The position numbers and the translations under genes were made by a program. Below are positions 1-64,000 of a DNA stretch of 64,000 nt, piece by piece (positions within the stretch are counted from its first letter, which is position 1; each line of letters begins with the position of its first letter). Origin of the DNA: Methyloterricola oryzae (GTDB lineage Bacteria; Pseudomonadota; Gammaproteobacteria; Methylococcales; Methylococcaceae); NCBI RefSeq assembly GCF_000934725.1, contig NZ_JYNS01000002.1:186001-250000 (forward strand), read 5' to 3'. The notes beneath the pieces were generated by a model. That model worked only from the letters and a program-made list of their open reading frames with translations, made no database searches and was not told the origin of the DNA.

Positions 1-2267
1 GACAGTACGCCGAAGTTGTCAGGACTACCGGTGGGCGCCTTCGGCGCGTAGGTGATCGCCAGCGAGGCATTGGCCTGGAAGGACGCATCGTTGGCATTGT
101 CATAGGCGGTGAACTGGAAGCTGTCCGCCAACTCTGCTGCCGGTGCGCTGTAGGTCAGAACACCCGCGGCATAGGTCACGGTGCCGCCCAGAGAAGGCGG
201 AACCAGGATGTCCACCGTGTCGCCCGCCACGACCGTGATGGGGAAGGTTTGAGTCGATATGCCCGCCACGTTGAAGGTGATGGTGCTGCTGCGGCCTTCG
301 CCTGCTGCGTTGGAGATGCGGTAGGTAAAGCTGTCGTTGATCAGATCCGACGGGGTGTAGATGACCTTGCCGGTGAGAGCGCCTGCAACGATCTCCGGCG
401 CCAGGGTGCCGGACAGGGGCTGGCGGGTGATCACCGGACGCAGGCCGGCTGCCAGGCCCAGGTCCAGGGTCTTGGGAACTGCGGTATCGGCCGTCACGTT
501 CACATCAAGCGCCGCCGGGGTCACCAGGTTGTCCTTGGCGCCATCGAGGCTGACTAGGGACTCGGTATGCTTGCCGCCGGAGTTGCTGGCGACCGTCACC
601 GTTTCCGCGACTTCCGTCAACGCGCCGCCAGCCTCGGGGAGGAAGCCCACGAATACCAGGTCGTTGGTGGCTTTGTTGAAGGTGGTGGGGCAGCCGTCGG
701 TGGCGATATCGGCCTGCTTGCCCATAGAACCGCTCACCGGACCGCTGGCGGCCGTCAGGCTCGGGGAGGTCGGAGCACCCGCGCCGGGCAGCGCGAGGCT
801 GGCATCCGAGAACTGGTCGCTGCTGTGGGCGGCGACGCAGATCATGTTGTTGGTCGGGTTGAACACCGCGCTGGTGATGGTGATGGCGTCGGTCACCGGG
901 GCGGTGACGCTCACATTGGGATTGCTGGTGATGTTGCTCACCGTCACGGTCTTCGGAGCGGCGCCGACATTATCCACATGGGCGTGGAACGTGCCTTGCT
1001 TGACGGGCGGGGCGCCGGCAGCCAGTTCCTCGGTCATCTTCACGCCGGGGAAGTTGGCGGACGACAGGACCAGGGTGTTGCCCGCGCTGCTGTGGGCCCA
1101 TACATCCAGGGAGGTGGTGCCGTTGGGCTGGCGGGTGAGCTGGGCGTTGTCGATCGCGGTCTGGGTGGCGATGGGCGCGGTGTAGACCTGGCCCAGCAGG
1201 AAGCCGGTGGTCTGCTTGTAGATATTGGCAGGCAGACCCAGGCCGGCGCCGCCGATGTCGCAACCCGCGGGAGCGTAGACCTTGACGTAGTTCTGGTGTT
1301 CGAATAAGGACTCGTTGAGGCCGTTGAACTCTGTACCGCCGTCAGCGGCCGTGCCGTATGTGGCGGTACCTTCGACCGCGCCGTTGGGCGAACCGTCATT
1401 CAGGTAGACCGGGATATTGGTGATGCTGCCGTCCGGCGCGCGCTTGAACTCGATGCGGGTACTGCCGGTGAAGCTGTGGTCCACGTTGGGATCGCCGATG
1501 AACTGCTCGGTGCCCACCGCCAGGGCCGGGTCGGTGGTCGGTAACGCGGCCTCCGGGTTGGCGCCTGCAGGATCCTTCCAGCGCAGGAATGGTCCAACCT
1601 GGCCGTTCAGTACGCCTTCGAAATCACCGATGGCGCCCAGCGGGGTATCCAGGGTTGCGAACAGGGCGCGACGGCCCTCGGGCACGTCGGTGAAGACCTC
1701 ATCGCCATAGGGATGGACGATGCGGTATTCACCGGAGCCGGCAACGCCATCCTGCACGCTGCAAGCCGCCCCGTCAGGGCTGGTCACATGCATGGTGAAG
1801 CGGGTGCGGGCGAAGACCAGTTCCTGACCCAAGCGTGCTGCACCCACCGGATTGGGGGTGCCGTAGGCCATTTCCAGCGCAGTGATGTAGCGCAGGTCAA
1901 TGCCGCCCTGCTGCACGAAGGCATTCAGGTTCATATAGAAGGCTTCGTCACCGATGTTGCCGGCGAAGGACGGCGGAACCGGAGAGGGCGTGATGGGGAA
2001 GCACATGGTGCCGCCCAGGGCTGCGCCATCGGGCGACAGGGCTGTGGACAAACAGGGCTGCAGGGCGGTGCCGAGGAAGTCGCGGTACCAGGCCGGGAAG
2101 CCCAGGTTGGTGACGCCGGCCGGGGTGTTGACGGTGAGACCCGGACCATGGTCGCGCAGGATGGCGTGGGACATGCCGGAGGCCAGAACGGAACCGGCCA
2201 GGGCCATCTGGACCGCACGGCGGATGGCGCGGTGCGTTCCTTTCGCGGGTACTTTTACGTTGTTCAT
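1..2267 (-). CDS. Secreted Ig/cadherin-like surface protein A (3' end beyond window)
   Basis: The reading frame is open from the ATG at 2267 to the window edge (755 codons), so the C-terminus is missing. The N-terminus is a signal peptide (basic MNNVKVPAKG start, hydrophobic core, cleavage near SHA). A mature part follows beginning ILRDHGPG, which is clearly paralogous to the protein at 13669-16053. Shared landmarks are the RDHGP start, a WYRDF motif, paired Cys, a HPYG/HPFG motif, AGCDIGG versus TGCDLGQ, and ICVAAHS versus LCVTAHS. The last visible 250 residues are beta-rich and repetitive (SFTYRISNAAG, SFQFTAYDNAN, PDNFGVL), as in bacterial Ig-like/cadherin/VCBS-type domains. The start is chosen by alignment with the paralogue. 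It lies downstream of the SCO/oxidase pair A on the same strand, separated by a long gap with operator-like palindromes. Function is unknown; an extracellular or surface role linked to the neighbouring copper oxidases is inference. Confidence 0.75.
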   Translation of the reverse strand, partial: MNNVKVPAKGTHRAIRRAVQMALAGSVLASGMSHAILRDHGPGLTVNTPAGVTNLGFPAWYRDFLGTALQPCLSTALSPDGAALGGTMCFPITPSPVPPSFAGNIGDEAFYMNLNAFVQQGGIDLRYITALEMAYGTPNPVGAARLGQELVFARTRFTMHVTSPDGAACSVQDGVAGSGEYRIVHPYGDEVFTDVPEGRRALFATLDTPLGAIGDFEGVLNGQVGPFLRWKDPAGANPEAALPTTDPALAVGTEQFIGDPNVDHSFTGSTRIEFKRAPDGSITNIPVYLNDGSPNGAVEGTATYGTAADGGTEFNGLNESLFEHQNYVKVYAPAGCDIGGAGLGLPANIYKQTTGFLLGQVYTAPIATQTAIDNAQLTRQPNGTTSLDVWAHSSAGNTLVLSSANFPGVKMTEELAAGAPPVKQGTFHAHVDNVGAAPKTVTVSNITSNPNVSVTAPVTDAITITSAVFNPTNNMICVAAHSSDQFSDASLALPGAGAPTSPSLTAASGPVSGSMGKQADIATDGCPTTFNKATNDLVFVGFLPEAGGALTEVAETVTVASNSGGKHTESLVSLDGAKDNLVTPAALDVNVTADTAVPKTLDLGLAAGLRPVITRQPLSGTLAPEIVAGALTGKVIYTPSDLINDSFTYRISNAAGEGRSSTITFNVAGISTQTFPITVVAGDTVDILVPPSLGGTVTYAAGVLTYSAPAAELADSFQFTAYDNANDASFQANASLAITYAPKAPTGSPDNFGVL

Positions 2268-2631
2268 GCTAATTCCTCTGTTTGAGGTCAATCAATCGGG
2301 ATGAGTTCGGGAACCGTGATTTCCGAGGTTTGTTACCGAGACTGTTCGCTCCTGATGGCTTATGCTCGATAGAATCAGCGCCACCAGGAGATTCCTTAAG
2401 CCTCGGGAGAGTCTTCTGTTTGACTCCTTTCCCTGGTAGATCCAATCTGAAAACACTTTTCTTGATAGTTACTATCGAAGAGTTTTCAGTCTTGGACCTT
2501 CCGGGGTTTTACTCCCCCACTCGAGGCTTGCGCTTTTCGATTCATCCATGAATCCCCCGTTTTCGAGGCGAAGTTCAAAGGCGAGTAAAAAAAATTCCCA
2601 AATCGTGATTTGACACAGGCGATAGGCAATA

Positions 2632-2656
2632 TGTAACATTTTTGTTACATGTAACA
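2632..2656. promoter_or_regulatory. Operator-like palindrome, TGTAACA-N4-TGTTACA plus a third half-site
   Basis: TGTAACA (2632-2638), four T, TGTTACA (2643-2649), then TGTAACA (2650-2656). The last two abut to form a perfect 14-bp palindrome. It lies 365 bp upstream of surface protein A, in an AT-rich gap. The same TGTNACR-N4-TGTNACR architecture recurs upstream of the other copper-locus units, so a shared dimeric regulator is inferred. The regulator is not in the window. Confidence 0.55.
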
Positions 2657-2818
2657 TTGGTGAGATAAACCCCAACCGCATAACCATTTATCAAGCGCTT
2701 AGAGCGGATTGAAGGGTAGCCATGACCAGAGTGTCGCCGGAGGGCAACGAACCTCCCTGTCAGGAAGTTTTACAGGTGTTTCATGAGGATGGGACGCCAA
2801 GGTGGCCGATGCAAGTAG

Positions 2819-2849
2819 GGTGCAGGGCCTTGAGACAAGGCACTGCACC
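2819..2849 (-). terminator. Stem-loop downstream of the 59-aa ORF
   Basis: A 14-bp stem (2819-2832 pairing with 2836-2849, one mismatch) with a 3-nt loop. It sits about 50 nt downstream of the stop codon of the small minus-strand ORF. No T-run follows, so it may be a processing or attenuation structure rather than an intrinsic terminator. Confidence 0.35.
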
Positions 2850-2899
2850 CCGCGAGGCGTTTCTAGCAGACTACATTAAATGCGGAGGGCTTGGCGCAT

Positions 2900-3079
2900 T
2901 CAGATCGCGATGGTCAGGCTGCAGCCAAACACTTGAACCGGTTTATCCAGGAGCCTGGATAGGGAGTTGGCGCAGTTTCGCGCCATGCGCGGATCGTCGA
3001 AATACCCGTTGATAGCGCCTGCTGACTCAAAGGTATGGCCACGGTGGGAGATAATCAGGTGTTTGATGATTGCGTACAT
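2900..3079 (-). CDS. Small hypothetical protein, 59 aa
   Basis: The start at 3079 is supported by a strong GGAGG 8 nt upstream on the minus strand; a longer in-frame version from 3148 lacks this support. The product begins MYAIIKHLIISHRGHTFESA and contains GYFDDPRMARNCANSLSRLL and a C-terminal VFGCSLTIAI. It has two Cys and three His but no recognisable domain. It lies between SCO protein A and surface protein A, 111 bp downstream of the perfect palindrome at 3190-3207 and upstream of a stem-loop at 2819-2849. The ribosome-binding site, the flanking operator and the hairpin together suggest a genuinely expressed small gene, but no homology is known to me. Confidence 0.45.
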   Translation of the reverse strand: MYAIIKHLIISHRGHTFESAGAINGYFDDPRMARNCANSLSRLLDKPVQVFGCSLTIAI

Positions 3080-3189
3080 GACGGCTGCCTCCGGTGATGA
3101 TTCTGTTTCAGTTATCCGTATATCCATACATTCCCTGAAAAGGTTCATCGCAGTCGATACAATTTAAATTATTTAACGCAGTTTATAAC

Positions 3190-3207
3190 TGTCACAGATC
3201 TGTGACA
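3190..3207. promoter_or_regulatory. Perfect operator-like palindrome TGTCACA-N4-TGTGACA
   Basis: A perfect 18-bp inverted repeat with centre GATC. It lies 111 bp upstream of the 59-aa ORF and about 920 bp upstream of surface protein A. It is the same motif as at 7840-7857. Confidence 0.55.
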
Positions 3208-3537
3208 TACATAATCAAAAAAACACTTAGTTGGCACCTTAGAAATAGGTTTTCATTGGGTGTGCCTCAGGTAACCGATGAAACGTGCCGGTTCCGCTTC
3301 AACCCCCCATCCCAAGCTTCCGCTTGCATGGGAGAAGGAGCGAAGACAGCGTCGAAACAGGCGCTGTCCCTGCTCCTTCCGGGGGCGAGCTGGGCTCGGC
3401 AAGCGGCGTGGATTTGATCCGGAAAAATAGCCGGCTGCGCCATGGGGCGGTCGCGCCGGCTCGGAAGGGGTAGGAGCGGGGCGAGCGCCACCGGGCGTCG
3501 CCCTGTTTACGAACGCGCTGCGGGATAGGGATAAGGC
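3208..3537. other. Gap without a convincing gene
   Basis: This holds the 3' flank of SCO protein A. Short open frames here have no ribosome-binding site or recognisable product. I see no clear terminator or repeat. Confidence 0.4.
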
Positions 3538-4530
3538 TTATCTGGCCGCCGTTGGGGGTTCGGCTGCGGCGGTGACCGGAACCTGGGCGCGCCGGTCGGA
3601 GGCTTCCAGGTATTGCAGGATGGATTCCACCTCCCTATCGTTCAATTTGAGATTTGACATGGGGATTTCCCGGTATTGCCGGTACAGGGCCAGGGCCGTG
3701 GGGTCCTTGCGCGCAATCATGCGATCCGGTTCCTTGATCCATTGCTTGAGCCAGGTCCGGTCGCGGCGCTGGGTCACGCCCGCCAGTGGGGGGCCAATGC
3801 TTTCCGTGCTGTCCTCACTATGGCACACCTCGCACTTATCCCGGAACAGGGACTGACCCGGAGTGTCGTCGTGATGGTCGTGCATGGCGATAGCCATGGG
3901 GGGCACGGCATGGCCGCGGCCACCCTGCAGGCGCACGCCGAGAATGCGGGCGAGAGCGGCGGGTTCCTCAAAGGGCGAGCGTTTGATCCACTGGCCGCCG
4001 GTCTCGCTGCCCATGAGCACGTTGATGTTGTGCTCGCTGAGATCCTTTTCCTGCTTACCGTCGTCGCGGTACATGCCCAGCTTCTGCCGGATCAGGGTGA
4101 CATCGGCCTTGCTGCCGCTGAGAAAGGTCCAGCCCGGACCCGTGTGAAATTTGTCGGCGTAAGCCTTCAGCACTTCCGGCTTGTCGCGCTCCGCGTCGAT
4201 GCTGATGGTGTAGAAATGCACGTCCTTACCCATGCGATCTCCCAGTGCCTGCTGGACCTTGCGCAGGGCTGCGGTTTCCAGCGGACAGGCGTAGACGCAA
4301 TGGGTGTAGATGAAATTGATGGCAAACACCTTGCCTTTGATCAGGTCGTCGTAAAAACGGACCTTCTGCCCGTCCTGGGTGATGAGTTCCACATTGGGAA
4401 AGTAGCTGGCGCCCCAGGGAGAGCCGGAAGGGGCGGCCCACGCAGGGCCGCCCTCCAGGTTCACCGCGAGACCGGCCAGCAGCAGCAAGGCTTTGGCGCC
4501 GCGGCTGATGGATGCGATCGTCGCTTGCAT
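3538..4530 (-). CDS. SCO1/SenC-cytochrome c fusion protein A
   Basis: This 330-aa secreted protein has a signal peptide (residues 1-32, ending PAWA). Next is a thioredoxin-fold SCO1/SenC domain with the copper-binding CxxxC at Cys78/Cys82 (HCVYAC) and the third ligand at His167 (SEHNIN). A His/Asp-rich linker (HDHHDD) leads to a C-terminal class I cytochrome c domain with a CEVCH haem site (233-237) and a probable Met ligand in EIPMSN. SCO proteins deliver copper to, or reduce cysteines in, copper sites; a fused cytochrome c would add electron transfer. It starts 19 bp downstream of oxidase A with a GGGAG ribosome-binding site, so the two are co-transcribed. The inferred job is copper loading of, or electron exchange with, that oxidase in the periplasm. 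It is paralogous to 8416-9417. Confidence 0.88.
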   Translation of the reverse strand: MQATIASISRGAKALLLLAGLAVNLEGGPAWAAPSGSPWGASYFPNVELITQDGQKVRFYDDLIKGKVFAINFIYTHCVYACPLETAALRKVQQALGDRMGKDVHFYTISIDAERDKPEVLKAYADKFHTGPGWTFLSGSKADVTLIRQKLGMYRDDGKQEKDLSEHNINVLMGSETGGQWIKRSPFEEPAALARILGVRLQGGRGHAVPPMAIAMHDHHDDTPGQSLFRDKCEVCHSEDSTESIGPPLAGVTQRRDRTWLKQWIKEPDRMIARKDPTALALYRQYREIPMSNLKLNDREVESILQYLEASDRRAQVPVTAAAEPPTAAR

Positions 4531-4549
4531 GGTGAGATCTCCCTGCCGC

Positions 4550-7420
<2,871 letters not shown>

Positions 7421-7583
7421 AACAGAATCTCCGAACTTTAGGTGTACCGTCAGGCACAAAGCATCCGTGAGGCGGGAAAACCAGCAGGTTTCCACCTTGC
7501 GGCGCAATGCCGTCACTTCAAAATCAATGGGGTATGGTTCAGCCTATGAAATCAGGACTAGCCTTACCCAGAAATGGGTTATA

Positions 7584-7601
7584 TGTAACATTTATGTGGC
7601 A
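7584..7601. promoter_or_regulatory. Operator-like site TGTAACA-N4-TGTGGCA
   Basis: Centred about 170 bp upstream of the oxidase A start. It deviates by one base in the second half-site from the TGTNACR-N4-TGTNACR pattern. The oxidase B promoter has a counterpart at almost the same distance (12488-12505). Confidence 0.45.
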
Positions 7602-7839
7602 TTAAATTCAGGTTTCACGCCTGCAACTTCGAGCAATTAACGGGACATTTCGTGCTTTTGTAAGCTTCCTTGCGACTGGCCTCATGGGTTCTTCGCGCCC
7701 TTGGGCGACGCAGAATTACCCTTCCGTTTGACCCATTAATTCCGCGAGACCTTGAAAAGGTTCATGGGCTGCGCAATAAATCAGAAAATTTGTTAGTTGG
7801 GTTTGAGAGTTAATTTCGTATGCCCGTATATGGGTTAAT

Positions 7840-7857
7840 TGTCACAGAATTGTGACA
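7840..7857. promoter_or_regulatory. Perfect operator-like palindrome TGTCACA-N4-TGTGACA
   Basis: The inverted repeat extends to 10-bp arms (7837-7860). It lies 420 bp upstream of oxidase A, inside a stretch that aligns with 12640-12760 upstream of oxidase B. Confidence 0.55.
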
Positions 7858-7937
7858 ATTAACGAGGAGCTGCAGATGCCAAAGGATGCTTTTAATAACA
7901 ATAAGTTAAAGTGCTAATGGTCCAATTCGAGAATTGT

Positions 7938-7955
7938 TGTAACAAACCTGTGACA
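7938..7955. promoter_or_regulatory. Operator-like site TGTAACA-N4-TGTGACA
   Basis: The third copy of the 18-bp motif in the oxidase A upstream region, 98 bp from the previous one. Confidence 0.45.
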
Positions 7956-8415
7956 AATTCCGCCAAGGGGCGTCGAGTGGATAATTTCAGGATGAAATTG
8001 CGGCCTTATCGATGTCCCATGGGACTTGTCTGGATTTTAGAGAATGCTCTGATTCAGTCTGAATTCGAAGGAGTGCTAAAACTATTTTGCGGTTTCTGTC
8101 AAAAATATTGACAGTTGAAGTAAGGAAGCTCATGCATAGTGGTCCTGCGGGATCGAAGCCGATCAAGCCGGCGTCAATGCGCTTGAGCCAATGCCAAGAG
8201 TCGGGATGGTCTTAGTACTGTGGGAGGGTTAAATGAGAAGCCCCTTTCTCGCAAATAGCCTACCTTGATGGAGACGGCTGGGTTTCGAGGGTGTCGAGGA
8301 CGGCAAGCTTGGATGGAGCCAACGGCTCTGTCGGCGAAAGTAGGGCGAGGGATCTTTGGCGGGGGAGAACGGTGAACGGGGCCGCCTGCTGCGGCCCGCG
8401 TCAATGTGATGTCTT
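7956..8415. other. Gap without a convincing gene
   Basis: The downstream flank of SCO protein B. Short open frames have no ribosome-binding site or family resemblance, and I see no terminator with a T-run. Confidence 0.4.
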
Positions 8416-9417
8416 CTATTGCATGGACAGGGCTTTTGCGTCGTTCGCGGCAAGTGGCTTGGTTTGGCGATCGTTGGCTTCGAGGTATTGCACCAGATCC
8501 TCGGCCTGTTGATCCGTGAGACGGAAGTTCGGCATGGGGATTTGCTTGTACGCCTTGTAGATCGCCAGGGCGGTCTTGTCCTTTTTGGCGATCAGCTTGT
8601 CCGGTTCCTTGAGCCAGCGCTTAAGCCAGTTGCGGTCGCGCTTTTTGGTGATTCCTGCCAGGCCCGGGCCGATATCGTCCGCTTCCGCCGTACTGACGCT
8701 GTGGCAGTTGGAGCAGCGAGGATAGAACAGCTTTTCCCCCGGCAGTTCCTTGGTGGGGTCCAGAATTGGCGCGTTGATGTGGGCATTGGCGATCCCCGAT
8801 GCGCTGCCGGGCGATCCCAGTCGCTGGCCTATCACACGAACCAGCGCCGCAGTATCCTCGAAGGGGGAACGCTTGATCCATTGGCTGGCCGCCTCATTGC
8901 CCAAAAGGATATTGATGCTGTGCTGGTTGAGGGCAGTCTCTTGCTTGCCGTCGTTGCGGTACATGCCCAGTTTTTTGCGTATCAGGTCTACGTCGGCCTT
9001 GCCTCCGCTGAGGAAGAGCCAGCCCGGACCCACATGGAATTTGTCAGCGTAGGCTTTGAGCTCCTCGGGTTTGTCCCGTTCGCCGTCAATGCTGATGGTG
9101 TAGAAAAAGACTTCACGCCCGACCCGGTCCCCCAGGGCCTTCTGCACCTTGCGCAAGGCCGCGGTTTCCGCGGGGCAACTATCCTTGCAGCGGGTAAAGA
9201 TGAAGTTGAGGGCAAACACCTTGCCTTTTAACAGGTCATCATAGAAACGGAGCTTGCGCCCGTCCTGATCGATCAGTTCCACATTGGGAAAGAAATTGGC
9301 GCCCCATGACGAGCCGGAGTCGGCGGCCCAGGCCGGGCCGCCCTCCAGGATCGCCGCGAGACCCGCCAGCAGTGCCAGAATCAGGGTCCGGGTGCTGGCT
9401 GAGATCTGCGGTTTCAT
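8416..9417 (-). CDS. SCO1/SenC-cytochrome c fusion protein B
   Basis: This 333-aa paralogue of 3538-4530 has a signal peptide ending PAWA and a SCO domain with CxxxC at Cys77/Cys81 (RCKDSC) and His166 (NQHSIN). The C-terminal cytochrome c domain has CSNCH at 235-239 and a Met in QIPMPN. The linker between domains lacks the HDHH cluster of copy A, so the extra metal-binding stretch is not conserved. It starts 26 bp downstream of oxidase B and is presumably its partner. The retained pairing of each SCO copy with its own oxidase argues for a specific maturation or redox relationship. Confidence 0.88.
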   Translation of the reverse strand: MKPQISASTRTLILALLAGLAAILEGGPAWAADSGSSWGANFFPNVELIDQDGRKLRFYDDLLKGKVFALNFIFTRCKDSCPAETAALRKVQKALGDRVGREVFFYTISIDGERDKPEELKAYADKFHVGPGWLFLSGGKADVDLIRKKLGMYRNDGKQETALNQHSINILLGNEAASQWIKRSPFEDTAALVRVIGQRLGSPGSASGIANAHINAPILDPTKELPGEKLFYPRCSNCHSVSTAEADDIGPGLAGITKKRDRNWLKRWLKEPDKLIAKKDKTALAIYKAYKQIPMPNFRLTDQQAEDLVQYLEANDRQTKPLAANDAKALSMQ

Positions 9418-9443
9418 GTGTATTACCTCGCTTGGTTCATGGC

Positions 9444-12329
9444 TTATTGAGGAGGCAGCGTCTTGACGTCGCGGGTCAACGCGGCGTTGGATGTGTCCAC
9501 CTTGTTGGCGACTACGTCAGTGGCCTGCGCACCCCACGTGCCCGGATCCGTGCCCCACTTGGCCGGCGGCGTGAAGCCCAAAACGGTGCTGGAGGTAAAG
9601 CCGGTCTTGGCGTCGGTCTTGGTGCTGCCGGTGACGTAGGTGGGCACGGTCTGGGTTGGACCCAGGCGTTCTTTCGCGCCGTCGCTGCTCTCGCCCGCTT
9701 CGGCGTAGTAAGAGCCATCCCAATCCGGATAGGGTGTGCGTACCCATTTGTTGTGATCGCCCTGGCTGTCCCAACGCAGCAGCATGGCGTGGTCTTCATG
9801 CTGGGTGTTGTGGCAGTGCTCCACGAAGGTACCGGTGAAGTCACGCACCTTGATGGCGATGTCCACCTGGCCGGAGGAGTTCTGCTCCGGTCCTACGCGG
9901 TACATGTCCTTGCGGCCGAAGGCTTCCCAAGGCGGCGGAGCCAGTTTGTCGCGCCAGATGATCTGGCCTTCCTCGAAGTGGATATGAGCCGGATGCGACC
10001 AACCGCCCGACGGGTTCTTCAGGTGCCAGATTTCCAGGGAGTTGAGGGTCGGAGCCGCCGAGATCATATTGATCTCCGCGTTCTTGTCCGGGCCGCCGTC
10101 GGTGGCGATGGACCAGGGGTTGTTGTCCACTACGCCCGGAACGGCCGCCTTGCGCCCGAATACGAAGCTGCGGTGGCGAGCCTTGTTCAACTCGTCTGCG
10201 GTGTAAGTGGGCAGAGCCTGCATGACCCAGTTCTTGCCGGTACCGCCGTTGCCCGCCGCCGTGTAGTCGGCAGGGTTCATGCTCTGGTCGAGCTGGTTCG
10301 CCGCCATGGGCCGGATGCGGAACTCCATGAAGGTGCCGATGGCCGGATCGCCACCTTTGTAGGTGGACTTGACCACCCGCGGATCAGCCGGATTGAACAC
10401 ATTGGCCAGGGTCTGGGGAGTGACCAAAGGCCCGGTACCGGTGGTGAATTCCGCCAGGTTGACGAAGTACACCTTCTTCCACGCCGTGCAGACGTTCTGC
10501 ACCTTGGTTTTGCAAAGCTGGCTGTTATTGAAGTCGATGATGATGTCATAGCGCTCGGCGATGGACTGAATGCCCATGCCTTCCATGGTTTTGCCTGCGA
10601 CTTTCGGCGCATTACCGGTACCGAATTCCACGGCGTGCTGGAGCAGGTTGCCGTCGTTGCCGATCTGGTAGAAAGGCACCTGTGCGCCGGTTTCGTCCAC
10701 CACCGCGATCTTGAAGTAGCGGGAGACCGAGCCATTGAGGATACGGAAGCGATACTTGCGGGCGCGAACGTCCAGATACGGCTTGTACATCCAGTTGACC
10801 AGCACCGCGTCACCGAGGAACCCATCGGATTGCAGAGGGTTGAACCAGAGTTGGCCCTGGGCGTCGAAAGCCTTGTCCGCCACCACCAGGTTGACGTCGT
10901 AGTCGCGGTTGCCCCACTCCTTCGCGGATCCGCTGGGGAGTCGCAAATTGACGCCATCGTTAACGGCCTCGTTGCCCCGGTCGATGGCGCTGTAGTAGTT
11001 CATCATCGCCGCGTTGCCCTTGTAGACGTTCTGGGCGGTGAAGTCGAGCATGTGGTCGTGGAACCAGTGGGTGCTCATCATCTCGCGGTAGTCGCCGGGA
11101 ATATTGGCGGACCAAGCCTTACTGTTCGGATCCTGCACGCATTTCCAGCCGTTTACATTGTCTTCGCCATCGAAGCAAGGTGTGGCGGCGCGCTTGTCGG
11201 ATGCCTTCGTGTTGATGGTGTCGTGACCCGCCAGGACCATGGGCCACCGGTAATCGTAATACTGGCCCGGATAGAAGAATGCGCCGGCGAAGCCGTCGCT
11301 CTCGGCCGGGTTATGGCCGTTGTGCTCGTGGGTGGTGATGGTGTGGGTGCCGAAACCACGATTGGCCGAAATGTCGATAGGCAAGCCGTTGTGGTGACGG
11401 AAAAGGATGGTGTCCGCGTAACGTGCCATCAGCAACTTGGGCGGCAGTGTGCCGTCGAAGGTCCATACCGCGTTGCGATCCTGAACCTGCATTTTGGGGT
11501 GCGGCAGAACTGGCATGCCTTTGGTGGTGCCTTCGAATTGTGACAGGTAGCCTCCATCCACGGAAGCAGCGGGATCATTGGGGGTTGCCGGTCCGCCGGG
11601 AGCGTAGGGGGAGGTCAAGGTGTTGTGGTAAAGCCCGCCCGGCGCAAACTCGCTGAACTTGCCGTTGGTCTTCGTGCCGTAGCCATGGGACTGCAGTTCG
11701 TCACGGGCACCGCCGCCGGTGCGGGCGCCGGCCATGATGGTCTGGAAGAAGATCTTCGGCTGGAATTCCATTTCCTTTGTGAGCTGATTCGGTTCGTCCC
11801 AGCGCTGATGGCCGAAATCATCACCGTCAGGCCGGCCAGAGGCAGGCATCGAATCCATCCCCGCAGTATACGGATTGCATTGTTTGATCTGCTCTTTCCA
11901 GGGGTTTTGATTGCGTATACCGTTGCTATCGACGTCCTCTTCGGAGTTCGCTTTCGGAAGCGGGCCCAAATGATCTGCCTTGATCACCTTGTCCAGTTCC
12001 GATTCGACATCGGCGGGATTGCCTTGGCAGTCGAGAACACCCGTCTTGCTGACCGGCGGAGCCAGCAGTTTCTTGCTGTCGTCGAGATCGTTGTAGGGTT
12101 GCGTGCCGAACTCCTCGAACAGGATGACGCGCTGGTTGAAGGCACGCTCCTTGAACTCTGTGGCGGTCATGCTGGTCTGTGCGGCGCCCGTGGGAATGGG
12201 CACGGTCCCGGCCTGCGCGGCGGTGCACGCTAGGGACAGGGCTGCTGCAACAGCCGCCGCCAGGCGTGATTCTTTTGCGATGAGGATCGACCCTCTATCG
12301 CGGTGCATCGCTGAATTATCTGTTTGCAT
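9444..12329 (-). CDS. Large secreted multicopper oxidase B (CotA/phenoxazinone synthase-like)
   Basis: This 961-aa paralogue of oxidase A has a signal peptide (cleavage near AAQA, residue 40). All copper motifs are present: HEHNGH, HWFHDH, HPAHIH and HCHNTQHEDHAM. Regions around the copper sites are nearly identical to copy A (for instance STHWFHDHMLDFTAQNVYKG). The first 250 residues and the C-terminal tail have diverged, and copy B has an extra Cys-containing stretch (SQLCKTKVQNVC) absent from A. The start at 12329 has GGAGAG 6 nt upstream; a longer in-frame version from 12368 has no such site. It is co-transcribed with SCO protein B. Confidence 0.88.
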   Translation of the reverse strand: MQTDNSAMHRDRGSILIAKESRLAAAVAAALSLACTAAQAGTVPIPTGAAQTSMTATEFKERAFNQRVILFEEFGTQPYNDLDDSKKLLAPPVSKTGVLDCQGNPADVESELDKVIKADHLGPLPKANSEEDVDSNGIRNQNPWKEQIKQCNPYTAGMDSMPASGRPDGDDFGHQRWDEPNQLTKEMEFQPKIFFQTIMAGARTGGGARDELQSHGYGTKTNGKFSEFAPGGLYHNTLTSPYAPGGPATPNDPAASVDGGYLSQFEGTTKGMPVLPHPKMQVQDRNAVWTFDGTLPPKLLMARYADTILFRHHNGLPIDISANRGFGTHTITTHEHNGHNPAESDGFAGAFFYPGQYYDYRWPMVLAGHDTINTKASDKRAATPCFDGEDNVNGWKCVQDPNSKAWSANIPGDYREMMSTHWFHDHMLDFTAQNVYKGNAAMMNYYSAIDRGNEAVNDGVNLRLPSGSAKEWGNRDYDVNLVVADKAFDAQGQLWFNPLQSDGFLGDAVLVNWMYKPYLDVRARKYRFRILNGSVSRYFKIAVVDETGAQVPFYQIGNDGNLLQHAVEFGTGNAPKVAGKTMEGMGIQSIAERYDIIIDFNNSQLCKTKVQNVCTAWKKVYFVNLAEFTTGTGPLVTPQTLANVFNPADPRVVKSTYKGGDPAIGTFMEFRIRPMAANQLDQSMNPADYTAAGNGGTGKNWVMQALPTYTADELNKARHRSFVFGRKAAVPGVVDNNPWSIATDGGPDKNAEINMISAAPTLNSLEIWHLKNPSGGWSHPAHIHFEEGQIIWRDKLAPPPWEAFGRKDMYRVGPEQNSSGQVDIAIKVRDFTGTFVEHCHNTQHEDHAMLLRWDSQGDHNKWVRTPYPDWDGSYYAEAGESSDGAKERLGPTQTVPTYVTGSTKTDAKTGFTSSTVLGFTPPAKWGTDPGTWGAQATDVVANKVDTSNAALTRDVKTLPPQ

Positions 12330-12487
12330 TACGATCTCTCCGACTGAAGTTGTAAATTTTTGGCGCAAACCATCCCTAAAACGGTCAGTAAATAACTGGC
12401 CGTCCTTCGAATTCTGCTTTATGAATGACTAGATACTCTTTCCTGTTATTGGTTTTAAGCTTTAATGGTCTGCGCTAATTACTAGGT

Positions 12488-12505
12488 TGTAACAATTTAG
12501 AGACA
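12488..12505. promoter_or_regulatory. Degenerate operator-like site, TGTAACA-N4-AGAGACA
   Basis: Lies 159 bp upstream of oxidase B, matching the position of the 7584-7601 site relative to oxidase A (164 bp). The first half-site is intact; the second has two mismatches. Confidence 0.35.
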
Positions 12506-12744
12506 GTTCTGATGCCCTAAAAATACGTTTGGCGTTCGGATCCCAGGCTGACGTACGCGGGATCGGAGTGCCACTCAATTCTCAATGCGGACTTTCAGGT
12601 TCATCCAAAACCACTCACATACACTTCCTGGTCATCCATTAATTCTGGAAGTATTAAAAAAGGTTCACATGCCTTTAAAAAAATATCAGAAAATCTTTTA
12701 GTTGCTCTCAATAGTTAATTTCATTTGCTCTAATTTGGGCGTCA

Positions 12745-12762
12745 TGTATCAAAAATTGGACA
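12745..12762. promoter_or_regulatory. Degenerate operator-like site, TGTATCA-N4-TTGGACA
   Basis: Lies 416 bp upstream of oxidase B, in a segment alignable with the oxidase A upstream region, where the perfect palindrome lies 420 bp upstream. It appears to be a decayed duplicate. Confidence 0.3.
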
Positions 12763-13602
12763 TTTGAAAGACCGATTGACGCGGTGAAAATTTAAAGATC
12801 AATGACTTAGGATTATTTTTTGGCGGAATAGGGATTTTTTGTCGCAGAATTGATACGCATCTGGAAGATGCGTACTTAGGTTTATAAAAATGCGAGAATA
12901 TACTTCATGCGCCAAGTACTATCGTTGCGACACTGAATTTTCTATGTGAATTATAAAACCCAATATAAAGCTCAGAAAATAGTCAGTGAGCGACTGGTGC
13001 TAATTGTTTCCCGTGTGACTCAAAAAGGTTCATTTAATCTTGATATTTCACGACGGAATGATCTGGTCTTTGTTGGCGGGATGAAAGTTGACGAAGGCAC
13101 GCTGCTGTCGAAGTGCTTGGCTCAGTGAGGCCTATGCGGGATTTCTTGATGGTTCGGGTGGTTTTATGTCAGTGAAGCCGTGTACGTCCCATCACGGCGA
13201 TTCAGCAAGGTTTATTTGGGAACGTCCGTGCAATGCCATTCCCCACTGACACGCGGCCGAAGAGGGATCGCAGGAGGCAAATAGGCGACAGGATGCCTTC
13301 TGACCAGCCTGATGGACGATCAGAGAGTGTCACGGGATGCCTGCGGAGCGATCGGCGGTTCGTCTCGCCCAGCGTACAGTTCGCTAAGCGCGCCTGTGTG
13401 GCGGGGAAGGGAAAAGGTTATGTCTTGGTAAGCGAAGAACTGTGTCGGCTTCTCTCCCAAACGCCGATTGTGGGTAGGGCGCGGGTGCTTACAGGTTGCG
13501 CGAACTGCGACGTTGCTTCTTCGCGGCAGCGTTCTGCCCTCATTCCATTCATCCCCCTGCAAGTGGGAAGGAGCCAAGACATTTTCAACGCGAAAAGCGG
13601 AC
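12763..13602. other. AT-rich gap between oxidase B and surface protein B
   Basis: No convincing gene is visible. It contains a fourth copy of the AAAAGGTTCAT element (13023-13033), which also occurs in other gaps of this locus. Open frames between 12946 and 13130 lack a ribosome-binding site. Confidence 0.4.
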
Positions 13603-13637
13603 AAACAAAAAAGCCCGGCGCGCGGGCGCCGGGCTTT
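13603..13637 (-). terminator. Intrinsic terminator of surface protein B
   Basis: A perfect 12-bp GC-rich stem (13610-13621 with 13626-13637, 4-nt loop). Read on the minus strand it is followed by TTTTTTG, about 30 nt after the stop codon at 13669. Confidence 0.85.
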
Positions 13638-13668
13638 GGTGGCTTGCGGTCAGAGGTGCCGGATCAGG

Positions 13669-16053
13669 TCACTTGACTGGACCGGATACGACCGTTCCGT
13701 TGTTGCTGGAGGTGCAGCGTATCTGCCACGTACCAGACGCTGACGGAATGCTTCCGCCGGCGCTGGCTTGAATCTGCACGGCGCCTAAGGGGTCCACAGG
13801 CCCAGTGCCGATCAGTTGGGCTGTAGGCAGCGAAGTGTTGTTGTTTTTGATCAAGTAACAACTCACCGACGGCGTCAGTGGTGCGCCGAACCAGGTGTCG
13901 GTCAGCCGGATGTCCCACTTCGGTGAGTTGAAGCGCGCCCGGGTGACGGTCAGTGCTTCGGCCAAAGGCTCAACCACAACGGTTACAGTGACCGGCGTTG
14001 ACCGTGCTCCGGCGATATTGGCCACCGAGTAGGTAAAGGTGTCGGTGCCGGCACCCGGGGCGCTCAAGGTCGTGGTGCAGACTCCAGGCGCAGAAGTCTT
14101 GCAAGGCCGGTAGGTGATCGCGCCGGTTGCGGTGTTTACCGTAGCCACGCCTCGGGTTCCCTGGGACTCAACCTTTATAGTGGCTGGATTGATAGCGACG
14201 CTTCCAGCGCCGGTGCTGTCATTGGTAAGCACGTTCGCGGTAAACGATGCCACGGTCGAATTCAGGATGCCAAAATTGTCCGCGACGCCGACCGGAGGGG
14301 CGGCTTGTGCATCGACGTGCAGGCTTACCTTGGCCACATTGGATATCTTGTTGGTAACCACATCCTGAATCGCATAGAAGAATGACGTGTCGTGGGTCGG
14401 CAGGCCCTCCGCTGCCGTATAGGTCACGGTACCACCCGAGGCGGGCGCTGATACTGTGCCTGAAGGCACGACCTCGCCATTCTTTTCGGTCTCGGGCTGA
14501 CTGACCACGACAACGCGGTAGTTCGTCGGGGCGCCGGAGTCGTTTTGTCCGACGTTGAGGGGCGATTGTCCGGTACCGGTTACGCTAAACAGATCATCCT
14601 GTGCGATGGTGGTAATGGTGGCGTCGGACACGCCGGTCAGGGAAATGACGGTCTTGGAATCGCTTCCGCCGAGGCTGGATCTTACGTTGACGCTCTGCGG
14701 GGGTGACACGCGTTCCAGGAAGTCGTCGAGGTCCTTGACCAGCGCGACGTCCTTGGGATCGACCGCCGGGCAGTTGGAGTTTGGCGCACCGAATACACCA
14801 TACGGCGGTGCCTCCAGGCTCGCCGGAGTGGACGCCAGGGTGCTTTCCGAATGGGCCGTCACGCAAAGGACATGGGAGTTGGGATCATAAATCGCCTTGG
14901 TGATGTCGATGGCATCCACCACGGAGGCGGTATCCTGTGATGCGGGCGTACTGGACAGGTTCGTCACCTTCACCAGCGGGGGGGGATCGCCGGCAAATTC
15001 CAGGTGTGCGAAGTAGGTGCCCGACGGCGTGTCGTTTTCTTTAAGCCTGACTCCCGGGACGGAGGGTGACTGGTCATTAGCGGCGGTGACAACCAGGTTT
15101 TGTCCGGGTGACGAAGTTGCCCAGATGTCCATGGCGTTTGTCGATCCGGTTTTCGCCGCATAGGTGGCCTTCTCAATTCGTGTGGCCGTTGGAATAGGCT
15201 GAGTCCACTTGATGCCGGAAAGTGAACCCAGAGGACTGAAGAATACATTCGATCCTTGCCCGAGATCGCATCCAGTGGGGCCCTCTATTTCGATGAAATT
15301 CTGGAAGTCGTGTTCAGGGTGGCGAGTCTTAGCCGCGCCGGTGTTGGGCACGGCGCTGCCGGTGTAGGTGTGTAGGACGTTCGGATCGCCGATGTACTCG
15401 TGGGCGGGACCGACGGGTTGCGGCACGATGATAGGTAAATCGGTATCCCAACTCAGGAATGGCCCGTGATGACCTTTGTGCGCCGCGCTGAAGTCGCCAT
15501 TGATTGGCGTGACATCGTCGGTGTAGTTCAGCGATCGGGTTCCCGGTTCCAGGTCGAATTCATTGGTCCCAAACGGATGACGGATGATGTAATGCCCACC
15601 GCACCCGTCTGGCACATCCATACGCATTCGAATCCGGGAGAAGACCACTTCTGTCGGATTCGCAGGGTCGCGTATTGCCGGAGGCGCGCCGGTCGCACTC
15701 AGATACGCCATTTCCAGGGCAGCGACATAATTGAAGTTGATGTTGTTGCCTATATCATTGAAATTGAAAGCGCTGTAAAACGCTTCTCCACCCAGGTTTC
15801 CTGCGAAGCCAGCCGGGTCGGTGTCCGCCGGCGTGGTCAGGCACAATGGCCCGTTTGCGCTGGAGTCTGCGTATTTGCATATTCCCAGCACGTTATCATT
15901 GAAGTCCCGATACCATTGCGGAAATATCACAGTGGCATCATTGGGCCCGTGGTCTCTCAGGACGGCATGTGCCATGCTGCTCGCAAGGATTGATCCGGTG
16001 AGTATCAGTTGAACTGATCGGGCGATTTCTCTGCGTCTGCGGTGGTTATTCAT
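13669..16053 (-). CDS. Secreted Ig/cadherin-like surface protein B
   Basis: This 794-aa protein is the complete paralogue of the truncated gene at 1-2267. The start at 16053 (MNNHRRRREIARS) is chosen because it aligns with MNNVKVPAKG of copy A; an upstream in-frame ATG at 16080 has no ribosome-binding site. A signal peptide (cleavage near MAHA) precedes the RDHGPND mature start. The N-terminal 400 residues carry conserved Cys pairs and the WYRDF, HPFG, GCDLGQ and LCVTAHS motifs, without a family I recognise. From about residue 570 come Ig/cadherin-like modules (PVGVADNFGIL, TDTFTYSVANIAG). No PEP-CTERM, LPXTG or autotransporter signal is visible at the C-terminus. It is a monocistronic unit with its own operator-like palindrome upstream and a terminator downstream. 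Extracellular or surface location is inferred. Confidence 0.8.
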   Translation of the reverse strand: MNNHRRRREIARSVQLILTGSILASSMAHAVLRDHGPNDATVIFPQWYRDFNDNVLGICKYADSSANGPLCLTTPADTDPAGFAGNLGGEAFYSAFNFNDIGNNINFNYVAALEMAYLSATGAPPAIRDPANPTEVVFSRIRMRMDVPDGCGGHYIIRHPFGTNEFDLEPGTRSLNYTDDVTPINGDFSAAHKGHHGPFLSWDTDLPIIVPQPVGPAHEYIGDPNVLHTYTGSAVPNTGAAKTRHPEHDFQNFIEIEGPTGCDLGQGSNVFFSPLGSLSGIKWTQPIPTATRIEKATYAAKTGSTNAMDIWATSSPGQNLVVTAANDQSPSVPGVRLKENDTPSGTYFAHLEFAGDPPPLVKVTNLSSTPASQDTASVVDAIDITKAIYDPNSHVLCVTAHSESTLASTPASLEAPPYGVFGAPNSNCPAVDPKDVALVKDLDDFLERVSPPQSVNVRSSLGGSDSKTVISLTGVSDATITTIAQDDLFSVTGTGQSPLNVGQNDSGAPTNYRVVVVSQPETEKNGEVVPSGTVSAPASGGTVTYTAAEGLPTHDTSFFYAIQDVVTNKISNVAKVSLHVDAQAAPPVGVADNFGILNSTVASFTANVLTNDSTGAGSVAINPATIKVESQGTRGVATVNTATGAITYRPCKTSAPGVCTTTLSAPGAGTDTFTYSVANIAGARSTPVTVTVVVEPLAEALTVTRARFNSPKWDIRLTDTWFGAPLTPSVSCYLIKNNNTSLPTAQLIGTGPVDPLGAVQIQASAGGSIPSASGTWQIRCTSSNNGTVVSGPVK

Positions 16054-16364
16054 CGGCGTTGGCCTCGTAAGTCCGTTCATTGATCGAGCGAGTATTGCGC
16101 CGACGCACAGAGCGACTTTGCTTACTCTTGGCTGTCATTGGCGCTTTCCTGATCTCGTTCGAACTGGCATGTCCAGCCGCTCGGGAAAGCGCTCACGTAC
16201 ATTGCGCAAAGCAGTCGCCGTGCCAGAATTAAATCAGAATAATTTCAATAAGTTGGTGTGGTGTTTTTCTGTGACTGGACAAAGTGTAAAGAATGCTTAC
16301 TTCAAAATATGGGTAAATGTCCTTATGAAAGCCCTAAACCACTGACATTATTTAAGAAAGTGTT

Positions 16365-16382
16365 TGTCACGTAATTGTTACG
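16365..16382. promoter_or_regulatory. Operator-like site TGTCACG-N4-TGTTACG
   Basis: The same 18-bp architecture as in the oxidase promoters, 312 bp upstream of surface protein B. The sequence from 16383 to 16760 has no other feature I can support. Confidence 0.45.
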
Positions 16383-16760
16383 ATCATGTCCTGCATGAGA
16401 TGTCTAGCCCTTGAGTCGCGGCGCTTGCCAGACAAACCGTGCATTTGGGAATCGACCACGAACGTCACATACTCATTCAACAAGTGCCGCATGCGCTGGT
16501 TCTAAAGCCCGGCCATACGCTGTTCGCGAGTGCTGTAAAGCAGGCTTAACAATTGAAGGACGATTCTTATATGAAATTGGGCCGTGGCGCATTGGCTATG
16601 CGTTTTCTGCGAATGCGCTGCTACGTGTGGGTGTAAATCTCTGCGCACGCGCCGATACTCCGTATTGAGAGTGCGTGTCGAGCTGTCCCTTGGGGGGCGT
16701 TCGTAAGCGCGCCGAATGTCCTTTCCACCCTATCCATCCAAATTACCTGCCTGACGTTTT

Positions 16761-17165
16761 ATGAGAACAGATCCAATCCTTCTTCGGCATGCGCCTTTAT
16801 GGCGCTTTTTCGCGTGGTTTGCCCTGGCCATAGTTACGTGGCTCTCGTTGACGCCGGAACCACCTTCGGTGCCCACCTACATTGGCTGGGACAAGGGCCA
16901 GCACTTTGCGGCCTATGCGGTGCTTACCTACTGGTTCGGCATGACCTATCAGAGGGTTTGGTCTGCGGCGCTCTTTCTTTTAGGTTGGGGCTTGCTCATG
17001 GAGGTGATTCAAGGTGTTGGGGGACTGCGTACCATGGATCCCTTCGACATGGTGGCGAACAGCATCGGCGTGGCTGGGGGGCTCTCACTGCTGTGGACGC
17101 GTTGCCGACTGCTTCTGGGCTGGCTGGAAAGCCGGGTCATCCCGCGATGGGGTCTAAATGCCTGA
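16761..17165 (+). CDS. VanZ-like membrane protein
   Basis: A 134-aa protein with four hydrophobic segments and the VanZ-family motifs WDKGQHFAAYAVLTYW (about 44-59) and EVIQGVGGLRTMDPFDMVAN (about 81-100). VanZ-like proteins of this size often accompany exopolysaccharide/exosortase loci; their biochemical role is unresolved. It is followed 145 bp later by a polyprenyl glycosylphosphotransferase on the same strand, so a shared role in surface polysaccharide is likely. No ribosome-binding site stands out. Confidence 0.75.
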   Translation: MRTDPILLRHAPLWRFFAWFALAIVTWLSLTPEPPSVPTYIGWDKGQHFAAYAVLTYWFGMTYQRVWSAALFLLGWGLLMEVIQGVGGLRTMDPFDMVANSIGVAGGLSLLWTRCRLLLGWLESRVIPRWGLNA

Positions 17166-17309
17166 AGATGTATTTTGCTTACGGCTTCGAGCCGGGCTGC
17201 CGCTGTCGGCAATCGGCGACAGGAGCCGGGTCGAAACCTTGTGTGCTACGATAGGCGCCATATCCAGCACCTTCTGTACTGAATTTCCTTAAAGGATCCA
17301 TCCACGTCT

Positions 17310-18725
17310 ATGGCGACCGTTGAAAAGCGTACCAGAGGCTTGGTACGGCCTTATCATGCAAAGATCAACGCCCTGTATCGAGTGATCGACGGCGTGATCA
17401 TCTACCTGAGTCTTTGGCTGGTTGCGGAGTACTTCGGCCATGACTGGGATCAGCGCTACTCCTGGGTCGCCATCGGCGGCGTCCTGTTCTACCAGTTCTA
17501 CGCGGAATACAACGAAGTCTATTATTCCTGGCGCGGCTCTCCCTTTGCGCGGGAGGCCCTACGCATTTTCTCCTCCTGGGTGATGGGGGCCGCCAGCCTG
17601 TTCGTTACCCTGTTCTTCCTGCACGTCGCAGACCAGTATTCGCGACTGCAGTTGGGCATCTGGATGTTTCTGGCTCCGACCGTGATCATCACCTTGCACG
17701 GCGCGCGGCGGGAGGCGCTGAAAGCGGCCCGCCATCTGGGCCACAACACCCGCGCCGTCGCCATTGTCGGGGCCAACGAACTCGGGGCGCGCATCCACAA
17801 GGCCTTCGTCGAAATGCCCTGGCTGGGCTATGAAGTGAAGGGCTTCTACGATGACCGCACCAAGCAGTTCGGGCGCATCAAGAGCGAGCTGTCGGTGGTG
17901 AACAACCTGGCGGGACTGTTCGAGCAGACCCGCAAGGGCGAGATCGACATCGTCTACATCACCTTGCCGATGAAGGCGGAGGACCGCATCAAGGACCTGC
18001 TGCGCAAGTTTGCCGACACCACCGTGTCGGTCTACGTGGTGCCCGATTTCTTTGTCTTCGATCTGTTGCACGCGCGCTGGAGCGTGATCCAGGGTATTCC
18101 CGTCGTCAGCGTGTACGACTCGCCGTTCCGCTCCTTCGATTCCTTGCTGAAGCGCGCCGAGGACATCGTCCTGGCGAGCATCATCCTGGCTCTCATCGCC
18201 CTGCCCATGGCAGCGATCGCCGTTGGGGTGAAGATGTCCTCGCCCGGCCCCATCATCTTCAAGCAGCGGCGCTATGGCGTGAAGGGCGACGAGATACAGG
18301 TCTGGAAGTTCCGTACCATGACGGTTTGCGAGGACGGGGCCGAGGTGAAGCAGGCCCAGCGGGATGACCAGCGCGTCACCAAGCTCGGTGCCTTTCTGCG
18401 GCGGACCTCCCTGGACGAGTTGCCGCAGTTCATCAATGTGTTGCAGGGGACCATGTCCATCGTGGGTCCCAGGCCTCATGCGGTGAGCCACAACGAGTAC
18501 TACCGCAGCCGCATCTATGGCTACATGCTAAGGCACAAGGTGCTGCCCGGCATCACCGGCTGGGCCCAGGTGCACGGACACCGGGGCGAGACCGACACCC
18601 TGGACAAGATGGAACAGCGCGTGCGCTACGACCTGGAATACATACGCCACTGGTCGCCGATGCTGGACCTCAAGATCATCGCGAAAACCATCTGGCTGGT
18701 GATCAAGGGGAAGAACGCCTATTGA
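17310..18725 (+). CDS. Exopolysaccharide polyprenyl glycosylphosphotransferase
   Basis: This 471-aa inner-membrane enzyme transfers a hexose-1-phosphate from a nucleotide sugar to undecaprenyl phosphate, the first step of exopolysaccharide repeat-unit assembly. It has four N-terminal transmembrane segments and a nucleotide-binding-like domain starting AVAIVGANELGARIH. The C-terminal bacterial sugar transferase domain carries KFRTM, LRRTSLDELPQF and VGPRPHAVSHNEYYR motifs, typical of the WcaJ/EpsZ group. Length fits the family. An AAAGGA sequence lies upstream of the ATG. The rest of the polysaccharide machinery lies 12 kb away (30.3-46.1 kb), which has a second, WecA-type initiator. Confidence 0.88.
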   Translation: MATVEKRTRGLVRPYHAKINALYRVIDGVIIYLSLWLVAEYFGHDWDQRYSWVAIGGVLFYQFYAEYNEVYYSWRGSPFAREALRIFSSWVMGAASLFVTLFFLHVADQYSRLQLGIWMFLAPTVIITLHGARREALKAARHLGHNTRAVAIVGANELGARIHKAFVEMPWLGYEVKGFYDDRTKQFGRIKSELSVVNNLAGLFEQTRKGEIDIVYITLPMKAEDRIKDLLRKFADTTVSVYVVPDFFVFDLLHARWSVIQGIPVVSVYDSPFRSFDSLLKRAEDIVLASIILALIALPMAAIAVGVKMSSPGPIIFKQRRYGVKGDEIQVWKFRTMTVCEDGAEVKQAQRDDQRVTKLGAFLRRTSLDELPQFINVLQGTMSIVGPRPHAVSHNEYYRSRIYGYMLRHKVLPGITGWAQVHGHRGETDTLDKMEQRVRYDLEYIRHWSPMLDLKIIAKTIWLVIKGKNAY

Positions 18726-18734
18726 GGCTCTGCC

Positions 18735-19928
18735 TCAGTAGGCGCCTTCCTGAGTGCTTAGTCCCCGGCGCCTCGCCGCGCTGTCAATCTGTTCCAGGGC
18801 CTTGGCGATCAGGGATCTCGGTGCGCCAATGTTCATCCGCATGAAACCACTGCCGCCCCGGCCGAACACCGTGCCGGGATTCATGCCCACCCCGGCTTCG
18901 TGCACGAAAAAGTGCTGCAGTTCAGCATCCGTTAATCCAAGCTTGCGGCAATCCATCCACAAAAGGTAAGTGCCTTCCGGCTCGATCAGGTGGATGGCGG
19001 GCAGGCGTGTCCGGAGAAAATCCCGAACGAAGTCCCGGGTCTGCGCCAGGTAGGCCAGGAGCCGGTCCAACCAGGGGCCGCCTTCCCGGTAGGCGGCCTC
19101 GAAGGCTACCAGACTGAAGGGGTTGCTTGCGGTCATGTGCAATTGGCCGAAAGCCTCGCGCAGCTTTTGGCGGCGCTGCGGGCAGGGCACCACCAGGGCG
19201 GAAAGACCGAGTCCCGGTATGTTGAAGGTCTTGCTCGGGGCAACGGCCGTAACGATATTGTCCGCATTGCCTGCCAGATGCCCCAGGGATCGATTGCGAT
19301 ACCCGGGGTAAACCAGGTCGGCATGGATTTCGTCGGACAGCACGGTCATGCCGTATCGATCGGCAATCTCCAGTACCCGCGCCAGTTCGTCGGCGTCCCA
19401 CACCCGGCCCACCGGGTTGTGCGGCGAACACAGGATCAGCAGGCTAGCGCCGGCCTGTGCATGCTGCTCCAGATCGGCGTAGTCCATGGCATAGCGTCCA
19501 TCATCCAGGAGCAGTTGGTTTTCCAGCAGACGCCTGCCGCAAGTGGTCACGGCGGAGAAGAAGGGGAAGTACACCGGAGGCTGCACCAACACGCCCGCGC
19601 CGGGCTCGGAAAGGGCCAGCACCGCTGCGTGCAGGGCCGGCACCACGCCGGGGCAGAGAATTATCCACTCGCGCTCGATGCGCCAGCCGTGGCGGTGTTC
19701 CTGCCAGTCGATGAGGGACTGCAAAACGCCATCGGTTGCCAAGGTGTAGCCAAAGACCGGATGTGCGGCCCGGCGCGCCAGAGCGGTGCTGACCGCTTCG
19801 GGCACGGCGAAATCCATGTCGGCCACCCAAAGGGGAATGACATCCGCCTTGCCGAAATAACCCGTACGCCCGTCGTATTTTACCGAGGCCGTTTCCTCGC
19901 GCGGGATGATGCGGTCGAACTCGGTCAT
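18735..19928 (-). CDS. ovoB: PatB/MalY-type PLP-dependent C-S lyase (probable OvoB role)
   Basis: This 397-aa fold-type I aminotransferase-family protein begins MTEFDRIIPREETASVKYDG. It carries the MalY/PatB hallmarks: WVADMDFAVP, a CSPHNPVGRVW motif, DEIHADLVYPG, the PLP lysine in APSKTFNIPGLGLSALV, and FGRGGSGFMRMNIG. Such enzymes cleave C-S bonds of cysteine conjugates by beta-elimination. Its ATG overlaps the stop codon of OvoA by 4 nt (ATGA). In ovothiol biosynthesis a PLP beta-lyase cleaves the 5-histidylcysteine sulfoxide made by OvoA, so this gene very likely supplies that step. The assignment rests on context; sequence alone says only PatB-like lyase. Confidence 0.75.
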   Translation of the reverse strand: MTEFDRIIPREETASVKYDGRTGYFGKADVIPLWVADMDFAVPEAVSTALARRAAHPVFGYTLATDGVLQSLIDWQEHRHGWRIEREWIILCPGVVPALHAAVLALSEPGAGVLVQPPVYFPFFSAVTTCGRRLLENQLLLDDGRYAMDYADLEQHAQAGASLLILCSPHNPVGRVWDADELARVLEIADRYGMTVLSDEIHADLVYPGYRNRSLGHLAGNADNIVTAVAPSKTFNIPGLGLSALVVPCPQRRQKLREAFGQLHMTASNPFSLVAFEAAYREGGPWLDRLLAYLAQTRDFVRDFLRTRLPAIHLIEPEGTYLLWMDCRKLGLTDAELQHFFVHEAGVGMNPGTVFGRGGSGFMRMNIGAPRSLIAKALEQIDSAARRRGLSTQEGAY

Positions 19929-22039
19929 GCGATTCGCTCCCAGAGAGTGGTTTCCGACAGGGTGTGCTGGAACTTTCGGCGGGTTTCGCGGATCACGAAG
20001 GGCACCTGCACCGGCCCTTGCAGCAGCCGGAAATGCGGGGCCAGGCATTCCTTGAGGCCATCGAAGGTGGTGTGGCTCTCGCCGTCACGCTTGAAACCGC
20101 CGAGCCATTCCTCGCGCGGCGTGTGTTCCTCCAGCCAGGTATAAGGCGAGGCGATGAGCAGCAGGCCCCCTGGATTGAGCCGCTCGTGCACGCTCTCCAG
20201 GAACTTGCGCGGGTTGTAGAGGCGGTCGATGAGGTTGGCGGCCAGGATAAGGTCGAAGCCGGCGTGGATGGGCTTGAGGTTGCAGGCATCGCCTTGCAGG
20301 AATTCCAGTTTGTCGCTCAGTCCATCCAAGCCCAGATCGCTCAGCCGCCGTTCGCGGTAGAGCACCAGTTCCCCTTCGTCGGTCAGGGTGTAACGCAACA
20401 CGCCATCCCGCGCCAGGGTTGTCCCCAGTCCGATGAAGCGAGCGGAAAAGTCGATGCCGGTGACGTGCTCGAAATGCCGCGCCAACTCGAAGCTGGCGCG
20501 TCCAGTCGCGCAGCCGAGGTCCAGGGCCTTGCGCGCGGGCCTGCTGCCCATGGCGGCAATAGCCAGATCAGCCAGGGCCTTGCTGAAGTTGGGCACGCCG
20601 AAGTACTCCTCGCCGTAGTGGAACTCCGCGTACTCGGAGAGCAGTTTGTCAGTTTCGTAGTGGGAGGCAGGCAGCACCGCCGGCGTGGACTCGGCCACGA
20701 CATAACGGAAGCCTGCGTGCTGGAAGAAGTGGCGGCGGAAGGCATAGCGCGCGCTGAGGCGGCTCTCGTTGCCGCAGGAAATCCAGGACCCGCCCTTGAT
20801 CAGGTTGTGGCGTCCGTCGAAGGTAGGCGTGGTGAAGTCGTCATACAGCGGGTGGACCTCGAAGCCATCGAACGGATAGATTGAGGTTTCCGTCCATTGC
20901 CAGGCATTGCCGACCACGTCGAAGAAATCGCCCTGAGGGAAGCGATTGACCGGGCACGCAGAGGCCCGGTGATCCAGGTGCAGATTGGCTGACTCCGCTT
21001 CGGCCACGGCTTCATCGTTCAGGCCGGCGGCCGCGCAGAGCCGGTACCATTCATCTTCGGTGGGAAGCCGGTAAGGCTGTCCGGTGCTGGCCGTTTTCCA
21101 ATGGCAGAAGGCTTTGGCTTCGTGATAGTTCACTTCCACCGGCCAGTCCCAAGGCATGGGCACTTCCTCCAGCATCAGGCGCAGCCGCCATCCGCCGTCA
21201 CTCCTGAGCCAGAAGCCGGGATGATGCGCATCGGCGAAGCGCTTCCAGGCTGCGCCTTCCTCTTCCCAAAACGCGTCGGTTTCATATCCGCCGGCCTCGA
21301 CGAAGGCCAGGAACTCCAGGTTGCTGACCAGGCTGCGGGCAGCGGCGAAGGCAGGAACCTGGGCTTCATGCCGGCCATATTCGTTGTCCCAGCCATACCA
21401 TGGGACTTCGCGCCTTAAGCCCAGCGTGACCGGACCTTCGGGGATATCGATCAGTTCGTTATCGGGCGCAGCGCCGGTTTCGCGGCAGGGTTCCCAGTCC
21501 GTGTGAGGCCGCACCAGATCCAACTGCTGCTGGCGGATGAGCACCGAGGAAGTTTCCAGGTGGATGCGCTCATGCTCGATGCCCATGAGAATGGCCCACC
21601 AGGGGTGGTTCCAGTCAATGGGCAGGACGAGCGGCGCGTCGCGGATGACGGAGGATACTGTTTCCCGCACGGCTTGTCGGTAGGCGGCGACCTCCGCGAC
21701 CGCCGGCCAGTCGTAGTGGGCGTCGTTCAGGTCGTCCCAACTCATTTCGTCCACGCCCACGGCGAACATCGACTCGAATCGCGGGTTGATGCGCTGGCCG
21801 ATCAAGCCCGCCAATAGCAACTTGTTGATGAAAAAGGTCGCCGTGTGGCCAAAATAAAAAATCAGAGGGTGGCGCAAGGCTATTGGCTTTCGATAAAATG
21901 ACTCGTTCCCCTGCAATACCTGAAACAGCCGTTCGTAACGGTCAAAGGTGGCTTTGAAGTAGTCGCCGATGGTTTCGCGGGCCGATGCGGGGGAATTAAA
22001 GTCGAGCCGTGGCGTGCGCGGGAAGGGAAGTCGGTGCAT
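19925..22039 (-). CDS. ovoA: 5-histidylcysteine sulfoxide synthase / mercaptohistidine methyltransferase OvoA
   Basis: This 704-aa enzyme has three domains in the order expected for OvoA. The N-terminal DinB-like domain carries the iron site (His65 in FGHTATFF; His156, His160 and Glu162 in HERIHLE). A central FGE-sulfatase-like domain follows (PYRLPTEDEWYRL, FDVVGNAWQWTET, LIKGGSWISCGNESRLS). A C-terminal SAM methyltransferase domain (ALDLGCATGRASFELARHF) would N-methylate the mercaptohistidine. OvoA joins cysteine to histidine with oxygen and iron, starting ovothiol A synthesis. The start at 22039 is the first Met matching the usual N-terminus; upstream in-frame codons lack family similarity. 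It is followed directly by the PLP lyase and divergent from the mutarotase. Confidence 0.9.
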   Translation of the reverse strand: MHRLPFPRTPRLDFNSPASARETIGDYFKATFDRYERLFQVLQGNESFYRKPIALRHPLIFYFGHTATFFINKLLLAGLIGQRINPRFESMFAVGVDEMSWDDLNDAHYDWPAVAEVAAYRQAVRETVSSVIRDAPLVLPIDWNHPWWAILMGIEHERIHLETSSVLIRQQQLDLVRPHTDWEPCRETGAAPDNELIDIPEGPVTLGLRREVPWYGWDNEYGRHEAQVPAFAAARSLVSNLEFLAFVEAGGYETDAFWEEEGAAWKRFADAHHPGFWLRSDGGWRLRLMLEEVPMPWDWPVEVNYHEAKAFCHWKTASTGQPYRLPTEDEWYRLCAAAGLNDEAVAEAESANLHLDHRASACPVNRFPQGDFFDVVGNAWQWTETSIYPFDGFEVHPLYDDFTTPTFDGRHNLIKGGSWISCGNESRLSARYAFRRHFFQHAGFRYVVAESTPAVLPASHYETDKLLSEYAEFHYGEEYFGVPNFSKALADLAIAAMGSRPARKALDLGCATGRASFELARHFEHVTGIDFSARFIGLGTTLARDGVLRYTLTDEGELVLYRERRLSDLGLDGLSDKLEFLQGDACNLKPIHAGFDLILAANLIDRLYNPRKFLESVHERLNPGGLLLIASPYTWLEEHTPREEWLGGFKRDGESHTTFDGLKECLAPHFRLLQGPVQVPFVIRETRRKFQHTLSETTLWERIA

Positions 22040-22176
22040 GGGCAGTCTGCGGAAAGGATAACCATCTCTGTGGTAGGAAGACCCGGGCCGGGCGCAAACG
22101 TTCCGGTCCTGCGCGGCGACGGCCAATAATAACAAAGCCTGTCGACAGGTTTACTACGGGGGTGCGAAACACTGTC

Positions 22177-23088
22177 ATGAGCAAGTACGACCTATCCTGC
22201 TTGAACGACCGCTTCGGCTGCAAGGGCGAGCTGGTCTTCCGCCGGGGACGCGGCGGACTCACGCTGGCGGACATCAGCAACGAACACGCCAAGGCCACCA
22301 TCAGCCTTCAGGGCGCGCAGGTGCTGCAATGGACGCCCCATGAGGAAAAGCCGGTGATCTGGCTTTCGCCCTGCGCCGAGTTCGCGCCGAACAAGACCAT
22401 CCGTGGCGGCGTGCCCATCTGCTGGCCCTGGTTCGGTTGTCCGGAAGGTTGCGAGCACCTACCCAATCACGGGTTCGCGCGCACCGCGCCATGGGAACTG
22501 ATTGAAACCGGCATCACCGACAACGGTGATACGCGCCTGGTCTTTCGCATGCCAGAGACCGAGGAACTGCAGGAACAATGGCCGCACGATACGTCTCTGG
22601 AAATGTCCGTGGTGGTGGGCGAGCATCTGGAAATGTGCCTTAAGACCCGAAACCAGGGCGATGCCCCGGTGGTGATCGGCAAGGCCTTGCATACCTATTT
22701 CGAGGTGAGCGATATCCGGCGCGTCAGCATCCATGGGCTGGAAAACTGTTATTACCTGGACAAGGTGGACGGCGGTAGCGTCAAGCGCCAGTCGGGCAAA
22801 ATGACCATCGCCGAAGAGACCGACCGTATCTACCTCGATGCCACGGCGGACTGCCTGATCGAAGATCCGGGTCTGGGGCGTTGCCTGCGCATCTCCAAGT
22901 GGGGCAGCCGCTCCACCGTGGTATGGAATCCCTGGGACAAGTCCGGCGCCATGGAAGACATCGGCGACCGCGATTATCTGCGCATGGTCTGCGTGGAGGC
23001 GGCCAACGCCGCCGACGACCGGGTGACTATCGGTCCCGGCGGCGAGCACGACATGGGCGTGCGTTATAGCGTCGAGCGGTTCGCCTGA
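22177..23088 (+). CDS. yeaD: D-hexose-6-phosphate mutarotase (YeaD family)
   Basis: A 303-aa aldose-1-epimerase-fold protein. Landmarks are ISLQGAQVLQWTPH, GGVPICWPWFG, NHGFARTAPWEL, ALHTYFEVSDI and VVWNPWDKS, all characteristic of the YeaD/hexose-6-phosphate epimerase family that interconverts anomers of glucose-6-phosphate. The start at 22177 (MSKYDLSCLN) is preceded by a GGGGG tract; longer in-frame versions overlap the divergent ovoA coding region. It is monocistronic and converges on the gene at 23132. Confidence 0.88.
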   Translation: MSKYDLSCLNDRFGCKGELVFRRGRGGLTLADISNEHAKATISLQGAQVLQWTPHEEKPVIWLSPCAEFAPNKTIRGGVPICWPWFGCPEGCEHLPNHGFARTAPWELIETGITDNGDTRLVFRMPETEELQEQWPHDTSLEMSVVVGEHLEMCLKTRNQGDAPVVIGKALHTYFEVSDIRRVSIHGLENCYYLDKVDGGSVKRQSGKMTIAEETDRIYLDATADCLIEDPGLGRCLRISKWGSRSTVVWNPWDKSGAMEDIGDRDYLRMVCVEAANAADDRVTIGPGGEHDMGVRYSVERFA

Positions 23089-23097
23089 ATCCGGGGT

Positions 23098-23115
23098 GGC
23101 CGCGCCTGCGCGGCC
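23098..23115. terminator. Bidirectional GC stem-loop
   Basis: A perfect 8-bp inverted repeat (GGCCGCGC / GCGCGGCC, 2-nt loop) lies in the 43-bp gap between two convergent genes. No T-run accompanies it, so termination efficiency is uncertain. Confidence 0.45.
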
Positions 23116-23131
23116 TGGCCGATTGCCCGGG

Positions 23132-23998
23132 CTATTTGGAAGGCCCTGAGTAACGGGCTTCCTCGGCATAATATCCGGGGAAGCCGACGGCGCTCTTGAG
23201 CGACTCGAAGTCCATCACCTGATCCGGTTGGCGCCCCTCGCGCAGGGCGGACAGGGCTTCGCGCATGGCGGCAATGGAGACGTTCAGCAAGGTCAGGGGA
23301 TAGACGGCGATCTTGTAGCCGATGTTCTCTAACTGCGCCGCAGGCAAGATCGGCGTCTTGCCGTGCTCGATCATGTTCGCCATCTTGGGCCCCTCGACCG
23401 CCGAGCAGTAGCTCCGCATTTCATCCTCGCTGGTCGGCGCTTCCAGGAAGGTGATGTCCGCCCCCAGTTCCCGGAACATCCGGCAGCGCGCGATGGCCTC
23501 TTCGAGGCCTTCGGTCGCGCGGGCATCGGTGCGCGCCATGATCAGGATGTCGGCGCCTTCGGCGCGGGCATCCACCGCGGCGCGGATGCGCAGGGCGGCT
23601 TCGTCCCGACTGACCACGGCCTTGCCCTGGGTATGGCCACAGCGTTTGGGCGCCACCTGGTCTTCCAGCATGATGCAGGCGAAACCGGCGTCGGCATAAC
23701 CCTGCACGGTGCGCTTGATGTTCATGGCGTTGCCGAAGCCGGTATCGCCATCGCCGAACAGAGGGATGGATACCGCGCGGCAGATATTGCGGCCCTGTTC
23801 CACCAGTTCGCCGTAGGAGATGAGTCCCGTGTCCGGCAAGCCGAGACGATCGGCGGACACCGCGAACCCGCTCATGAAGCCGATGTCGAAACCAGCTTCC
23901 TCGATCAGGCGCGCCGACATGGCGTCGTGACAGCCGGGCATGGTAAGGATGCCGGGACGTTCCAGGATGGCGCGCAGGCGTGCGGCGGGTGAACTCAT
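23132..23998 (-). CDS. Isocitrate lyase/PEP mutase superfamily enzyme
   Basis: A 288-aa TIM-barrel enzyme of the PrpB/oxaloacetate decarboxylase/PEP mutase superfamily. Landmarks are MPGCHDAMSARLIEEAGF, GDGDTGFGNAMN (metal-binding Asp), LEDQVAPKRCGH with the catalytic Cys of lyase members, ARTDA and FLEAP. The KRCGH motif favours a carbon-carbon lyase (2-methylisocitrate lyase-like or dimethylmalate lyase-like) over a PEP mutase. The start at 23998 has AAGGAAA upstream. It is divergent from PEP carboxylase, 259 bp away. No prpC/prpD neighbours are present, so propionate metabolism is not supported; a role in C3/C4 acid balance is inference. Confidence 0.75.
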   Translation of the reverse strand: MSSPAARLRAILERPGILTMPGCHDAMSARLIEEAGFDIGFMSGFAVSADRLGLPDTGLISYGELVEQGRNICRAVSIPLFGDGDTGFGNAMNIKRTVQGYADAGFACIMLEDQVAPKRCGHTQGKAVVSRDEAALRIRAAVDARAEGADILIMARTDARATEGLEEAIARCRMFRELGADITFLEAPTSEDEMRSYCSAVEGPKMANMIEHGKTPILPAAQLENIGYKIAVYPLTLLNVSIAAMREALSALREGRQPDQVMDFESLKSAVGFPGYYAEEARYSGPSK

Positions 23999-24257
23999 GT
24001 GCGTTTCCTTGTGTCGGTTGAGGACTGGCGACCATACCCCGACCGGACGGCTTGGGCAAGCCGCATCGCCGTCGGCAGCTCTGAGCCTTGCTGCGGATTC
24101 TGCGACTTTGCCCCACAACCGGCGCGCGGCGCACCAGGGCAGGGCAGGGCAGCGCGAGAAAGTGGCGCCCGACGTTTCAATTCAGGATCTTGAGAGTCTG
24201 GCATAGCTCCTGCTGGACCAGAATTTACGGCTTCATCACTTCATGGCAAGGGTTTCG

Positions 24258-27053
24258 ATGTACGGAGAAGACAAAGAGCTGCGCGACAACGTCCGCCTGC
24301 TGGGCATGCTGCTGGGGCGGGTGCTGAAGAACCAGATTGGGGCCGAGACCTTCGCGGTGATCGATGAACTGCGGCGCGGCTACATCGGCCTGCGGCGAGA
24401 GGATGATGCGGAGCTGCGGCATCGGCTCAGCGAACTCATCCACAGCCTGGATGCGGAAACCCTGGGCCAGGCGGTGCGTGCCTCGCACCTGTATTTCGCC
24501 CTCATCAACTGCGCGGAGGAGGCATACCAATTGCGGCGGCGGCGCAAGGGCGCCAAGCGCTACGGGCATTTGTGGCCGGGGTCCTTCCACGATACCCTCA
24601 ACGGTTTCCGCGAGGAAGGCATGACTGCCGGGCAATTGCAGACCCTGCTCGATCGCCTGAATTACTTCCCGGTGCTCACCGCTCATCCCACCGAGGCTAA
24701 GCGGCGCTGTATCAAGGAGGCCGCCCGCAAGATCTTCATCAGCCTGGAGAACCTGGACGATCCGCGGCTGACCGGGTTTTACCGCGACGAAGAGATTCGC
24801 CGCCTGCAGAACCAGATCCAACTGCTATGGAAAACCGATGAGGTGCGCCCGCACAAGCTGGAGGTGCGCGACGAGATCGCCAATGGCCTGTTCTACTTCC
24901 CCATTTCCCTGTTTGAGGCGGTGACCCAAGTCTACCATAACCTGGATGCCACGGTACGGGACGTGTTTGGTGATGATCCGGGCGGCGAGGAGATTCGTGT
25001 TCCGAGCTTTCTCACCTTCGGCTCCTGGATCGGCGGCGACCGCGATGGCAACCCCTTTGTCAAACCGGAAACCACGGTGCTGGCACTGCGCATGCAGGCC
25101 GTCACCATCTTTGAAGAGTACACGCATCGGCTCGAAGCGCTGCGCGACCAGTTGACTCACTCTCTTCGCCTGTGCCGGCCCAACGATGCGCTCCTGGAAT
25201 CGTTGCAGCGCGACGAGCGTTACGCTGAGGCCTGCTTCGGCGGGCGCGTGGAGCAGTTTGCCAGTGAGCCCTACCGGCGCAAGTTGGCCATCATGCATTA
25301 CCGCATGCAGAGCAATCTGAAGGCGGTCGACGCCCGTATCGAAGGCACGCAACCCAGCAACGAGGAATACAGCTACGGCAGCGCCCAGGCCTTCCTCAAG
25401 GACTTGCTGCTGATTCGCGAATCGCTGATCAGCCACGGCGATGAGGAAATTGCCGCGGCGGGCTTGCAGGACCTGATCCGGCTGACGGAAACCTTCGGCT
25501 TCCACTTGATGAAGCTGGATATCCGGCAGGAATCCACCCGCCACGCCGAGGCGGTGGCGGAAATTCTCCAGGCGGCCTTGCAGGTGGACTATCTGCAACT
25601 GGATGAGGACGGTCGCCTGGCACTACTGGCCGATGCCATCGAGAATCCGACGGCGCTGGATTATGAGCGCGAGCACCTGAGCGAGACGACCGAGGAAACC
25701 ATCCGTGTGTTCGAGGTGATGGCGCAGATGCGGCGCGAACTGGGCGCCGACTGCTTCGGCAGCTATGTCATCTCCATGACCCATTCCGCCAGCAACGTCC
25801 TCGAGGTGCTGTTCCTGGCGGCCCAGTGCGGCCTGGTGGGGCGTCTGGCGGGGAAGCGCTATTGCCACATCGGCGTCAGCCCGCTGTTCGAGACCATCCG
25901 CGATCTGGAAAACATCGAAGAGGTTCTGACCCGGTTGCTAGACGTGCCGATTTACCGGGAACTGCTGGCGGTTTCGCCCGATTGCCAGGAAGTGATGGTC
26001 GGGTATTCCGATTCCTGCAAGGACGGCGGCATCCTCGCCAGCGCCTGGAAGCTTTACGAGGCGCAGAAAAAGATTATCGCCATCACCCAGGCGCGGGGCC
26101 TGGAGTGCCGCATCTTCCACGGCCGCGGCGGCACTGTTGGTCGTGGCGGCGGACCCACCCACGAGGCTATCCTGGCCCAGCCGCCTGGCACCGTGCGCGG
26201 ACAGATCAAGTTCACCGAGCAGGGCGAGACGATCTTCTATAAGTACAACAACATGGAAACAGCGATCTATGAGCTGACCATGGGTACTACCGGCCTGATG
26301 AAGGCCAGCCTGAGCCTTTTGCGGCCCGACCCCGATGAGCGCCGCGATTACCTGGGCATCATGGATGAGCTGGCGCGGATCGGCGAGGACGCTTTCCGTC
26401 GCCTCACCGAGCGGGAAGCGGGATTTCTGGACTACTTCTACGAAGCCACGCCCCTGGACGAAATCGGCGCCCTCAATATCGGCTCGCGCCCCTCCCACCG
26501 CAAGAAGCAAGACCGTTCCAAGGCCTCGGTGCGGGCCATCGCCTGGGTGTTTGCCTGGGCCCAGTCCCGTCAGACGCTGCCGGCCTGGTTCGGTATCGGC
26601 ACGGCACTGGAGACCTGGCGCGGCAAGGATCTGGCGCGCCTGGCCAAGCTGCAGAGCATGTACAACGACTGGCCCTTCTTCCGTACCTTGCTGAGCAAGA
26701 CCGAAATGGCCTTGTCCAAATCCGAGATGAACATTGCCCGCGGCTACGCCGACCTGTGCCGGGATCGGGAAACCGGTACGCGCATCTATGGCCTGATCGA
26801 AGGGGAATATCGAAGGACCGTGCAGCACGTATTGAACCTCTCCGACTCCAAGGTGCTACTCGGTGAGTCGCCCGCGCTGGCCATGTCTCTGAGGCACCGC
26901 AACCCCTATATGGACCCGCTCAACTACATCCAGATCGCCCTGCTGCGGCGCATCCGTTCCCTGCCGGAAGAACAGGTGCGTGACAGCGAATGGCGGGTGA
27001 CGCTGTTGCGCACTATCAATGCCATCGCTGCTGGTATGCGCAATACGGGCTAA
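24258..27053 (+). CDS. ppc: Phosphoenolpyruvate carboxylase
   Basis: This 931-aa enzyme carboxylates PEP with bicarbonate to oxaloacetate, an anaplerotic and carbon-fixing step. Catalytic motifs are all present: VLTAHPTEAKRR, GSWIGGDRDGNPFV, YSDSCKDGGILAS, FHGRGGTVGRGGGPTHEAIL, GQIKFTEQGE, and the C-terminal MRNTG ending. The start at 24258 (MYGEDKELRDNVRLLG) matches the family N-terminus and has AAGGG 7 nt upstream; an in-frame ATG at 24243 is less likely. It is followed by a palindromic repeat array rather than a terminator. Confidence 0.95.
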   Translation: MYGEDKELRDNVRLLGMLLGRVLKNQIGAETFAVIDELRRGYIGLRREDDAELRHRLSELIHSLDAETLGQAVRASHLYFALINCAEEAYQLRRRRKGAKRYGHLWPGSFHDTLNGFREEGMTAGQLQTLLDRLNYFPVLTAHPTEAKRRCIKEAARKIFISLENLDDPRLTGFYRDEEIRRLQNQIQLLWKTDEVRPHKLEVRDEIANGLFYFPISLFEAVTQVYHNLDATVRDVFGDDPGGEEIRVPSFLTFGSWIGGDRDGNPFVKPETTVLALRMQAVTIFEEYTHRLEALRDQLTHSLRLCRPNDALLESLQRDERYAEACFGGRVEQFASEPYRRKLAIMHYRMQSNLKAVDARIEGTQPSNEEYSYGSAQAFLKDLLLIRESLISHGDEEIAAAGLQDLIRLTETFGFHLMKLDIRQESTRHAEAVAEILQAALQVDYLQLDEDGRLALLADAIENPTALDYEREHLSETTEETIRVFEVMAQMRRELGADCFGSYVISMTHSASNVLEVLFLAAQCGLVGRLAGKRYCHIGVSPLFETIRDLENIEEVLTRLLDVPIYRELLAVSPDCQEVMVGYSDSCKDGGILASAWKLYEAQKKIIAITQARGLECRIFHGRGGTVGRGGGPTHEAILAQPPGTVRGQIKFTEQGETIFYKYNNMETAIYELTMGTTGLMKASLSLLRPDPDERRDYLGIMDELARIGEDAFRRLTEREAGFLDYFYEATPLDEIGALNIGSRPSHRKKQDRSKASVRAIAWVFAWAQSRQTLPAWFGIGTALETWRGKDLARLAKLQSMYNDWPFFRTLLSKTEMALSKSEMNIARGYADLCRDRETGTRIYGLIEGEYRRTVQHVLNLSDSKVLLGESPALAMSLRHRNPYMDPLNYIQIALLRRIRSLPEEQVRDSEWRVTLLRTINAIAAGMRNTG

Positions 27054-27092
27054 AAAGGGAAGGGGCTCGCCGAGGGTTCGGCATTTTCCTCT

Positions 27093-27890
27093 GGTTCCAA
27101 TGCTCTGCGTTGGAACCCATCGTCTGGCGCTCTGCGCCTCTTTCCGTCCCTTCTGGCTCCCATGCCCTGCGTGAAAACCCGCTTTTTCTCTGGTTCCAAT
27201 GCTCCGCGTTGGAACCCTTGGCTCTGACGCTCTGCGTCTGACCGATCCCCTGCGGTTCACATACTCCGCGCGTTCACTGGTTCCCGTGATCAGCGTCCAT
27301 TACTTGGCGCGGAGCGCCGGGTTTGCCGCTCCCACGCAGAGCATGGGAGCGAGCGCATTCTCTGGTTCCAATGCACTTCGTTGGAACCCATGGCCTGACG
27401 CGCTGCGTCTGACCGAATCCCTGCGGTTCAAATCCTCCGCGATCACTGGTTCCCGCGCTCAGCGTCCATTGTTTGGCGCGGAGCGCCGGGTCTGCCGCTC
27501 CCACGCAGAGCATGGGAGCGAGCGCATTCTCTGGTTCCCGCGCTCAGCGTCCTTTGCATGGTGCGGAGCGCCGGGTCTGCTGTTCCCACGCAGAGCATGG
27601 GAACGAGCGCATTCTCTGGTTCCAATGCTCCGCGTTGGAACCCATGGCCTGACGATCTGCGTCTGACCGAATCCCTGCGTTTCACATACTCTGCGCAATC
27701 ACTGGTTCCCGCGCTCAGCGTTCTTTGCTTGGCGCGGAGCGCCGGGTGTGCCGCTCTCACGCAGAGCATGGGAACGAGCGCATTCTCTGGTTCCAATGCT
27801 CTGCGTTGGAACCCATGGCCTGACGCTCTGCGTCTGATCGAGCCCCTGCGCTTCAAATCCTCCGCGCGTTCACTGGTTCCCATGCGGTAC
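27093..27890. repeat. Palindromic repeat array 1 (largest)
   Basis: About ten hairpin elements lie in tandem. GGTTCC/GGAACC-armed elements occur near 27093, 27192, 27362, 27619 and 27789. GCTCCC/GGGAGC-type elements occur near 27329 and 27497, with variants near 27582 and 27752. GGCGC-GGA-GCGCC mini-palindromes lie between them. All share the core TGCTCYGCGT or its complement ACGCRGAGCA. The array immediately follows ppc. No protein-coding signal is credible here. Confidence 0.85.
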
Positions 27891-27927
27891 ACGGGTGCGT
27901 TACAACAACAAAAGGTACCAGGGATCA

Positions 27928-28250
27928 ATGGCCATCATGCGGCGTTCCATAAAATTAATAGACGGATCCATCGCCCGCATAGACTCGTCCATGTTTTAGA
28001 TAGACGGATCCATCATCGGCATGCATCGATCAATAAAATTTGATGGCGCTTCCATGATTCGGATACATCGATCAATGATTGAGATAGAACGTTCTATCCC
28101 GGCGATAGGTCGACCAATAAATCTGATGGATCGCTCAATGATTTTGATGAACCGATCCATCTCAAAGTTGGATTGATTCATCATTGCGATGGAACCGTCC
28201 ATCGCCGCGATGAATCCGGCCGTAGCGAAATATGACCCGTCAATCGAAAT
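27928..28250. repeat. Degenerate 21-bp tandem repeat encoding heptads on both strands
   Basis: Tandem 21-bp units dominated by GATCSATC/GGATCCATC-like blocks. Read on the plus strand from 27928 they give MDRSIxx-like heptads (MAIMRRSIKLIDGSIARID, ERSIPAIGRPINLMDRSM) interrupted by stops at 27997 and near 28172. Read on the minus strand they give FIKIIERSIRFIGRPIAGIE-like heptads with a stop at 27996 and continuation beyond. This may be a decayed heptad-repeat gene or a non-coding minisatellite. Confidence 0.65.
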
Positions 28251-28486
28251 GGTACACCGCTTGCCTTCCGAGGCTGCCCCATGGACAGAATTAATGCAGC
28301 GACGATGCAAGCGGCTGGAATCGGAACACTGTGACTTGGTGTGGATTGGGGGGCGAATCCTTTCGCCCCGGAGCCAACGATCAGACGACTCGTTTGCGCA
28401 GAAATTCATCGACGCGACGGACATGATTCGCTGGCAAGACGTGATGTGGGCTGGATCATCCCGATCCAGAAAGAAGCGGCAACGGA

Positions 28487-28972
28487 TCAAGCCGCTACAT
28501 TCTCGGCATCGGCTTTTTCGGAGGCATGGCTGCGGCGGGCAAAACGCCTGCCCAAGTCACCCAAGGCTCCTTCAAGCGCGCCCGTGGCCACATGCGCGGC
28601 CTTGGCGTAGTTGTAGACCTGCAGGGCGGCACAGTACGCCTCGCTGCCTGCAGCGTAGTACGAATCCTCGACACGGCCCAAAAGATCGTTCAGGGCCATC
28701 TGGACCGGATAAAGCTGCTCGACGAGCCTCACATCGGATTTCATCTCATCGAGGCTAAACCCGCGAGGCAGAATTTCCGGGTGCTGGCTGGCAAGCGCCT
28801 CGGCCTTGACCACGAAGGAACGGTTCTTCTCGCCGAACTTTGCCATGGTTCTGCGTTCGTCTGGGGTTAAATCAATCAGGAACGGCAACAATTCCTGAAT
28901 CTTGGCAACGGCAGCCAATATGGCATCGACATTCTCCTGAGCTAAGGTCGCGTTGATACGATTAGTGTTCAT
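28487..28972 (-). CDS. Hypothetical helical protein, 161 aa
   Basis: The start at 28972 (MNTNRINATLAQENV) has GGGAGA upstream; a longer in-frame version lacks support. The sequence looks fully helical and soluble: VDAILAAVAKIQELLPFLIDL, LTPDERRTMAKFGEKNRSFV, then YPVQMALNDLLGRVED and an Ala/Tyr-rich helix (YYAAGSEAYCAALQVYNYAK). There is no signal peptide or membrane segment. I do not recognise a named family; codon use matches the host-like GC-rich genes. It is isolated between the heptad repeat tract and a repeat-containing gap, so context gives no function. Confidence 0.7.
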   Translation of the reverse strand: MNTNRINATLAQENVDAILAAVAKIQELLPFLIDLTPDERRTMAKFGEKNRSFVVKAEALASQHPEILPRGFSLDEMKSDVRLVEQLYPVQMALNDLLGRVEDSYYAAGSEAYCAALQVYNYAKAAHVATGALEGALGDLGRRFARRSHASEKADAENVAA

Positions 28973-29304
28973 GGAAGTCTCCCAAAAATAGAGCCAAGGA
29001 AACCGGACAACCACCACCCCTTACGTTCGCATCCGGCCTGCCGACTTGGACTTTTGTGCCCCAGCGGACGAACCGGTCTGTGACTCATTGGTGGAAGATG
29101 TTTACCGCAATTGCCTGAGTCTCCGCATGGAAATTCAGACACCTGCAAAACTAATCGAATTGCCGCGAAAAACTGTGAATTGACCCAAAAATAAGCAAAA
29201 CAGCAACGTTGGAGCGGGCGTGGCTCACGAATTTACTATGGGCACGACAGCAAGCGTGCCCTGTTTCTCACGAATTGCGAGAGAGGCGATCAAATTTGCC
29301 TTAA

Positions 29305-29490
29305 ATCTGATTCCCATGCTCTGCGTGAAAACCCACTGATCCTCTGGTTCCAATGCTCCGCGTTGGAACCTTTGGCTTTGACGCTCTGCGTCTGCTGCTT
29401 GGCGCGGAGCGCCGCGTCTGCCGCTCCCACGCAGAGCAGGTCCGGATGCTCCGCGCGTTCAATGGTTCCCATGCTCCGCGTGGGAACCTT
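29305..29490. repeat. Palindromic repeat array 2
   Basis: Contains elements of the same family as array 1: GGTTCCAA/TTGGAACC arms near 29345, a GGCGCGGAGCGCC core near 29400, and GGTTCCCA/TGGGAACC arms near 29464-29488. Confidence 0.75.
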
Positions 29491-30261
29491 AGCATCACGC
29501 TATCCGTGTCCGCGCGAAAAACCGTCATAACCGCAGTTCTAGAATAAGAACTCCCATGCCGCCGAGCCGCATCGAAAAGGCATAAAGCGCTCTCACATCG
29601 ACCAAGAATCCTTAAAGCCTGGACCTCAGGCACCATGAAAAAGCACGAACCCATCCGCCGGGCCGCAAAACGACATGGAGCGGGGCACCAACCTTACTCG
29701 ACCCAACACGCCCATGAACCCTGCAAGCGAAGCTCCCATATCGAAGCTTGCGTGCGCCAAATTCCGAACACAATAGGGCGGGGACAGGGCCAAAAGGTCT
29801 CGATCGCGCTAGAACATATCAGGATAACTACCAGTGGCACGAACCTCGCATGCAATCACGGACCCAATGAGACTGTGACATTGCTGTAACCAGGAGCACG
29901 CTAGCTCCCTCCGATACGGGCGGTAAACCCATGAATCATCGTTCCGAATTAGCACGCACCATACGAGAAGGCATGAAGTGGCGGAGTTGAGAACAACTTT
30001 CAGAGAACTGCTAAGCTTCGAATTTGCGCCAAATCACTTGGGTCGTGCGTTAAATGACCTAATTGCTTGCATGGAAGCTTAGGAAACGTCGATGGAGATC
30101 AAGGTCGCTTGTGTCAGAGACTGGTGGCGCCATGTCAGCATTGCCGCGTCGACGAGATGCTTCAAAATGCAGATGGAAGGCCTAGCCAGGGCGAGGCAAG
30201 AAGCGAGGGTTACAGAAGAGAACATTACTCGACATGACAATTTCGATAGCCGTGCTTAATC
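29491..30261. other. Gap without a convincing gene
   Basis: An 84-codon open frame at 29635-29889 has no recognisable domain or clear ribosome-binding site. Base composition shifts from GC-rich towards AT-rich here, marking the left border of the exopolysaccharide island. Confidence 0.4.
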
Positions 30262-31473
30262 GTGACTAAGCTCATTTTTGTAAACCGCTATTTTTATCCG
30301 GATCACTCCGCCACCAGCCAAATGCTTTCAGACCTGGCATTCGCGCTTGCGGAAAATCAGGAATTTGAAATTCATGTGGTCACCAGTCGCCAACGCTATG
30401 ACGACGCGATGGCTGCACTGTCCACAGAAGAGAAAATTCGAGGCGTCAGCATACATAGAGTCTGGACGTCACGGTTCGGACGACAAAACCTTTTAGGAAG
30501 AGCCATCGACTATGCGAGTTTTTACGTAACGGCATTTGTCGCCTTAATGAGGTTGGCGGACGAGTTCAGCCTTATAGTGGCAAAGACCGACCCTCCCTTA
30601 ATTTCGGTGGTCGCGGCTCTGGTCGCAAGGATCAAATCGGCAAAGCTCGTTAACTGGATACAGGATTTGTTTCCTGAAGTGGCAGCGGCCTTGGGCGTCA
30701 AGTTTGTCCGGGGACCTTTGTATGATCTGCTCAAAGCGTTGAGAAACAGTTCCCTTAGGTCTGCCAAGATCAATGTTGTGATAGGCGAATTGATGAAGCA
30801 GAAACTCATCGATGTCGGGATCAGCGAAGACCATATCCGTGTGATTCACAATTGGGCGGATGGCCATATAAGACCGGTGCCGCCGGAGGAAAATTCACTG
30901 CGCAAGGAATGGGGCTTGGATGGCAAATTCGTCGTGGGGTATTCCGGCAATTTGGGTCGCAGCCATGATTTCAAAACAATCCTCGATACGGCAACCGCTC
31001 TAAATTATAGGGACGATATCATTTTTTTATTCGTCGGAGGAGGGGCCAATCTGCGCTGGGTAGAACACGAAACAAAACAGCGTGGCCTACGTAACATTCG
31101 CTTCAAGCCTTATCAGCCGCGCGAACGTTTGTCGGAGAGTCTATCTGCAGCGGACGTCCACTTAATCACTTTAAGGCCGGAACTCGAAGGCCTAATTGTA
31201 CCGAGCAAGTTCTATGGAATCGCAGCAGCGGGAAGGCCAATCTTATATATCGGTTCGCGCGCGGGTGATTTGCCACAAACTATAACACGTCGTGGCCTCG
31301 GATATGTGGTGACTGAAGGAGATTCGAGCACGTTCCAGAATCAAATTATCGAGATAGCAGAAAATCATAAGCTGAGATTGGGTATGGGCAAAAACGCTCG
31401 GGACCAACTTGATAGACTATATAATAGAATGATCGCGCGCAAAGCGTGGCAAAGCTTACTGCTCGAACAGTAA
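30262..31473 (+). CDS. Family 4 glycosyltransferase (WcaI/WbuB-like)
   Basis: This 403-aa protein starts at GTG 30262 with MTKLIFVNRYFYPDHSATSQ, the characteristic N-terminus of WcaI/WbuB-type GT4 enzymes. Further landmarks are VVTSRQRY, WIQDLFPEVA, GYSGNLGRSHDF (start of the nucleotide-sugar-binding domain) and ELEGLIVPSKFYGIAAAGRPIL with the ExFGxxxxE-like region. It would add a sugar to a lipid-linked exopolysaccharide intermediate on the cytoplasmic face. It is the first gene of a same-strand run to 46.1 kb; the next gene starts 180 bp later. Confidence 0.85.
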   Translation: MTKLIFVNRYFYPDHSATSQMLSDLAFALAENQEFEIHVVTSRQRYDDAMAALSTEEKIRGVSIHRVWTSRFGRQNLLGRAIDYASFYVTAFVALMRLADEFSLIVAKTDPPLISVVAALVARIKSAKLVNWIQDLFPEVAAALGVKFVRGPLYDLLKALRNSSLRSAKINVVIGELMKQKLIDVGISEDHIRVIHNWADGHIRPVPPEENSLRKEWGLDGKFVVGYSGNLGRSHDFKTILDTATALNYRDDIIFLFVGGGANLRWVEHETKQRGLRNIRFKPYQPRERLSESLSAADVHLITLRPELEGLIVPSKFYGIAAAGRPILYIGSRAGDLPQTITRRGLGYVVTEGDSSTFQNQIIEIAENHKLRLGMGKNARDQLDRLYNRMIARKAWQSLLLEQ

Positions 31474-31652
31474 AACGTAGATTAATGATATTGTTATATG
31501 GCATTCGTACGCAATTTCAACAAAAAACTAATTGAAATAAACCATGGTTCGGCGCCGAAATATAAATGTTACAGAAAAATAAGATTACCCCTTGGTGCTC
31601 TGCAATGGCGGCATAAGTATATTTGCCACGTATAATATTGATTCATAATCTT

Positions 31653-32849
31653 ATGGAACAGCAGTCAGACGAATCGTATGTAAAGCCACGAGTCGCAATT
31701 ATAACGAATATAATGCCTGTCTATAGAAGAAATTATTACCAAAGAATACTTGCTAATCCCTTGCTAGACATAAGAATATACTGTCAAAAAAACATCCCTG
31801 GCATGAACTTATCTTCAATACACCAAGAATTTGCCGATAAGATAACCGAAGTGCGATATGTCGGAACAAAAAGAGAGAAATTGGGCTGGCAATGTTTACC
31901 ACTTCTAGAGCTAATACGTAACTTTGACGTCTATTTTATACTGGGCAATCCAAGAATTCTATCAAATATATTCTTATCTTTGCTGCTAGTAATTAGCGGC
32001 AAGCAAGTTGTAGTGCAAGGCCAGCTCCATACTGCTGGCAGTCGCCGCCTATTTCAGAGAATAAGATTATATTGGTGGAAGAAGTTCAAATATTTCTTCT
32101 TATATAATGACGGGGAAGCGTTTCACCTATCTCATACAAATGGTTTTGGAAATAAATTTATAATCGGAATGAACAATGGCTTAGATCAAGACTCGATAGA
32201 TGCGGCTGCAAGTCTTTGGACCAAAGACAAACTAAAACAATGGCAAGCTCAAAATGAAATTGAAGGAAACTTGCTAGTGTTATCGTGTGCTCGCTTGGAG
32301 GCAAAAAATAACTTTGAGTGGATGATAAACGCCCTTCCGTTCCTGATAGCAAAATACCCAAAACTAATGTGGTGTGTCATCGGCGACGGCTTATTGAAAA
32401 CAGCATTGATTCAACGGGCTGAACAGCTTGGAGTTAATAAGAAAATAAGATGGTTGGGCGCTATATATGACGAATTAGAGTTGGCCCCTTGGTTTTTGAG
32501 CAGCAAGGTTCTAATCCACCCAGGCGCTATAGGGTTAAGTCTGCTTCATGCTTTTGGATATGGATTACCTGTGTTCACTCATGACGACGCCAATAATCAT
32601 ATGCCAGAATTCAGCGTATTGGAGCCCGGGACGAACGGCTCGGTATTCCGCTATGCTGATATGAGGTCATTTCAGGACAATCTTTCCGATTTACTCTCTG
32701 ATCCAGCAAAATTGGAGAATTTCAGTGCGCAAGCACGCGCAATAGCAAAGAATAAATATAACACTCGCGTAATGAGTGAGAGATTTCTAAGGATGTGCGA
32801 ACAAGTTATAGGTGTAAACACTGAGGGGAATAGAAACCCATGCGCGTAG
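31653..32849 (+). CDS. Glycosyltransferase (GT4-like)
   Basis: A 398-aa protein with a GT-B fold appearance: N-terminal VAIITNIMPVYRRNYYQRIL, GQLHTAG, then a C-terminal Rossmann half starting LLVLSCARLEAKNNFEWMI, CVIGDGLLKT, and SSKVLIHPGAIGLSLLHAFGYGLPV in place of the canonical EGFGL segment. Start is set at ATG 31653; a TTG 30 nt upstream is possible. Codon use is strongly AT-rich compared with flanking genes, as expected for a transferred polysaccharide locus. Acceptor and donor cannot be told. Confidence 0.75.
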   Translation: MEQQSDESYVKPRVAIITNIMPVYRRNYYQRILANPLLDIRIYCQKNIPGMNLSSIHQEFADKITEVRYVGTKREKLGWQCLPLLELIRNFDVYFILGNPRILSNIFLSLLLVISGKQVVVQGQLHTAGSRRLFQRIRLYWWKKFKYFFLYNDGEAFHLSHTNGFGNKFIIGMNNGLDQDSIDAAASLWTKDKLKQWQAQNEIEGNLLVLSCARLEAKNNFEWMINALPFLIAKYPKLMWCVIGDGLLKTALIQRAEQLGVNKKIRWLGAIYDELELAPWFLSSKVLIHPGAIGLSLLHAFGYGLPVFTHDDANNHMPEFSVLEPGTNGSVFRYADMRSFQDNLSDLLSDPAKLENFSAQARAIAKNKYNTRVMSERFLRMCEQVIGVNTEGNRNPCA

Positions 32850-34057
32850 CTATGGTCAACACAGAATTCAGCCGTGGCGGTGCCGCCCGTATGGCCTCAA
32901 CCCTCGTGGATGCCCTCATCGCAGAGAAGACGGATGTATGTCTGTACCATGCGGGCGACCGAGTGAAGACGAAAAAGTTTTATGGAATGCAACGAGTTGG
33001 CTCAAAACCACTAAATGCATTGATGGAAAGAGTTGGTGGGTCGATGTTTATGTATGACATGGGGCTCACAAAAGATCTTCTCCATGAAATCGAAACCGCC
33101 GATTTGCTGCATGTTCATAATCTCCATGGTTATTACATTAACTACACAAACCTGCTTTACACCTGGAGGCAACGTCCAATCGTGTGGACATGGCATGATT
33201 TCTGGGCCGTGACGGGACGATGCTGTCTACCTAATCCTGACTGTGGAGGATGGCGAAATGGCTGTGGGAAATGTCCATATCCAGACGTATATCCAGCCGC
33301 ATGGTTAGATTGGTCCGCGCGAGATTATAGATCAAAAAGCGAACTATATAGAATCCTAGAAAACCTTACTATTGTCACGCCTGCTAACTGGCTTGCTGAA
33401 ATGGCAATCGAACGTGGCTTTTCATCCGAACGTATTCGTGTCATCCCAAACCCGGTTGACATTACAAAATATTGTCCGCAGCCTCAAGTGCAGGCGCGCC
33501 AAACGCTAGGTTATAGTCAAAATGAACCATTGATATTATTTGTCGCCTCAGATTGTAACGATCCACGTAAAGGATATCCCAAATTTTGCAAACTGATCGA
33601 AAGTACGGGTTACCATGGAATAGCTGTAGGGATTCCATCGAGGCAAACAAATCCACTTATAACTCAAACTGGCTCAATAAGTGATCCCGCTACTTTATCT
33701 TTATATTATAGCGCCGCTGATCTCCTTGTAATGACCACACAAGCGGACAATTATCCGAATGTGATAATAGAAGCAATGGCTTGTGGAACACCAGTGCTTT
33801 CTTATGGGGTAGGTGGAATCGCCGACCAAATGCCGACATTCTGGAATGGAGTAGTACCGCTCAATGATGATGAACAGCTACTTGTACGTTGTCAAAACAT
33901 TATAAGGGATCGAAATGCTCTTTCAGAATTGCGATCTGCTTTTCGCGAACATGCCACCACTACCTGGAATCCGCGCAGCGTTGCGCGTCAATATAACTCA
34001 GTATATCGGGAAGCGGCATCATTAGAGCGTAACACTAGAAATAACGCATTTAAATAA
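32840..34057 (+). CDS. Family 4 glycosyltransferase (WcaC-like)
   Basis: A 405-aa GT-B protein overlapping the preceding gene by 10 nt. Landmarks are NTEFSRGGAARMASTLVDAL, LLHVHNLHGYYINY, IVWTWHDFWAVTGRC, a Cys-rich segment GRCCLPNPDCGGWRNGCGKC (about 130-149) typical of WcaC-like transferases, VIPNPVDITKYCP, and TTQADNYPNVIIEAMACGTPVLSYGVGG with the donor-binding motif. GAGGGG lies upstream of the ATG. Role: assembly of the exopolysaccharide repeat unit. Confidence 0.85.
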   Translation: MRVAMVNTEFSRGGAARMASTLVDALIAEKTDVCLYHAGDRVKTKKFYGMQRVGSKPLNALMERVGGSMFMYDMGLTKDLLHEIETADLLHVHNLHGYYINYTNLLYTWRQRPIVWTWHDFWAVTGRCCLPNPDCGGWRNGCGKCPYPDVYPAAWLDWSARDYRSKSELYRILENLTIVTPANWLAEMAIERGFSSERIRVIPNPVDITKYCPQPQVQARQTLGYSQNEPLILFVASDCNDPRKGYPKFCKLIESTGYHGIAVGIPSRQTNPLITQTGSISDPATLSLYYSAADLLVMTTQADNYPNVIIEAMACGTPVLSYGVGGIADQMPTFWNGVVPLNDDEQLLVRCQNIIRDRNALSELRSAFREHATTTWNPRSVARQYNSVYREAASLERNTRNNAFK

Positions 34058-34090
34058 ACATCATTGCTAATACAATCCCTAAAAAAGTAC

Positions 34091-35461
34091 ATGACGGAAA
34101 GTTCTAGGTCGCGCACTTCTGTGGTAACTGCCACTCCACAATTGAAAGTTCTTGCACGGATAAAATCTGGCCCCCAGAAACTTCTTGAAGTAATCAAACT
34201 TTCTCGATATTCATTACTGAGCCTCTTCGCCATGATATTGGGCTTCGTGCGGGAATTGGCCGTTTCTTCCAATTTCGGTCTCAGCAAGGAGCTCGATGTA
34301 TATATTGCGGTAACTGGATTTTATCTTTTTTTTGGCGTCCAGATAGCAAACACTATGGAGATGGTGTTTATATCGAAGAGCGCAAACTTTGAATCCCCAG
34401 GGCTTGTAGCAACCCAATTGTTCAGAGCGCTCAAAGTATTATTTGCATTCAATGCCGCATTTGTGCTTGCTCTATACATTGGCGGTCAGCAGTTGCTCGT
34501 AATGTTATTTCCTGGCTTCACAGACGCACAGACAGCACTAGGAGTCCGGTTTCTGCGTCTAATACTCGTCGCTATTGTTTTGGCAAACAGTTGTGGAATA
34601 TTGAAGGCGAGCTTAAACGTTCTTAGAGTTTTTAGCCCTGGAATGTTGTCCGGCGCAATAATATCCCTCTCTACCGCCGTATCAATTGTGCTTTTCGGAA
34701 GTGAATTTGGAATTAATGCTTTAATCTATGGTTTCATTATTGGTAACGCCTTATCTTTTCTTTTCATGTTGACAATTTTTATTCGAACAGTTGGCTGGGA
34801 CCAGATAAGTCTTAGTATCAAGAAAACACCGACGCATGATGGGTTATGGGCAGCATCTGGCATCGTTTTTCTAGGGGAATTATGTTATCAGGGATTCAGT
34901 TTAGTTGAGCGGAGCCTAGCCTCTTCATTACCGGCCGGCACGATATCAGCATTTTATTATGCGTGGACCCTTGTCTCGGTGCCGCTTAGTCTTGTCGTAA
35001 TGCCATTATCCACTGTAGTTTATCCAAAATTAGCGAAAAGCTTCGCAAAGAGTGCTAGACAGGGATATAACCTTGTAGAGCGATACGGATTGATGTTTTT
35101 TATCTTTGCCGTTTCGATAGTTCTCGTCGTGTTGTACGATCCATTGCTGATAGTAAAAATGGTATATATGCGAGGGAAATTTTCCTCCGTAGACGCGGAA
35201 AAGACGGCTGAAATATTAAGTATTTTGATCTTCTCATTGCCGTTCTCAAGCTTTGGACGCGTAGCAAGGTATGGCCTTTATTCTTTGTCAGGATACATTG
35301 GTTCTAGTGCAAGTCAGTTCGTTACTTTGGTATCAATTATGCTCTTAGCTCCCGTATTTGTATTAAATTTTGGCATTATTGGTCTTGCATACGCCTCGTC
35401 CTTGTCAATCTCTGTACAGTCTTTAGTTATGTTATTAATGCTCCGATATAAGGTTAGATAA
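34091..35461 (+). CDS. MurJ/MviN-type lipid flippase family protein
   Basis: A 456-aa polytopic membrane protein of the MOP superfamily. The N-terminal hydrophobic region carries GFVRELAVSSNFGLSKELDVYIAVTGF, matching MurJ-like family members. About 12-14 transmembrane segments follow, with VSVPLSLVVMPLSTVVYPKLAK and IFSLPFSSFGRVARYGLYSL. In a polysaccharide locus the expected role is Wzx-like export of the lipid-linked repeat unit. Start is set at ATG 34091; a TTG at 34064 is in frame. AT-rich codon use. Confidence 0.8.
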   Translation: MTESSRSRTSVVTATPQLKVLARIKSGPQKLLEVIKLSRYSLLSLFAMILGFVRELAVSSNFGLSKELDVYIAVTGFYLFFGVQIANTMEMVFISKSANFESPGLVATQLFRALKVLFAFNAAFVLALYIGGQQLLVMLFPGFTDAQTALGVRFLRLILVAIVLANSCGILKASLNVLRVFSPGMLSGAIISLSTAVSIVLFGSEFGINALIYGFIIGNALSFLFMLTIFIRTVGWDQISLSIKKTPTHDGLWAASGIVFLGELCYQGFSLVERSLASSLPAGTISAFYYAWTLVSVPLSLVVMPLSTVVYPKLAKSFAKSARQGYNLVERYGLMFFIFAVSIVLVVLYDPLLIVKMVYMRGKFSSVDAEKTAEILSILIFSLPFSSFGRVARYGLYSLSGYIGSSASQFVTLVSIMLLAPVFVLNFGIIGLAYASSLSISVQSLVMLLMLRYKVR

Positions 35462-35464
35462 TTT

Positions 35465-36811
35465 GTGGTCCATGTAATGCTTAAGGGTGATTCTGTTGTT
35501 GTTTCGAGAAAGATTTCTTCAAAATGGGTCGGAAGACTACTCGGCTTATGGTTGTGCGGTGTATTTGCCGGAATGATTCTCGCGCTAATAGGAAGTGTCA
35601 AAGGTGACGCGACTAACGTCGGCGCCGTCGCGACGGTTGGATTGGCCGTGCTTTGGCCAACATTTTATTTCTTATTCTCGAAAGAAGGCATAATTCCAAG
35701 AAATACTAGTAACGGAACGTTAATCTTGCTAACCATATTTTTCTTGTTTGGCTTTCTATCAGTGTTCTTTAGCTCGTTGATGGTTATTTCCACCGCTTAT
35801 ATGGTTCTAACATTATTAAGCGTGTTGATATGCTTGAAGTTTGCTTCAGTATTAGATGCCCAAGAGCTCGGAAATGGTTTAAGGACCTATACCCTATGTG
35901 TTGCTCTATTGGTTGTGGCGTTTTCAATTTGGGATTATGAGCCAGGATCCCGTCTTGGAGAAGGTCACCGCGTGCTGGAACCGGCAACAATTGGAATGGT
36001 TTCAATGTCGGCTGCAATCTCCGCAATGTGTTTTCGTAGCCTAATTACGCGCTTTTTATTAATTTCAGCTTTGATCTATGTCATTTATCTTACTGGATCG
36101 CGCGCGTCGGCCCTTAGTGTATTAATTGGACTATTTGTTGTGGTTTATGAACGTACGCGTATTGCGGCCAAAACTTCACAAGCTATTGTGCTCCTTATGG
36201 TCATTGCGTCTATAACCTTGGCCGCAATAAATTTGGATTACGTACTTGACGTTGTGGAAGGCTTTTTGGAGCTCCATGATAAACACCGAGGGATCGATTC
36301 GGGAGGATCTGGTCGTCTTGAGGTTTGGCAAGAGACTTGGCAACTTTTTGTGGAAAACCCCATTTTTGGAGTAGGGTTTCGCGCCCACGAGGCGCGTCTA
36401 AAACTTGGGACTTCCGCACATAATGGTTATCTTGCATTACTTGCTGAAATTGGAATATTTGGGTTCCTGTCGATAATCATTTTAGTTATTAGCGGCGTTT
36501 ATAAACTTTGGCGCTGCTGTCGTCGCGACCCTAAACTTTCTTATAATTACAGTATACTAATAGGAATATCCGTTTCGTACTTGTTTCTCGCAATATTCGA
36601 GCGGTTCCTAATAAATTCGGGTAACCCTACGTCGCTCTTGTTTATGGTTGCTGTTTTTCTTGGCATGTCTCAAAGTAAACGCTCATCAGCTAAAGTGCAC
36701 TTTCATAACGACTCAAATCCAGCAGTCGCGAAAGAAGCTCGTGGGCGCAATTCTGATAAAGATGGATTTCTTTATAATAGTGAGAATAGGTATGTACGAC
36801 GGCTTCATTAA
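35465..36811 (+). CDS. O-antigen ligase/polymerase-like (Wzy_C) membrane protein
   Basis: A 448-aa protein with about 10-12 transmembrane helices and the Wzy/WaaL periplasmic-loop signature SGRLEVWQETWQLFVENPIF, followed by GVGFRAHEARLKLGTSAHNG and YLALLAEIGIFGF. It would polymerise repeat units or ligate them on the periplasmic side. The GTG at 35465 is taken as start; an ATG at 35477 is an alternative. It follows the flippase gene by 3 nt and overlaps the next gene by 20 nt. Confidence 0.82.
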   Translation: MVHVMLKGDSVVVSRKISSKWVGRLLGLWLCGVFAGMILALIGSVKGDATNVGAVATVGLAVLWPTFYFLFSKEGIIPRNTSNGTLILLTIFFLFGFLSVFFSSLMVISTAYMVLTLLSVLICLKFASVLDAQELGNGLRTYTLCVALLVVAFSIWDYEPGSRLGEGHRVLEPATIGMVSMSAAISAMCFRSLITRFLLISALIYVIYLTGSRASALSVLIGLFVVVYERTRIAAKTSQAIVLLMVIASITLAAINLDYVLDVVEGFLELHDKHRGIDSGGSGRLEVWQETWQLFVENPIFGVGFRAHEARLKLGTSAHNGYLALLAEIGIFGFLSIIILVISGVYKLWRCCRRDPKLSYNYSILIGISVSYLFLAIFERFLINSGNPTSLLFMVAVFLGMSQSKRSSAKVHFHNDSNPAVAKEARGRNSDKDGFLYNSENRYVRRLH

Positions 36812-37490
36812 ATTAAAAAGGATCGCAAATGTTTTGCGCGGCAAAGATTTTTACCCGGTAATTGATGCTCGTAATGTCCCTATTGAACATTTTGGTGGAA
36901 AGTATGGTGGCTGGGATCTTTCCGTAGAGCATTTGAGTTCTGAGTCAATTGTTTATTCGGTAGGAGTAGGTGAGGATATAAGTTTCGATCTGGACTTGAT
37001 CAAGTCGTTTCAGATGAAAGTTCACGCATTTGACCCAACACCTAAATCAATAGAGTGGATAAAATCGCAGACATTGCCGGATAATTTTATTCATTACCCA
37101 TATGGAGTCGCGGATTTTGATGGTGTTGTACAGTTTAATCCGCCTGAAAATGAGGATCACGTATCTCATACTATCTTAAGTAGGCCTGGTAAAAGTGAAA
37201 ACGGAATTTTGGTACCTGTGAAATGTCTTCGCTCTATTATGTCTGAGCTTGGACATACATCTATAGACTTATTGAAAATGGATATTGAGGGTGCGGAATA
37301 TTGTGTAATTGAAGACATGAATCGATGTGCTATTCGACCGAAGCAGATATTGATCGAATTTCACCATCGATTCCCTGGTGTCGGCGTTAGAAGAACTAAG
37401 CAGGCCGTTGGGCTTCTTAAAGCGATGGGCTATTCTCTCTTTTCAGTTTCAAAGGCCGGTGAGGAGTATAGCTTTTTACTTTCGCCTTGA
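36792..37490 (+). CDS. FkbM-family methyltransferase
   Basis: A 232-aa SAM-dependent methyltransferase. Landmarks are IVYSVGVGEDISFDLDL (SAM-binding motif I, with the usual DVGAN form weakened), KVHAFDPTPKS, HYPYGVADFDG, SIDLLKMDIEGAEYCVIEDM (the FkbM DIEGxE signature) and ILIEFHHRFPGV. Start ATG 36792 is inside the end of the polymerase gene; a longer in-frame version from 36648 would overlap it by 160 nt. Likely O-methylates a sugar of the polysaccharide. Confidence 0.8.
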   Translation: MYDGFIKLKRIANVLRGKDFYPVIDARNVPIEHFGGKYGGWDLSVEHLSSESIVYSVGVGEDISFDLDLIKSFQMKVHAFDPTPKSIEWIKSQTLPDNFIHYPYGVADFDGVVQFNPPENEDHVSHTILSRPGKSENGILVPVKCLRSIMSELGHTSIDLLKMDIEGAEYCVIEDMNRCAIRPKQILIEFHHRFPGVGVRRTKQAVGLLKAMGYSLFSVSKAGEEYSFLLSP

Positions 37491-37519
37491 AGTAATTTAT
37501 TTTAGATCTATTGGTAATT

Positions 37520-38626
37520 ATGTCATCTACCGAGATAGTAGTGGAAGAAAGCCGGATTTGTCATCTATCGCGGGATGAGATTGACACAATAAAAGGCATA
37601 TATATCCTTCTTATTGTTATCGGGCATAACTTGTTGCTGACAAGTTTATATCAAGGTCTATTTGTTTTTCTTTATAACTTTCACGTGTATGGGTTCTTGC
37701 TATTGCCATTTGTTTTCCCGGCCAAGAAAATAAGTCGTGATTTGGTTATTAATTTGTCGGTTCGTTATTTGGTGCCATTCGTTGTTTTTTATTCTATCTC
37801 ATCACTCATGTATTTTCCGATATATATCGGTGCTCATTCTTTGTGGGAGTGGTTTGGAGATTTTATTCTCGGTTTAATAGTCAATGATGCATATTGGGTC
37901 AAGAAAACAACTGGCTTTCAGCTTTTCTGGTTTTTGCCAACATTCTTTACATTGACTTTATTTCGTTCGTTACTAAATAGTTTTGCTTCGGGAATTCGTC
38001 AATCTGTGTTGCTTTTACTTTTTGTTGCGCACATTACCGTCGGGTGTTTGCCGGATTGGGCGAAATTAAATATTCCATTTGGAATTGGCATTGTAGCGTA
38101 CATATATATTTTGGGAGAAAGCATAAGTTGTGATGCGCTTCTAAGCGCAACTCGATCGCGTTACTTTAGTTTGATTACTGTTCCAGTGTTACTTATGCTT
38201 TTTTTCCTTTCATCTAAGTTCGGCTTAAGGACTAATTTAGCTTGGTTGAATCTAATGGCCATATCGGACGTCATTTTGTTGTTGTTGCATGATGGGATAG
38301 TAGTCATTTCTTTTTTGACGGTGCTTTCACTGTCTCGATCATTTAAAAAGCTTCCATACTTAAGTTGTCTTGGGAAATTTTCCTTGCAGATATATCTGAC
38401 ACATTCATTTGTCTTTTATTTCTTTTACATGCTCGTGTATCCGTTGGCTTCATTTGATGATCCGTTATTGGAGGCTGTTGTTGGTATTGGGTCTCTGTTA
38501 TTTACGGTAGCGGTTACTTTGCTTCTTTCGATTCTTGCTTCAAAAAAAATGGGTCTTTATAAAATGATTTTTCCGTCGTCGCGCTCGGATCTTCCGTTTT
38601 TTCGAGCTTACAGTAAGGTTACTTAA
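37520..38626 (+). CDS. Membrane acyltransferase (Acyltransferase_3-like)
   Basis: A 368-aa protein with about ten transmembrane helices. The N-terminal segment DTIKGIYILLIVIGHNLLLT resembles the family motif with the conserved His after the first helix. Later landmarks are YLVPFVVFYSISS, GFQLFWFLPTFFTLTLF and GKFSLQIYLTHSFVFYFF near the C-terminus. Such proteins O-acetylate exopolysaccharide sugars, as in fucose 4-O-acetylase-like enzymes. Start ATG 37520 is preferred over a TTG at 37511. Strongly AT-rich. Confidence 0.78.
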   Translation: MSSTEIVVEESRICHLSRDEIDTIKGIYILLIVIGHNLLLTSLYQGLFVFLYNFHVYGFLLLPFVFPAKKISRDLVINLSVRYLVPFVVFYSISSLMYFPIYIGAHSLWEWFGDFILGLIVNDAYWVKKTTGFQLFWFLPTFFTLTLFRSLLNSFASGIRQSVLLLLFVAHITVGCLPDWAKLNIPFGIGIVAYIYILGESISCDALLSATRSRYFSLITVPVLLMLFFLSSKFGLRTNLAWLNLMAISDVILLLLHDGIVVISFLTVLSLSRSFKKLPYLSCLGKFSLQIYLTHSFVFYFFYMLVYPLASFDDPLLEAVVGIGSLLFTVAVTLLLSILASKKMGLYKMIFPSSRSDLPFFRAYSKVT

Positions 38627-39384
38627 GGGTGATTGATTTGGGCTTGCTGGCTATACGGCGCCTTCGTGGCATGTGGGATATTGTGGGTTTTTGAATGTGA
38701 ATTTCAAATCAATATTCCTGGGTTTTAATGTGTGTCCGAATTACAGAAGAATATTTTCTATCATTGATGCCGGAGATAAGTGGATATTGATCTGGGTAAG
38801 AGTATTCTTGGGGAATCTTCGGTCAGTATTCAGTCGGGCGGGCGCACTATACCTGTCCAGAGTGAACGGGTTTGGGCACTCTAGGATCCATGGTGATGTA
38901 ACGTAGGTTTTTGATGTGCATTTATACGTTTCAGAGACCTTTCGTATTTTATATGTAGCTTTTTGCGGGAGGGATAAGAATTTATTAAGTTTCAACCTAT
39001 TCATTGATTTTAATTGCGCGGGTCAGACTTTGGGTACAAGAGAACTGCTTAATAGATTTCAGTCGTGAATCGCTTGGTGCGGATTCGCAGTTAGTCGTAG
39101 ATATTGATAGATGTCGAGGAATTGGGGTGCGCCTGATTTTGGTGCGGTGGACATATCATTGTTGGGCTTTTGGATTGCTAGTTTGGTCCTTTATGCATAT
39201 TAGTCCGGTCATCCAACAGGTTTACTCTAAGTTGCTTGTTTAGTTTGGGGGGCTTTTTTATTTGGATAGGTTGTTGGGGATGTAAGAAGTGCTCTGTTGT
39301 TTTTCCAAATTGGGGCGGGTGCGGTAGATTCGTATTTGGCCGTATCTGTATTTACAAATATTGAGCGATAGGTTCTAGGAAATC
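38627..39384 (+). other. AT-rich gap, possibly decayed coding DNA
   Basis: 757 bp between two EPS genes, with only short open frames in different registers (38673-38906, 39004-39243), none with recognisable domains. Composition matches the neighbouring island genes. It may be a decayed gene or an untranslated regulatory region before the lipoprotein gene. Confidence 0.35.
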
Positions 39385-40302
39385 ATGCGGGGTAGGTGTT
39401 TTTTTTTGTGCGTAGTTCTCTTATCGGGGGCATGCGTGTTTTCTTCGTCCTCCTTGTCTGATTTTTTGATTAATGGTTCACGCACATATCTTGCCGGGGC
39501 CAAAAGCCCGTCTAAGCAAATTGGTGTAACGCCGCGCGTTGGCTTTCGCATTTTTGACGGTACATTGTTTAAGGATAAGCCTGTCCTTTCAGTCTTCGGT
39601 ATTGAGAGGATCCAAGTAATCTATGCATCGGCGATTTTTGGTAAGGATACTGATCGTTCGGCACTGCCAGATCGTACTCGGATTCGAAGGTCTAGGGAAT
39701 TGAACCGTGGATCTGAGAGCAACGTTGTAGTTGATATTGAGGATTGGCCGTTAAGTAGAATTGACGAACAAACACTCACCGATAATATAAGTAAGTATAT
39801 TCAAGTTATTGCCTGGTATAGAGAGCATGATGGTTCAGCAAAGTACGGTTACTATGGGTCGCCACCACTGACGGATTATTGGAGGTCGATTAAGGGCGAG
39901 GGGAGTAAAGAGCTCAAGTCCTTGATGGATGATAACAATAAGCTTCAGAGGCTTACGGATTCAGTGGACATACTTTATCCATCGCTTTATACATACTATT
40001 CGGATCAAAAAGGTTGGGTGGAATTTGCAAGGAGGCAAATATCAGAGGCTAGACGGATCGGGAAAGGTAAACCTGTCTATGTATTTTTGTGGCCTCAATA
40101 TCATGATTCCAATTTCTTGATGCGTTGTAAGTTTGTCTCTCCGGATTATTGGCGTGTCCAATTGGAGACTGCTAGCCAGTATGCCGATGGAATTGTTATT
40201 TGGGGAGGCTGGGATGTTTGTAACCCGAAAGGTACAGCGCTTACGTGGGATGAGAAAGCGGAGTGGTGGCAGGTGACGAAATCCTTCCTAAGAGGGATGT
40301 AG
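39385..40302 (+). CDS. Lipoprotein, hyaluronidase/TIM-barrel glycosidase-like
   Basis: This 305-aa protein has AGGA upstream of the ATG. The N-terminus (MRGRCFFLCVVLLSGAC) is a lipoprotein-like signal with Cys17. The body resembles glycoside-hydrolase TIM barrels of the hyaluronidase-like type: VVDIEDWPLS (acidic catalytic-type motif after a beta strand), WYREHDGSAKYGYYGSPPLT, VDILYPSLYTYYSDQKGW, KPVYVFLWPQYHDS and ADGIVIWGGWDVCNPKG. It sits between the acyltransferase and the exosortase, so trimming or modifying the exported polysaccharide is plausible. Family assignment is by pattern only. Confidence 0.6.
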   Translation: MRGRCFFLCVVLLSGACVFSSSSLSDFLINGSRTYLAGAKSPSKQIGVTPRVGFRIFDGTLFKDKPVLSVFGIERIQVIYASAIFGKDTDRSALPDRTRIRRSRELNRGSESNVVVDIEDWPLSRIDEQTLTDNISKYIQVIAWYREHDGSAKYGYYGSPPLTDYWRSIKGEGSKELKSLMDDNNKLQRLTDSVDILYPSLYTYYSDQKGWVEFARRQISEARRIGKGKPVYVFLWPQYHDSNFLMRCKFVSPDYWRVQLETASQYADGIVIWGGWDVCNPKGTALTWDEKAEWWQVTKSFLRGM

Positions 40303-40482
40303 GTTTCAACGGAGCGCAACTGAAACTCACTTTAGAGCCGGCTATGCAAGTTTCTGATTATGGATCTGAATTATTGAGCTAAATGTGGTCGCGTTGTGCG
40401 AACATGCTGGCAGGTGTTTTTTTAATGAATACAAGTTACCGTGTCTCCATAGCCCTTACTGAAGATAAAATATAGGCTGCTA

Positions 40483-42081
40483 ATGCTCTGGAAAACGTCA
40501 ATACGCATTTGGATGTATTTGCTGCTGATTGCTGGATTGGTTTTTGCTTGTTTTTATGACAGCGTAGGTTTTTTGCTGCATGAATGGGGCAGGGAAGAAT
40601 ATAGCCATGCTTTGCTTTTACCATTTATTGTTGGCTTCCTTATATGGCAGCAGAAAAGAGATCTTGCCTTGCTGCAGTTTACAGGGTCGTGGTTTGGGTG
40701 TCTGTTAACGTTAATGGGGGTGACTCTGGGCTTGATTGGGGAACTCGCTTCCTTGTATGTTTTGGTTCACTATGCGCTCGTAGTGATTATTTTGGGGTTG
40801 GCTTTAAGTATTTTCGGTCGACAGTTCTTCGCGCGAGTAGTCGTTCCACTGTGCTTTCTGTTTTTTGCAATACCGTTACCGCAATTTCTCTATAGGAGCC
40901 TTTCATCGACGTTGCAGCTGCTCTCTTCTCAGATTGGGGTTTCCTTTATAAGACTATGTGATATCAGTGTGTTTCTGGAAGGAAACGTCATTGACTTAGG
41001 GGCAATGCAGTTGCAGGTTGTTGAAGCTTGCAGCGGGCTGCGTTATCTATTTCCGTTGATGAGCCTGGCTTTTATGTGCGCCTACTTCTACAAGGTGGCG
41101 CTGTGGAAGAGGGCCCTGGTTTTTGTTTCTAGCATCCCAATTACTGTCCTGATGAATAGCTTTCGCATCGGCGTGATAGGTGTTACGGTGGAGTACTTTG
41201 GCAAGGAAGCGGCGGAAGGCTTTCTTCATGACTTTGAAGGCTGGATTGTCTTTATGGCATGTACCGGGATTCTTGTGGCTGAGATGTGGCTACTCGCGCG
41301 CTTTGGGAACGATCCTCGCCCTTTACAAGAAGTGTTTGGTTTGACATTTCCGGAGCCACTCCCGGCTGACACTCCATATCGTGACCGGACGCTACCAATT
41401 CAGTATTGGGTTGTCGGGGGGTTGCTGATTCTGTCTTTTTGCCTTTCTCTATCTCTTGAACATCGAGAGGAGGTTTCTCCAGCCCGCGTTGGTTTCAGCG
41501 AATTGCCGTTGAGGTTAGGCAATTGGATTGGGCGGCGTGAGGCTATGGAACAGCAGTATATCGATGCATTGAAGTTCGATGACTACGTCCTTGCGGATTA
41601 TGTTTATAACCCAATTGCCGGAAGCGAGTTTTCGGCGATTCCTCTGATCTCTGGTTCTAGGATGCCGGTCAATTTCTATTCGGCCTATTACTCCTCTCAG
41701 CGTAAGGGCGAGTCAATTCATTCTCCGCGCTCCTGCATCCCGGGCGGTGGTTGGCAGATCGCCTCGCACGAGGTCGTGACTGTGGATGGTGTTTCCTTGT
41801 ACGGGCAGCCGATGAAGCTTAATCGTTTGTTGATTCAGAAGGGTGAAGACCGGCAATTGGTGTATTACTGGTTCCAGCAGCGCGGGCGAGATCTGACGAA
41901 CGAGTACGTGATCAAGTGGTATTTGTTCTGGGATGCGTTGACCATGAACCGCACTGACGGCGCGCTTGTGCGCTTGACTACGCTGGCGCCGAAGGGGGAG
42001 GACATTGCGGCTGCGGATGCGCGTTTGCAGGATTTCTTGAAGGTGAGTTTGCCGGAGTTGGATAAGTATATTCCGCGTTGA
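40483..42081 (+). CDS. Exosortase fused to EpsI domain (XrtD-like)
   Basis: A 532-aa protein. The N-terminal 270 residues form the exosortase membrane core with the proposed catalytic triad Cys183 (EACSGLRYLFPL), Arg228 (NSFRIGVIG) and His249 (LHDFEGW). The C-terminal 230 residues form an EpsI domain (LRLGNWIGRREAMEQQY, SQRKGESIHSPRSCIPGGGW, LVYYWFQQRGR). This single-chain arrangement is typical of the XrtD-like group, which processes C-terminal sorting signals of secreted proteins. I see no protein in the window with a PEP-CTERM-like C-terminus, so the substrates must lie elsewhere. Confidence 0.85.
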   Translation: MLWKTSIRIWMYLLLIAGLVFACFYDSVGFLLHEWGREEYSHALLLPFIVGFLIWQQKRDLALLQFTGSWFGCLLTLMGVTLGLIGELASLYVLVHYALVVIILGLALSIFGRQFFARVVVPLCFLFFAIPLPQFLYRSLSSTLQLLSSQIGVSFIRLCDISVFLEGNVIDLGAMQLQVVEACSGLRYLFPLMSLAFMCAYFYKVALWKRALVFVSSIPITVLMNSFRIGVIGVTVEYFGKEAAEGFLHDFEGWIVFMACTGILVAEMWLLARFGNDPRPLQEVFGLTFPEPLPADTPYRDRTLPIQYWVVGGLLILSFCLSLSLEHREEVSPARVGFSELPLRLGNWIGRREAMEQQYIDALKFDDYVLADYVYNPIAGSEFSAIPLISGSRMPVNFYSAYYSSQRKGESIHSPRSCIPGGGWQIASHEVVTVDGVSLYGQPMKLNRLLIQKGEDRQLVYYWFQQRGRDLTNEYVIKWYLFWDALTMNRTDGALVRLTTLAPKGEDIAAADARLQDFLKVSLPELDKYIPR

Positions 42082-42097
42082 GTGTGATGGAGTGGAT

Positions 42098-42540
42098 GGG
42101 ATTGGCGCGGAGCGCCAAGTGCGGGTTCCCACGCAGAGCATGGGAACCAGAGGGCGTCGGGATCGGCGCGGGGCTCCAAGGGGAGGTTCCCATGCAGAGC
42201 ATGGGAACCAGAAGAGGTAGAGGGAAGGGCGCGGAGCGCCAGGGGAAGGGTTCCCACGCAGTGCATGGGAACCAGAAGAGGTAGAGGGACGGGCGCGGAG
42301 CGCCAGTGAATGGGTTCCCACGCGGAGCATGGGAACCAGAAGGGAGGCGGAGCATGGGAACCAGAAGAGGTAGGGAGGGCGCGGAGCGCCAGGTGTAGGG
42401 TTCCCACGCGGAGCATGTTAACCAGAAGGGAGGCGGAGCATGGAGACCAGAAGAGGTAGGGAGGGCGCGGAGCGCTAGGTGTAGGGTTCCCACGCGGAGC
42501 ATGGGAACCAGAAGGGAGGCGGAGCATTGGAACCATAAGG
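42098..42540. repeat. Palindromic repeat array 3
   Basis: At least seven elements with GGTTCCC(A)/(T)GGGAACC arms around ACGCRGAGCA cores, spaced by GGCGCGGAGCGCC mini-palindromes and AGAAGAGGTAGRG spacers. Two copies (near 42345 and 42435) have lost the left arm, and one has a GTTAACC arm (near 42420). Confidence 0.85.
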
Positions 42541-42641
42541 GGCAGGGGGCTTGGCCCTTGGAGGTTTTTGGCCCTCATTGCGGCGCCTTCTGAGTGATGA
42601 GGGAGGGTTATCACGCGGAACTTTAAGTCTGTCGGTCATTG

Positions 42642-44267
42642 ATGAAGTTTTATACGGTTTTTCTCACGGCCCTGTTCTTCGCCATGGTGCTCGTGTCTGG
42701 CTTGATGCGCATGGCATACAAGTTCAACTTTGTGGATGTGCCGGATGAGCGGAAGGTGCACTCTGTGGCGATTCCGCGGGTTGGCGGTATCGGTATGGTG
42801 CTGGGCAGTTTTGCCGCTGTCTGGTTGTGGATGGAAGTCACCGAGGAAGTGCGTGTGTTCCTGGGTGCTTTAGTGGTAATTGCTGGGTTCGGCTTGTGGG
42901 ATGACAGGGCCGATTTGGATTACCGGCTCAAGTTCTTTGGGCAGATTCTGGCGGTTGCGATCGTCGTGTTCGGCGGCGATGTGATGGTACATACCCTGTC
43001 GTTTGCAGGTTGCGACCCGCTGCCGGAATGGGCGGCAGCGACGCTGACGGTTTTTTACCTTTTGGGCATGACCAATGCGATGAATCTGGCGGACGGCTTG
43101 GATGGCCTGGCCAGTGGTGTGAGCCTGCTGAGCCTGGTGTGCGTCATGGCCTTGGCGTCGCTCGCGGATTCTACCGACCTCTTGCTGGTGTCTCTGGCCA
43201 TCGTCGGCGGCACCATGGGGTTTCTGCGTTATAACACCCATCCCGCTCAGGTTTTCATGGGGGATACGGGAAGTCAGTTTCTGGGCTTCAGTCTTGGCGT
43301 GTTGACGGTATGGCTGACCCAGAGAGCCAACACCGCGCTGGCTCCGGAATTGCCCTTGCTGATCGTCGGCCTGCCGGTGGTGGATACCCTCACGGTGATG
43401 ACGACGCGCATTCTGAAGCGAAGGTCTCCGTTCAAGGCCGATCGCAGCCACTTCCATCACAAGTTGCTGGATCTGGGCCTGGATCATCACGAGGCGGTCT
43501 TGGCGATCTACGCCGTGCAGACCTTGTTCGTGATTTCGGCGTATTTCATGCGTTACGAGAGTGGCGCTGCTGTTTTGGGGTTGTACGCGGGCTATTTTGT
43601 CGTTTTGGTGCTCTTTTTCCCCGTGGCCGGGCTTGCGGGATGGCATCTAGATAAAGGCGATGCTGCCAGGATTTCCCTCATTACGCGGGGTATAGAAAGC
43701 ATCCGCCGCCAGCGTTGGCTGGAACGGGCCGCCAATTGGACGGTTTCCGGGATGATCGTGGCGCTGTTTGTGGCGGGAGGCATGATCATGCGCAAGCCGA
43801 CGCTGGACATGGGCACCATGGCCTTGTTCATCATCCTGGTGGGCTTGGTCTTCCGCGCGTTTCGCTTGCCCTATTCATCCATGATGCAGCGGCTGACGAT
43901 CTATACCTGCGCCATTCTCATCGTATACAGCCTGAATTCGCATGCGCCGGACTTCATCAGCAATTTTCGCCAGATATTCAAGTTCTTCTTCATCGCCCTG
44001 GCCATAGTCATAGCTGTGGGCGTTTACAATTCCAGCAACGAGAGCTTCAAGCTGACCCCGTCAGACTTCTTGGTCATGATCGTGCTGCTGATGTCGGCGT
44101 ACCTGCCGGTGGTGCGCAAGACGCATATGGATTTTGTGGTTCTGCAGTCGGTGATTCTGCTCTACGCGGTGGAGTTCGTCCTGAGGCGGGACGGGCGTTT
44201 GCCATTGACGGTTTGGGTTTCTTCCATGGCTGGGCTGTTGGTGGTGGGCGGTCGCGCCTTGCTCTGA
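42642..44267 (+). CDS. WecA/MraY-type polyprenyl-phosphate sugar-1-phosphate transferase, extended
   Basis: This 541-aa membrane enzyme starts at ATG 42642. The first 340 residues match the WecA/Rfe family: PDERKVHSVAIPRVGGIGM, FGLWDDRADLDYRLKF (catalytic Asp pair), MTNAMNLADGLDGLASG, VFMGDTGSQFLG and KADRSHFHHKLLDLG (HxHH motif). It transfers HexNAc-1-phosphate to undecaprenyl phosphate. About 200 further residues form five or six more transmembrane helices that ordinary WecA lacks. GC-rich, in contrast to the preceding island genes. Confidence 0.88.
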   Translation: MKFYTVFLTALFFAMVLVSGLMRMAYKFNFVDVPDERKVHSVAIPRVGGIGMVLGSFAAVWLWMEVTEEVRVFLGALVVIAGFGLWDDRADLDYRLKFFGQILAVAIVVFGGDVMVHTLSFAGCDPLPEWAAATLTVFYLLGMTNAMNLADGLDGLASGVSLLSLVCVMALASLADSTDLLLVSLAIVGGTMGFLRYNTHPAQVFMGDTGSQFLGFSLGVLTVWLTQRANTALAPELPLLIVGLPVVDTLTVMTTRILKRRSPFKADRSHFHHKLLDLGLDHHEAVLAIYAVQTLFVISAYFMRYESGAAVLGLYAGYFVVLVLFFPVAGLAGWHLDKGDAARISLITRGIESIRRQRWLERAANWTVSGMIVALFVAGGMIMRKPTLDMGTMALFIILVGLVFRAFRLPYSSMMQRLTIYTCAILIVYSLNSHAPDFISNFRQIFKFFFIALAIVIAVGVYNSSNESFKLTPSDFLVMIVLLMSAYLPVVRKTHMDFVVLQSVILLYAVEFVLRRDGRLPLTVWVSSMAGLLVVGGRALL

Positions 44268-44345
44268 ATCCGGGGGCTGCCGGCACCGCTTCGAGGAACG
44301 GGGTGGATGGCGCGCGCGGAGGCGATCAGCCTTTTCGCCATTGTG

Positions 44346-44351
44346 TATAAT
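44346..44351 (+). promoter_or_regulatory. Possible -10 box upstream of ABC exporter operon
   Basis: A perfect TATAAT in otherwise GC-rich sequence, 75 bp upstream of the GTG start at 44426. No good -35 box is visible at 16-18 bp. Confidence 0.35.
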
Positions 44352-44425
44352 GCCCAGCCATCACCTGATGCAACTGCAAGGGCTCATCGCCCGCATCCCC
44401 TCAACCGGTAGACCTTCCTCTCGCT

Positions 44426-45355
44426 GTGCGCACCACACCCTCTGCCATCGTCCATGCCGAACGCCTGTGCAAGAGCTTTGGCAAGCAGCGGGTGGTGGAC
44501 GACATTTCCTTCCGGATCGAGCCGGGTGAGTTCTGCGGCATCCTCGGCCCCAACGGCGCGGGCAAGACGACCACGCTGCGCATGTTGGTGGGTAGCACGC
44601 CCTGTTCTTCCGGCACGTTGACCGTCTTAGGCCATTCCATACCTGCCCAGGCACGCGCGATGCGCGCACGTATCGGCGTGGTGCCGCAAGCGGATAATCT
44701 GGACCCGGACTTCAGCGTTGTTGAGAACCTGCGTGTCTACGGCCGCTATTTCGGGCTTGGACGCAGAGACGTGGAAGGGCGGATTCCGGAATTGCTGGCC
44801 TTCGCCGCGCTGGAAGAGAAGGCCGATTGCCGTATCAGCCAGCTTTCGGGAGGCATGCGCCGGCGGCTTTCCATTGCCAGGGCATTGATAAACCGGCCCG
44901 AGCTGCTGATTCTGGATGAACCGAGCACGGGGCTGGACCCGCAGATTCGCCAGAACATCTGGCAATTGCTGCGGCAGTTGCAGAAGGACGGCCTGACCAT
45001 CATCCTCACCACCCACTACATGGACGAAGCGGAACGGCTGTGTGGGCGCATTATCCTCATGGACCATGGCCGGATTCTGGCGGATAAGCCCCCCGAAACC
45101 CTGGTGCGGGAGCGCATCGAGCCGCATGTGCTGGAGGTGTTTGGGCCGGACCTGACAGCCTGGCAGCGCGCCAATCCCTTGAATGGTCCTATTCGCTGTG
45201 AACAGGTGGGGGAGACGGGCTTTTATTACGGAGCGGATCTCCAGGCCTTGGTGCAATCCCTGGATGGTTGGCCGTCTTTGCGCTATTCCTACCGGCCCGC
45301 CAATCTGGAAGACGTGTTTCTCAAGATGACTGGCCGCGAGCTGCGTGATGCCTGA
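44426..45355 (+). CDS. ABC transporter ATP-binding protein (NodI-like)
   Basis: A 309-aa ATPase starting at GTG 44426. It has Walker A GPNGAGKTT, signature LSGGMRRRLSIA, Walker B LLILDEPSTGLDP and the H-loop TTHYMDEAERLCGRI. The C-terminal extension of about 80 residues and the overall pattern match the NodI/DrrA branch that works with ABC-2 permeases. It overlaps the permease gene by 8 nt. Export of a glycolipid, oligosaccharide or drug-like molecule is expected; proximity to the EPS genes suggests a glycan. Confidence 0.88.
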   Translation: MRTTPSAIVHAERLCKSFGKQRVVDDISFRIEPGEFCGILGPNGAGKTTTLRMLVGSTPCSSGTLTVLGHSIPAQARAMRARIGVVPQADNLDPDFSVVENLRVYGRYFGLGRRDVEGRIPELLAFAALEEKADCRISQLSGGMRRRLSIARALINRPELLILDEPSTGLDPQIRQNIWQLLRQLQKDGLTIILTTHYMDEAERLCGRIILMDHGRILADKPPETLVRERIEPHVLEVFGPDLTAWQRANPLNGPIRCEQVGETGFYYGADLQALVQSLDGWPSLRYSYRPANLEDVFLKMTGRELRDA

Positions 45356-46112
45356 CTGGCTGAAGCGCTGGCTGGCCGTTTGGCGGCGCAATGCCCTGGT
45401 GTGGCGCAAGTCCGCCAGGACCGCCTTGCTGGGGGGCTTTGCCGAGCCGCTGTTCTATTTGTTTGCACTGGGTTACGGCTTGGGCAGTTTTGTCGGCGAG
45501 GTGCAGGGCGTGCCTTATATCGCCTTCCTCACCGCTGGCATTCTCGCCACCAGTTCCATGAACTCGGCTACGTTTGAGGGACTCTACCTGGCATATACGC
45601 GGATGGAAGTGCTGAAGACCTGGGACGGCATGCTCGCCGCGCCTCTGAGCATCTCGGACGTGGTGATGGGCGAGATACTCTGGATGAGCACCAAGAGCCT
45701 GATCAGCGCAGGCCTGATCCTGCTCGTCACCTCGGCCTTCGGTCTGGCCGCCGGTTGGGAGGCGCTGTGGGTGCTCCCGGTAGCCTGCCTGAGCGGGTTC
45801 TGCTTCGGCAGCATGGCGCTGCTGGTGACATCCTTCGCCCGCAGTTACGACTTCTTCGTGTATTACATCACCCTGGTCGTTACGCCCATGGTGCTCTTGA
45901 GCGGCGTGTTCTTCCCCGTGAATGCACTACCGGAACCCATTCGCATCGGCAGTGCCTGCCTGCCGCTTAGCCATGTGGTCGCCGTGATACGCCCCTTGGT
46001 TTCCGGGCAGTGGGAATGGTCCTTGTTGCCGCACCTTGGCGTGCCGGCAGGATTCGCCGTGATCTGCACCGCCCTCGCCATGTTCCGCCTGCGCCGGCGC
46101 TTGTTGCAGTGA
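45348..46112 (+). CDS. ABC-2 type permease (NodJ-like)
   Basis: A 254-aa membrane protein with six transmembrane helices: FAEPLFYLFALGYGLG, PYIAFLTAGILATSSMNSAT, and the ABC-2 signature LVVTPMVLLSGVFFPVNALP near the C-terminus, typical of NodJ-like permeases. The start is within the upstream ATPase gene (ATG 45348, with a GTG one codon earlier), indicating translational coupling. It forms the transporter with the preceding ATPase. Confidence 0.88.
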   Translation: MPDWLKRWLAVWRRNALVWRKSARTALLGGFAEPLFYLFALGYGLGSFVGEVQGVPYIAFLTAGILATSSMNSATFEGLYLAYTRMEVLKTWDGMLAAPLSISDVVMGEILWMSTKSLISAGLILLVTSAFGLAAGWEALWVLPVACLSGFCFGSMALLVTSFARSYDFFVYYITLVVTPMVLLSGVFFPVNALPEPIRIGSACLPLSHVVAVIRPLVSGQWEWSLLPHLGVPAGFAVICTALAMFRLRRRLLQ

Positions 46113-46124
46113 GGGTTGGTATTA

Positions 46125-46345
46125 TCTGGTTCCCACGCAGAGCGCCGACTTTTGGCTCCCACGCAGAGCATGGGAGCTAGGACATGAGCTTTCTGGTTCC
46201 AATGCTCTGCGTTGGAACCTTTGAATTGACGCTCCACGTCTAATCTTGGTTTTGTTGGCGCAGAGCGCCGGGTTATGGCTCCCACGCGGAGCATGGGAGC
46301 CAGGAGTTAGGCTTTCTGGTTCCAATGCTCTGCGTCCGCCAAGTG
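46125..46345. repeat. Palindromic repeat array 4
   Basis: Elements with GGCTCCCA/TGGGAGCC arms (near 46151 and 46279) and GGTTCCAA/TTGGAACC arms (near 46195). The last element (near 46318) is cut off after its core, shortly before the toxin-antitoxin genes. Confidence 0.8.
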
Positions 46346-46420
46346 TCTTGAGGCATCCCTTGTCCAAAAGGGATTGCCGTGAAAGATGTGGCATACTTGT
46401 GAATTGATGCCACTTTCTCG

Positions 46421-46690
46421 ATGGGTAGCGAAATGACTCTGCAAGCCGAAGTGCAAGTGGGTCCACAAGGCCGCTTGGTCATTCCCGCGCAGATGCGCAA
46501 GGCGATGAATCTGCAGCCTGGCGAGCTACTCATCGCCCGCGTGGAAAACGATAGTCTGGTGCTGGAAAAAGCGGATGCTGTTAAGCGGCGCCTGAAAGCC
46601 CGATTTTCCCATCTACCGTCTGAACTCAGCCTGGCAGAAGAACTAATTAAGGACAGGCGCGACGAAGTCGATGAGGATGCATCGACGTGA
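46421..46690 (+). CDS. AbrB/MazE-type antitoxin
   Basis: An 89-aa protein with an N-terminal swapped-hairpin AbrB/SpoVT DNA-binding domain: VQVGPQGRLVIPAQMRKAMNL, GELLIARVENDSLVLEK. The C-terminal part (LSLAEELIKDRRDEVDED) is the acidic toxin-binding tail. Its stop overlaps the GTG start of the PIN-domain gene by 4 nt. Such antitoxins usually autoregulate their operon. An internal Met at 46433 is an alternative start. Confidence 0.88.
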   Translation: MGSEMTLQAEVQVGPQGRLVIPAQMRKAMNLQPGELLIARVENDSLVLEKADAVKRRLKARFSHLPSELSLAEELIKDRRDEVDEDAST

Positions 46691-47067
46691 GCCATGTTCT
46701 GGACGCTTCTGCCTTGCTGGCCTTCCTCAAGGGCGAGCCTGGAGCAGAAGCTGTTGAAGGGATTTTGTCGGGCGCCTTGATGTCTTCGGTCAACTGGTCC
46801 GAGGTAATTCAGAAATGCTTGGCTTATGGCGTGGAGATCGAAGGCATGCGACAGGAAGTGGAAGCCTTAGGGCTATCCTTCCGGCCGTTCGACGAGGAAC
46901 AGGGCGAACTGGCCGCAGCCTTATGGCTTAAGTGCAAGGGGCTCGGGCTCTCGCTCGGTGACCGCGCTTGTCTTGCTTTGGGACTCCAATCGGGGCGGGC
47001 AGTCGTTACGGCGGATAGGGCGTGGGAGCGCGCCGATGTGGGCGTGGAGATTCGATTTGTGCGTTGA
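46687..47067 (+). CDS. PIN-domain toxin (VapC family)
   Basis: A 126-aa predicted endoribonuclease. PIN acidic residues are visible: Asp6 in VLDASALLAFL, Glu39 in VNWSEVIQK, Asp in LSLGDRACLALG and Asp in VVTADRAW. It starts at GTG within the antitoxin stop codon. The pair forms a VapBC-type module with an AbrB-type antitoxin. It is bracketed by palindromic repeat arrays on both sides. Confidence 0.88.
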   Translation: MSHVLDASALLAFLKGEPGAEAVEGILSGALMSSVNWSEVIQKCLAYGVEIEGMRQEVEALGLSFRPFDEEQGELAAALWLKCKGLGLSLGDRACLALGLQSGRAVVTADRAWERADVGVEIRFVR

Positions 47068-47071
47068 GGAC

Positions 47072-47310
47072 GCAGGGCGCCAACTTTTGGCTCCCACGCT
47101 GAGCATGGGAGCCAGGATATTAGCTTTCTGGGTTCGTTGCTCGTGTTGGAACCCTGGACTGGACGCTCCGCGTCCTTACGCTGGCGCGGAGCGCCAAGTT
47201 CGCCGCTCCCACGCGGAGCATGGGAGCGAGTACTGTCCTATGGCTCCCACGCAGAGCATGGGAGCCAGGATATAAGCTTTCTGGTTCCCACGCTCCGCGT
47301 GGGAACCTTG
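47072..47310. repeat. Palindromic repeat array 5
   Basis: Elements with GGCTCCCA/TGGGAGCC, GCTCCCA/TGGGAGC and GGTTCCCA/TGGGAACC arms around the shared core, ending near 47307. That leaves under 40 bp before the hrpA start, so the hrpA promoter must lie within or just beyond the array. Confidence 0.8.
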
Positions 47311-47347
47311 TAATGTGACGCTCTGCGTCGTCATTCTCATCCATATC

Positions 47348-50300
47348 ATGCACGATCTCCAATCCCTTGAAAAACGCCTCGCCGATTGCCTGCGCAAGGA
47401 CCAGCACCGCTTCAGGCGGAGCCTGGATCGCATGCGCGCCGACCAGAAATCCGGCAAGCAACCGGGTGGCCTGTCCGAACTGGTCAGCCGCATCGAGGAA
47501 TCCAGCGCCGCGCGAATGACGCGCCAAGCCAGTATCCCGAAGCTGGAGTATCCGATGGATCTGCCGGTCTCCGGCAAGAAGGACGATATCCTCGAAGCCA
47601 TCCTGCATAACCAGGTGGTGATCGTTTGCGGGGAAACCGGCTCCGGAAAAACCACCCAGTTGCCGAAGATCTGCCTGGAGGCGGGCAGGGGCGTTTCGGG
47701 TTACATCGGTCACACCCAGCCGCGGCGCATCGCCGCCCGCAGCGTGGCGACGCGCATCGCGGAAGAATTGGGGCAGGCCATCGGCAAGGCGGTGGGCTAC
47801 AAGGTCCGTTTCCACGACCACACCAGCCCCGACAGCCTCATCAAGCTGATGACCGACGGCATTTTGCTGGCGGAAACCCAGAACGACCGCTTTCTCGACC
47901 AGTACGACACCCTGATCATCGACGAGGCCCACGAGCGCAGCCTCAACATCGATTTCCTGCTGGGCTACATGAAGTGGCTGCTGCCGCGCCGGCCCGATTT
48001 CAAGCTCATCGTCACCTCGGCCACCATCGACCCGGAGCGCTTCTCGCGCCACTTCAACGACGCGCCCATCATTAATGTCTCGGGCCGCACCTATCCGGTG
48101 GAGGTCCGTTACCGTCCCATGCAGGTGGACGGCGATGCCGAGGACGAGACGGGGGACGAACTGCAGCGCGGCATTCTCGCGGCGGTGGACGAACTTTATC
48201 GCGACACCAAGGGCGATATCCTGATCTTCCTCATCGGTGAGCGCGACATCCGCGAGACCGCCGAATCTCTGCGCAAGCACCATCCGGCGGATTGCGAGAT
48301 CCTGCCCCTGTATTCGCGCCTGTCGGTGGCGGAGCAGGACCGGGTCTTCCGCACCCACCAGAAGCGCCGCATCGTGCTGGCCACCAACGTGGCGGAAACC
48401 TCGCTGACGGTGCCGGGCATCCGCGCGGTGATCGATGCCGGCCACGCGCGCATCAGCCGCTACAGCCATCGCAGCAAGCTGCAGCGCCTGCCCATCGAGA
48501 ATATTTCCCAGGCCAGCGCCAACCAGCGGGCCGGGCGTTGCGGCCGTATCGGCCCCGGCATCTGCATCCGGCTTTATTCGGAGGCGGATTTCTACCGGCG
48601 TACCGAGTTCACCGATCCGGAAATCCTGCGCACCAACCTGGCCGCCGTCATCCTGCAGATGAAGGCCCTGGGCCTGGGCGATCTGTCGGATTTCCCCTTC
48701 CTAGAGCGCCCGGACGAGCGCATGGTGCGCGACGGTGTCCGCACCCTGCAGGAACTCAACGCCATCGACGACAAGCGCCGGCTCACCGAGATCGGCAAGC
48801 GCCTAGCCAAGCTGCCGGTGGACCCGAGGCTGGGCCGCATCCTGCTGGCGGCATCGGATGAAAACAGCCTGACCGAGGTAGCCATCATCGTGTCGGCACT
48901 GAGCCTTCAGGACCCCCGCGAACGCCCGTCCGACAAGGCCCAGGTGGCGGATCAGAAGCACGCGCCGTTCAAGGACGAGAATTCGGATTTCCTGAGCTAT
49001 TTGAAGCTATGGCGCGCTTATCAGGAGCAGAAGAAGCACCTGTCCAACAGCAAGCTGCGGCAATGGTGCCAATCCAGTTTCCTGTCCTATCTGCGCATGC
49101 GCGAGTGGGAGGACATCCACCAACAAATCCTGCAGACCGCCAAGGGCGAGCTTACCCTGCGCTTCAACCAGGCGGAATCCGAGTACGGCGAAATTCACCG
49201 GCCCTTGCTGACCGGGTTGATGGCCAATGTAAGTTGCAAGCAGGAAGGCTCGGAGTACCTCGGCGCGCGTGGGATCAAGTGCCAGATCTGGCCCGGCTCG
49301 GCGCTGTTCAAGCCCAGGCCGAAATGGATCCTCTCGGCGGAGACGGTGGAGACCACCAAGGTCTTCGCCCGCACCGTCGCCAAGATCGAGCCGGAATGGA
49401 TCGAGCGCTGCTGCGCCCACATGGTCAAGAGCCATTATTACGAGCCTCACTGGGAGAAGAAGGCGGGCCGTGCCGCGATCTTGGAGCGGCTTACCTTGTT
49501 CAGCCTCACGGTGCTGGCAGGCCGGCGCGTGCCGCTGGAGAACATCGACCCGGTCATGGCGCGCGATCTGTTCATTCGCCACGCCCTGGTGCAGCAGGAA
49601 TACGACAGCAAGGCGCCGTTTTTCATTCATAACCGGGAATTGCTGGCCGAAGCCGACTACCTGCAGCAGAAGGGCCGGCGCGTGGACCTGGTGGCGGACG
49701 AGGAATGGATCTATCAGTTCTACGATGAGCGCATTCCGACCGAGGTGGTGAGCGGCGTCACCTTCGAGGCCTGGCGCAAAAAGGCTGAGCGCGGCAATCC
49801 GAGCCTGCTGAAGATGACCCGCGAGGACATCACCCGCAAGTCCGACGAGGCACTGCATGACCAGAACTTCCCGGACGAGTTGGCCATTGGTGACATCCGC
49901 CTGACCCTTGAATACCGCTTCGAGCCGGGCCACGAGGACGACGGCGTCACCGCCATCATTCCCATCCATCTGTTGAACCAGTTGCCGTCAGAGCCGTTTC
50001 AATGGCTGGTGCCGGGGCTCATCAAGGAAAAACTGGTGGCCTTGATCAAGAACCTGCCCAAGGCAACGCGGCGGCATTTCGTCCCGGCCCCTGATTATGC
50101 CGAGCGCGCGCTGCCGCAACTGGATTTTGGTCGGGGCAAGCTGACCGAACAGCTCAGCGCGGCCTTGCGGCGACTGGGCGGTTTCACCGTGGCGCAGCAG
50201 GAGTGGAGCGAGGAAGGCATCCCGCTGCATTTGCGCATGAACTTCGCCCTGGTGGACGAGAGCAAGGTGGTGGTGGCGCGCTCCCGAGATTTGGAGGCCC

Positions 50301-51232
50301 TGAAGAAACAGCGCGGGCAGGAAGCCGTGCAGAACTTCCAAGTGCTGGCGAAGGAGGAACTGTCGTTTACCGGATGCCGCGACTGGGCCTTCGGGGACAT
50401 GCCGGAGCGCTTCCAGTCGGGCCAGGTGTTCGGGTTTCCGGCCCTGGTGGACGAAGGCGAGACGGTGGGACTGCGTGTATTCGACACCCCGGAGGCGGCT
50501 GCCGCCAGCCAGGAGCGGGGACTGGTGCGTCTGTTCCGCCTGGCCATGAGCAAGGAACTCAAGTACCTGCGCAAGAATCTGCCTCTGAATCCTCAGGCTG
50601 AGCTGGCGTACCGGCAACTGCCGCCGCATCCTTACATTTATCCCGAATTTAAGCCGGGACGCGATCTGCGCGAGGATGTGCTGGACCGCATCATGGCGGC
50701 ATTGTACCTGGACGGGCAGCCGGATATCCGCAGTTCCGCCGCCTTCGAGAAGCGCCTGGCGGAAGGACGCAGTGAGGTGGTACCCGTGGGAAATGCGGCG
50801 GGCAAACTAGCGGGTGACATTCTCGCGCTCGCTCACGATGTGGCGGCCAAGCTGAAGAACCGGCCGGGGCCTTCGGCGGAGGACATGCGCCAGCAGTTGT
50901 CGCGGCTGGTTTTTGCCGGTTTTGTGGCGGTGACGCCGTATCCGGCCCTGAAAGAACTGCCGCGTTATCTCAAGGCTCTGCAATATCGGCTGGAAAAGTC
51001 CGCGCAAGACCCGGGCCGCGACCAGCGTCAGTTGGCGGAAATCGCGCCCCTGTGGCAGAAATATTGGCAGGAGGTAGAGCAGAAACGGGCGCGCATCGCG
51101 CCGGAACGCGACCCCTTCCGCTGGATGCTGGAGGAGCTACGTGTTTCCCTGTTCGCGCAGGCTTTGAAAACGCCGTATCCTGTGTCCGCCAAGCGCCTGG
51201 CGGATGCCTGGGCCGCGCGTGCTGGAAAGTAG
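47348..51232 (+). CDS. hrpA: ATP-dependent RNA helicase HrpA
   Basis: A 1294-aa DEAH-box helicase of the length expected for HrpA. Motifs are CGETGSGKTTQLPK (I), LIIDEAHERS (II), VTSATID (III), NVAETSLTVPGI (V) and QRAGRCGRIGPG (VI), followed by the HA2/OB-fold regions and the long HrpA-specific C-terminal domain (DUF3418-like, ending LADAWAARAGK). The start at 47348 (MHDLQSLEKRL) fits the family; 11 earlier in-frame codons fall in the repeat flank. It is implicated in mRNA processing and ribosome rescue in relatives. No neighbour is co-transcribed. Confidence 0.95.
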   Translation: MHDLQSLEKRLADCLRKDQHRFRRSLDRMRADQKSGKQPGGLSELVSRIEESSAARMTRQASIPKLEYPMDLPVSGKKDDILEAILHNQVVIVCGETGSGKTTQLPKICLEAGRGVSGYIGHTQPRRIAARSVATRIAEELGQAIGKAVGYKVRFHDHTSPDSLIKLMTDGILLAETQNDRFLDQYDTLIIDEAHERSLNIDFLLGYMKWLLPRRPDFKLIVTSATIDPERFSRHFNDAPIINVSGRTYPVEVRYRPMQVDGDAEDETGDELQRGILAAVDELYRDTKGDILIFLIGERDIRETAESLRKHHPADCEILPLYSRLSVAEQDRVFRTHQKRRIVLATNVAETSLTVPGIRAVIDAGHARISRYSHRSKLQRLPIENISQASANQRAGRCGRIGPGICIRLYSEADFYRRTEFTDPEILRTNLAAVILQMKALGLGDLSDFPFLERPDERMVRDGVRTLQELNAIDDKRRLTEIGKRLAKLPVDPRLGRILLAASDENSLTEVAIIVSALSLQDPRERPSDKAQVADQKHAPFKDENSDFLSYLKLWRAYQEQKKHLSNSKLRQWCQSSFLSYLRMREWEDIHQQILQTAKGELTLRFNQAESEYGEIHRPLLTGLMANVSCKQEGSEYLGARGIKCQIWPGSALFKPRPKWILSAETVETTKVFARTVAKIEPEWIERCCAHMVKSHYYEPHWEKKAGRAAILERLTLFSLTVLAGRRVPLENIDPVMARDLFIRHALVQQEYDSKAPFFIHNRELLAEADYLQQKGRRVDLVADEEWIYQFYDERIPTEVVSGVTFEAWRKKAERGNPSLLKMTREDITRKSDEALHDQNFPDELAIGDIRLTLEYRFEPGHEDDGVTAIIPIHLLNQLPSEPFQWLVPGLIKEKLVALIKNLPKATRRHFVPAPDYAERALPQLDFGRGKLTEQLSAALRRLGGFTVAQQEWSEEGIPLHLRMNFALVDESKVVVARSRDLEALKKQRGQEAVQNFQVLAKEELSFTGCRDWAFGDMPERFQSGQVFGFPALVDEGETVGLRVFDTPEAAAASQERGLVRLFRLAMSKELKYLRKNLPLNPQAELAYRQLPPHPYIYPEFKPGRDLREDVLDRIMAALYLDGQPDIRSSAAFEKRLAEGRSEVVPVGNAAGKLAGDILALAHDVAAKLKNRPGPSAEDMRQQLSRLVFAGFVAVTPYPALKELPRYLKALQYRLEKSAQDPGRDQRQLAEIAPLWQKYWQEVEQKRARIAPERDPFRWMLEELRVSLFAQALKTPYPVSAKRLADAWAARAGK

Positions 51233-51242
51233 TCTTGCGTTC

Positions 51243-51520
51243 GGGTTTCCATGCTCGGTGTGCTTCTGGTTCCCACGCTCTGCGTGGGAACCTTAAACGG
51301 AACGCTCCGCGTCCGTCCGTTGGCGCGGAGCGCCGGGCTTACCGCTCCCACGCAGAGCATGGGAGCGAGTACTTTTGTCTGGTTCCAATGCTCTGCGTTG
51401 GAACCCTTGGCTCGACGCTCTGCGTCCAAATGCTGGCGCGGAGCGCCGGGCTCGCCGCTCCCAAGCGGAGCCTGGGAGCGAAGGCGGTTTTTTCTGGTTC
51501 CTTCGCAGAGCATGAAGGCG
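51243..51520. repeat. Palindromic repeat array 6
   Basis: At least five elements: GGTTCCCA/TGGGAACC (51267-51292), GGCGCGGAGCGCC (near 51320), GCTCCCA/TGGGAGC (near 51342-51365), GGTTCCAA/TTGGAACC (51380-51405), and a variant with core AGCGGAGCC flanked by GCTCCCA/TGGGAGC (51456-51479). A last degenerate element ends near 51515. Confidence 0.8.
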
Positions 51521-51590
51521 AGTGTTCTCTTTTAGGTGTCCGAGCGTGGCTCACCCCGTGCAATACAATTGCTGATTTGCTGGAGACTTG

Positions 51591-52787
51591 ATGAAAATCG
51601 GTACCCCCTTGAGCGCCGGCGCGACGCGCGTGCTGCTGCTCGGCAGCGGCGAACTAGGCAAGGAAGTCGTGATCGCCCTGCAACGCTATGGCGTGGAAGT
51701 GATCGCGGCGGATCGGTATGCCCACGCCCCGGCCCAACAGGTGGCTCATCGTGCCCATGTTCTGGACATGACCGACCCGCTGGCAATTCGGCGGTTGGTG
51801 GAAAGCGAGCGACCCCATTTCATCGTTCCGGAAATCGAAGCCATCGCCACGGATGCTTTGGCCGCAATCGAGCAGGAAGGACTGGCGGAAGTCATCCCCA
51901 CGGCACGTGCGGTGCAACTGACCATGAACCGCGAGGGCATTCGCCGGTTGGCCGCCGAGGAATTGGGGCTGCCGACCTCGCCCTATGCCTTTGCCGATTC
52001 CTTTGAATCGTTCGAGGCGGCTGCCGAATCCATCGGGTACCCGTGTTTCGTCAAGCCTGTAATGTCCTCTTCCGGCAAGGGCCAATCCATGCTGCGCTCC
52101 AGCTCCGATCTGGAGCGCGCCTGGAACCACGCCCAGGAAGGTGGACGGGTCAAGCACGGCAAAGTGATCGTGGAAGGCAAAGTGAATTTCGAGTTTGAGA
52201 TCACCTTGCTGACGGTACGTACCCTTAATGCGGCGGGCGAAATCGAAACCAACTTCTGCGAACCGGTGGGCCACCGCCAGGAGAGCGGCGATTACGTGGA
52301 GAGCTGGCAGCCTCAGGCTATGTCGGCCAAGGCCTGGGAAGAAGCAAAGCACATAGCCGGCGCGGTGACGGCCAGTTTGGGCGGGCGCGGCCTGTTCGGC
52401 GTGGAATTGTTTGTTCAGGGCGATCAGGTCTGGTTCAGCGAGGTGAGTCCCAGGCCCCACGACACGGGCATGGTCACCATGATCACCCAGAACCAGAGCG
52501 AGTTCGAGCTGCATGCCCGCGCCATTCTGGGGCTGCCGGTTTCAACCGTTTTGCGCGGTCCCGGCGCCAGCGCCGTGATCTATGGCGGTCTGGATGCGGT
52601 AGGCATCGCTTACACCGATTTGGAGCAGGCGTTGTCGGTCCCCGAAACCGAGGTGCGCCTGTTCGGCAAGCCGGAAGCCTTCGTCAAGCGCCGCATGGGT
52701 GTAGCCCTGGCCTTGGGTGCCGATACCCATGAAGCCAGGGAACGAGCGCGACTTGCCGCCAGCCGTGTTCTGACGTCCGAGGTTTGA
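51591..52787 (+). CDS. purT: Formate-dependent GAR transformylase PurT
   Basis: This 398-aa ATP-grasp enzyme makes formyl-GAR from GAR, formate and ATP in purine synthesis. Landmarks are [67 protein letters not shown], and [24 protein letters not shown] lies 5 nt before the ATG at 51591. Using formate instead of formyl-tetrahydrofolate would suit an organism with formate from C1 metabolism, which is inference. Confidence 0.95.
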
Positions 52788-52878
52788 GTCCGTTCCGAAT
52801 TTTGCAAAATTCCTGAAGCGTGCAACACTTCCAGTGAGCCTGCGCGTAAGGATCATGAAGTGATCAGAAAGGCATAAC

Positions 52879-53493
52879 ATGCGATTCTTGCTGACTATTT
52901 CTATTTTGGTGACGGCCTTGGGCCTGAGCGGACTGGCGTCGGCGGATGTTTACAAGTTCGTCGATGGCAGCGGGCACGTGGTCTACACCGACAAACCCAA
53001 GCACCGTGGCTTCAAGCTCATCATACGCACTCCGGTTTCGGTCATGCTGGCTCGTCGCAGTCAACCCGCTCCCCTATCGAGGAATTTCTCGTTCAGTCGC
53101 GCCTCCGAGCGGGGACGGCTCGCGTATTCGCCCCTGATCGAGGAAACCGCCGACCGCTACGATCTGGATCCGGCCTTGCTGCATGCGGTGATCCGGGCGG
53201 AATCCGCCTACAATCCGGGGGCCGTTTCCAACAAGGGAGCCGCCGGATTGATGCAGTTGATGCCAGCCACGGCCGAACGCTTTGGCGTGAGGGATCGCTT
53301 TGATCCGGCTGAGAATATCGAAGGTGGGGCGCGCTACCTCAGCGAACTGCTGGACATGTTCTCCGATGTGCGCCTGGCGGTGGCCGCCTACAACTCCGGC
53401 GAGAACACGGTGAAGAAGTTCGGTTATCAGATTCCCCCGATTGCCGAAACGCAGGATTACGTCGCCAAGGTGCTCAATTACTACCGGCGCTGA
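52879..53493 (+). CDS. Lytic murein transglycosylase with DUF4124-like N-terminus
   Basis: A 204-aa secreted protein. The signal peptide ends ASA (about residue 22). A short DUF4124-like segment follows (DVYKFVDGSGHVVYTDKPKH). Then comes an SLT domain with catalytic Glu in VIRAESAYNPGAVSNKGAAG, LMQLMPATAERFGV, NIEGGARYLSELL and AVAAYNSGENTVKKFG. It cleaves peptidoglycan glycan strands in the periplasm. It is followed by a strong terminator. Confidence 0.9.
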   Translation: MRFLLTISILVTALGLSGLASADVYKFVDGSGHVVYTDKPKHRGFKLIIRTPVSVMLARRSQPAPLSRNFSFSRASERGRLAYSPLIEETADRYDLDPALLHAVIRAESAYNPGAVSNKGAAGLMQLMPATAERFGVRDRFDPAENIEGGARYLSELLDMFSDVRLAVAAYNSGENTVKKFGYQIPPIAETQDYVAKVLNYYRR

Positions 53494-53531
53494 GCACGAC
53501 GGCCCTTCGCACCATTTCGGAAATAGTCGTT

Positions 53532-53570
53532 ACCCGCCGTCGCGCTTGAAGCGTTGCGGCGGGTTTTGTT
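53532..53570 (+). terminator. Intrinsic terminator of the transglycosylase gene
   Basis: An 8-bp stem ACCCGCCG/CGGCGGGT (53532-53539 with 53557-53564) with an inner CGCTT/AAGCG hairpin, followed by TTTGTTCTTTT on the plus strand, about 40 nt after the stop codon. It sits between convergent genes. Confidence 0.8.
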
Positions 53571-53573
53571 CTT

Positions 53574-54659
53574 TTAGTCCAGGCCAAAGCGGATGATCTG
53601 CGAGAAGTCCTTGGCCCGAAGGCTCGCTCCTCCCACCAGCACGCCGTCGACCCCGGAAAGCATCATGATCTCGATGACATTGTCGGGCTTGACATTGCCG
53701 CCGTAGAGGATCCGGATACTGGCGGCGGTCTGTTCGCCATACAGGTCCATGATGAGGTTGCGCAGGAAGTCGTGCACTTCGCTGATCTGTGCCGGCGTTG
53801 CCGGTTCGGCTCCTTCGCCCACCGCCCAGACCGGCTCATAAGCAATCACCACTTCCTTGATGGTGCGTGGGGACACGCCTTCAAGCGCGATGCGGATCTG
53901 CCGGTCCAGCAAGTGGAAGGTTTCATGGGCAGCCCGCGCTTCCCAATTTTCCCCGCAACAAAGGATCACTTGCAGTCCCTGAGCGAGCGCCGCTTTCACT
54001 TTGCGGTGGATCGCCTCGTCGCTCTCGCCCGCGCGCTCCTTCAGTTCATCCTCCAGGAAACGCGCCATGCCCGCCAGAATTTCGGGTTTGACGCCGACCA
54101 GATGCTCCAGCGCCGCGATGACCTGCTCGTCGCGAGTTTTGGCGGCCTTCTGTTCTTCCAGTTCATGCGCGAGAAAACTGGTGGTCAGGCGACGGGCAAC
54201 GCTGGAGCCGAAACCGAAATACTTGCCCAGGTTTGCGCGACGGTCGGAATGGCCGATGATCACCCGGTCGACGCCGATGGCGCTCAGCATCTCCGGTGAG
54301 ATTTCTCCGGTGAAGGCGCCCTTGTACTCAAAAAAGGTGTCCTGGGCCAGCAGGAACACGTTGCGGCCCAAGCCATACTCGGAGCGCAGGAAATCGGGTT
54401 TAATGTATTCGCCCAGGATGGACAGGCCGGTAAAAGGCGGCGCGAGGCCGATATCCACATCCTTGATTCCCCGGCACTGGTCGAAGATGCGGGCGGCCAG
54501 GGCGATGCCCGACTTGGGGATCATGTTCATCTTCCAGTTGCCGGCGATGAACGGCCGGATGGCGTCCGGGGTGCCGACCTCGGCTTCGATCTTGTGCCAC
54601 TGGTTAGCGGTGCGCTGCCGGTAGTAGTTGCGGAACACACGAGCATTCGCGGCTTTCAT
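53574..54659 (-). CDS. Triosephosphate isomerase-like protein with large insertion
   Basis: This 361-aa protein contains a full triosephosphate isomerase barrel: NWKMN (Asn41, Lys43), APPFTGLS, GHSDRR (His137; Asp in place of the usual Glu), AYEPVWAVGEGAEPATP (Glu275), YGGNVKPDN and GVLVGGASL. It differs from the usual 250 aa by an about 35-residue N-terminal extension and an about 65-residue insertion (residues 145-210, helical, Lys/Glu-rich) between GHSDRR and GESDEAIHRKVKAAL. The start is secured by GGGAGGGGG upstream of the ATG. Catalytic residues are intact, so isomerase activity is likely; the insertion falls near active-site loop 5/6. Confidence 0.82.
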   Translation of the reverse strand: MKAANARVFRNYYRQRTANQWHKIEAEVGTPDAIRPFIAGNWKMNMIPKSGIALAARIFDQCRGIKDVDIGLAPPFTGLSILGEYIKPDFLRSEYGLGRNVFLLAQDTFFEYKGAFTGEISPEMLSAIGVDRVIIGHSDRRANLGKYFGFGSSVARRLTTSFLAHELEEQKAAKTRDEQVIAALEHLVGVKPEILAGMARFLEDELKERAGESDEAIHRKVKAALAQGLQVILCCGENWEARAAHETFHLLDRQIRIALEGVSPRTIKEVVIAYEPVWAVGEGAEPATPAQISEVHDFLRNLIMDLYGEQTAASIRILYGGNVKPDNVIEIMMLSGVDGVLVGGASLRAKDFSQIIRFGLD

Positions 54660-54779
54660 GGTTCACCCCCTCCCGTGGGTCAATGGTTCTTATAAGAGCA
54701 ATGCTAGCACAGCCGCCTGACCGCGCGCCCGGGACTTTCAGGACCCTAGGAGCCGCGAATCACAAGGGATTGACCTGGG

Positions 54780-56288
54780 TCAGAAATTAAAGCGTGTGGA
54801 AAATTGCACGCGCTGCAAATCGCCGGATTCCCCGCTCTCCAGCTCGCGGCGGGCATAGATGTATTCCAGCCCAATGGTGGTCTGCAGCAAAGGACTCCAC
54901 AGCAGGTTGACATGCACGCTTTGCGCCTGGCGATTGGCGGTTCCCGCCACGAAGGCCGGGTTGTCGGCTTGGGCGAAGCCGTAGGCCACGGTGGAGCGCC
55001 AGTTGGCGTTCCACCAATGCTGGTAGGAGATAAAGGCGGCGAACACATCGAACAGAGCCACCGTGCCGTTGGGTTCCAGCGCGCCGTCGTTGAAGATGTC
55101 ATAGGTGGTATAGCGTCCCAGCACATTGCCGTAATTCAGCATGAAGCGGATATTGTCCAGGTCGAAGGTCTTGACGCGTCCGGCCAGGCTAACCGCGCCG
55201 CCCCAGCGCGAGGACTCGTTGTCAGCGGTGTTCTGGGAATTACGGATCAGACGCGCCATGCCGGCGGCGGATAGCGATCCCCAGGTGGGTGTGTAGTTCA
55301 CCCGGCCCACGATGTCCGGCGCGCGGTCGTCGTCGGTGGTCAGGCGGTTACCGTCCGGCAAGGTCAAGGTGGTTTCGGGGGATTCCAAGGCCGCCTGGAA
55401 TTCCAGCGGCACGCCACCCGCGTCGAAGGGCTGACTCCAGCGGATCAGGGCCTGGCGCACGAATATCTGTCCCACCGGGCCGCCGTGGTCGTTGGTTTCC
55501 GGCAGGGCCGCGACGTTCATGAAGGTGGACCAGGTCTGGCCGGCCAGCAAATGTCCCAGGGAGCCATAGGCGTGGCGCAGGCGTGGCGCGTGGGAGTTGG
55601 TGGCGCGCTCGTCGCCGGGCGACTGGAAGGCGTAGAAATCCATCTCCAGGAAGGTGTTCAGTTCGCCCCAGGCGGTGGGCGTGAAGCTTTTCAGCCAGAA
55701 GCGGCTTTCGCGGGCGGTGAAGTTGACCTGGCTGTGTTCGCCTTGCCGTGCCTCACCCACGGGTATGGCGCTGGGCACCAGCAGCAGGTCGGTGAAATTG
55801 TTGATGCCGCTGCTGATGCTGTTGTAGATCGCATCCAGCTTGGCGTAGCCGCCGATGGCCAGGGAGGTTTCGGTGCCTGGGATCTTGAAGGAGCCTTTGA
55901 CATCGCCGACGGTAACCGCCCTGCGCAGGTCCACGTTGTCCTGGGTGGTGCCCAGGGCGGAGCCAGTGATGCCCGGGGGCATGGTCGGTAAGGGGCCGGC
56001 CGCTTTGGCGAAGGGCATTGGACTTGGCGAAGCAGATGCAGGCTTCGACGCGAGCGCTGAAGCGGCATTTGTCTGTTGCGCCGGAACCGTAGGCGGGGAG
56101 GGGGGGCTTTTGGCGGCTTGCGCTTGGGACAGCTTCTGCTCCAGTTCGCTCACCCGGCTGGTCAATTGCTTGACCTGACCGGCCAGTTCCTTGACCAGCG
56201 CCTTGAGCTCTTCGTCGTCGGCAGCCGCCGGCTTGAAAGTTGCCAAAGCCAGCAAAAACGTGAGGAGGCTTCCAGCCCGAAGATTCAT
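54780..56288 (-). CDS. DcaP-type trimeric outer-membrane porin
   Basis: This 502-aa protein has a signal peptide (ending AAA), then a coiled coil (LKALVKELAGQVKQLTSRV..., about residues 28-58) and a Pro/Ser/Ala-rich linker. A DcaP-like beta barrel follows, starting near IGGYAKLDAIY and ending with the outer-membrane C-terminal Phe (VQFSTRFNF). Typical features are the SRFWLKSFTPTAWGELNTFLEMDF and GSLGHLLAGQTWSTFMN stretches. DcaP porins take up dicarboxylic acids or other anions. The ATG overlaps the cytochrome gene stop by 4 nt. Confidence 0.85.
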   Translation of the reverse strand: MNLRAGSLLTFLLALATFKPAAADDEELKALVKELAGQVKQLTSRVSELEQKLSQAQAAKSPPSPPTVPAQQTNAASALASKPASASPSPMPFAKAAGPLPTMPPGITGSALGTTQDNVDLRRAVTVGDVKGSFKIPGTETSLAIGGYAKLDAIYNSISSGINNFTDLLLVPSAIPVGEARQGEHSQVNFTARESRFWLKSFTPTAWGELNTFLEMDFYAFQSPGDERATNSHAPRLRHAYGSLGHLLAGQTWSTFMNVAALPETNDHGGPVGQIFVRQALIRWSQPFDAGGVPLEFQAALESPETTLTLPDGNRLTTDDDRAPDIVGRVNYTPTWGSLSAAGMARLIRNSQNTADNESSRWGGAVSLAGRVKTFDLDNIRFMLNYGNVLGRYTTYDIFNDGALEPNGTVALFDVFAAFISYQHWWNANWRSTVAYGFAQADNPAFVAGTANRQAQSVHVNLLWSPLLQTTIGLEYIYARRELESGESGDLQRVQFSTRFNF

Positions 56289-56779
56289 GGCTTCTTGCCG
56301 TGATGGTCGAGCTTGCGGAAGAGTTGATGACAGGCGTTGCAAGTCAGGGTCATCTGCTGCAAGGCCGGTTCGATGGAATCGATTTGATTGCTGCGGGAAA
56401 GTTGCTCGAGCCCTTGTGCCTGGTCGTCCAGGCGATGGGCCAGGGCTCTGAAGCTCACCTGCTCCGCTTCGCTCAGGCCTAGCCGAGGCAGGGTGGCGGG
56501 TATGCCGTCCACCGCCTTGGACAGTTCGCGGGCCGCATCCGCGATCTGCCGGGCCCGCTGCCGGCGTTCCTTGTCAATTTCCAACTCCGTGCGCAGGGTG
56601 TCGAACATCAGGCTGTTCATCTGTGCCATCACGGCGCGGAGTTCTTGCTCGTGCACGGCATGCAGGGCCGGTTCCCCGGTATCGGGCAGTCGGGCTGGGG
56701 CGCCAGGGACGACCGTGCTGCAGGAAGCGAGGCAAATTGTCAGGCAGGACACTGCGAGGGCAGGCCCCAGGGGCGTCAC
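56285..56779 (-). CDS. c-type cytochrome lipoprotein (cytochrome c'-like)
   Basis: This 164-aa protein starts at GTG 56779. A lipoprotein signal (LTICLASC, Cys about 20) anchors it to a membrane. The body is helical and carries a single C-terminal haem motif CNACH followed by QLFRKLDHH (about residue 152), the arrangement of four-helix cytochrome c'/c556 proteins. It overlaps darP upstream and the DcaP porin downstream by 4 nt each, so all three are translated together. An electron-transfer or NO-binding role is possible; nothing explains its pairing with a porin. Confidence 0.8.
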   Translation of the reverse strand: MTPLGPALAVSCLTICLASCSTVVPGAPARLPDTGEPALHAVHEQELRAVMAQMNSLMFDTLRTELEIDKERRQRARQIADAARELSKAVDGIPATLPRLGLSEAEQVSFRALAHRLDDQAQGLEQLSRSNQIDSIEPALQQMTLTCNACHQLFRKLDHHGKKP

Positions 56780-57324
56780 GTTTCTTCCTCCTGCGCGTCC
56801 TCGGCTTGCTCGACCATGAGTTCGCGCAGGTATTTGAACAGCAAGCGCGCGGAGCGCGGCGGCGCCTCGGCCGCTCGTTCGCGCCGGGCGTCCCGCACCA
56901 GTTGCCGAAGCTTCTGGCGGTCGGCCTCCGGGTGCAGTTCCATGCAGGCATTGACGTCGTGGTCATCGCCTGCAAGCAAGCGGTCGCGCCACTGCTCGAC
57001 ACGGTGCAAGGCATGCACCGCTTGCGCGCTCTGCACCGACAGGCTGGCCAATTGCTGGCGGATGGGCTCGGCGTCCGTTTCGCGCAGGAGCTTCCCAACG
57101 AATTTTCGCTGGCGCTTGAGCGCGCCGTGGCTGGTGATGGTCTGCACCTGGCGGATGGCCTCGCGCAGCTCCGGCGACAGATCGAAGCGGCTGAGCTTCT
57201 CGGCCGACAGGGCCGCGAGTTCCTCGCCCAACTCTTCCAGGGCGTGGCATTCACGTTTGATCTGGGATTTGCTGGGACGCTCGGCGTAGTCGTCGAATTC
57301 TTCTTCTTGGTCGTGCACGGTCAT
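56776..57324 (-). CDS. darP: Ribosome biogenesis factor DarP/YjgA
   Basis: A 182-aa protein matching the DarP (YjgA) family that assists late 50S subunit assembly. Landmarks are RPSKSQIKRECHALEELGEEL, LREAIRQVQTITSHGALKRQ and RKFVGKLLRETDAEPIRQQL, and the C-terminal ARLLFKYLRELM. The start at 57324 (MTVHDQEEEFDDY) is chosen over 22 upstream codons of low similarity. It lies 1 nt downstream of a small membrane-protein gene and overlaps the cytochrome gene. Confidence 0.9.
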   Translation of the reverse strand: MTVHDQEEEFDDYAERPSKSQIKRECHALEELGEELAALSAEKLSRFDLSPELREAIRQVQTITSHGALKRQRKFVGKLLRETDAEPIRQQLASLSVQSAQAVHALHRVEQWRDRLLAGDDHDVNACMELHPEADRQKLRQLVRDARRERAAEAPPRSARLLFKYLRELMVEQAEDAQEEET

Positions 57325-57325
57325 G

Positions 57326-57514
57326 TCAACTGATGACGATGAGAAAGATGACGAACAGGACCACCAGGCCCAAGGGGAGCACGACATCACCCCAGCGCGC
57401 TTGGCTCTGGCGGCTGCGGGCCAGGGAGGCCTTGATGCCCGGCCGGAACCAAAGCACTATCAGCACGGCGATGCCGGCGATGGCGATGGTTTCCAGGGTG
57501 GAGTAGGGTCCCAC
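57326..57514 (-). CDS. Small membrane protein, 62 aa
   Basis: Starts at GTG 57514. Two hydrophobic helices (ETIAIAGIAVLIVLWF and VVLPLGLVVLFVIFLIVIS) flank a basic loop (RPGIKASLARSRQSQAR). It ends 1 nt before the darP start and begins 13 nt after the glyoxalase-family gene, so it belongs to the same operon. No family recognised. Confidence 0.65.
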   Translation of the reverse strand: MGPYSTLETIAIAGIAVLIVLWFRPGIKASLARSRQSQARWGDVVLPLGLVVLFVIFLIVIS

Positions 57515-57527
57515 TGGCGTTTTCCGC

Positions 57528-57905
57528 TCAGATGTCGAAGCCGATCAATTCCACCGCATTGCCGTCGGGATCACGGCAGAACAGGGCGCGGCGCCCGGAC
57601 TTGCTCACCGAATACGGCACTCCCGCCTTGTCGAGGCGCTCCATCAACTGGTCGAAATCGTCCACCACCAATGCCACATGGCGGTCCACGCCGCCGTGCT
57701 CCGGGCGCTTGGATCCGGCATCGGGGTTAGGAACCTGAAGCAGGTGGATCTGGTTGGCGCCAATCTCATACCACACCCCGCCGTAGGGCAGCACAGGCCG
57801 CTTGTCGCTGGGCGTGAGCCCCAGTACGCCCTCGTAAAAATTCCGGGCCGGCTGCATCTCGGAGATGATGACGGAAGCATGATGCAGTCGGGTGATCAGG
57901 GACAT
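57528..57905 (-). CDS. VOC/glyoxalase-family protein
   Basis: A 125-aa vicinal-oxygen-chelate protein: RLHHASVIISEMQPARNFYE with the first metal-type His, a second His in QIHLLQVPNPD, VDRHVALVVDDFD starting the second module, and FCRDPDGNAVELIGFDI with the terminal Glu. All four usual metal-ligand positions (His, Glu/His, His, Glu) appear present. Substrate unknown; length fits a single-subunit glyoxalase I-like or dioxygenase-like protein. First gene of the run down to the DcaP porin. Confidence 0.85.
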   Translation of the reverse strand: MSLITRLHHASVIISEMQPARNFYEGVLGLTPSDKRPVLPYGGVWYEIGANQIHLLQVPNPDAGSKRPEHGGVDRHVALVVDDFDQLMERLDKAGVPYSVSKSGRRALFCRDPDGNAVELIGFDI

Positions 57906-57927
57906 GGCTCGGGTCTCCAGAAGGCGC

Positions 57928-59067
57928 CTAAGCTGCGAAGTTTGACGAAGACGCATCGATCAGGCAAGCCCCGTCCACACGGTGCGGGCCCAGCGCGCGC
58001 CGCCGCAACTCCTGTTCAGCCATGCGGCGGTAGTGTTTGTTGAACAGCTTCACCGTGACCGCCATGACGAAGTAGCCGTGAGGCAGCCTGGGGCTGTCCG
58101 TGTGGAAGCGCAACTGTTGGAACGGCTTGGTCGCATGGGCATGATGATCGGCATGGCGAGACAGGCCGACGAAGGCATGCGTGGTCATCCAGGCATCGGT
58201 GCTCCAGGCGTCGGCACCCGAGAAATACCGCCCGCCCCGGGTCAGGCCCCAATGCTGGAAGTAGTTCACCGTCTCCAGCAGGTGTACCGCCACCAGCGCC
58301 TGGTAGAGAAACATCAGCAGGGCGACCAAGCCGAAGCCATAGGCGATGGTCACCAGCAGCACGGCTTGGATCAGCAGGCCCTGCAGGACTCGGTGGTGCC
58401 ACAATCCTGCGTCCAGGCATCTGATGCGGCGGCTCTCCAGCCGCCAGGCGCTGCTGAACTGTTGCGGGAGGCTGCGGCGCCAGAACGCGCGGTAGCTCTC
58501 GCCGAAGCGGGCTGTGGCCGGGTCATCCGGGGTGCTGGCGCGGCGATGATGGCCGAGCAGGTGTTCCACCATAAAATGGTCGTAGCAGACCGTCCACAGC
58601 AGTATCCTGCCCATCCAGCGTCGATGAACGGCGCGGCGGTGTATCAGTTCGTGGGCGAGGGCAATGCCGGAACAACAGGAATTGGTCCCTGTCATAATGC
58701 GCATCGCGGCGATGTTGCAGGCGGAGGTCAGGAAGTCTGTCCAACTCGACCAGCTGAGGCGGCTTGCCATCAATAGCATCAGCAGGATGTTGGCCAGTTG
58801 CAGGCAGAACAGCAGATACAGGCTGGGGTCGAACCAGCGGCCCGCGCTATCCATGGGCTCGCTTTTCGCCGCGGGGCCTTTAAGGTCGGCGTAGATGAGC
58901 AGCCAGACCGGCAGCGTCCAAATCAGGGCTACGTCCCAGGCGTGCGGTCCCGTGGCGAGGAAGACCAGGTTGGCGGCGGGCAGTGCCATGCTGACGGCGA
59001 TCGGCAGAAGCGGCCGCAACTGGTCTTGCAGGCCCGAGGGCAGAGGTAAAGTGATTACGCTGGCCAT
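57928..59067 (-). CDS. AlkB-like integral-membrane diiron monooxygenase/desaturase
   Basis: This 379-aa membrane protein has the eight-His box pattern of alkane monooxygenases: HELIHRR (about 139-145), EHLLGHHRR (about 168-176), NYFQHWGL, and SRHADHHAHATKPFQQL (about 303-319). It has about six transmembrane helices. In AlkB the equivalents are HELxHK, EHxxGHH, NYxEHYGL and LxRHxDHHA, so the active site looks intact; the EHYGL Glu is Gln here (NYFQHWGL). It would hydroxylate or desaturate an aliphatic chain. It is divergent from the carbamoyltransferase operon (72-bp gap) and may be functionally linked to it. Confidence 0.82.
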   Translation of the reverse strand: MASVITLPLPSGLQDQLRPLLPIAVSMALPAANLVFLATGPHAWDVALIWTLPVWLLIYADLKGPAAKSEPMDSAGRWFDPSLYLLFCLQLANILLMLLMASRLSWSSWTDFLTSACNIAAMRIMTGTNSCCSGIALAHELIHRRAVHRRWMGRILLWTVCYDHFMVEHLLGHHRRASTPDDPATARFGESYRAFWRRSLPQQFSSAWRLESRRIRCLDAGLWHHRVLQGLLIQAVLLVTIAYGFGLVALLMFLYQALVAVHLLETVNYFQHWGLTRGGRYFSGADAWSTDAWMTTHAFVGLSRHADHHAHATKPFQQLRFHTDSPRLPHGYFVMAVTVKLFNKHYRRMAEQELRRRALGPHRVDGACLIDASSSNFAA

Positions 59068-59139
59068 GGCTGTTTTAGTTTTTATTGATCCGGACCCGCA
59101 ATAGACAGCGGACATTAGCGCATTATCCGACGATTCGGC

Positions 59140-60888
59140 ATGGCGAAAACCTTTTATATCGGCCTGGGGGTCACCTATCATGATCCGGCTATGGCAATCG
59201 TCGACCAGGACGGCAGGGTTCTATTTGCCGAGGCGACGGAACGGTATCTGCAATACAAGCGCGCGCTCAACTGCGAGCCCGACAATCTGTACCGACTGCC
59301 TGAATTGCTGGCGACGTATTGTTCCGGCGCGCAGCGCCTGGTGGTCGCCAGCAATTGGTTGGCCAGGCGTCCGCTCTATGAGCGGTTGGTGAGTCGGCTC
59401 GGGGTACTTTCGGCACGGGGGCTTTTGCGCCCCGGCATCAAGCGATTGCGTTCGCCCCTCGCCAATTATCAGCTGCACCACATGATGGCCGCCAACCGCA
59501 GCGCCATCGGGCGCACCGGGCTTAACTTGGCGCGGATGGTAAAGGAAGTTGCTCCCGACTGCCGGGTCGAATATCGCGACTACGATCATCATGCGGCGCA
59601 CGCAGCCAGCGCGGTGTATGCCTCGCCTTTCGAAGCCTGTGCTTGCGCGGTGGTGGATTCCTACGGGGAGCGCGGCTCGCTGGCTTTCTTTACCTACCGT
59701 GACGGACATCTGCAACGTCTACCCAAGGTGCGGGGATTGGCCAGCCTGGGCCTGCTCTACATGAAGCTCACGGAGTTGTGCGGCTTTGACTGGCTCAAGG
59801 GCGAAGAATGGAAGGTCATGGGGCTAGCGCCCTACGGGGCGCTGGATGAAGAGGTCTTGGCATTGCTCCGCAGCGTGCTTAGGGTCAGCGGATTGGAACT
59901 CGATTATGTGGATGCCACCCTGTTTGATGCGCTGAACGCCCTCGAGGCCCATCGGCGGTTGCCGGGTGAGCCTGCCGAGGCCGTGGCCGACCTGGCCTTC
60001 ACCGGGCAATATTTCTTCACGGAAATCATGATGCAACTCCTGGGCAATCTGGCCCGATCGACGGGCATGGAGCGCCTGGCCCTGGCCGGAGGCTGCGCCT
60101 TGAATTCCTCCTGTAATGGACAGATCGCGCAAAGCACGCCCTTTCGCGAGGTCTATGTGCCGCCGGCGCCGGCTGATGATGGCACGGCTTTGGGGGCGGC
60201 CTGGCTGGCCTGGCGCGAGGATCATGGCGAAATTCCACCCGGGCGTGAAAGTTTGTCGCCTTACCTGGGTTCGGAATTGTCGGAAGAGGCTTTGCGGCGG
60301 CTGGCGCGGTTTGGGTCCGGCCTGGATTGCCGCCACCTGCCCGAAACCGTATGCGAGGAAACGGCGCGCCTGCTCGCTCAGGGCAGGTTGGTCGCCTGGG
60401 TGCAGGGCCGGGCCGAATTCGGCCCCAGGGCTTTGGGGAACCGCTCCATTCTCGCAGACCCGCGCGAGCCTGGCATGAAGGATCGCATCAATGCCCTGGT
60501 CAAGTTCCGCGAGGAGTACCGTCCCTTCGCGCCCTCCATTCTGCACGAGCACGGGCCGGAGTATTTCGAGCACTACCAGGAGTCGCCCTACATGGAGCGC
60601 ACCCTGCGCTTCCGCGATGAGGCCGCGCGGCGGGTGCCGGCGGTGGTGCACGTGGACGGCACGGGCCGCTTGCAATCGGTGACGCAGGCGCGCAATCCCC
60701 GGTTCCATCGCCTGACCGAAGCCTTTTACCACGAGAGCGGCGTGCCCCTGCTGCTGAACACCAGCTTCAATGTCATGGGCAAGCCCATCGTCCACTCGGT
60801 TGAGGATGCGGTGAGCGTCTTCATGACCAGCGGGCTGGATGTGCTGGTGATCGGAGATCATCTGATTGCCAAGCCGGGGGTGCTGTGA
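59140..60888 (+). CDS. Carbamoyltransferase (NodU/CmcH/TobZ family)
   Basis: This 582-aa enzyme uses carbamoyl phosphate and ATP to O-carbamoylate a hydroxyl group of a small molecule or glycan. The N-terminal Kae1-like domain has GLGVTYHDPAMAIVD, DYDHHAAHAASAVYASPF (metal-binding His) and VVDSYGERGS. Further on are KVMGLAPYG and LAGGCALNSSCNGQI. The C-terminal carbamoyltransferase domain has WVQGRAEFGPRALGNRSIL and PLLLNTSFNVMGKPIVHS. Stop and next start overlap by 4 nt (GTGA). Confidence 0.9.
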   Translation: MAKTFYIGLGVTYHDPAMAIVDQDGRVLFAEATERYLQYKRALNCEPDNLYRLPELLATYCSGAQRLVVASNWLARRPLYERLVSRLGVLSARGLLRPGIKRLRSPLANYQLHHMMAANRSAIGRTGLNLARMVKEVAPDCRVEYRDYDHHAAHAASAVYASPFEACACAVVDSYGERGSLAFFTYRDGHLQRLPKVRGLASLGLLYMKLTELCGFDWLKGEEWKVMGLAPYGALDEEVLALLRSVLRVSGLELDYVDATLFDALNALEAHRRLPGEPAEAVADLAFTGQYFFTEIMMQLLGNLARSTGMERLALAGGCALNSSCNGQIAQSTPFREVYVPPAPADDGTALGAAWLAWREDHGEIPPGRESLSPYLGSELSEEALRRLARFGSGLDCRHLPETVCEETARLLAQGRLVAWVQGRAEFGPRALGNRSILADPREPGMKDRINALVKFREEYRPFAPSILHEHGPEYFEHYQESPYMERTLRFRDEAARRVPAVVHVDGTGRLQSVTQARNPRFHRLTEAFYHESGVPLLLNTSFNVMGKPIVHSVEDAVSVFMTSGLDVLVIGDHLIAKPGVL

Positions 60889-63029
60889 ACGGAGCGACCA
60901 TCGCCAATCCAGGCGCGCCCGTGGATGAGCGGGATCGCTTCCTCCGGTGTGTGCAGGGCGGCTGGCAGCCGCATGCGCGGGAGTGGCGGATTCCTGTGGC
61001 GGACGAGTCAGAACTGGCTGGTTTCCCGCCCGATCCCGACAGGTTATGGCAAGCCGTTTCAGCCCGCGCCTTCGCCTGCGCTGAGCCGCCCGATGATCCG
61101 GCCCTGCTGGCTTTCCACGCACCACTGGGACTTACGGAAGGGGCTTGGCTGCAAGGTTTGGCGCGTGCCGACAATGCCCACAGGCCGGAGGTCGTCCGAT
61201 TGTTCGGCGGCTATCTTGAACTGCTGGGGGCGGACGAGGCCGCCAGCCCTGCGGCTGCCTATCGCGGCATGTTGGCACGGCATGGCTGTTTGTTGCCGCC
61301 GGTGGCGTCCCGTCAGTTTGCCTACGACCCTCGCGTGGGTAAGCAAGCCCTGGCCTTGGCCAGTCTGCGCCTGGAGCTGGGCTGGCTGAGTGGTGACTGT
61401 TTTCCGGAAGTGCTGGGCTTTACCCTGGCCTATACCGGCAGTGTCTCGCCCTGGCGGCTGGTAGGGCTGGCCCCGGAAGAAAGGAGCCGAAGGCTCGGGA
61501 CACTGGCAGAGGCTGCCGATCAGGCACTGCGCGCGTGTCTGGCACCTTCACCGCATGCAGGACAGATTTGGCGGCGCGTGAGCGCCGGATATCGCTGCTA
61601 TCAAAGCCAGGAGGCGACGTATCTCGCGGCCTTGCAAGCCATGGCCCTGCATCCGGTCTCGCTCCAGGAACGGGTGGCCGATTTGCTAAGAGCCAAGGCT
61701 AACTACGCCCGAGGTTATCACGGCCAGGCCAGTGTCGGCGGCAAGACCCTGGATGCCTGGTTTGCTGAGGAGCCTTTCGATGCGGAGGGTTTCCTGCGCG
61801 CTTTTGCCGCTTCGACCTATGTGTCGGGTCCGGCCGGGGAGCGTCCTTTCGACCGCCTGACAGGGTTTGGAGGTCCCATGTTCGGCATCTTCAGCCGCGA
61901 GGAACTGGCGCTCATCGGTGCCTGGCTGGAGCAGCCGCGGCAGGATGAACCGCGGGCAGACCGGGAGACGGGAAAGCCGCGCGGCGATCGACCCGTGGTC
62001 GGCGGCAGGGTGAGCCTGAAGACCACGGACTCGAGGACGCCAGGCGGTGCGTGCACCGCTCTTGAAACCCGGGAACTGTTTCATCGGCTGCTCAACCCAC
62101 ATCGCGTTCCCGATGCGGCGGAGGCGGCTGGCATTTATGCCGAAGGCGTCCTGCGCCGCGCGCAACGACGCATCGGTCGCAGAGGCAGGCTGCGGGAAGC
62201 TTACTTTGATTACAGCCCGCAAGGTCTGCAGGACTGGGTGAATCGTGTCCATGCCCAGGAAGTCGCCCGCTACAAGCCCTTTCGGGGCCAGGCCCGATTG
62301 CGGCGGGAGGAATACGAATTCGGCATTCGCCAGTTCGCCCCGGCCATCCTCGTCGATGGCGCCTGGCTGCAGCGGGCCTGCGCCGCCGGCCAGCAGGACC
62401 GGCGTCTGCAACGGCTGCTGCTGCGGATCTATGCCGATGAACTGGGCGCGGGCCAGGTTGAATGGAACCACCCCAACGTCTATCGCCGACTGCTGCGGCA
62501 GTGTGGCATCGAGTTGCCCGAGGTGCGGGAGGCGGCCTTTGCTGAGGACGCGGGCTTTCTGGATGCGGCTTTCGACCTGCCGGCCTATTTGCTCGCCATC
62601 GCCTGCTTTCCCGAGCGCTGGCTGCCGGAAACCCTGGGGCTGAACCTGGCCATAGAACTCAGCGGGCTCGGCGCGCAATACCGCTTCCTGGCGGATGAAC
62701 TGGAGCACTGGGGACTTGACCCCCTCATCGTGAGCTTGCACCAGTCCATCGACAGCCTGGCGGGCGGCCACGCCGCCTTGGCGGTGGAAGCGGTGCAGAT
62801 CCATCTGGAGCAGGTCCGTGACCTGGGCGGCGAAGTCAGCGTGCAGGCGCACTGGCGTCGCGTGTGGTGCGGCTACCGCTCCCTGGACGCTGCAACGCGG
62901 CGTTTCCGTTGGCAATTGGGGCTCGCTTTCTGTCGCCGGTTCGTTCCAAAACGATTGGCCAAGGTCGTACAGAACGGCCTGCGTCATCTTGTGACGGCGC
63001 GCAATCCTTTCAGGGTACTGTCGCCATGA
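60885..63029 (+). CDS. Tandem haem-oxygenase-like diiron protein (iron-containing redox enzyme family)
   Basis: This 714-aa protein starts at GTG 60885 inside the carbamoyltransferase stop. The C-terminal half shows the ligand set of haem-oxygenase-like diiron oxidases: Glu in IYADELGAG (about 520), His in EWNHPNVYR (about 529), Glu in LNLAIELSGLG (about 591) and HxxxD...H in LHQSIDSLAGGHAA (about 619, 623, 629). The N-terminal half has a parallel layout (LELLGADEAASPAAAYRGML, FPEVLGFTLAYTGS, IWRRVSAGYRCYQS) but lacks these ligands. The family oxidises amino acids, fatty acids or amines in natural-product pathways. Substrate unknown. Confidence 0.75.
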   Translation: MNGATIANPGAPVDERDRFLRCVQGGWQPHAREWRIPVADESELAGFPPDPDRLWQAVSARAFACAEPPDDPALLAFHAPLGLTEGAWLQGLARADNAHRPEVVRLFGGYLELLGADEAASPAAAYRGMLARHGCLLPPVASRQFAYDPRVGKQALALASLRLELGWLSGDCFPEVLGFTLAYTGSVSPWRLVGLAPEERSRRLGTLAEAADQALRACLAPSPHAGQIWRRVSAGYRCYQSQEATYLAALQAMALHPVSLQERVADLLRAKANYARGYHGQASVGGKTLDAWFAEEPFDAEGFLRAFAASTYVSGPAGERPFDRLTGFGGPMFGIFSREELALIGAWLEQPRQDEPRADRETGKPRGDRPVVGGRVSLKTTDSRTPGGACTALETRELFHRLLNPHRVPDAAEAAGIYAEGVLRRAQRRIGRRGRLREAYFDYSPQGLQDWVNRVHAQEVARYKPFRGQARLRREEYEFGIRQFAPAILVDGAWLQRACAAGQQDRRLQRLLLRIYADELGAGQVEWNHPNVYRRLLRQCGIELPEVREAAFAEDAGFLDAAFDLPAYLLAIACFPERWLPETLGLNLAIELSGLGAQYRFLADELEHWGLDPLIVSLHQSIDSLAGGHAALAVEAVQIHLEQVRDLGGEVSVQAHWRRVWCGYRSLDAATRRFRWQLGLAFCRRFVPKRLAKVVQNGLRHLVTARNPFRVLSP

Positions 63030-63967
63030 ACCGGCGCAAGGACGCCTCCGTGCAAAGCTGGTTAGGGACCAAGCCCAGCTTGGCCGAACTGCGTTCGCGC
63101 TTTCCCGCGGAATGGGATGCGGTGGAAGCCGAATTCGCCGCGATCGTCGCCAAGCGCGATTTCAAGCAGTTGCATGCCCGGATTACCTCGGAATCCGGAC
63201 TTATGGCCGGGAGTCCGCCCAAAGACCGGCGCGGGCGGGCCGGCGATTCCCGGGCTTTGGTGCGAAAACGCATGTTCGGCCTGCTCTTCAAGAGTTACTC
63301 GCTGGCGGCTGCGGCAGGTGGCCAGGGGCGGCGGCTGCGCTTCGGCCTGGTCAGCGGGACCCTGGCGCAGTGGCTGCTCTTTCGGCGTGCCTTTGAGCGC
63401 AAGCCGGTGTCCCTGCGCTGGTTCCGCCTGCTGTGGCCCTGCATCCGGCAGCGGGATCTGCTGATGCCGCTGGTGGAAAGCAAGGGCATCTACTGCTTCT
63501 ATTCGCGCGAACTGGTCCAGCGGCTGGCGAGCCTGATCGGCGGGCGAACATGTCTGGAGATAGGCGCCGGAGACGGCACCTTGGCGCGGTTTCTCTCGGA
63601 TGCGGGCGTCAGCGTCACCGCCACCGACGATCACAGTTGGGGACACCGCATCGACTATCCGGCATCGGTTCTGAAGCTGGAGGCCAGCGAGGCCCTGCGC
63701 CGCTTCAAGCCGCGGGTGGTGATTTGCTCATGGCCGCCGGCGGCCAACCGCTTCGAACGCCATATCTTCCAGACCGCCAGCGTGGAGTTGTACATCATGA
63801 TCGGCAGTTGCTACCGGACCGCGGCGGGCGACTGGAAAGCCTACGGGGCTCAGCGTGAATTCAGCCTGGAACTGGACACGGCGCTCAGCGCCTTGGTGCT
63901 GCCGCCGGAGTTGGGCTCGGCGGTGTATGTGTTCAGGCGCAAATCGCTGGCTGCGCCATCAGCTTAG
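63026..63967 (+). CDS. SAM-dependent methyltransferase-like protein
   Basis: A 313-aa protein whose ATG overlaps the preceding stop by 4 nt. The first 150 residues are helical (SLAELRSRFPAEWDAVEAEF) without a known domain. The second half is a class I methyltransferase fold: TCLEIGAGDGTLARFLSDAG (motif I), VSVTATDDHSW (acidic end of strand 2) and VVICSWPPAANRFE (strand 4, with SWPP replacing NPPY). It is the third gene of the carbamoyltransferase operon; more genes may follow beyond the window. Confidence 0.8.
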   Translation: MNRRKDASVQSWLGTKPSLAELRSRFPAEWDAVEAEFAAIVAKRDFKQLHARITSESGLMAGSPPKDRRGRAGDSRALVRKRMFGLLFKSYSLAAAAGGQGRRLRFGLVSGTLAQWLLFRRAFERKPVSLRWFRLLWPCIRQRDLLMPLVESKGIYCFYSRELVQRLASLIGGRTCLEIGAGDGTLARFLSDAGVSVTATDDHSWGHRIDYPASVLKLEASEALRRFKPRVVICSWPPAANRFERHIFQTASVELYIMIGSCYRTAAGDWKAYGAQREFSLELDTALSALVLPPELGSAVYVFRRKSLAAPSA

Positions 63968-64000
63968 TTTTTCGGGAAGCTCCGGCACTGACTTCGTTCA

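What the first reader, a model, noticed from the sequence alone, without database searches (positions are those of the whole stretch)
2632..16382. Shared 18-bp operator TGTNACR-N4-TGTNACR across the copper locus
Sites at 2632, 3190, 7584, 7840, 7938 and 16365, and weaker ones at 12488 and 12745, all have the same half-site and 4-bp spacing, and two are perfect palindromes. They sit only in the gaps upstream of these units. At oxidases A and B, sites lie at matching distances (164/159 and 420/416 bp upstream). This implies one dimeric or tetrameric regulator for the whole locus. The remote positions resemble activator sites more than repressor sites.
Basis: partly seen in the sequence, partly recalled or inferred. 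Interest (0 to 1): 0.8.

Follow-up and report, generated by a model that had tools for sequence, protein, structure and literature searches.

The report
Shared switch site for metal-oxidase genes
A methane-eating bacterium carries the same short DNA switch in front of a set of surface copper-enzyme genes, and relatives keep it in the fixed position expected of a remote-acting activator, so it looks like a real control site of a known type with a new sequence and new targets.

Summary
The four gaps of the locus (4,282 bp) contain 5 sites within one mismatch of TGTMACA-N4-TGTKACA; 400 shuffles average 0.005. The whole genome has 16 such places against 1 for the reversed control. The element is an inverted repeat: the fourth base is M on the left, K on the right.

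A matrix built only from sites of related methanotrophs (Methylococcales) finds 9 hits in the four gaps and 1 in the rest of the window. These include the weak sites 12488 and 12745.

In six relatives such sites precede homologous genes. At 8 of 11 sigma-54 promoters examined there, copies lie 73-76 and 127-132 bp upstream of the -24 element. So the motif is most likely an enhancer (UAS) for a sigma-54 activator. In two relatives a VpsR-like activator gene adjoins the operon; the closest homologue here is on another contig.

Copper as the signal has no support, but was not tested. The sites also precede an MnxG-like oxidase and polysaccharide genes. In the window only the 16365 site has a convincing sigma-54 promoter; oxidases A and B lack one. 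Regulator and signal are inferred.

The parts
2632..2649 (.). operator, TGTAACA-TTTT-TGTTACA, 365 bp upstream of the left surface-protein gene
   Evidence: relatives-only matrix 26.2, best in the window
   Evidence: 2 mismatches; matrix 9.8
3190..3207 (.). operator, perfect 18-bp palindrome TGTCACAGATCTGTGACA, 923 bp upstream of the left gene and 331 bp 3' of SCO gene A
   Evidence: matrix 9.1, the weakest of the nine hits
7584..7601 (.). operator, 164 bp upstream of oxidase A
   Evidence: 1 mismatch; matrix 16.8
7840..7857 (.). operator, 420 bp upstream of oxidase A
   Evidence: matrix 14.1
7938..7955 (.). operator, 518 bp upstream of oxidase A
   Evidence: matrix 12.2
12488..12505 (.). weaker operator, 159 bp upstream of oxidase B
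   Evidence: 2 mismatches; second best in the window with the relatives-only matrix, 18.0
12745..12762 (.). degenerate operator, aligned with 7840 of A
   Evidence: matrix 9.6
   Evidence: (2 mismatches); matrix only 3.8
16365..16382 (.). operator upstream of surface-protein gene 13669-16080, 138 bp from a sigma-54 promoter
   Evidence: matrix 13.3
16210..16226 (-). predicted sigma-54 promoter CTGGCACGGCGACTGCT, highest score in the window
4550..7420 (-). multicopper oxidase A (956 aa; start chosen by eye)
   Evidence: Pfam Cu-oxidase_2; 56% identical to B, 60% to the Methylobacter psychrophilus copy
3538..4530 (-). SCO1/SenC - cytochrome c fusion A
9444..12329 (-). multicopper oxidase B (961 aa; start chosen by eye)
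8416..9417 (-). SCO1/SenC - cytochrome c fusion B
13669..16080 (-). secreted cadherin/Ig-like protein (Pfam matches below cut-off), homologue of the first gene of the relatives' operon
   Evidence: 32% identity
3..2267 (-). second copy of that secreted protein (runs off the window), followed outside the window by a 255-aa protein and two HAF-repeat proteins
7736..7764 (.). second shared element TTAATTCY-N12-AAAGGTTCA (also 12639-12667; 2 mismatches at 13004-13032; AAAGGTTC alone at 3139)

Best explanation
The 18-bp element is the enhancer (upstream activating sequence) of a sigma-54-dependent activator. Dimers of a Fis-type helix-turn-helix protein bind TGTMACA-N4-TGTKACA, in relatives usually on two copies about 55 bp apart. 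They assemble an AAA+ ring and contact sigma-54 RNA polymerase 70-140 bp downstream by looping. This switches on the secreted surface-protein, multicopper-oxidase and SCO-cytochrome genes. The likeliest activator is the VpsR-like enhancer-binding protein whose gene adjoins the operon in two relatives; its closest homologue here lies at G000:C8 (L174). Shown: the motif, its enrichment, its symmetry, its conservation, and the fixed geometry with predicted sigma-54 promoters in relatives. Inferred: that a protein binds, which protein, the signal (possibly cyclic-di-GMP through the VpsR domain), and that oxidases A and B, which lack a recognisable sigma-54 promoter here, are switched by the same protein.
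For: Enrichment.

Matrix from 16 sites of relatives, none from this genome: of 10 hits of 9 or more in the window, 9 lie in the four gaps. Sixty column-permuted matrices give 0.07 hits in the gaps on average, maximum 2.

Geometry: of 11 predicted sigma-54 promoters of homologous genes in six relatives, 8 have copies at both 73-76 and 127-132 bp, and 2 have only the near copy (74, 72). Three of the 11 (L049, both of L050) gave no site to the matrix; they show 131+76, 74 and 72. L049 is however from the same genome as L221, which did.

Predicted sigma-54 promoter 138 bp below the 16365 site and 174 bp below C13:63149.

Activator gene next to the operon in 2 of the 3 relatives in which I saw that neighbour (G064, G065; not G067). 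The own homologue L174 has Sigma54_activat, HTH_8, a VpsR domain (43.5 bits, cut-off 23.7) and GAFTGA. It is the best match to the G065 neighbour in the whole genome (355 bits, next 263). It also beats the other own activators that I extracted (347 and 355, next 256 and 265, where one of 19, L180, was taken in a wrong frame). It shares the GISRxxLYRL recognition helix.

Precedent: Pseudomonas mnxG and mcoA have predicted sigma-54 promoters and need the predicted sigma-54 activator MnxR; an rpoN insertion in strain MS-1 abolishes Mn oxidation (PMC11409713, PMC11930936, passages).
Against: In the window genome few sites are followed by a good sigma-54 promoter. At score 19.4 or more, 3 of 18 sites have one within 450 bp, one of them inside the coding region of oxidase A; about 0.7 would be expected by chance (my arithmetic). 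None was found for A, B, 2632 or 3190.

The oxidase paralogue on C12 has a good sigma-54 promoter but no site; nor have the promoters before L174 and at two places of G067 (L031, L238, L262).

L228's surface-protein promoter has sites only at 334, 568 and 669 bp. In G067 the operon's neighbour is not an activator gene, and the two related activators of G067, like that of G066, lack the exact GAFTGA string.

L174 is only 45% identical to the neighbours and not linked to the locus. Its closest match is the G066 protein (54%), and G066 shows no enrichment of the motif (1 against control 1).

In 6 of 10 relatives the strict motif is not above the control. Of 12 oxidase loci with a Methylococcales title, 4 have a site within one mismatch; eight stretches of G001, G015, G036 and G045 have none.

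The sigma-54 score is a hand-made table.
Confidence: 0.6

Rival explanations
1. Same operator and the same VpsR-like protein, but at oxidases A and B it works on sigma-70 promoters, as VpsR of Vibrio does, so that sigma-54 is used only at some units.
For: No sigma-54 promoter of score 17.8 or more at A, B or the left unit apart from the one inside the coding region of A; bare GG-N10-GC cores on the gene strand occur near 2759 and 12378 only. The A and B upstream regions share a conserved block of about 110 bp. VpsR acts with sigma-70 polymerase and c-di-GMP (PMC9303241, passages).
Against: The own protein keeps GAFTGA, which VpsR lacks (PMC3162934, passages). The A/B block has no clear sigma-70 promoter by eye; no promoter scan was run.
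Confidence: 0.25
2. A NarL/GacA-type two-component regulator binds the element. The GacA box TGTAAG-N6-CTTACA (recalled) has the same length and outline, and a response regulator of this look lies in the oxidase cluster on C4 and in relative G036.
For: Similar 18-bp outline (recalled). Response regulator ORFs at L030:17361 and L165:8512, read as LuxR-like by eye. A site lies just upstream of a 262-aa response regulator on C4.
Against: The fixed spacing to sigma-54 promoters in relatives asks for a sigma-54 activator, not a NarL-type protein.
Confidence: 0.1
3. The sites are Pho boxes bound by PhoB (7-bp repeats, 4-bp spacer; form recalled).
For: Direct-repeat variants lie before PstS-like, porin O/P and PhoD genes of this genome, and a degenerate site before a PhoX gene. 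Of the 16 places, two (C23, C32) are of this phosphate kind.
Against: The clear phosphate sites are direct repeats; seven window sites are inverted. Of the 23 places, I read 15 as inverted (the PhoX one among them, ambiguous), 7 as direct and 1 as everted.
Confidence: 0.05
4. A copper-responsive regulator (CueR, CopR/CusR type) controls a copper locus.
For: Multicopper oxidases and SCO proteins in the locus.
Against: The motif does not resemble the CusR or CueR boxes as I recall them. Other genes behind the site are not evidently copper homeostasis genes. No family search for copper regulators was made, so their absence is not shown.
Confidence: 0.05

Closest known systems
MnxR/sigma-54 control of mnxG and mcoA in Pseudomonas putida
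   Same: predicted sigma-54 promoters before multicopper oxidase genes, an oxidase-SCO1/SenC gene pair, an NtrC-type activator (PMC11409713, PMC11930936, passages)
   Different: Of 17 Pseudomonas loci examined, 8 had a sigma-54 promoter, and 3 of these carry CACCCA-N4-TGGGTG, picked by eye among other palindromes. None of the listed palindromes has the form found here. The candidate activator has a VpsR domain.
PEP-CTERM upstream motif and PrsR (Haft 2006, PMC1569441, section 7 and passages)
   Same: sigma-54, NtrC-type activator, surface proteins; PrsR is present here (L173, 678.3 bits, cut-off 502.6)
   Different: 17-nt motif ending TTTACA with a mean spacer of 62.8 nt; here 18 nt, ending TGTKACA, with copies 72-76 and 127-132 bp away. 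The candidate activators score below the PrsR cut-off.
VpsR of Vibrio cholerae
   Same: VpsR domain, AAA+, Fis-type HTH; polysaccharide genes among the targets
   Different: VpsR lacks GAFTGA and works with sigma-70 (PMC3162934, PMC9303241, passages); the candidate keeps GAFTGA

Membership tests
sigma-54 enhancer (UAS) with NtrC-type activator | site at a set distance upstream of a -24/-12 promoter | tested here: met
   in relatives: 8 of 11 promoters with both copies, 2 with one, 1 with neither; in the window convincingly at one unit only
sigma-54 enhancer (UAS) with NtrC-type activator | activator with AAA+ domain, GAFTGA and Fis-type HTH linked to the targets | tested here: inconclusive
   adjacent in G064 and G065, not in G067; own homologue unlinked
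sigma-54 enhancer (UAS) with NtrC-type activator | binding and rpoN dependence | not testable with these tools
   needs experiments
MnxR regulon | same enhancer sequence as the Pseudomonas oxidase promoters | tested here: inconclusive
   a different palindrome in 3 of 8 Pseudomonas promoters; the MnxR enhancer itself is not established in what I read
PEP-CTERM upstream motif (PrsR) | 17-nt motif ending TTTACA, about 63 nt from sigma-54 | tested here: not met
   the recalled form TGTAAA-N6-TTTACA has one 1-mismatch place in the window, at 16534
Pho box (PhoB) | 7-bp direct repeats | tested here: not met
   seven window sites inverted by the fourth base
VpsR family (activator) | VpsR domain over the curated cut-off | tested here: met
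   L174 43.5 bits, cut-off 23.7; neighbour genes in relatives below it (L229 21.9; L228 not listed)
Copper-sensing operator | copper regulator or known copper box | not tested
   no family search for copper regulators; boxes compared from recall only

The most novel reading that the evidence does not exclude
A Mn(II)-oxidation and surface-matrix regulon in methane-oxidising bacteria: one enhancer network, run by a VpsR-like (perhaps cyclic-di-GMP-sensing) sigma-54 activator. It jointly switches MofA/McoA-like oxidases (label recalled), an MnxG-like oxidase, SCO-cytochromes, secreted repeat proteins and polysaccharide genes, tying metal oxidation to the attached state.
Probability: 0.3. Interest if true: 0.72.

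Novelty: new variant of a known kind. Interest (0 to 1): 0.5.

Why it matters
What switches bacterial manganese oxidation on, and what it is for, is called unknown even for Pseudomonas (abstract of PMC11930936). A defined enhancer, its promoter geometry and a named candidate activator in methanotrophs make the question testable for these oxidases. They also suggest looking at life on surfaces as the signal, besides copper or manganese.

Tried and rejected
PhoB/Pho box: my first reading, because direct-repeat variants precede phosphate genes. Dropped once the fourth base showed two classes of site.

PrsR: present, but the published motif differs in length, end and spacing.

MnxR-type enhancer: Pseudomonas loci show another palindrome. 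A search for GAFTGA or Walker-A strings in ORFs of 250 aa or more found no activator gene in the 22 Pseudomonas loci searched.

Structured RNA: 17 kb of the window gave no Rfam match at gathering score.

Sigma-54 promoters for A, B, 2632 and 3190: no convincing one. A high-scoring one at 7325 lies inside the signal peptide of oxidase A and was set aside.

The second element TTAATTCY-N12-AAAGGTTCA: at up to 3 mismatches 20 places against 4 for the control in the own genome. AAAGGTTC is sense to the oxidase genes in relatives and antisense in the window. Its role is unknown.

ORF calls outside the window are mechanical or from my own simple gene finder, which missed real genes of low-GC stretches. 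The MofA/McoA label is recalled: NCBIfam gave only matches far below cut-off for A and B.
Full report
OBSERVATION. The window holds the sites as described. Because TGTNACA equals its own reverse complement, a direct and an inverted reading coincide unless the fourth base is looked at. Seven window sites read TGTM.. / ..TGTK.., an inverted repeat; 12745 is too degenerate to count. In the four gaps (4,282 bp) up to one mismatch gives 5 sites against a shuffled mean of 0.005 (400 shuffles, none reached 5), and up to two gives 8 against 0.03. It has 16 places of the inverted pattern within one mismatch against 1.

TWO LOOK-ALIKES. Of the 23 places I read 15 as inverted, 7 as direct and 1 as everted. 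Several direct ones resemble Pho boxes: they precede a PstS-like gene, a phosphate-selective porin and a PhoD phosphatase, and one is a five-fold array. A site before a PhoX gene counts as inverted by the fourth base but looks of the same phosphate kind.

ORGANISM AND LOCUS. In a capped list, nearest hits of oxidase A are Methylococcaceae: MAG MnB_9 at 77% and others, among them Methylobacter psychrophilus, at about 59%. The locus holds two oxidase/SCO-cytochrome pairs and two copies of a secreted protein, followed outside the window by HAF-repeat proteins. L053 and L054 have homologues in one row: secreted protein, 250-aa, HAF, oxidase, SCO, then a second oxidase.

CONSERVATION. Among 79 loci with a related oxidase, sites within one mismatch occur in L052, L053, L054 and L056 (all Methylococcaceae by title) and in one unrelated locus, L097, with another symmetry. 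Eight other loci with Methylococcales titles have none, nor have eight stretches of G001, G015, G036 and G045. Further stretches of the positive genomes gave more sites. Of 11 predicted sigma-54 promoters of homologous genes in six genomes, 8 have copies at both 73-76 and 127-132 bp above the -24 element, 2 have the near copy only, and 1 has neither. Three of the 11 had supplied no site to the matrix and still show the spacing. Four other sigma-54 promoters scanned in that call, before the C12 oxidase paralogue, before L174 and at two places of G067, have no site. Sixty column-permuted matrices give 0.07 on average, maximum 2. 12488 and 12745 are among the nine; 12840 is not (3.8).

REGULATOR. 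In G064 and G065 the gene next to the operon encodes a sigma-54 activator; the VpsR domain is weak in one and not listed in the other. In G067 the neighbour is another gene. The window genome has 19 strong Sigma54_activat matches. The best match to the G065 neighbour is L174 on C8, 355 bits against 263 for the next. It has a VpsR domain above cut-off and GAFTGA, with the same recognition helix. Its own closest match among those compared is the G066 protein (54%), so orthology with the neighbours is open. It is not PrsR (386.5 bits, cut-off 502.6); PrsR is L173. A palindromic site variant, TGTCGCAGATTTGCGACA, lies 661 bp before its start; with 9 two-mismatch places per 241 kb this is weak evidence.

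OTHER TARGETS. Own-genome sites also precede an MnxG-like oxidase (NF041487, 1584.6 bits, below the cut-off of 3100; two sites, 567 and 368 bp upstream), nucleotidyltransferase and epimerase genes beside glmS, a secreted DUF7450 protein, a protein followed by a weakly PEP-CTERM-like one (below cut-off), an MFS transporter, and a response regulator next to the oxidase pair on C4; one site lies within a glycosyltransferase cluster. I read this as a cell-surface and metal-oxidase set.

WEAK POINTS. In this genome sigma-54 promoters of high score follow the sites at 16365 and C13:63149. At 19.4 or more I found 3 of 18 sites with one, including one discarded inside a gene, where 0.7 is expected. 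Oxidases A and B, the units that drew attention, have no credible one. Either their promoters have drifted, or the activator works there with another sigma factor, as VpsR does. Strict sites are above the control in 4 of 10 relatives only, so the large regulon may be particular to this lineage.

KNOWN PRECEDENT. Pseudomonas mnxG and mcoA have predicted sigma-54 promoters, with MnxR as predicted activator (passages of PMC11409713 and PMC11930936). In 17 Pseudomonas loci I found a sigma-54 promoter in 8, with a different palindrome in 3 of those. The listings shown by my paper searches (at most 15 rows each) contain no title or abstract start that describes this motif or such a regulon in methanotrophs; subscription papers are mostly not covered.

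ODDS. After checking against the calls I lowered the main confidence from 0.62 to 0.60, because the C12 promoter without a site and the missing GAFTGA strings in G066 and G067 had been left out.

Noticed in passing
window 7736-7764, 12639-12667, 13004-13032, 3139: A second shared element, TTAATTCY-N12-AAAGGTTCA, sits in the same gaps (antisense to the genes) and, in sense direction, in the leaders of the relatives' second oxidase gene.
   Followed up: partly
L037:13651, L042:7429, L039:7909, L045:7386, L046:7470: Pho-box-like repeats before phosphate porin, PstS-like, PhoD and PhoX genes and, as a five-repeat array, before a DUF2341/MotA-ExbB protein.
   Followed up: partly
L035:2465-7603: A 1712-aa MnxG-like oxidase with two operator copies and a TGTAAAGAAAACTTTACA palindrome upstream.
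   Followed up: partly
L030:4559-5374 and L165:6842-7803: Response regulators lie beside oxidase clusters in this genome (262 aa, only a receiver domain recognised) and in relative G036 (two short ORFs, by eye).
   Followed up: no
L098, L115, L126, about 90 bp above the sigma-54 promoter: Pseudomonas oxidase loci carry CACCCA-N4-TGGGTG upstream of sigma-54, a candidate MnxR enhancer.
   Followed up: no
L160, L214: Genes that look by eye like type I secretion parts lie near oxidase genes in G001 and behind an operator site in G062.
   Followed up: no
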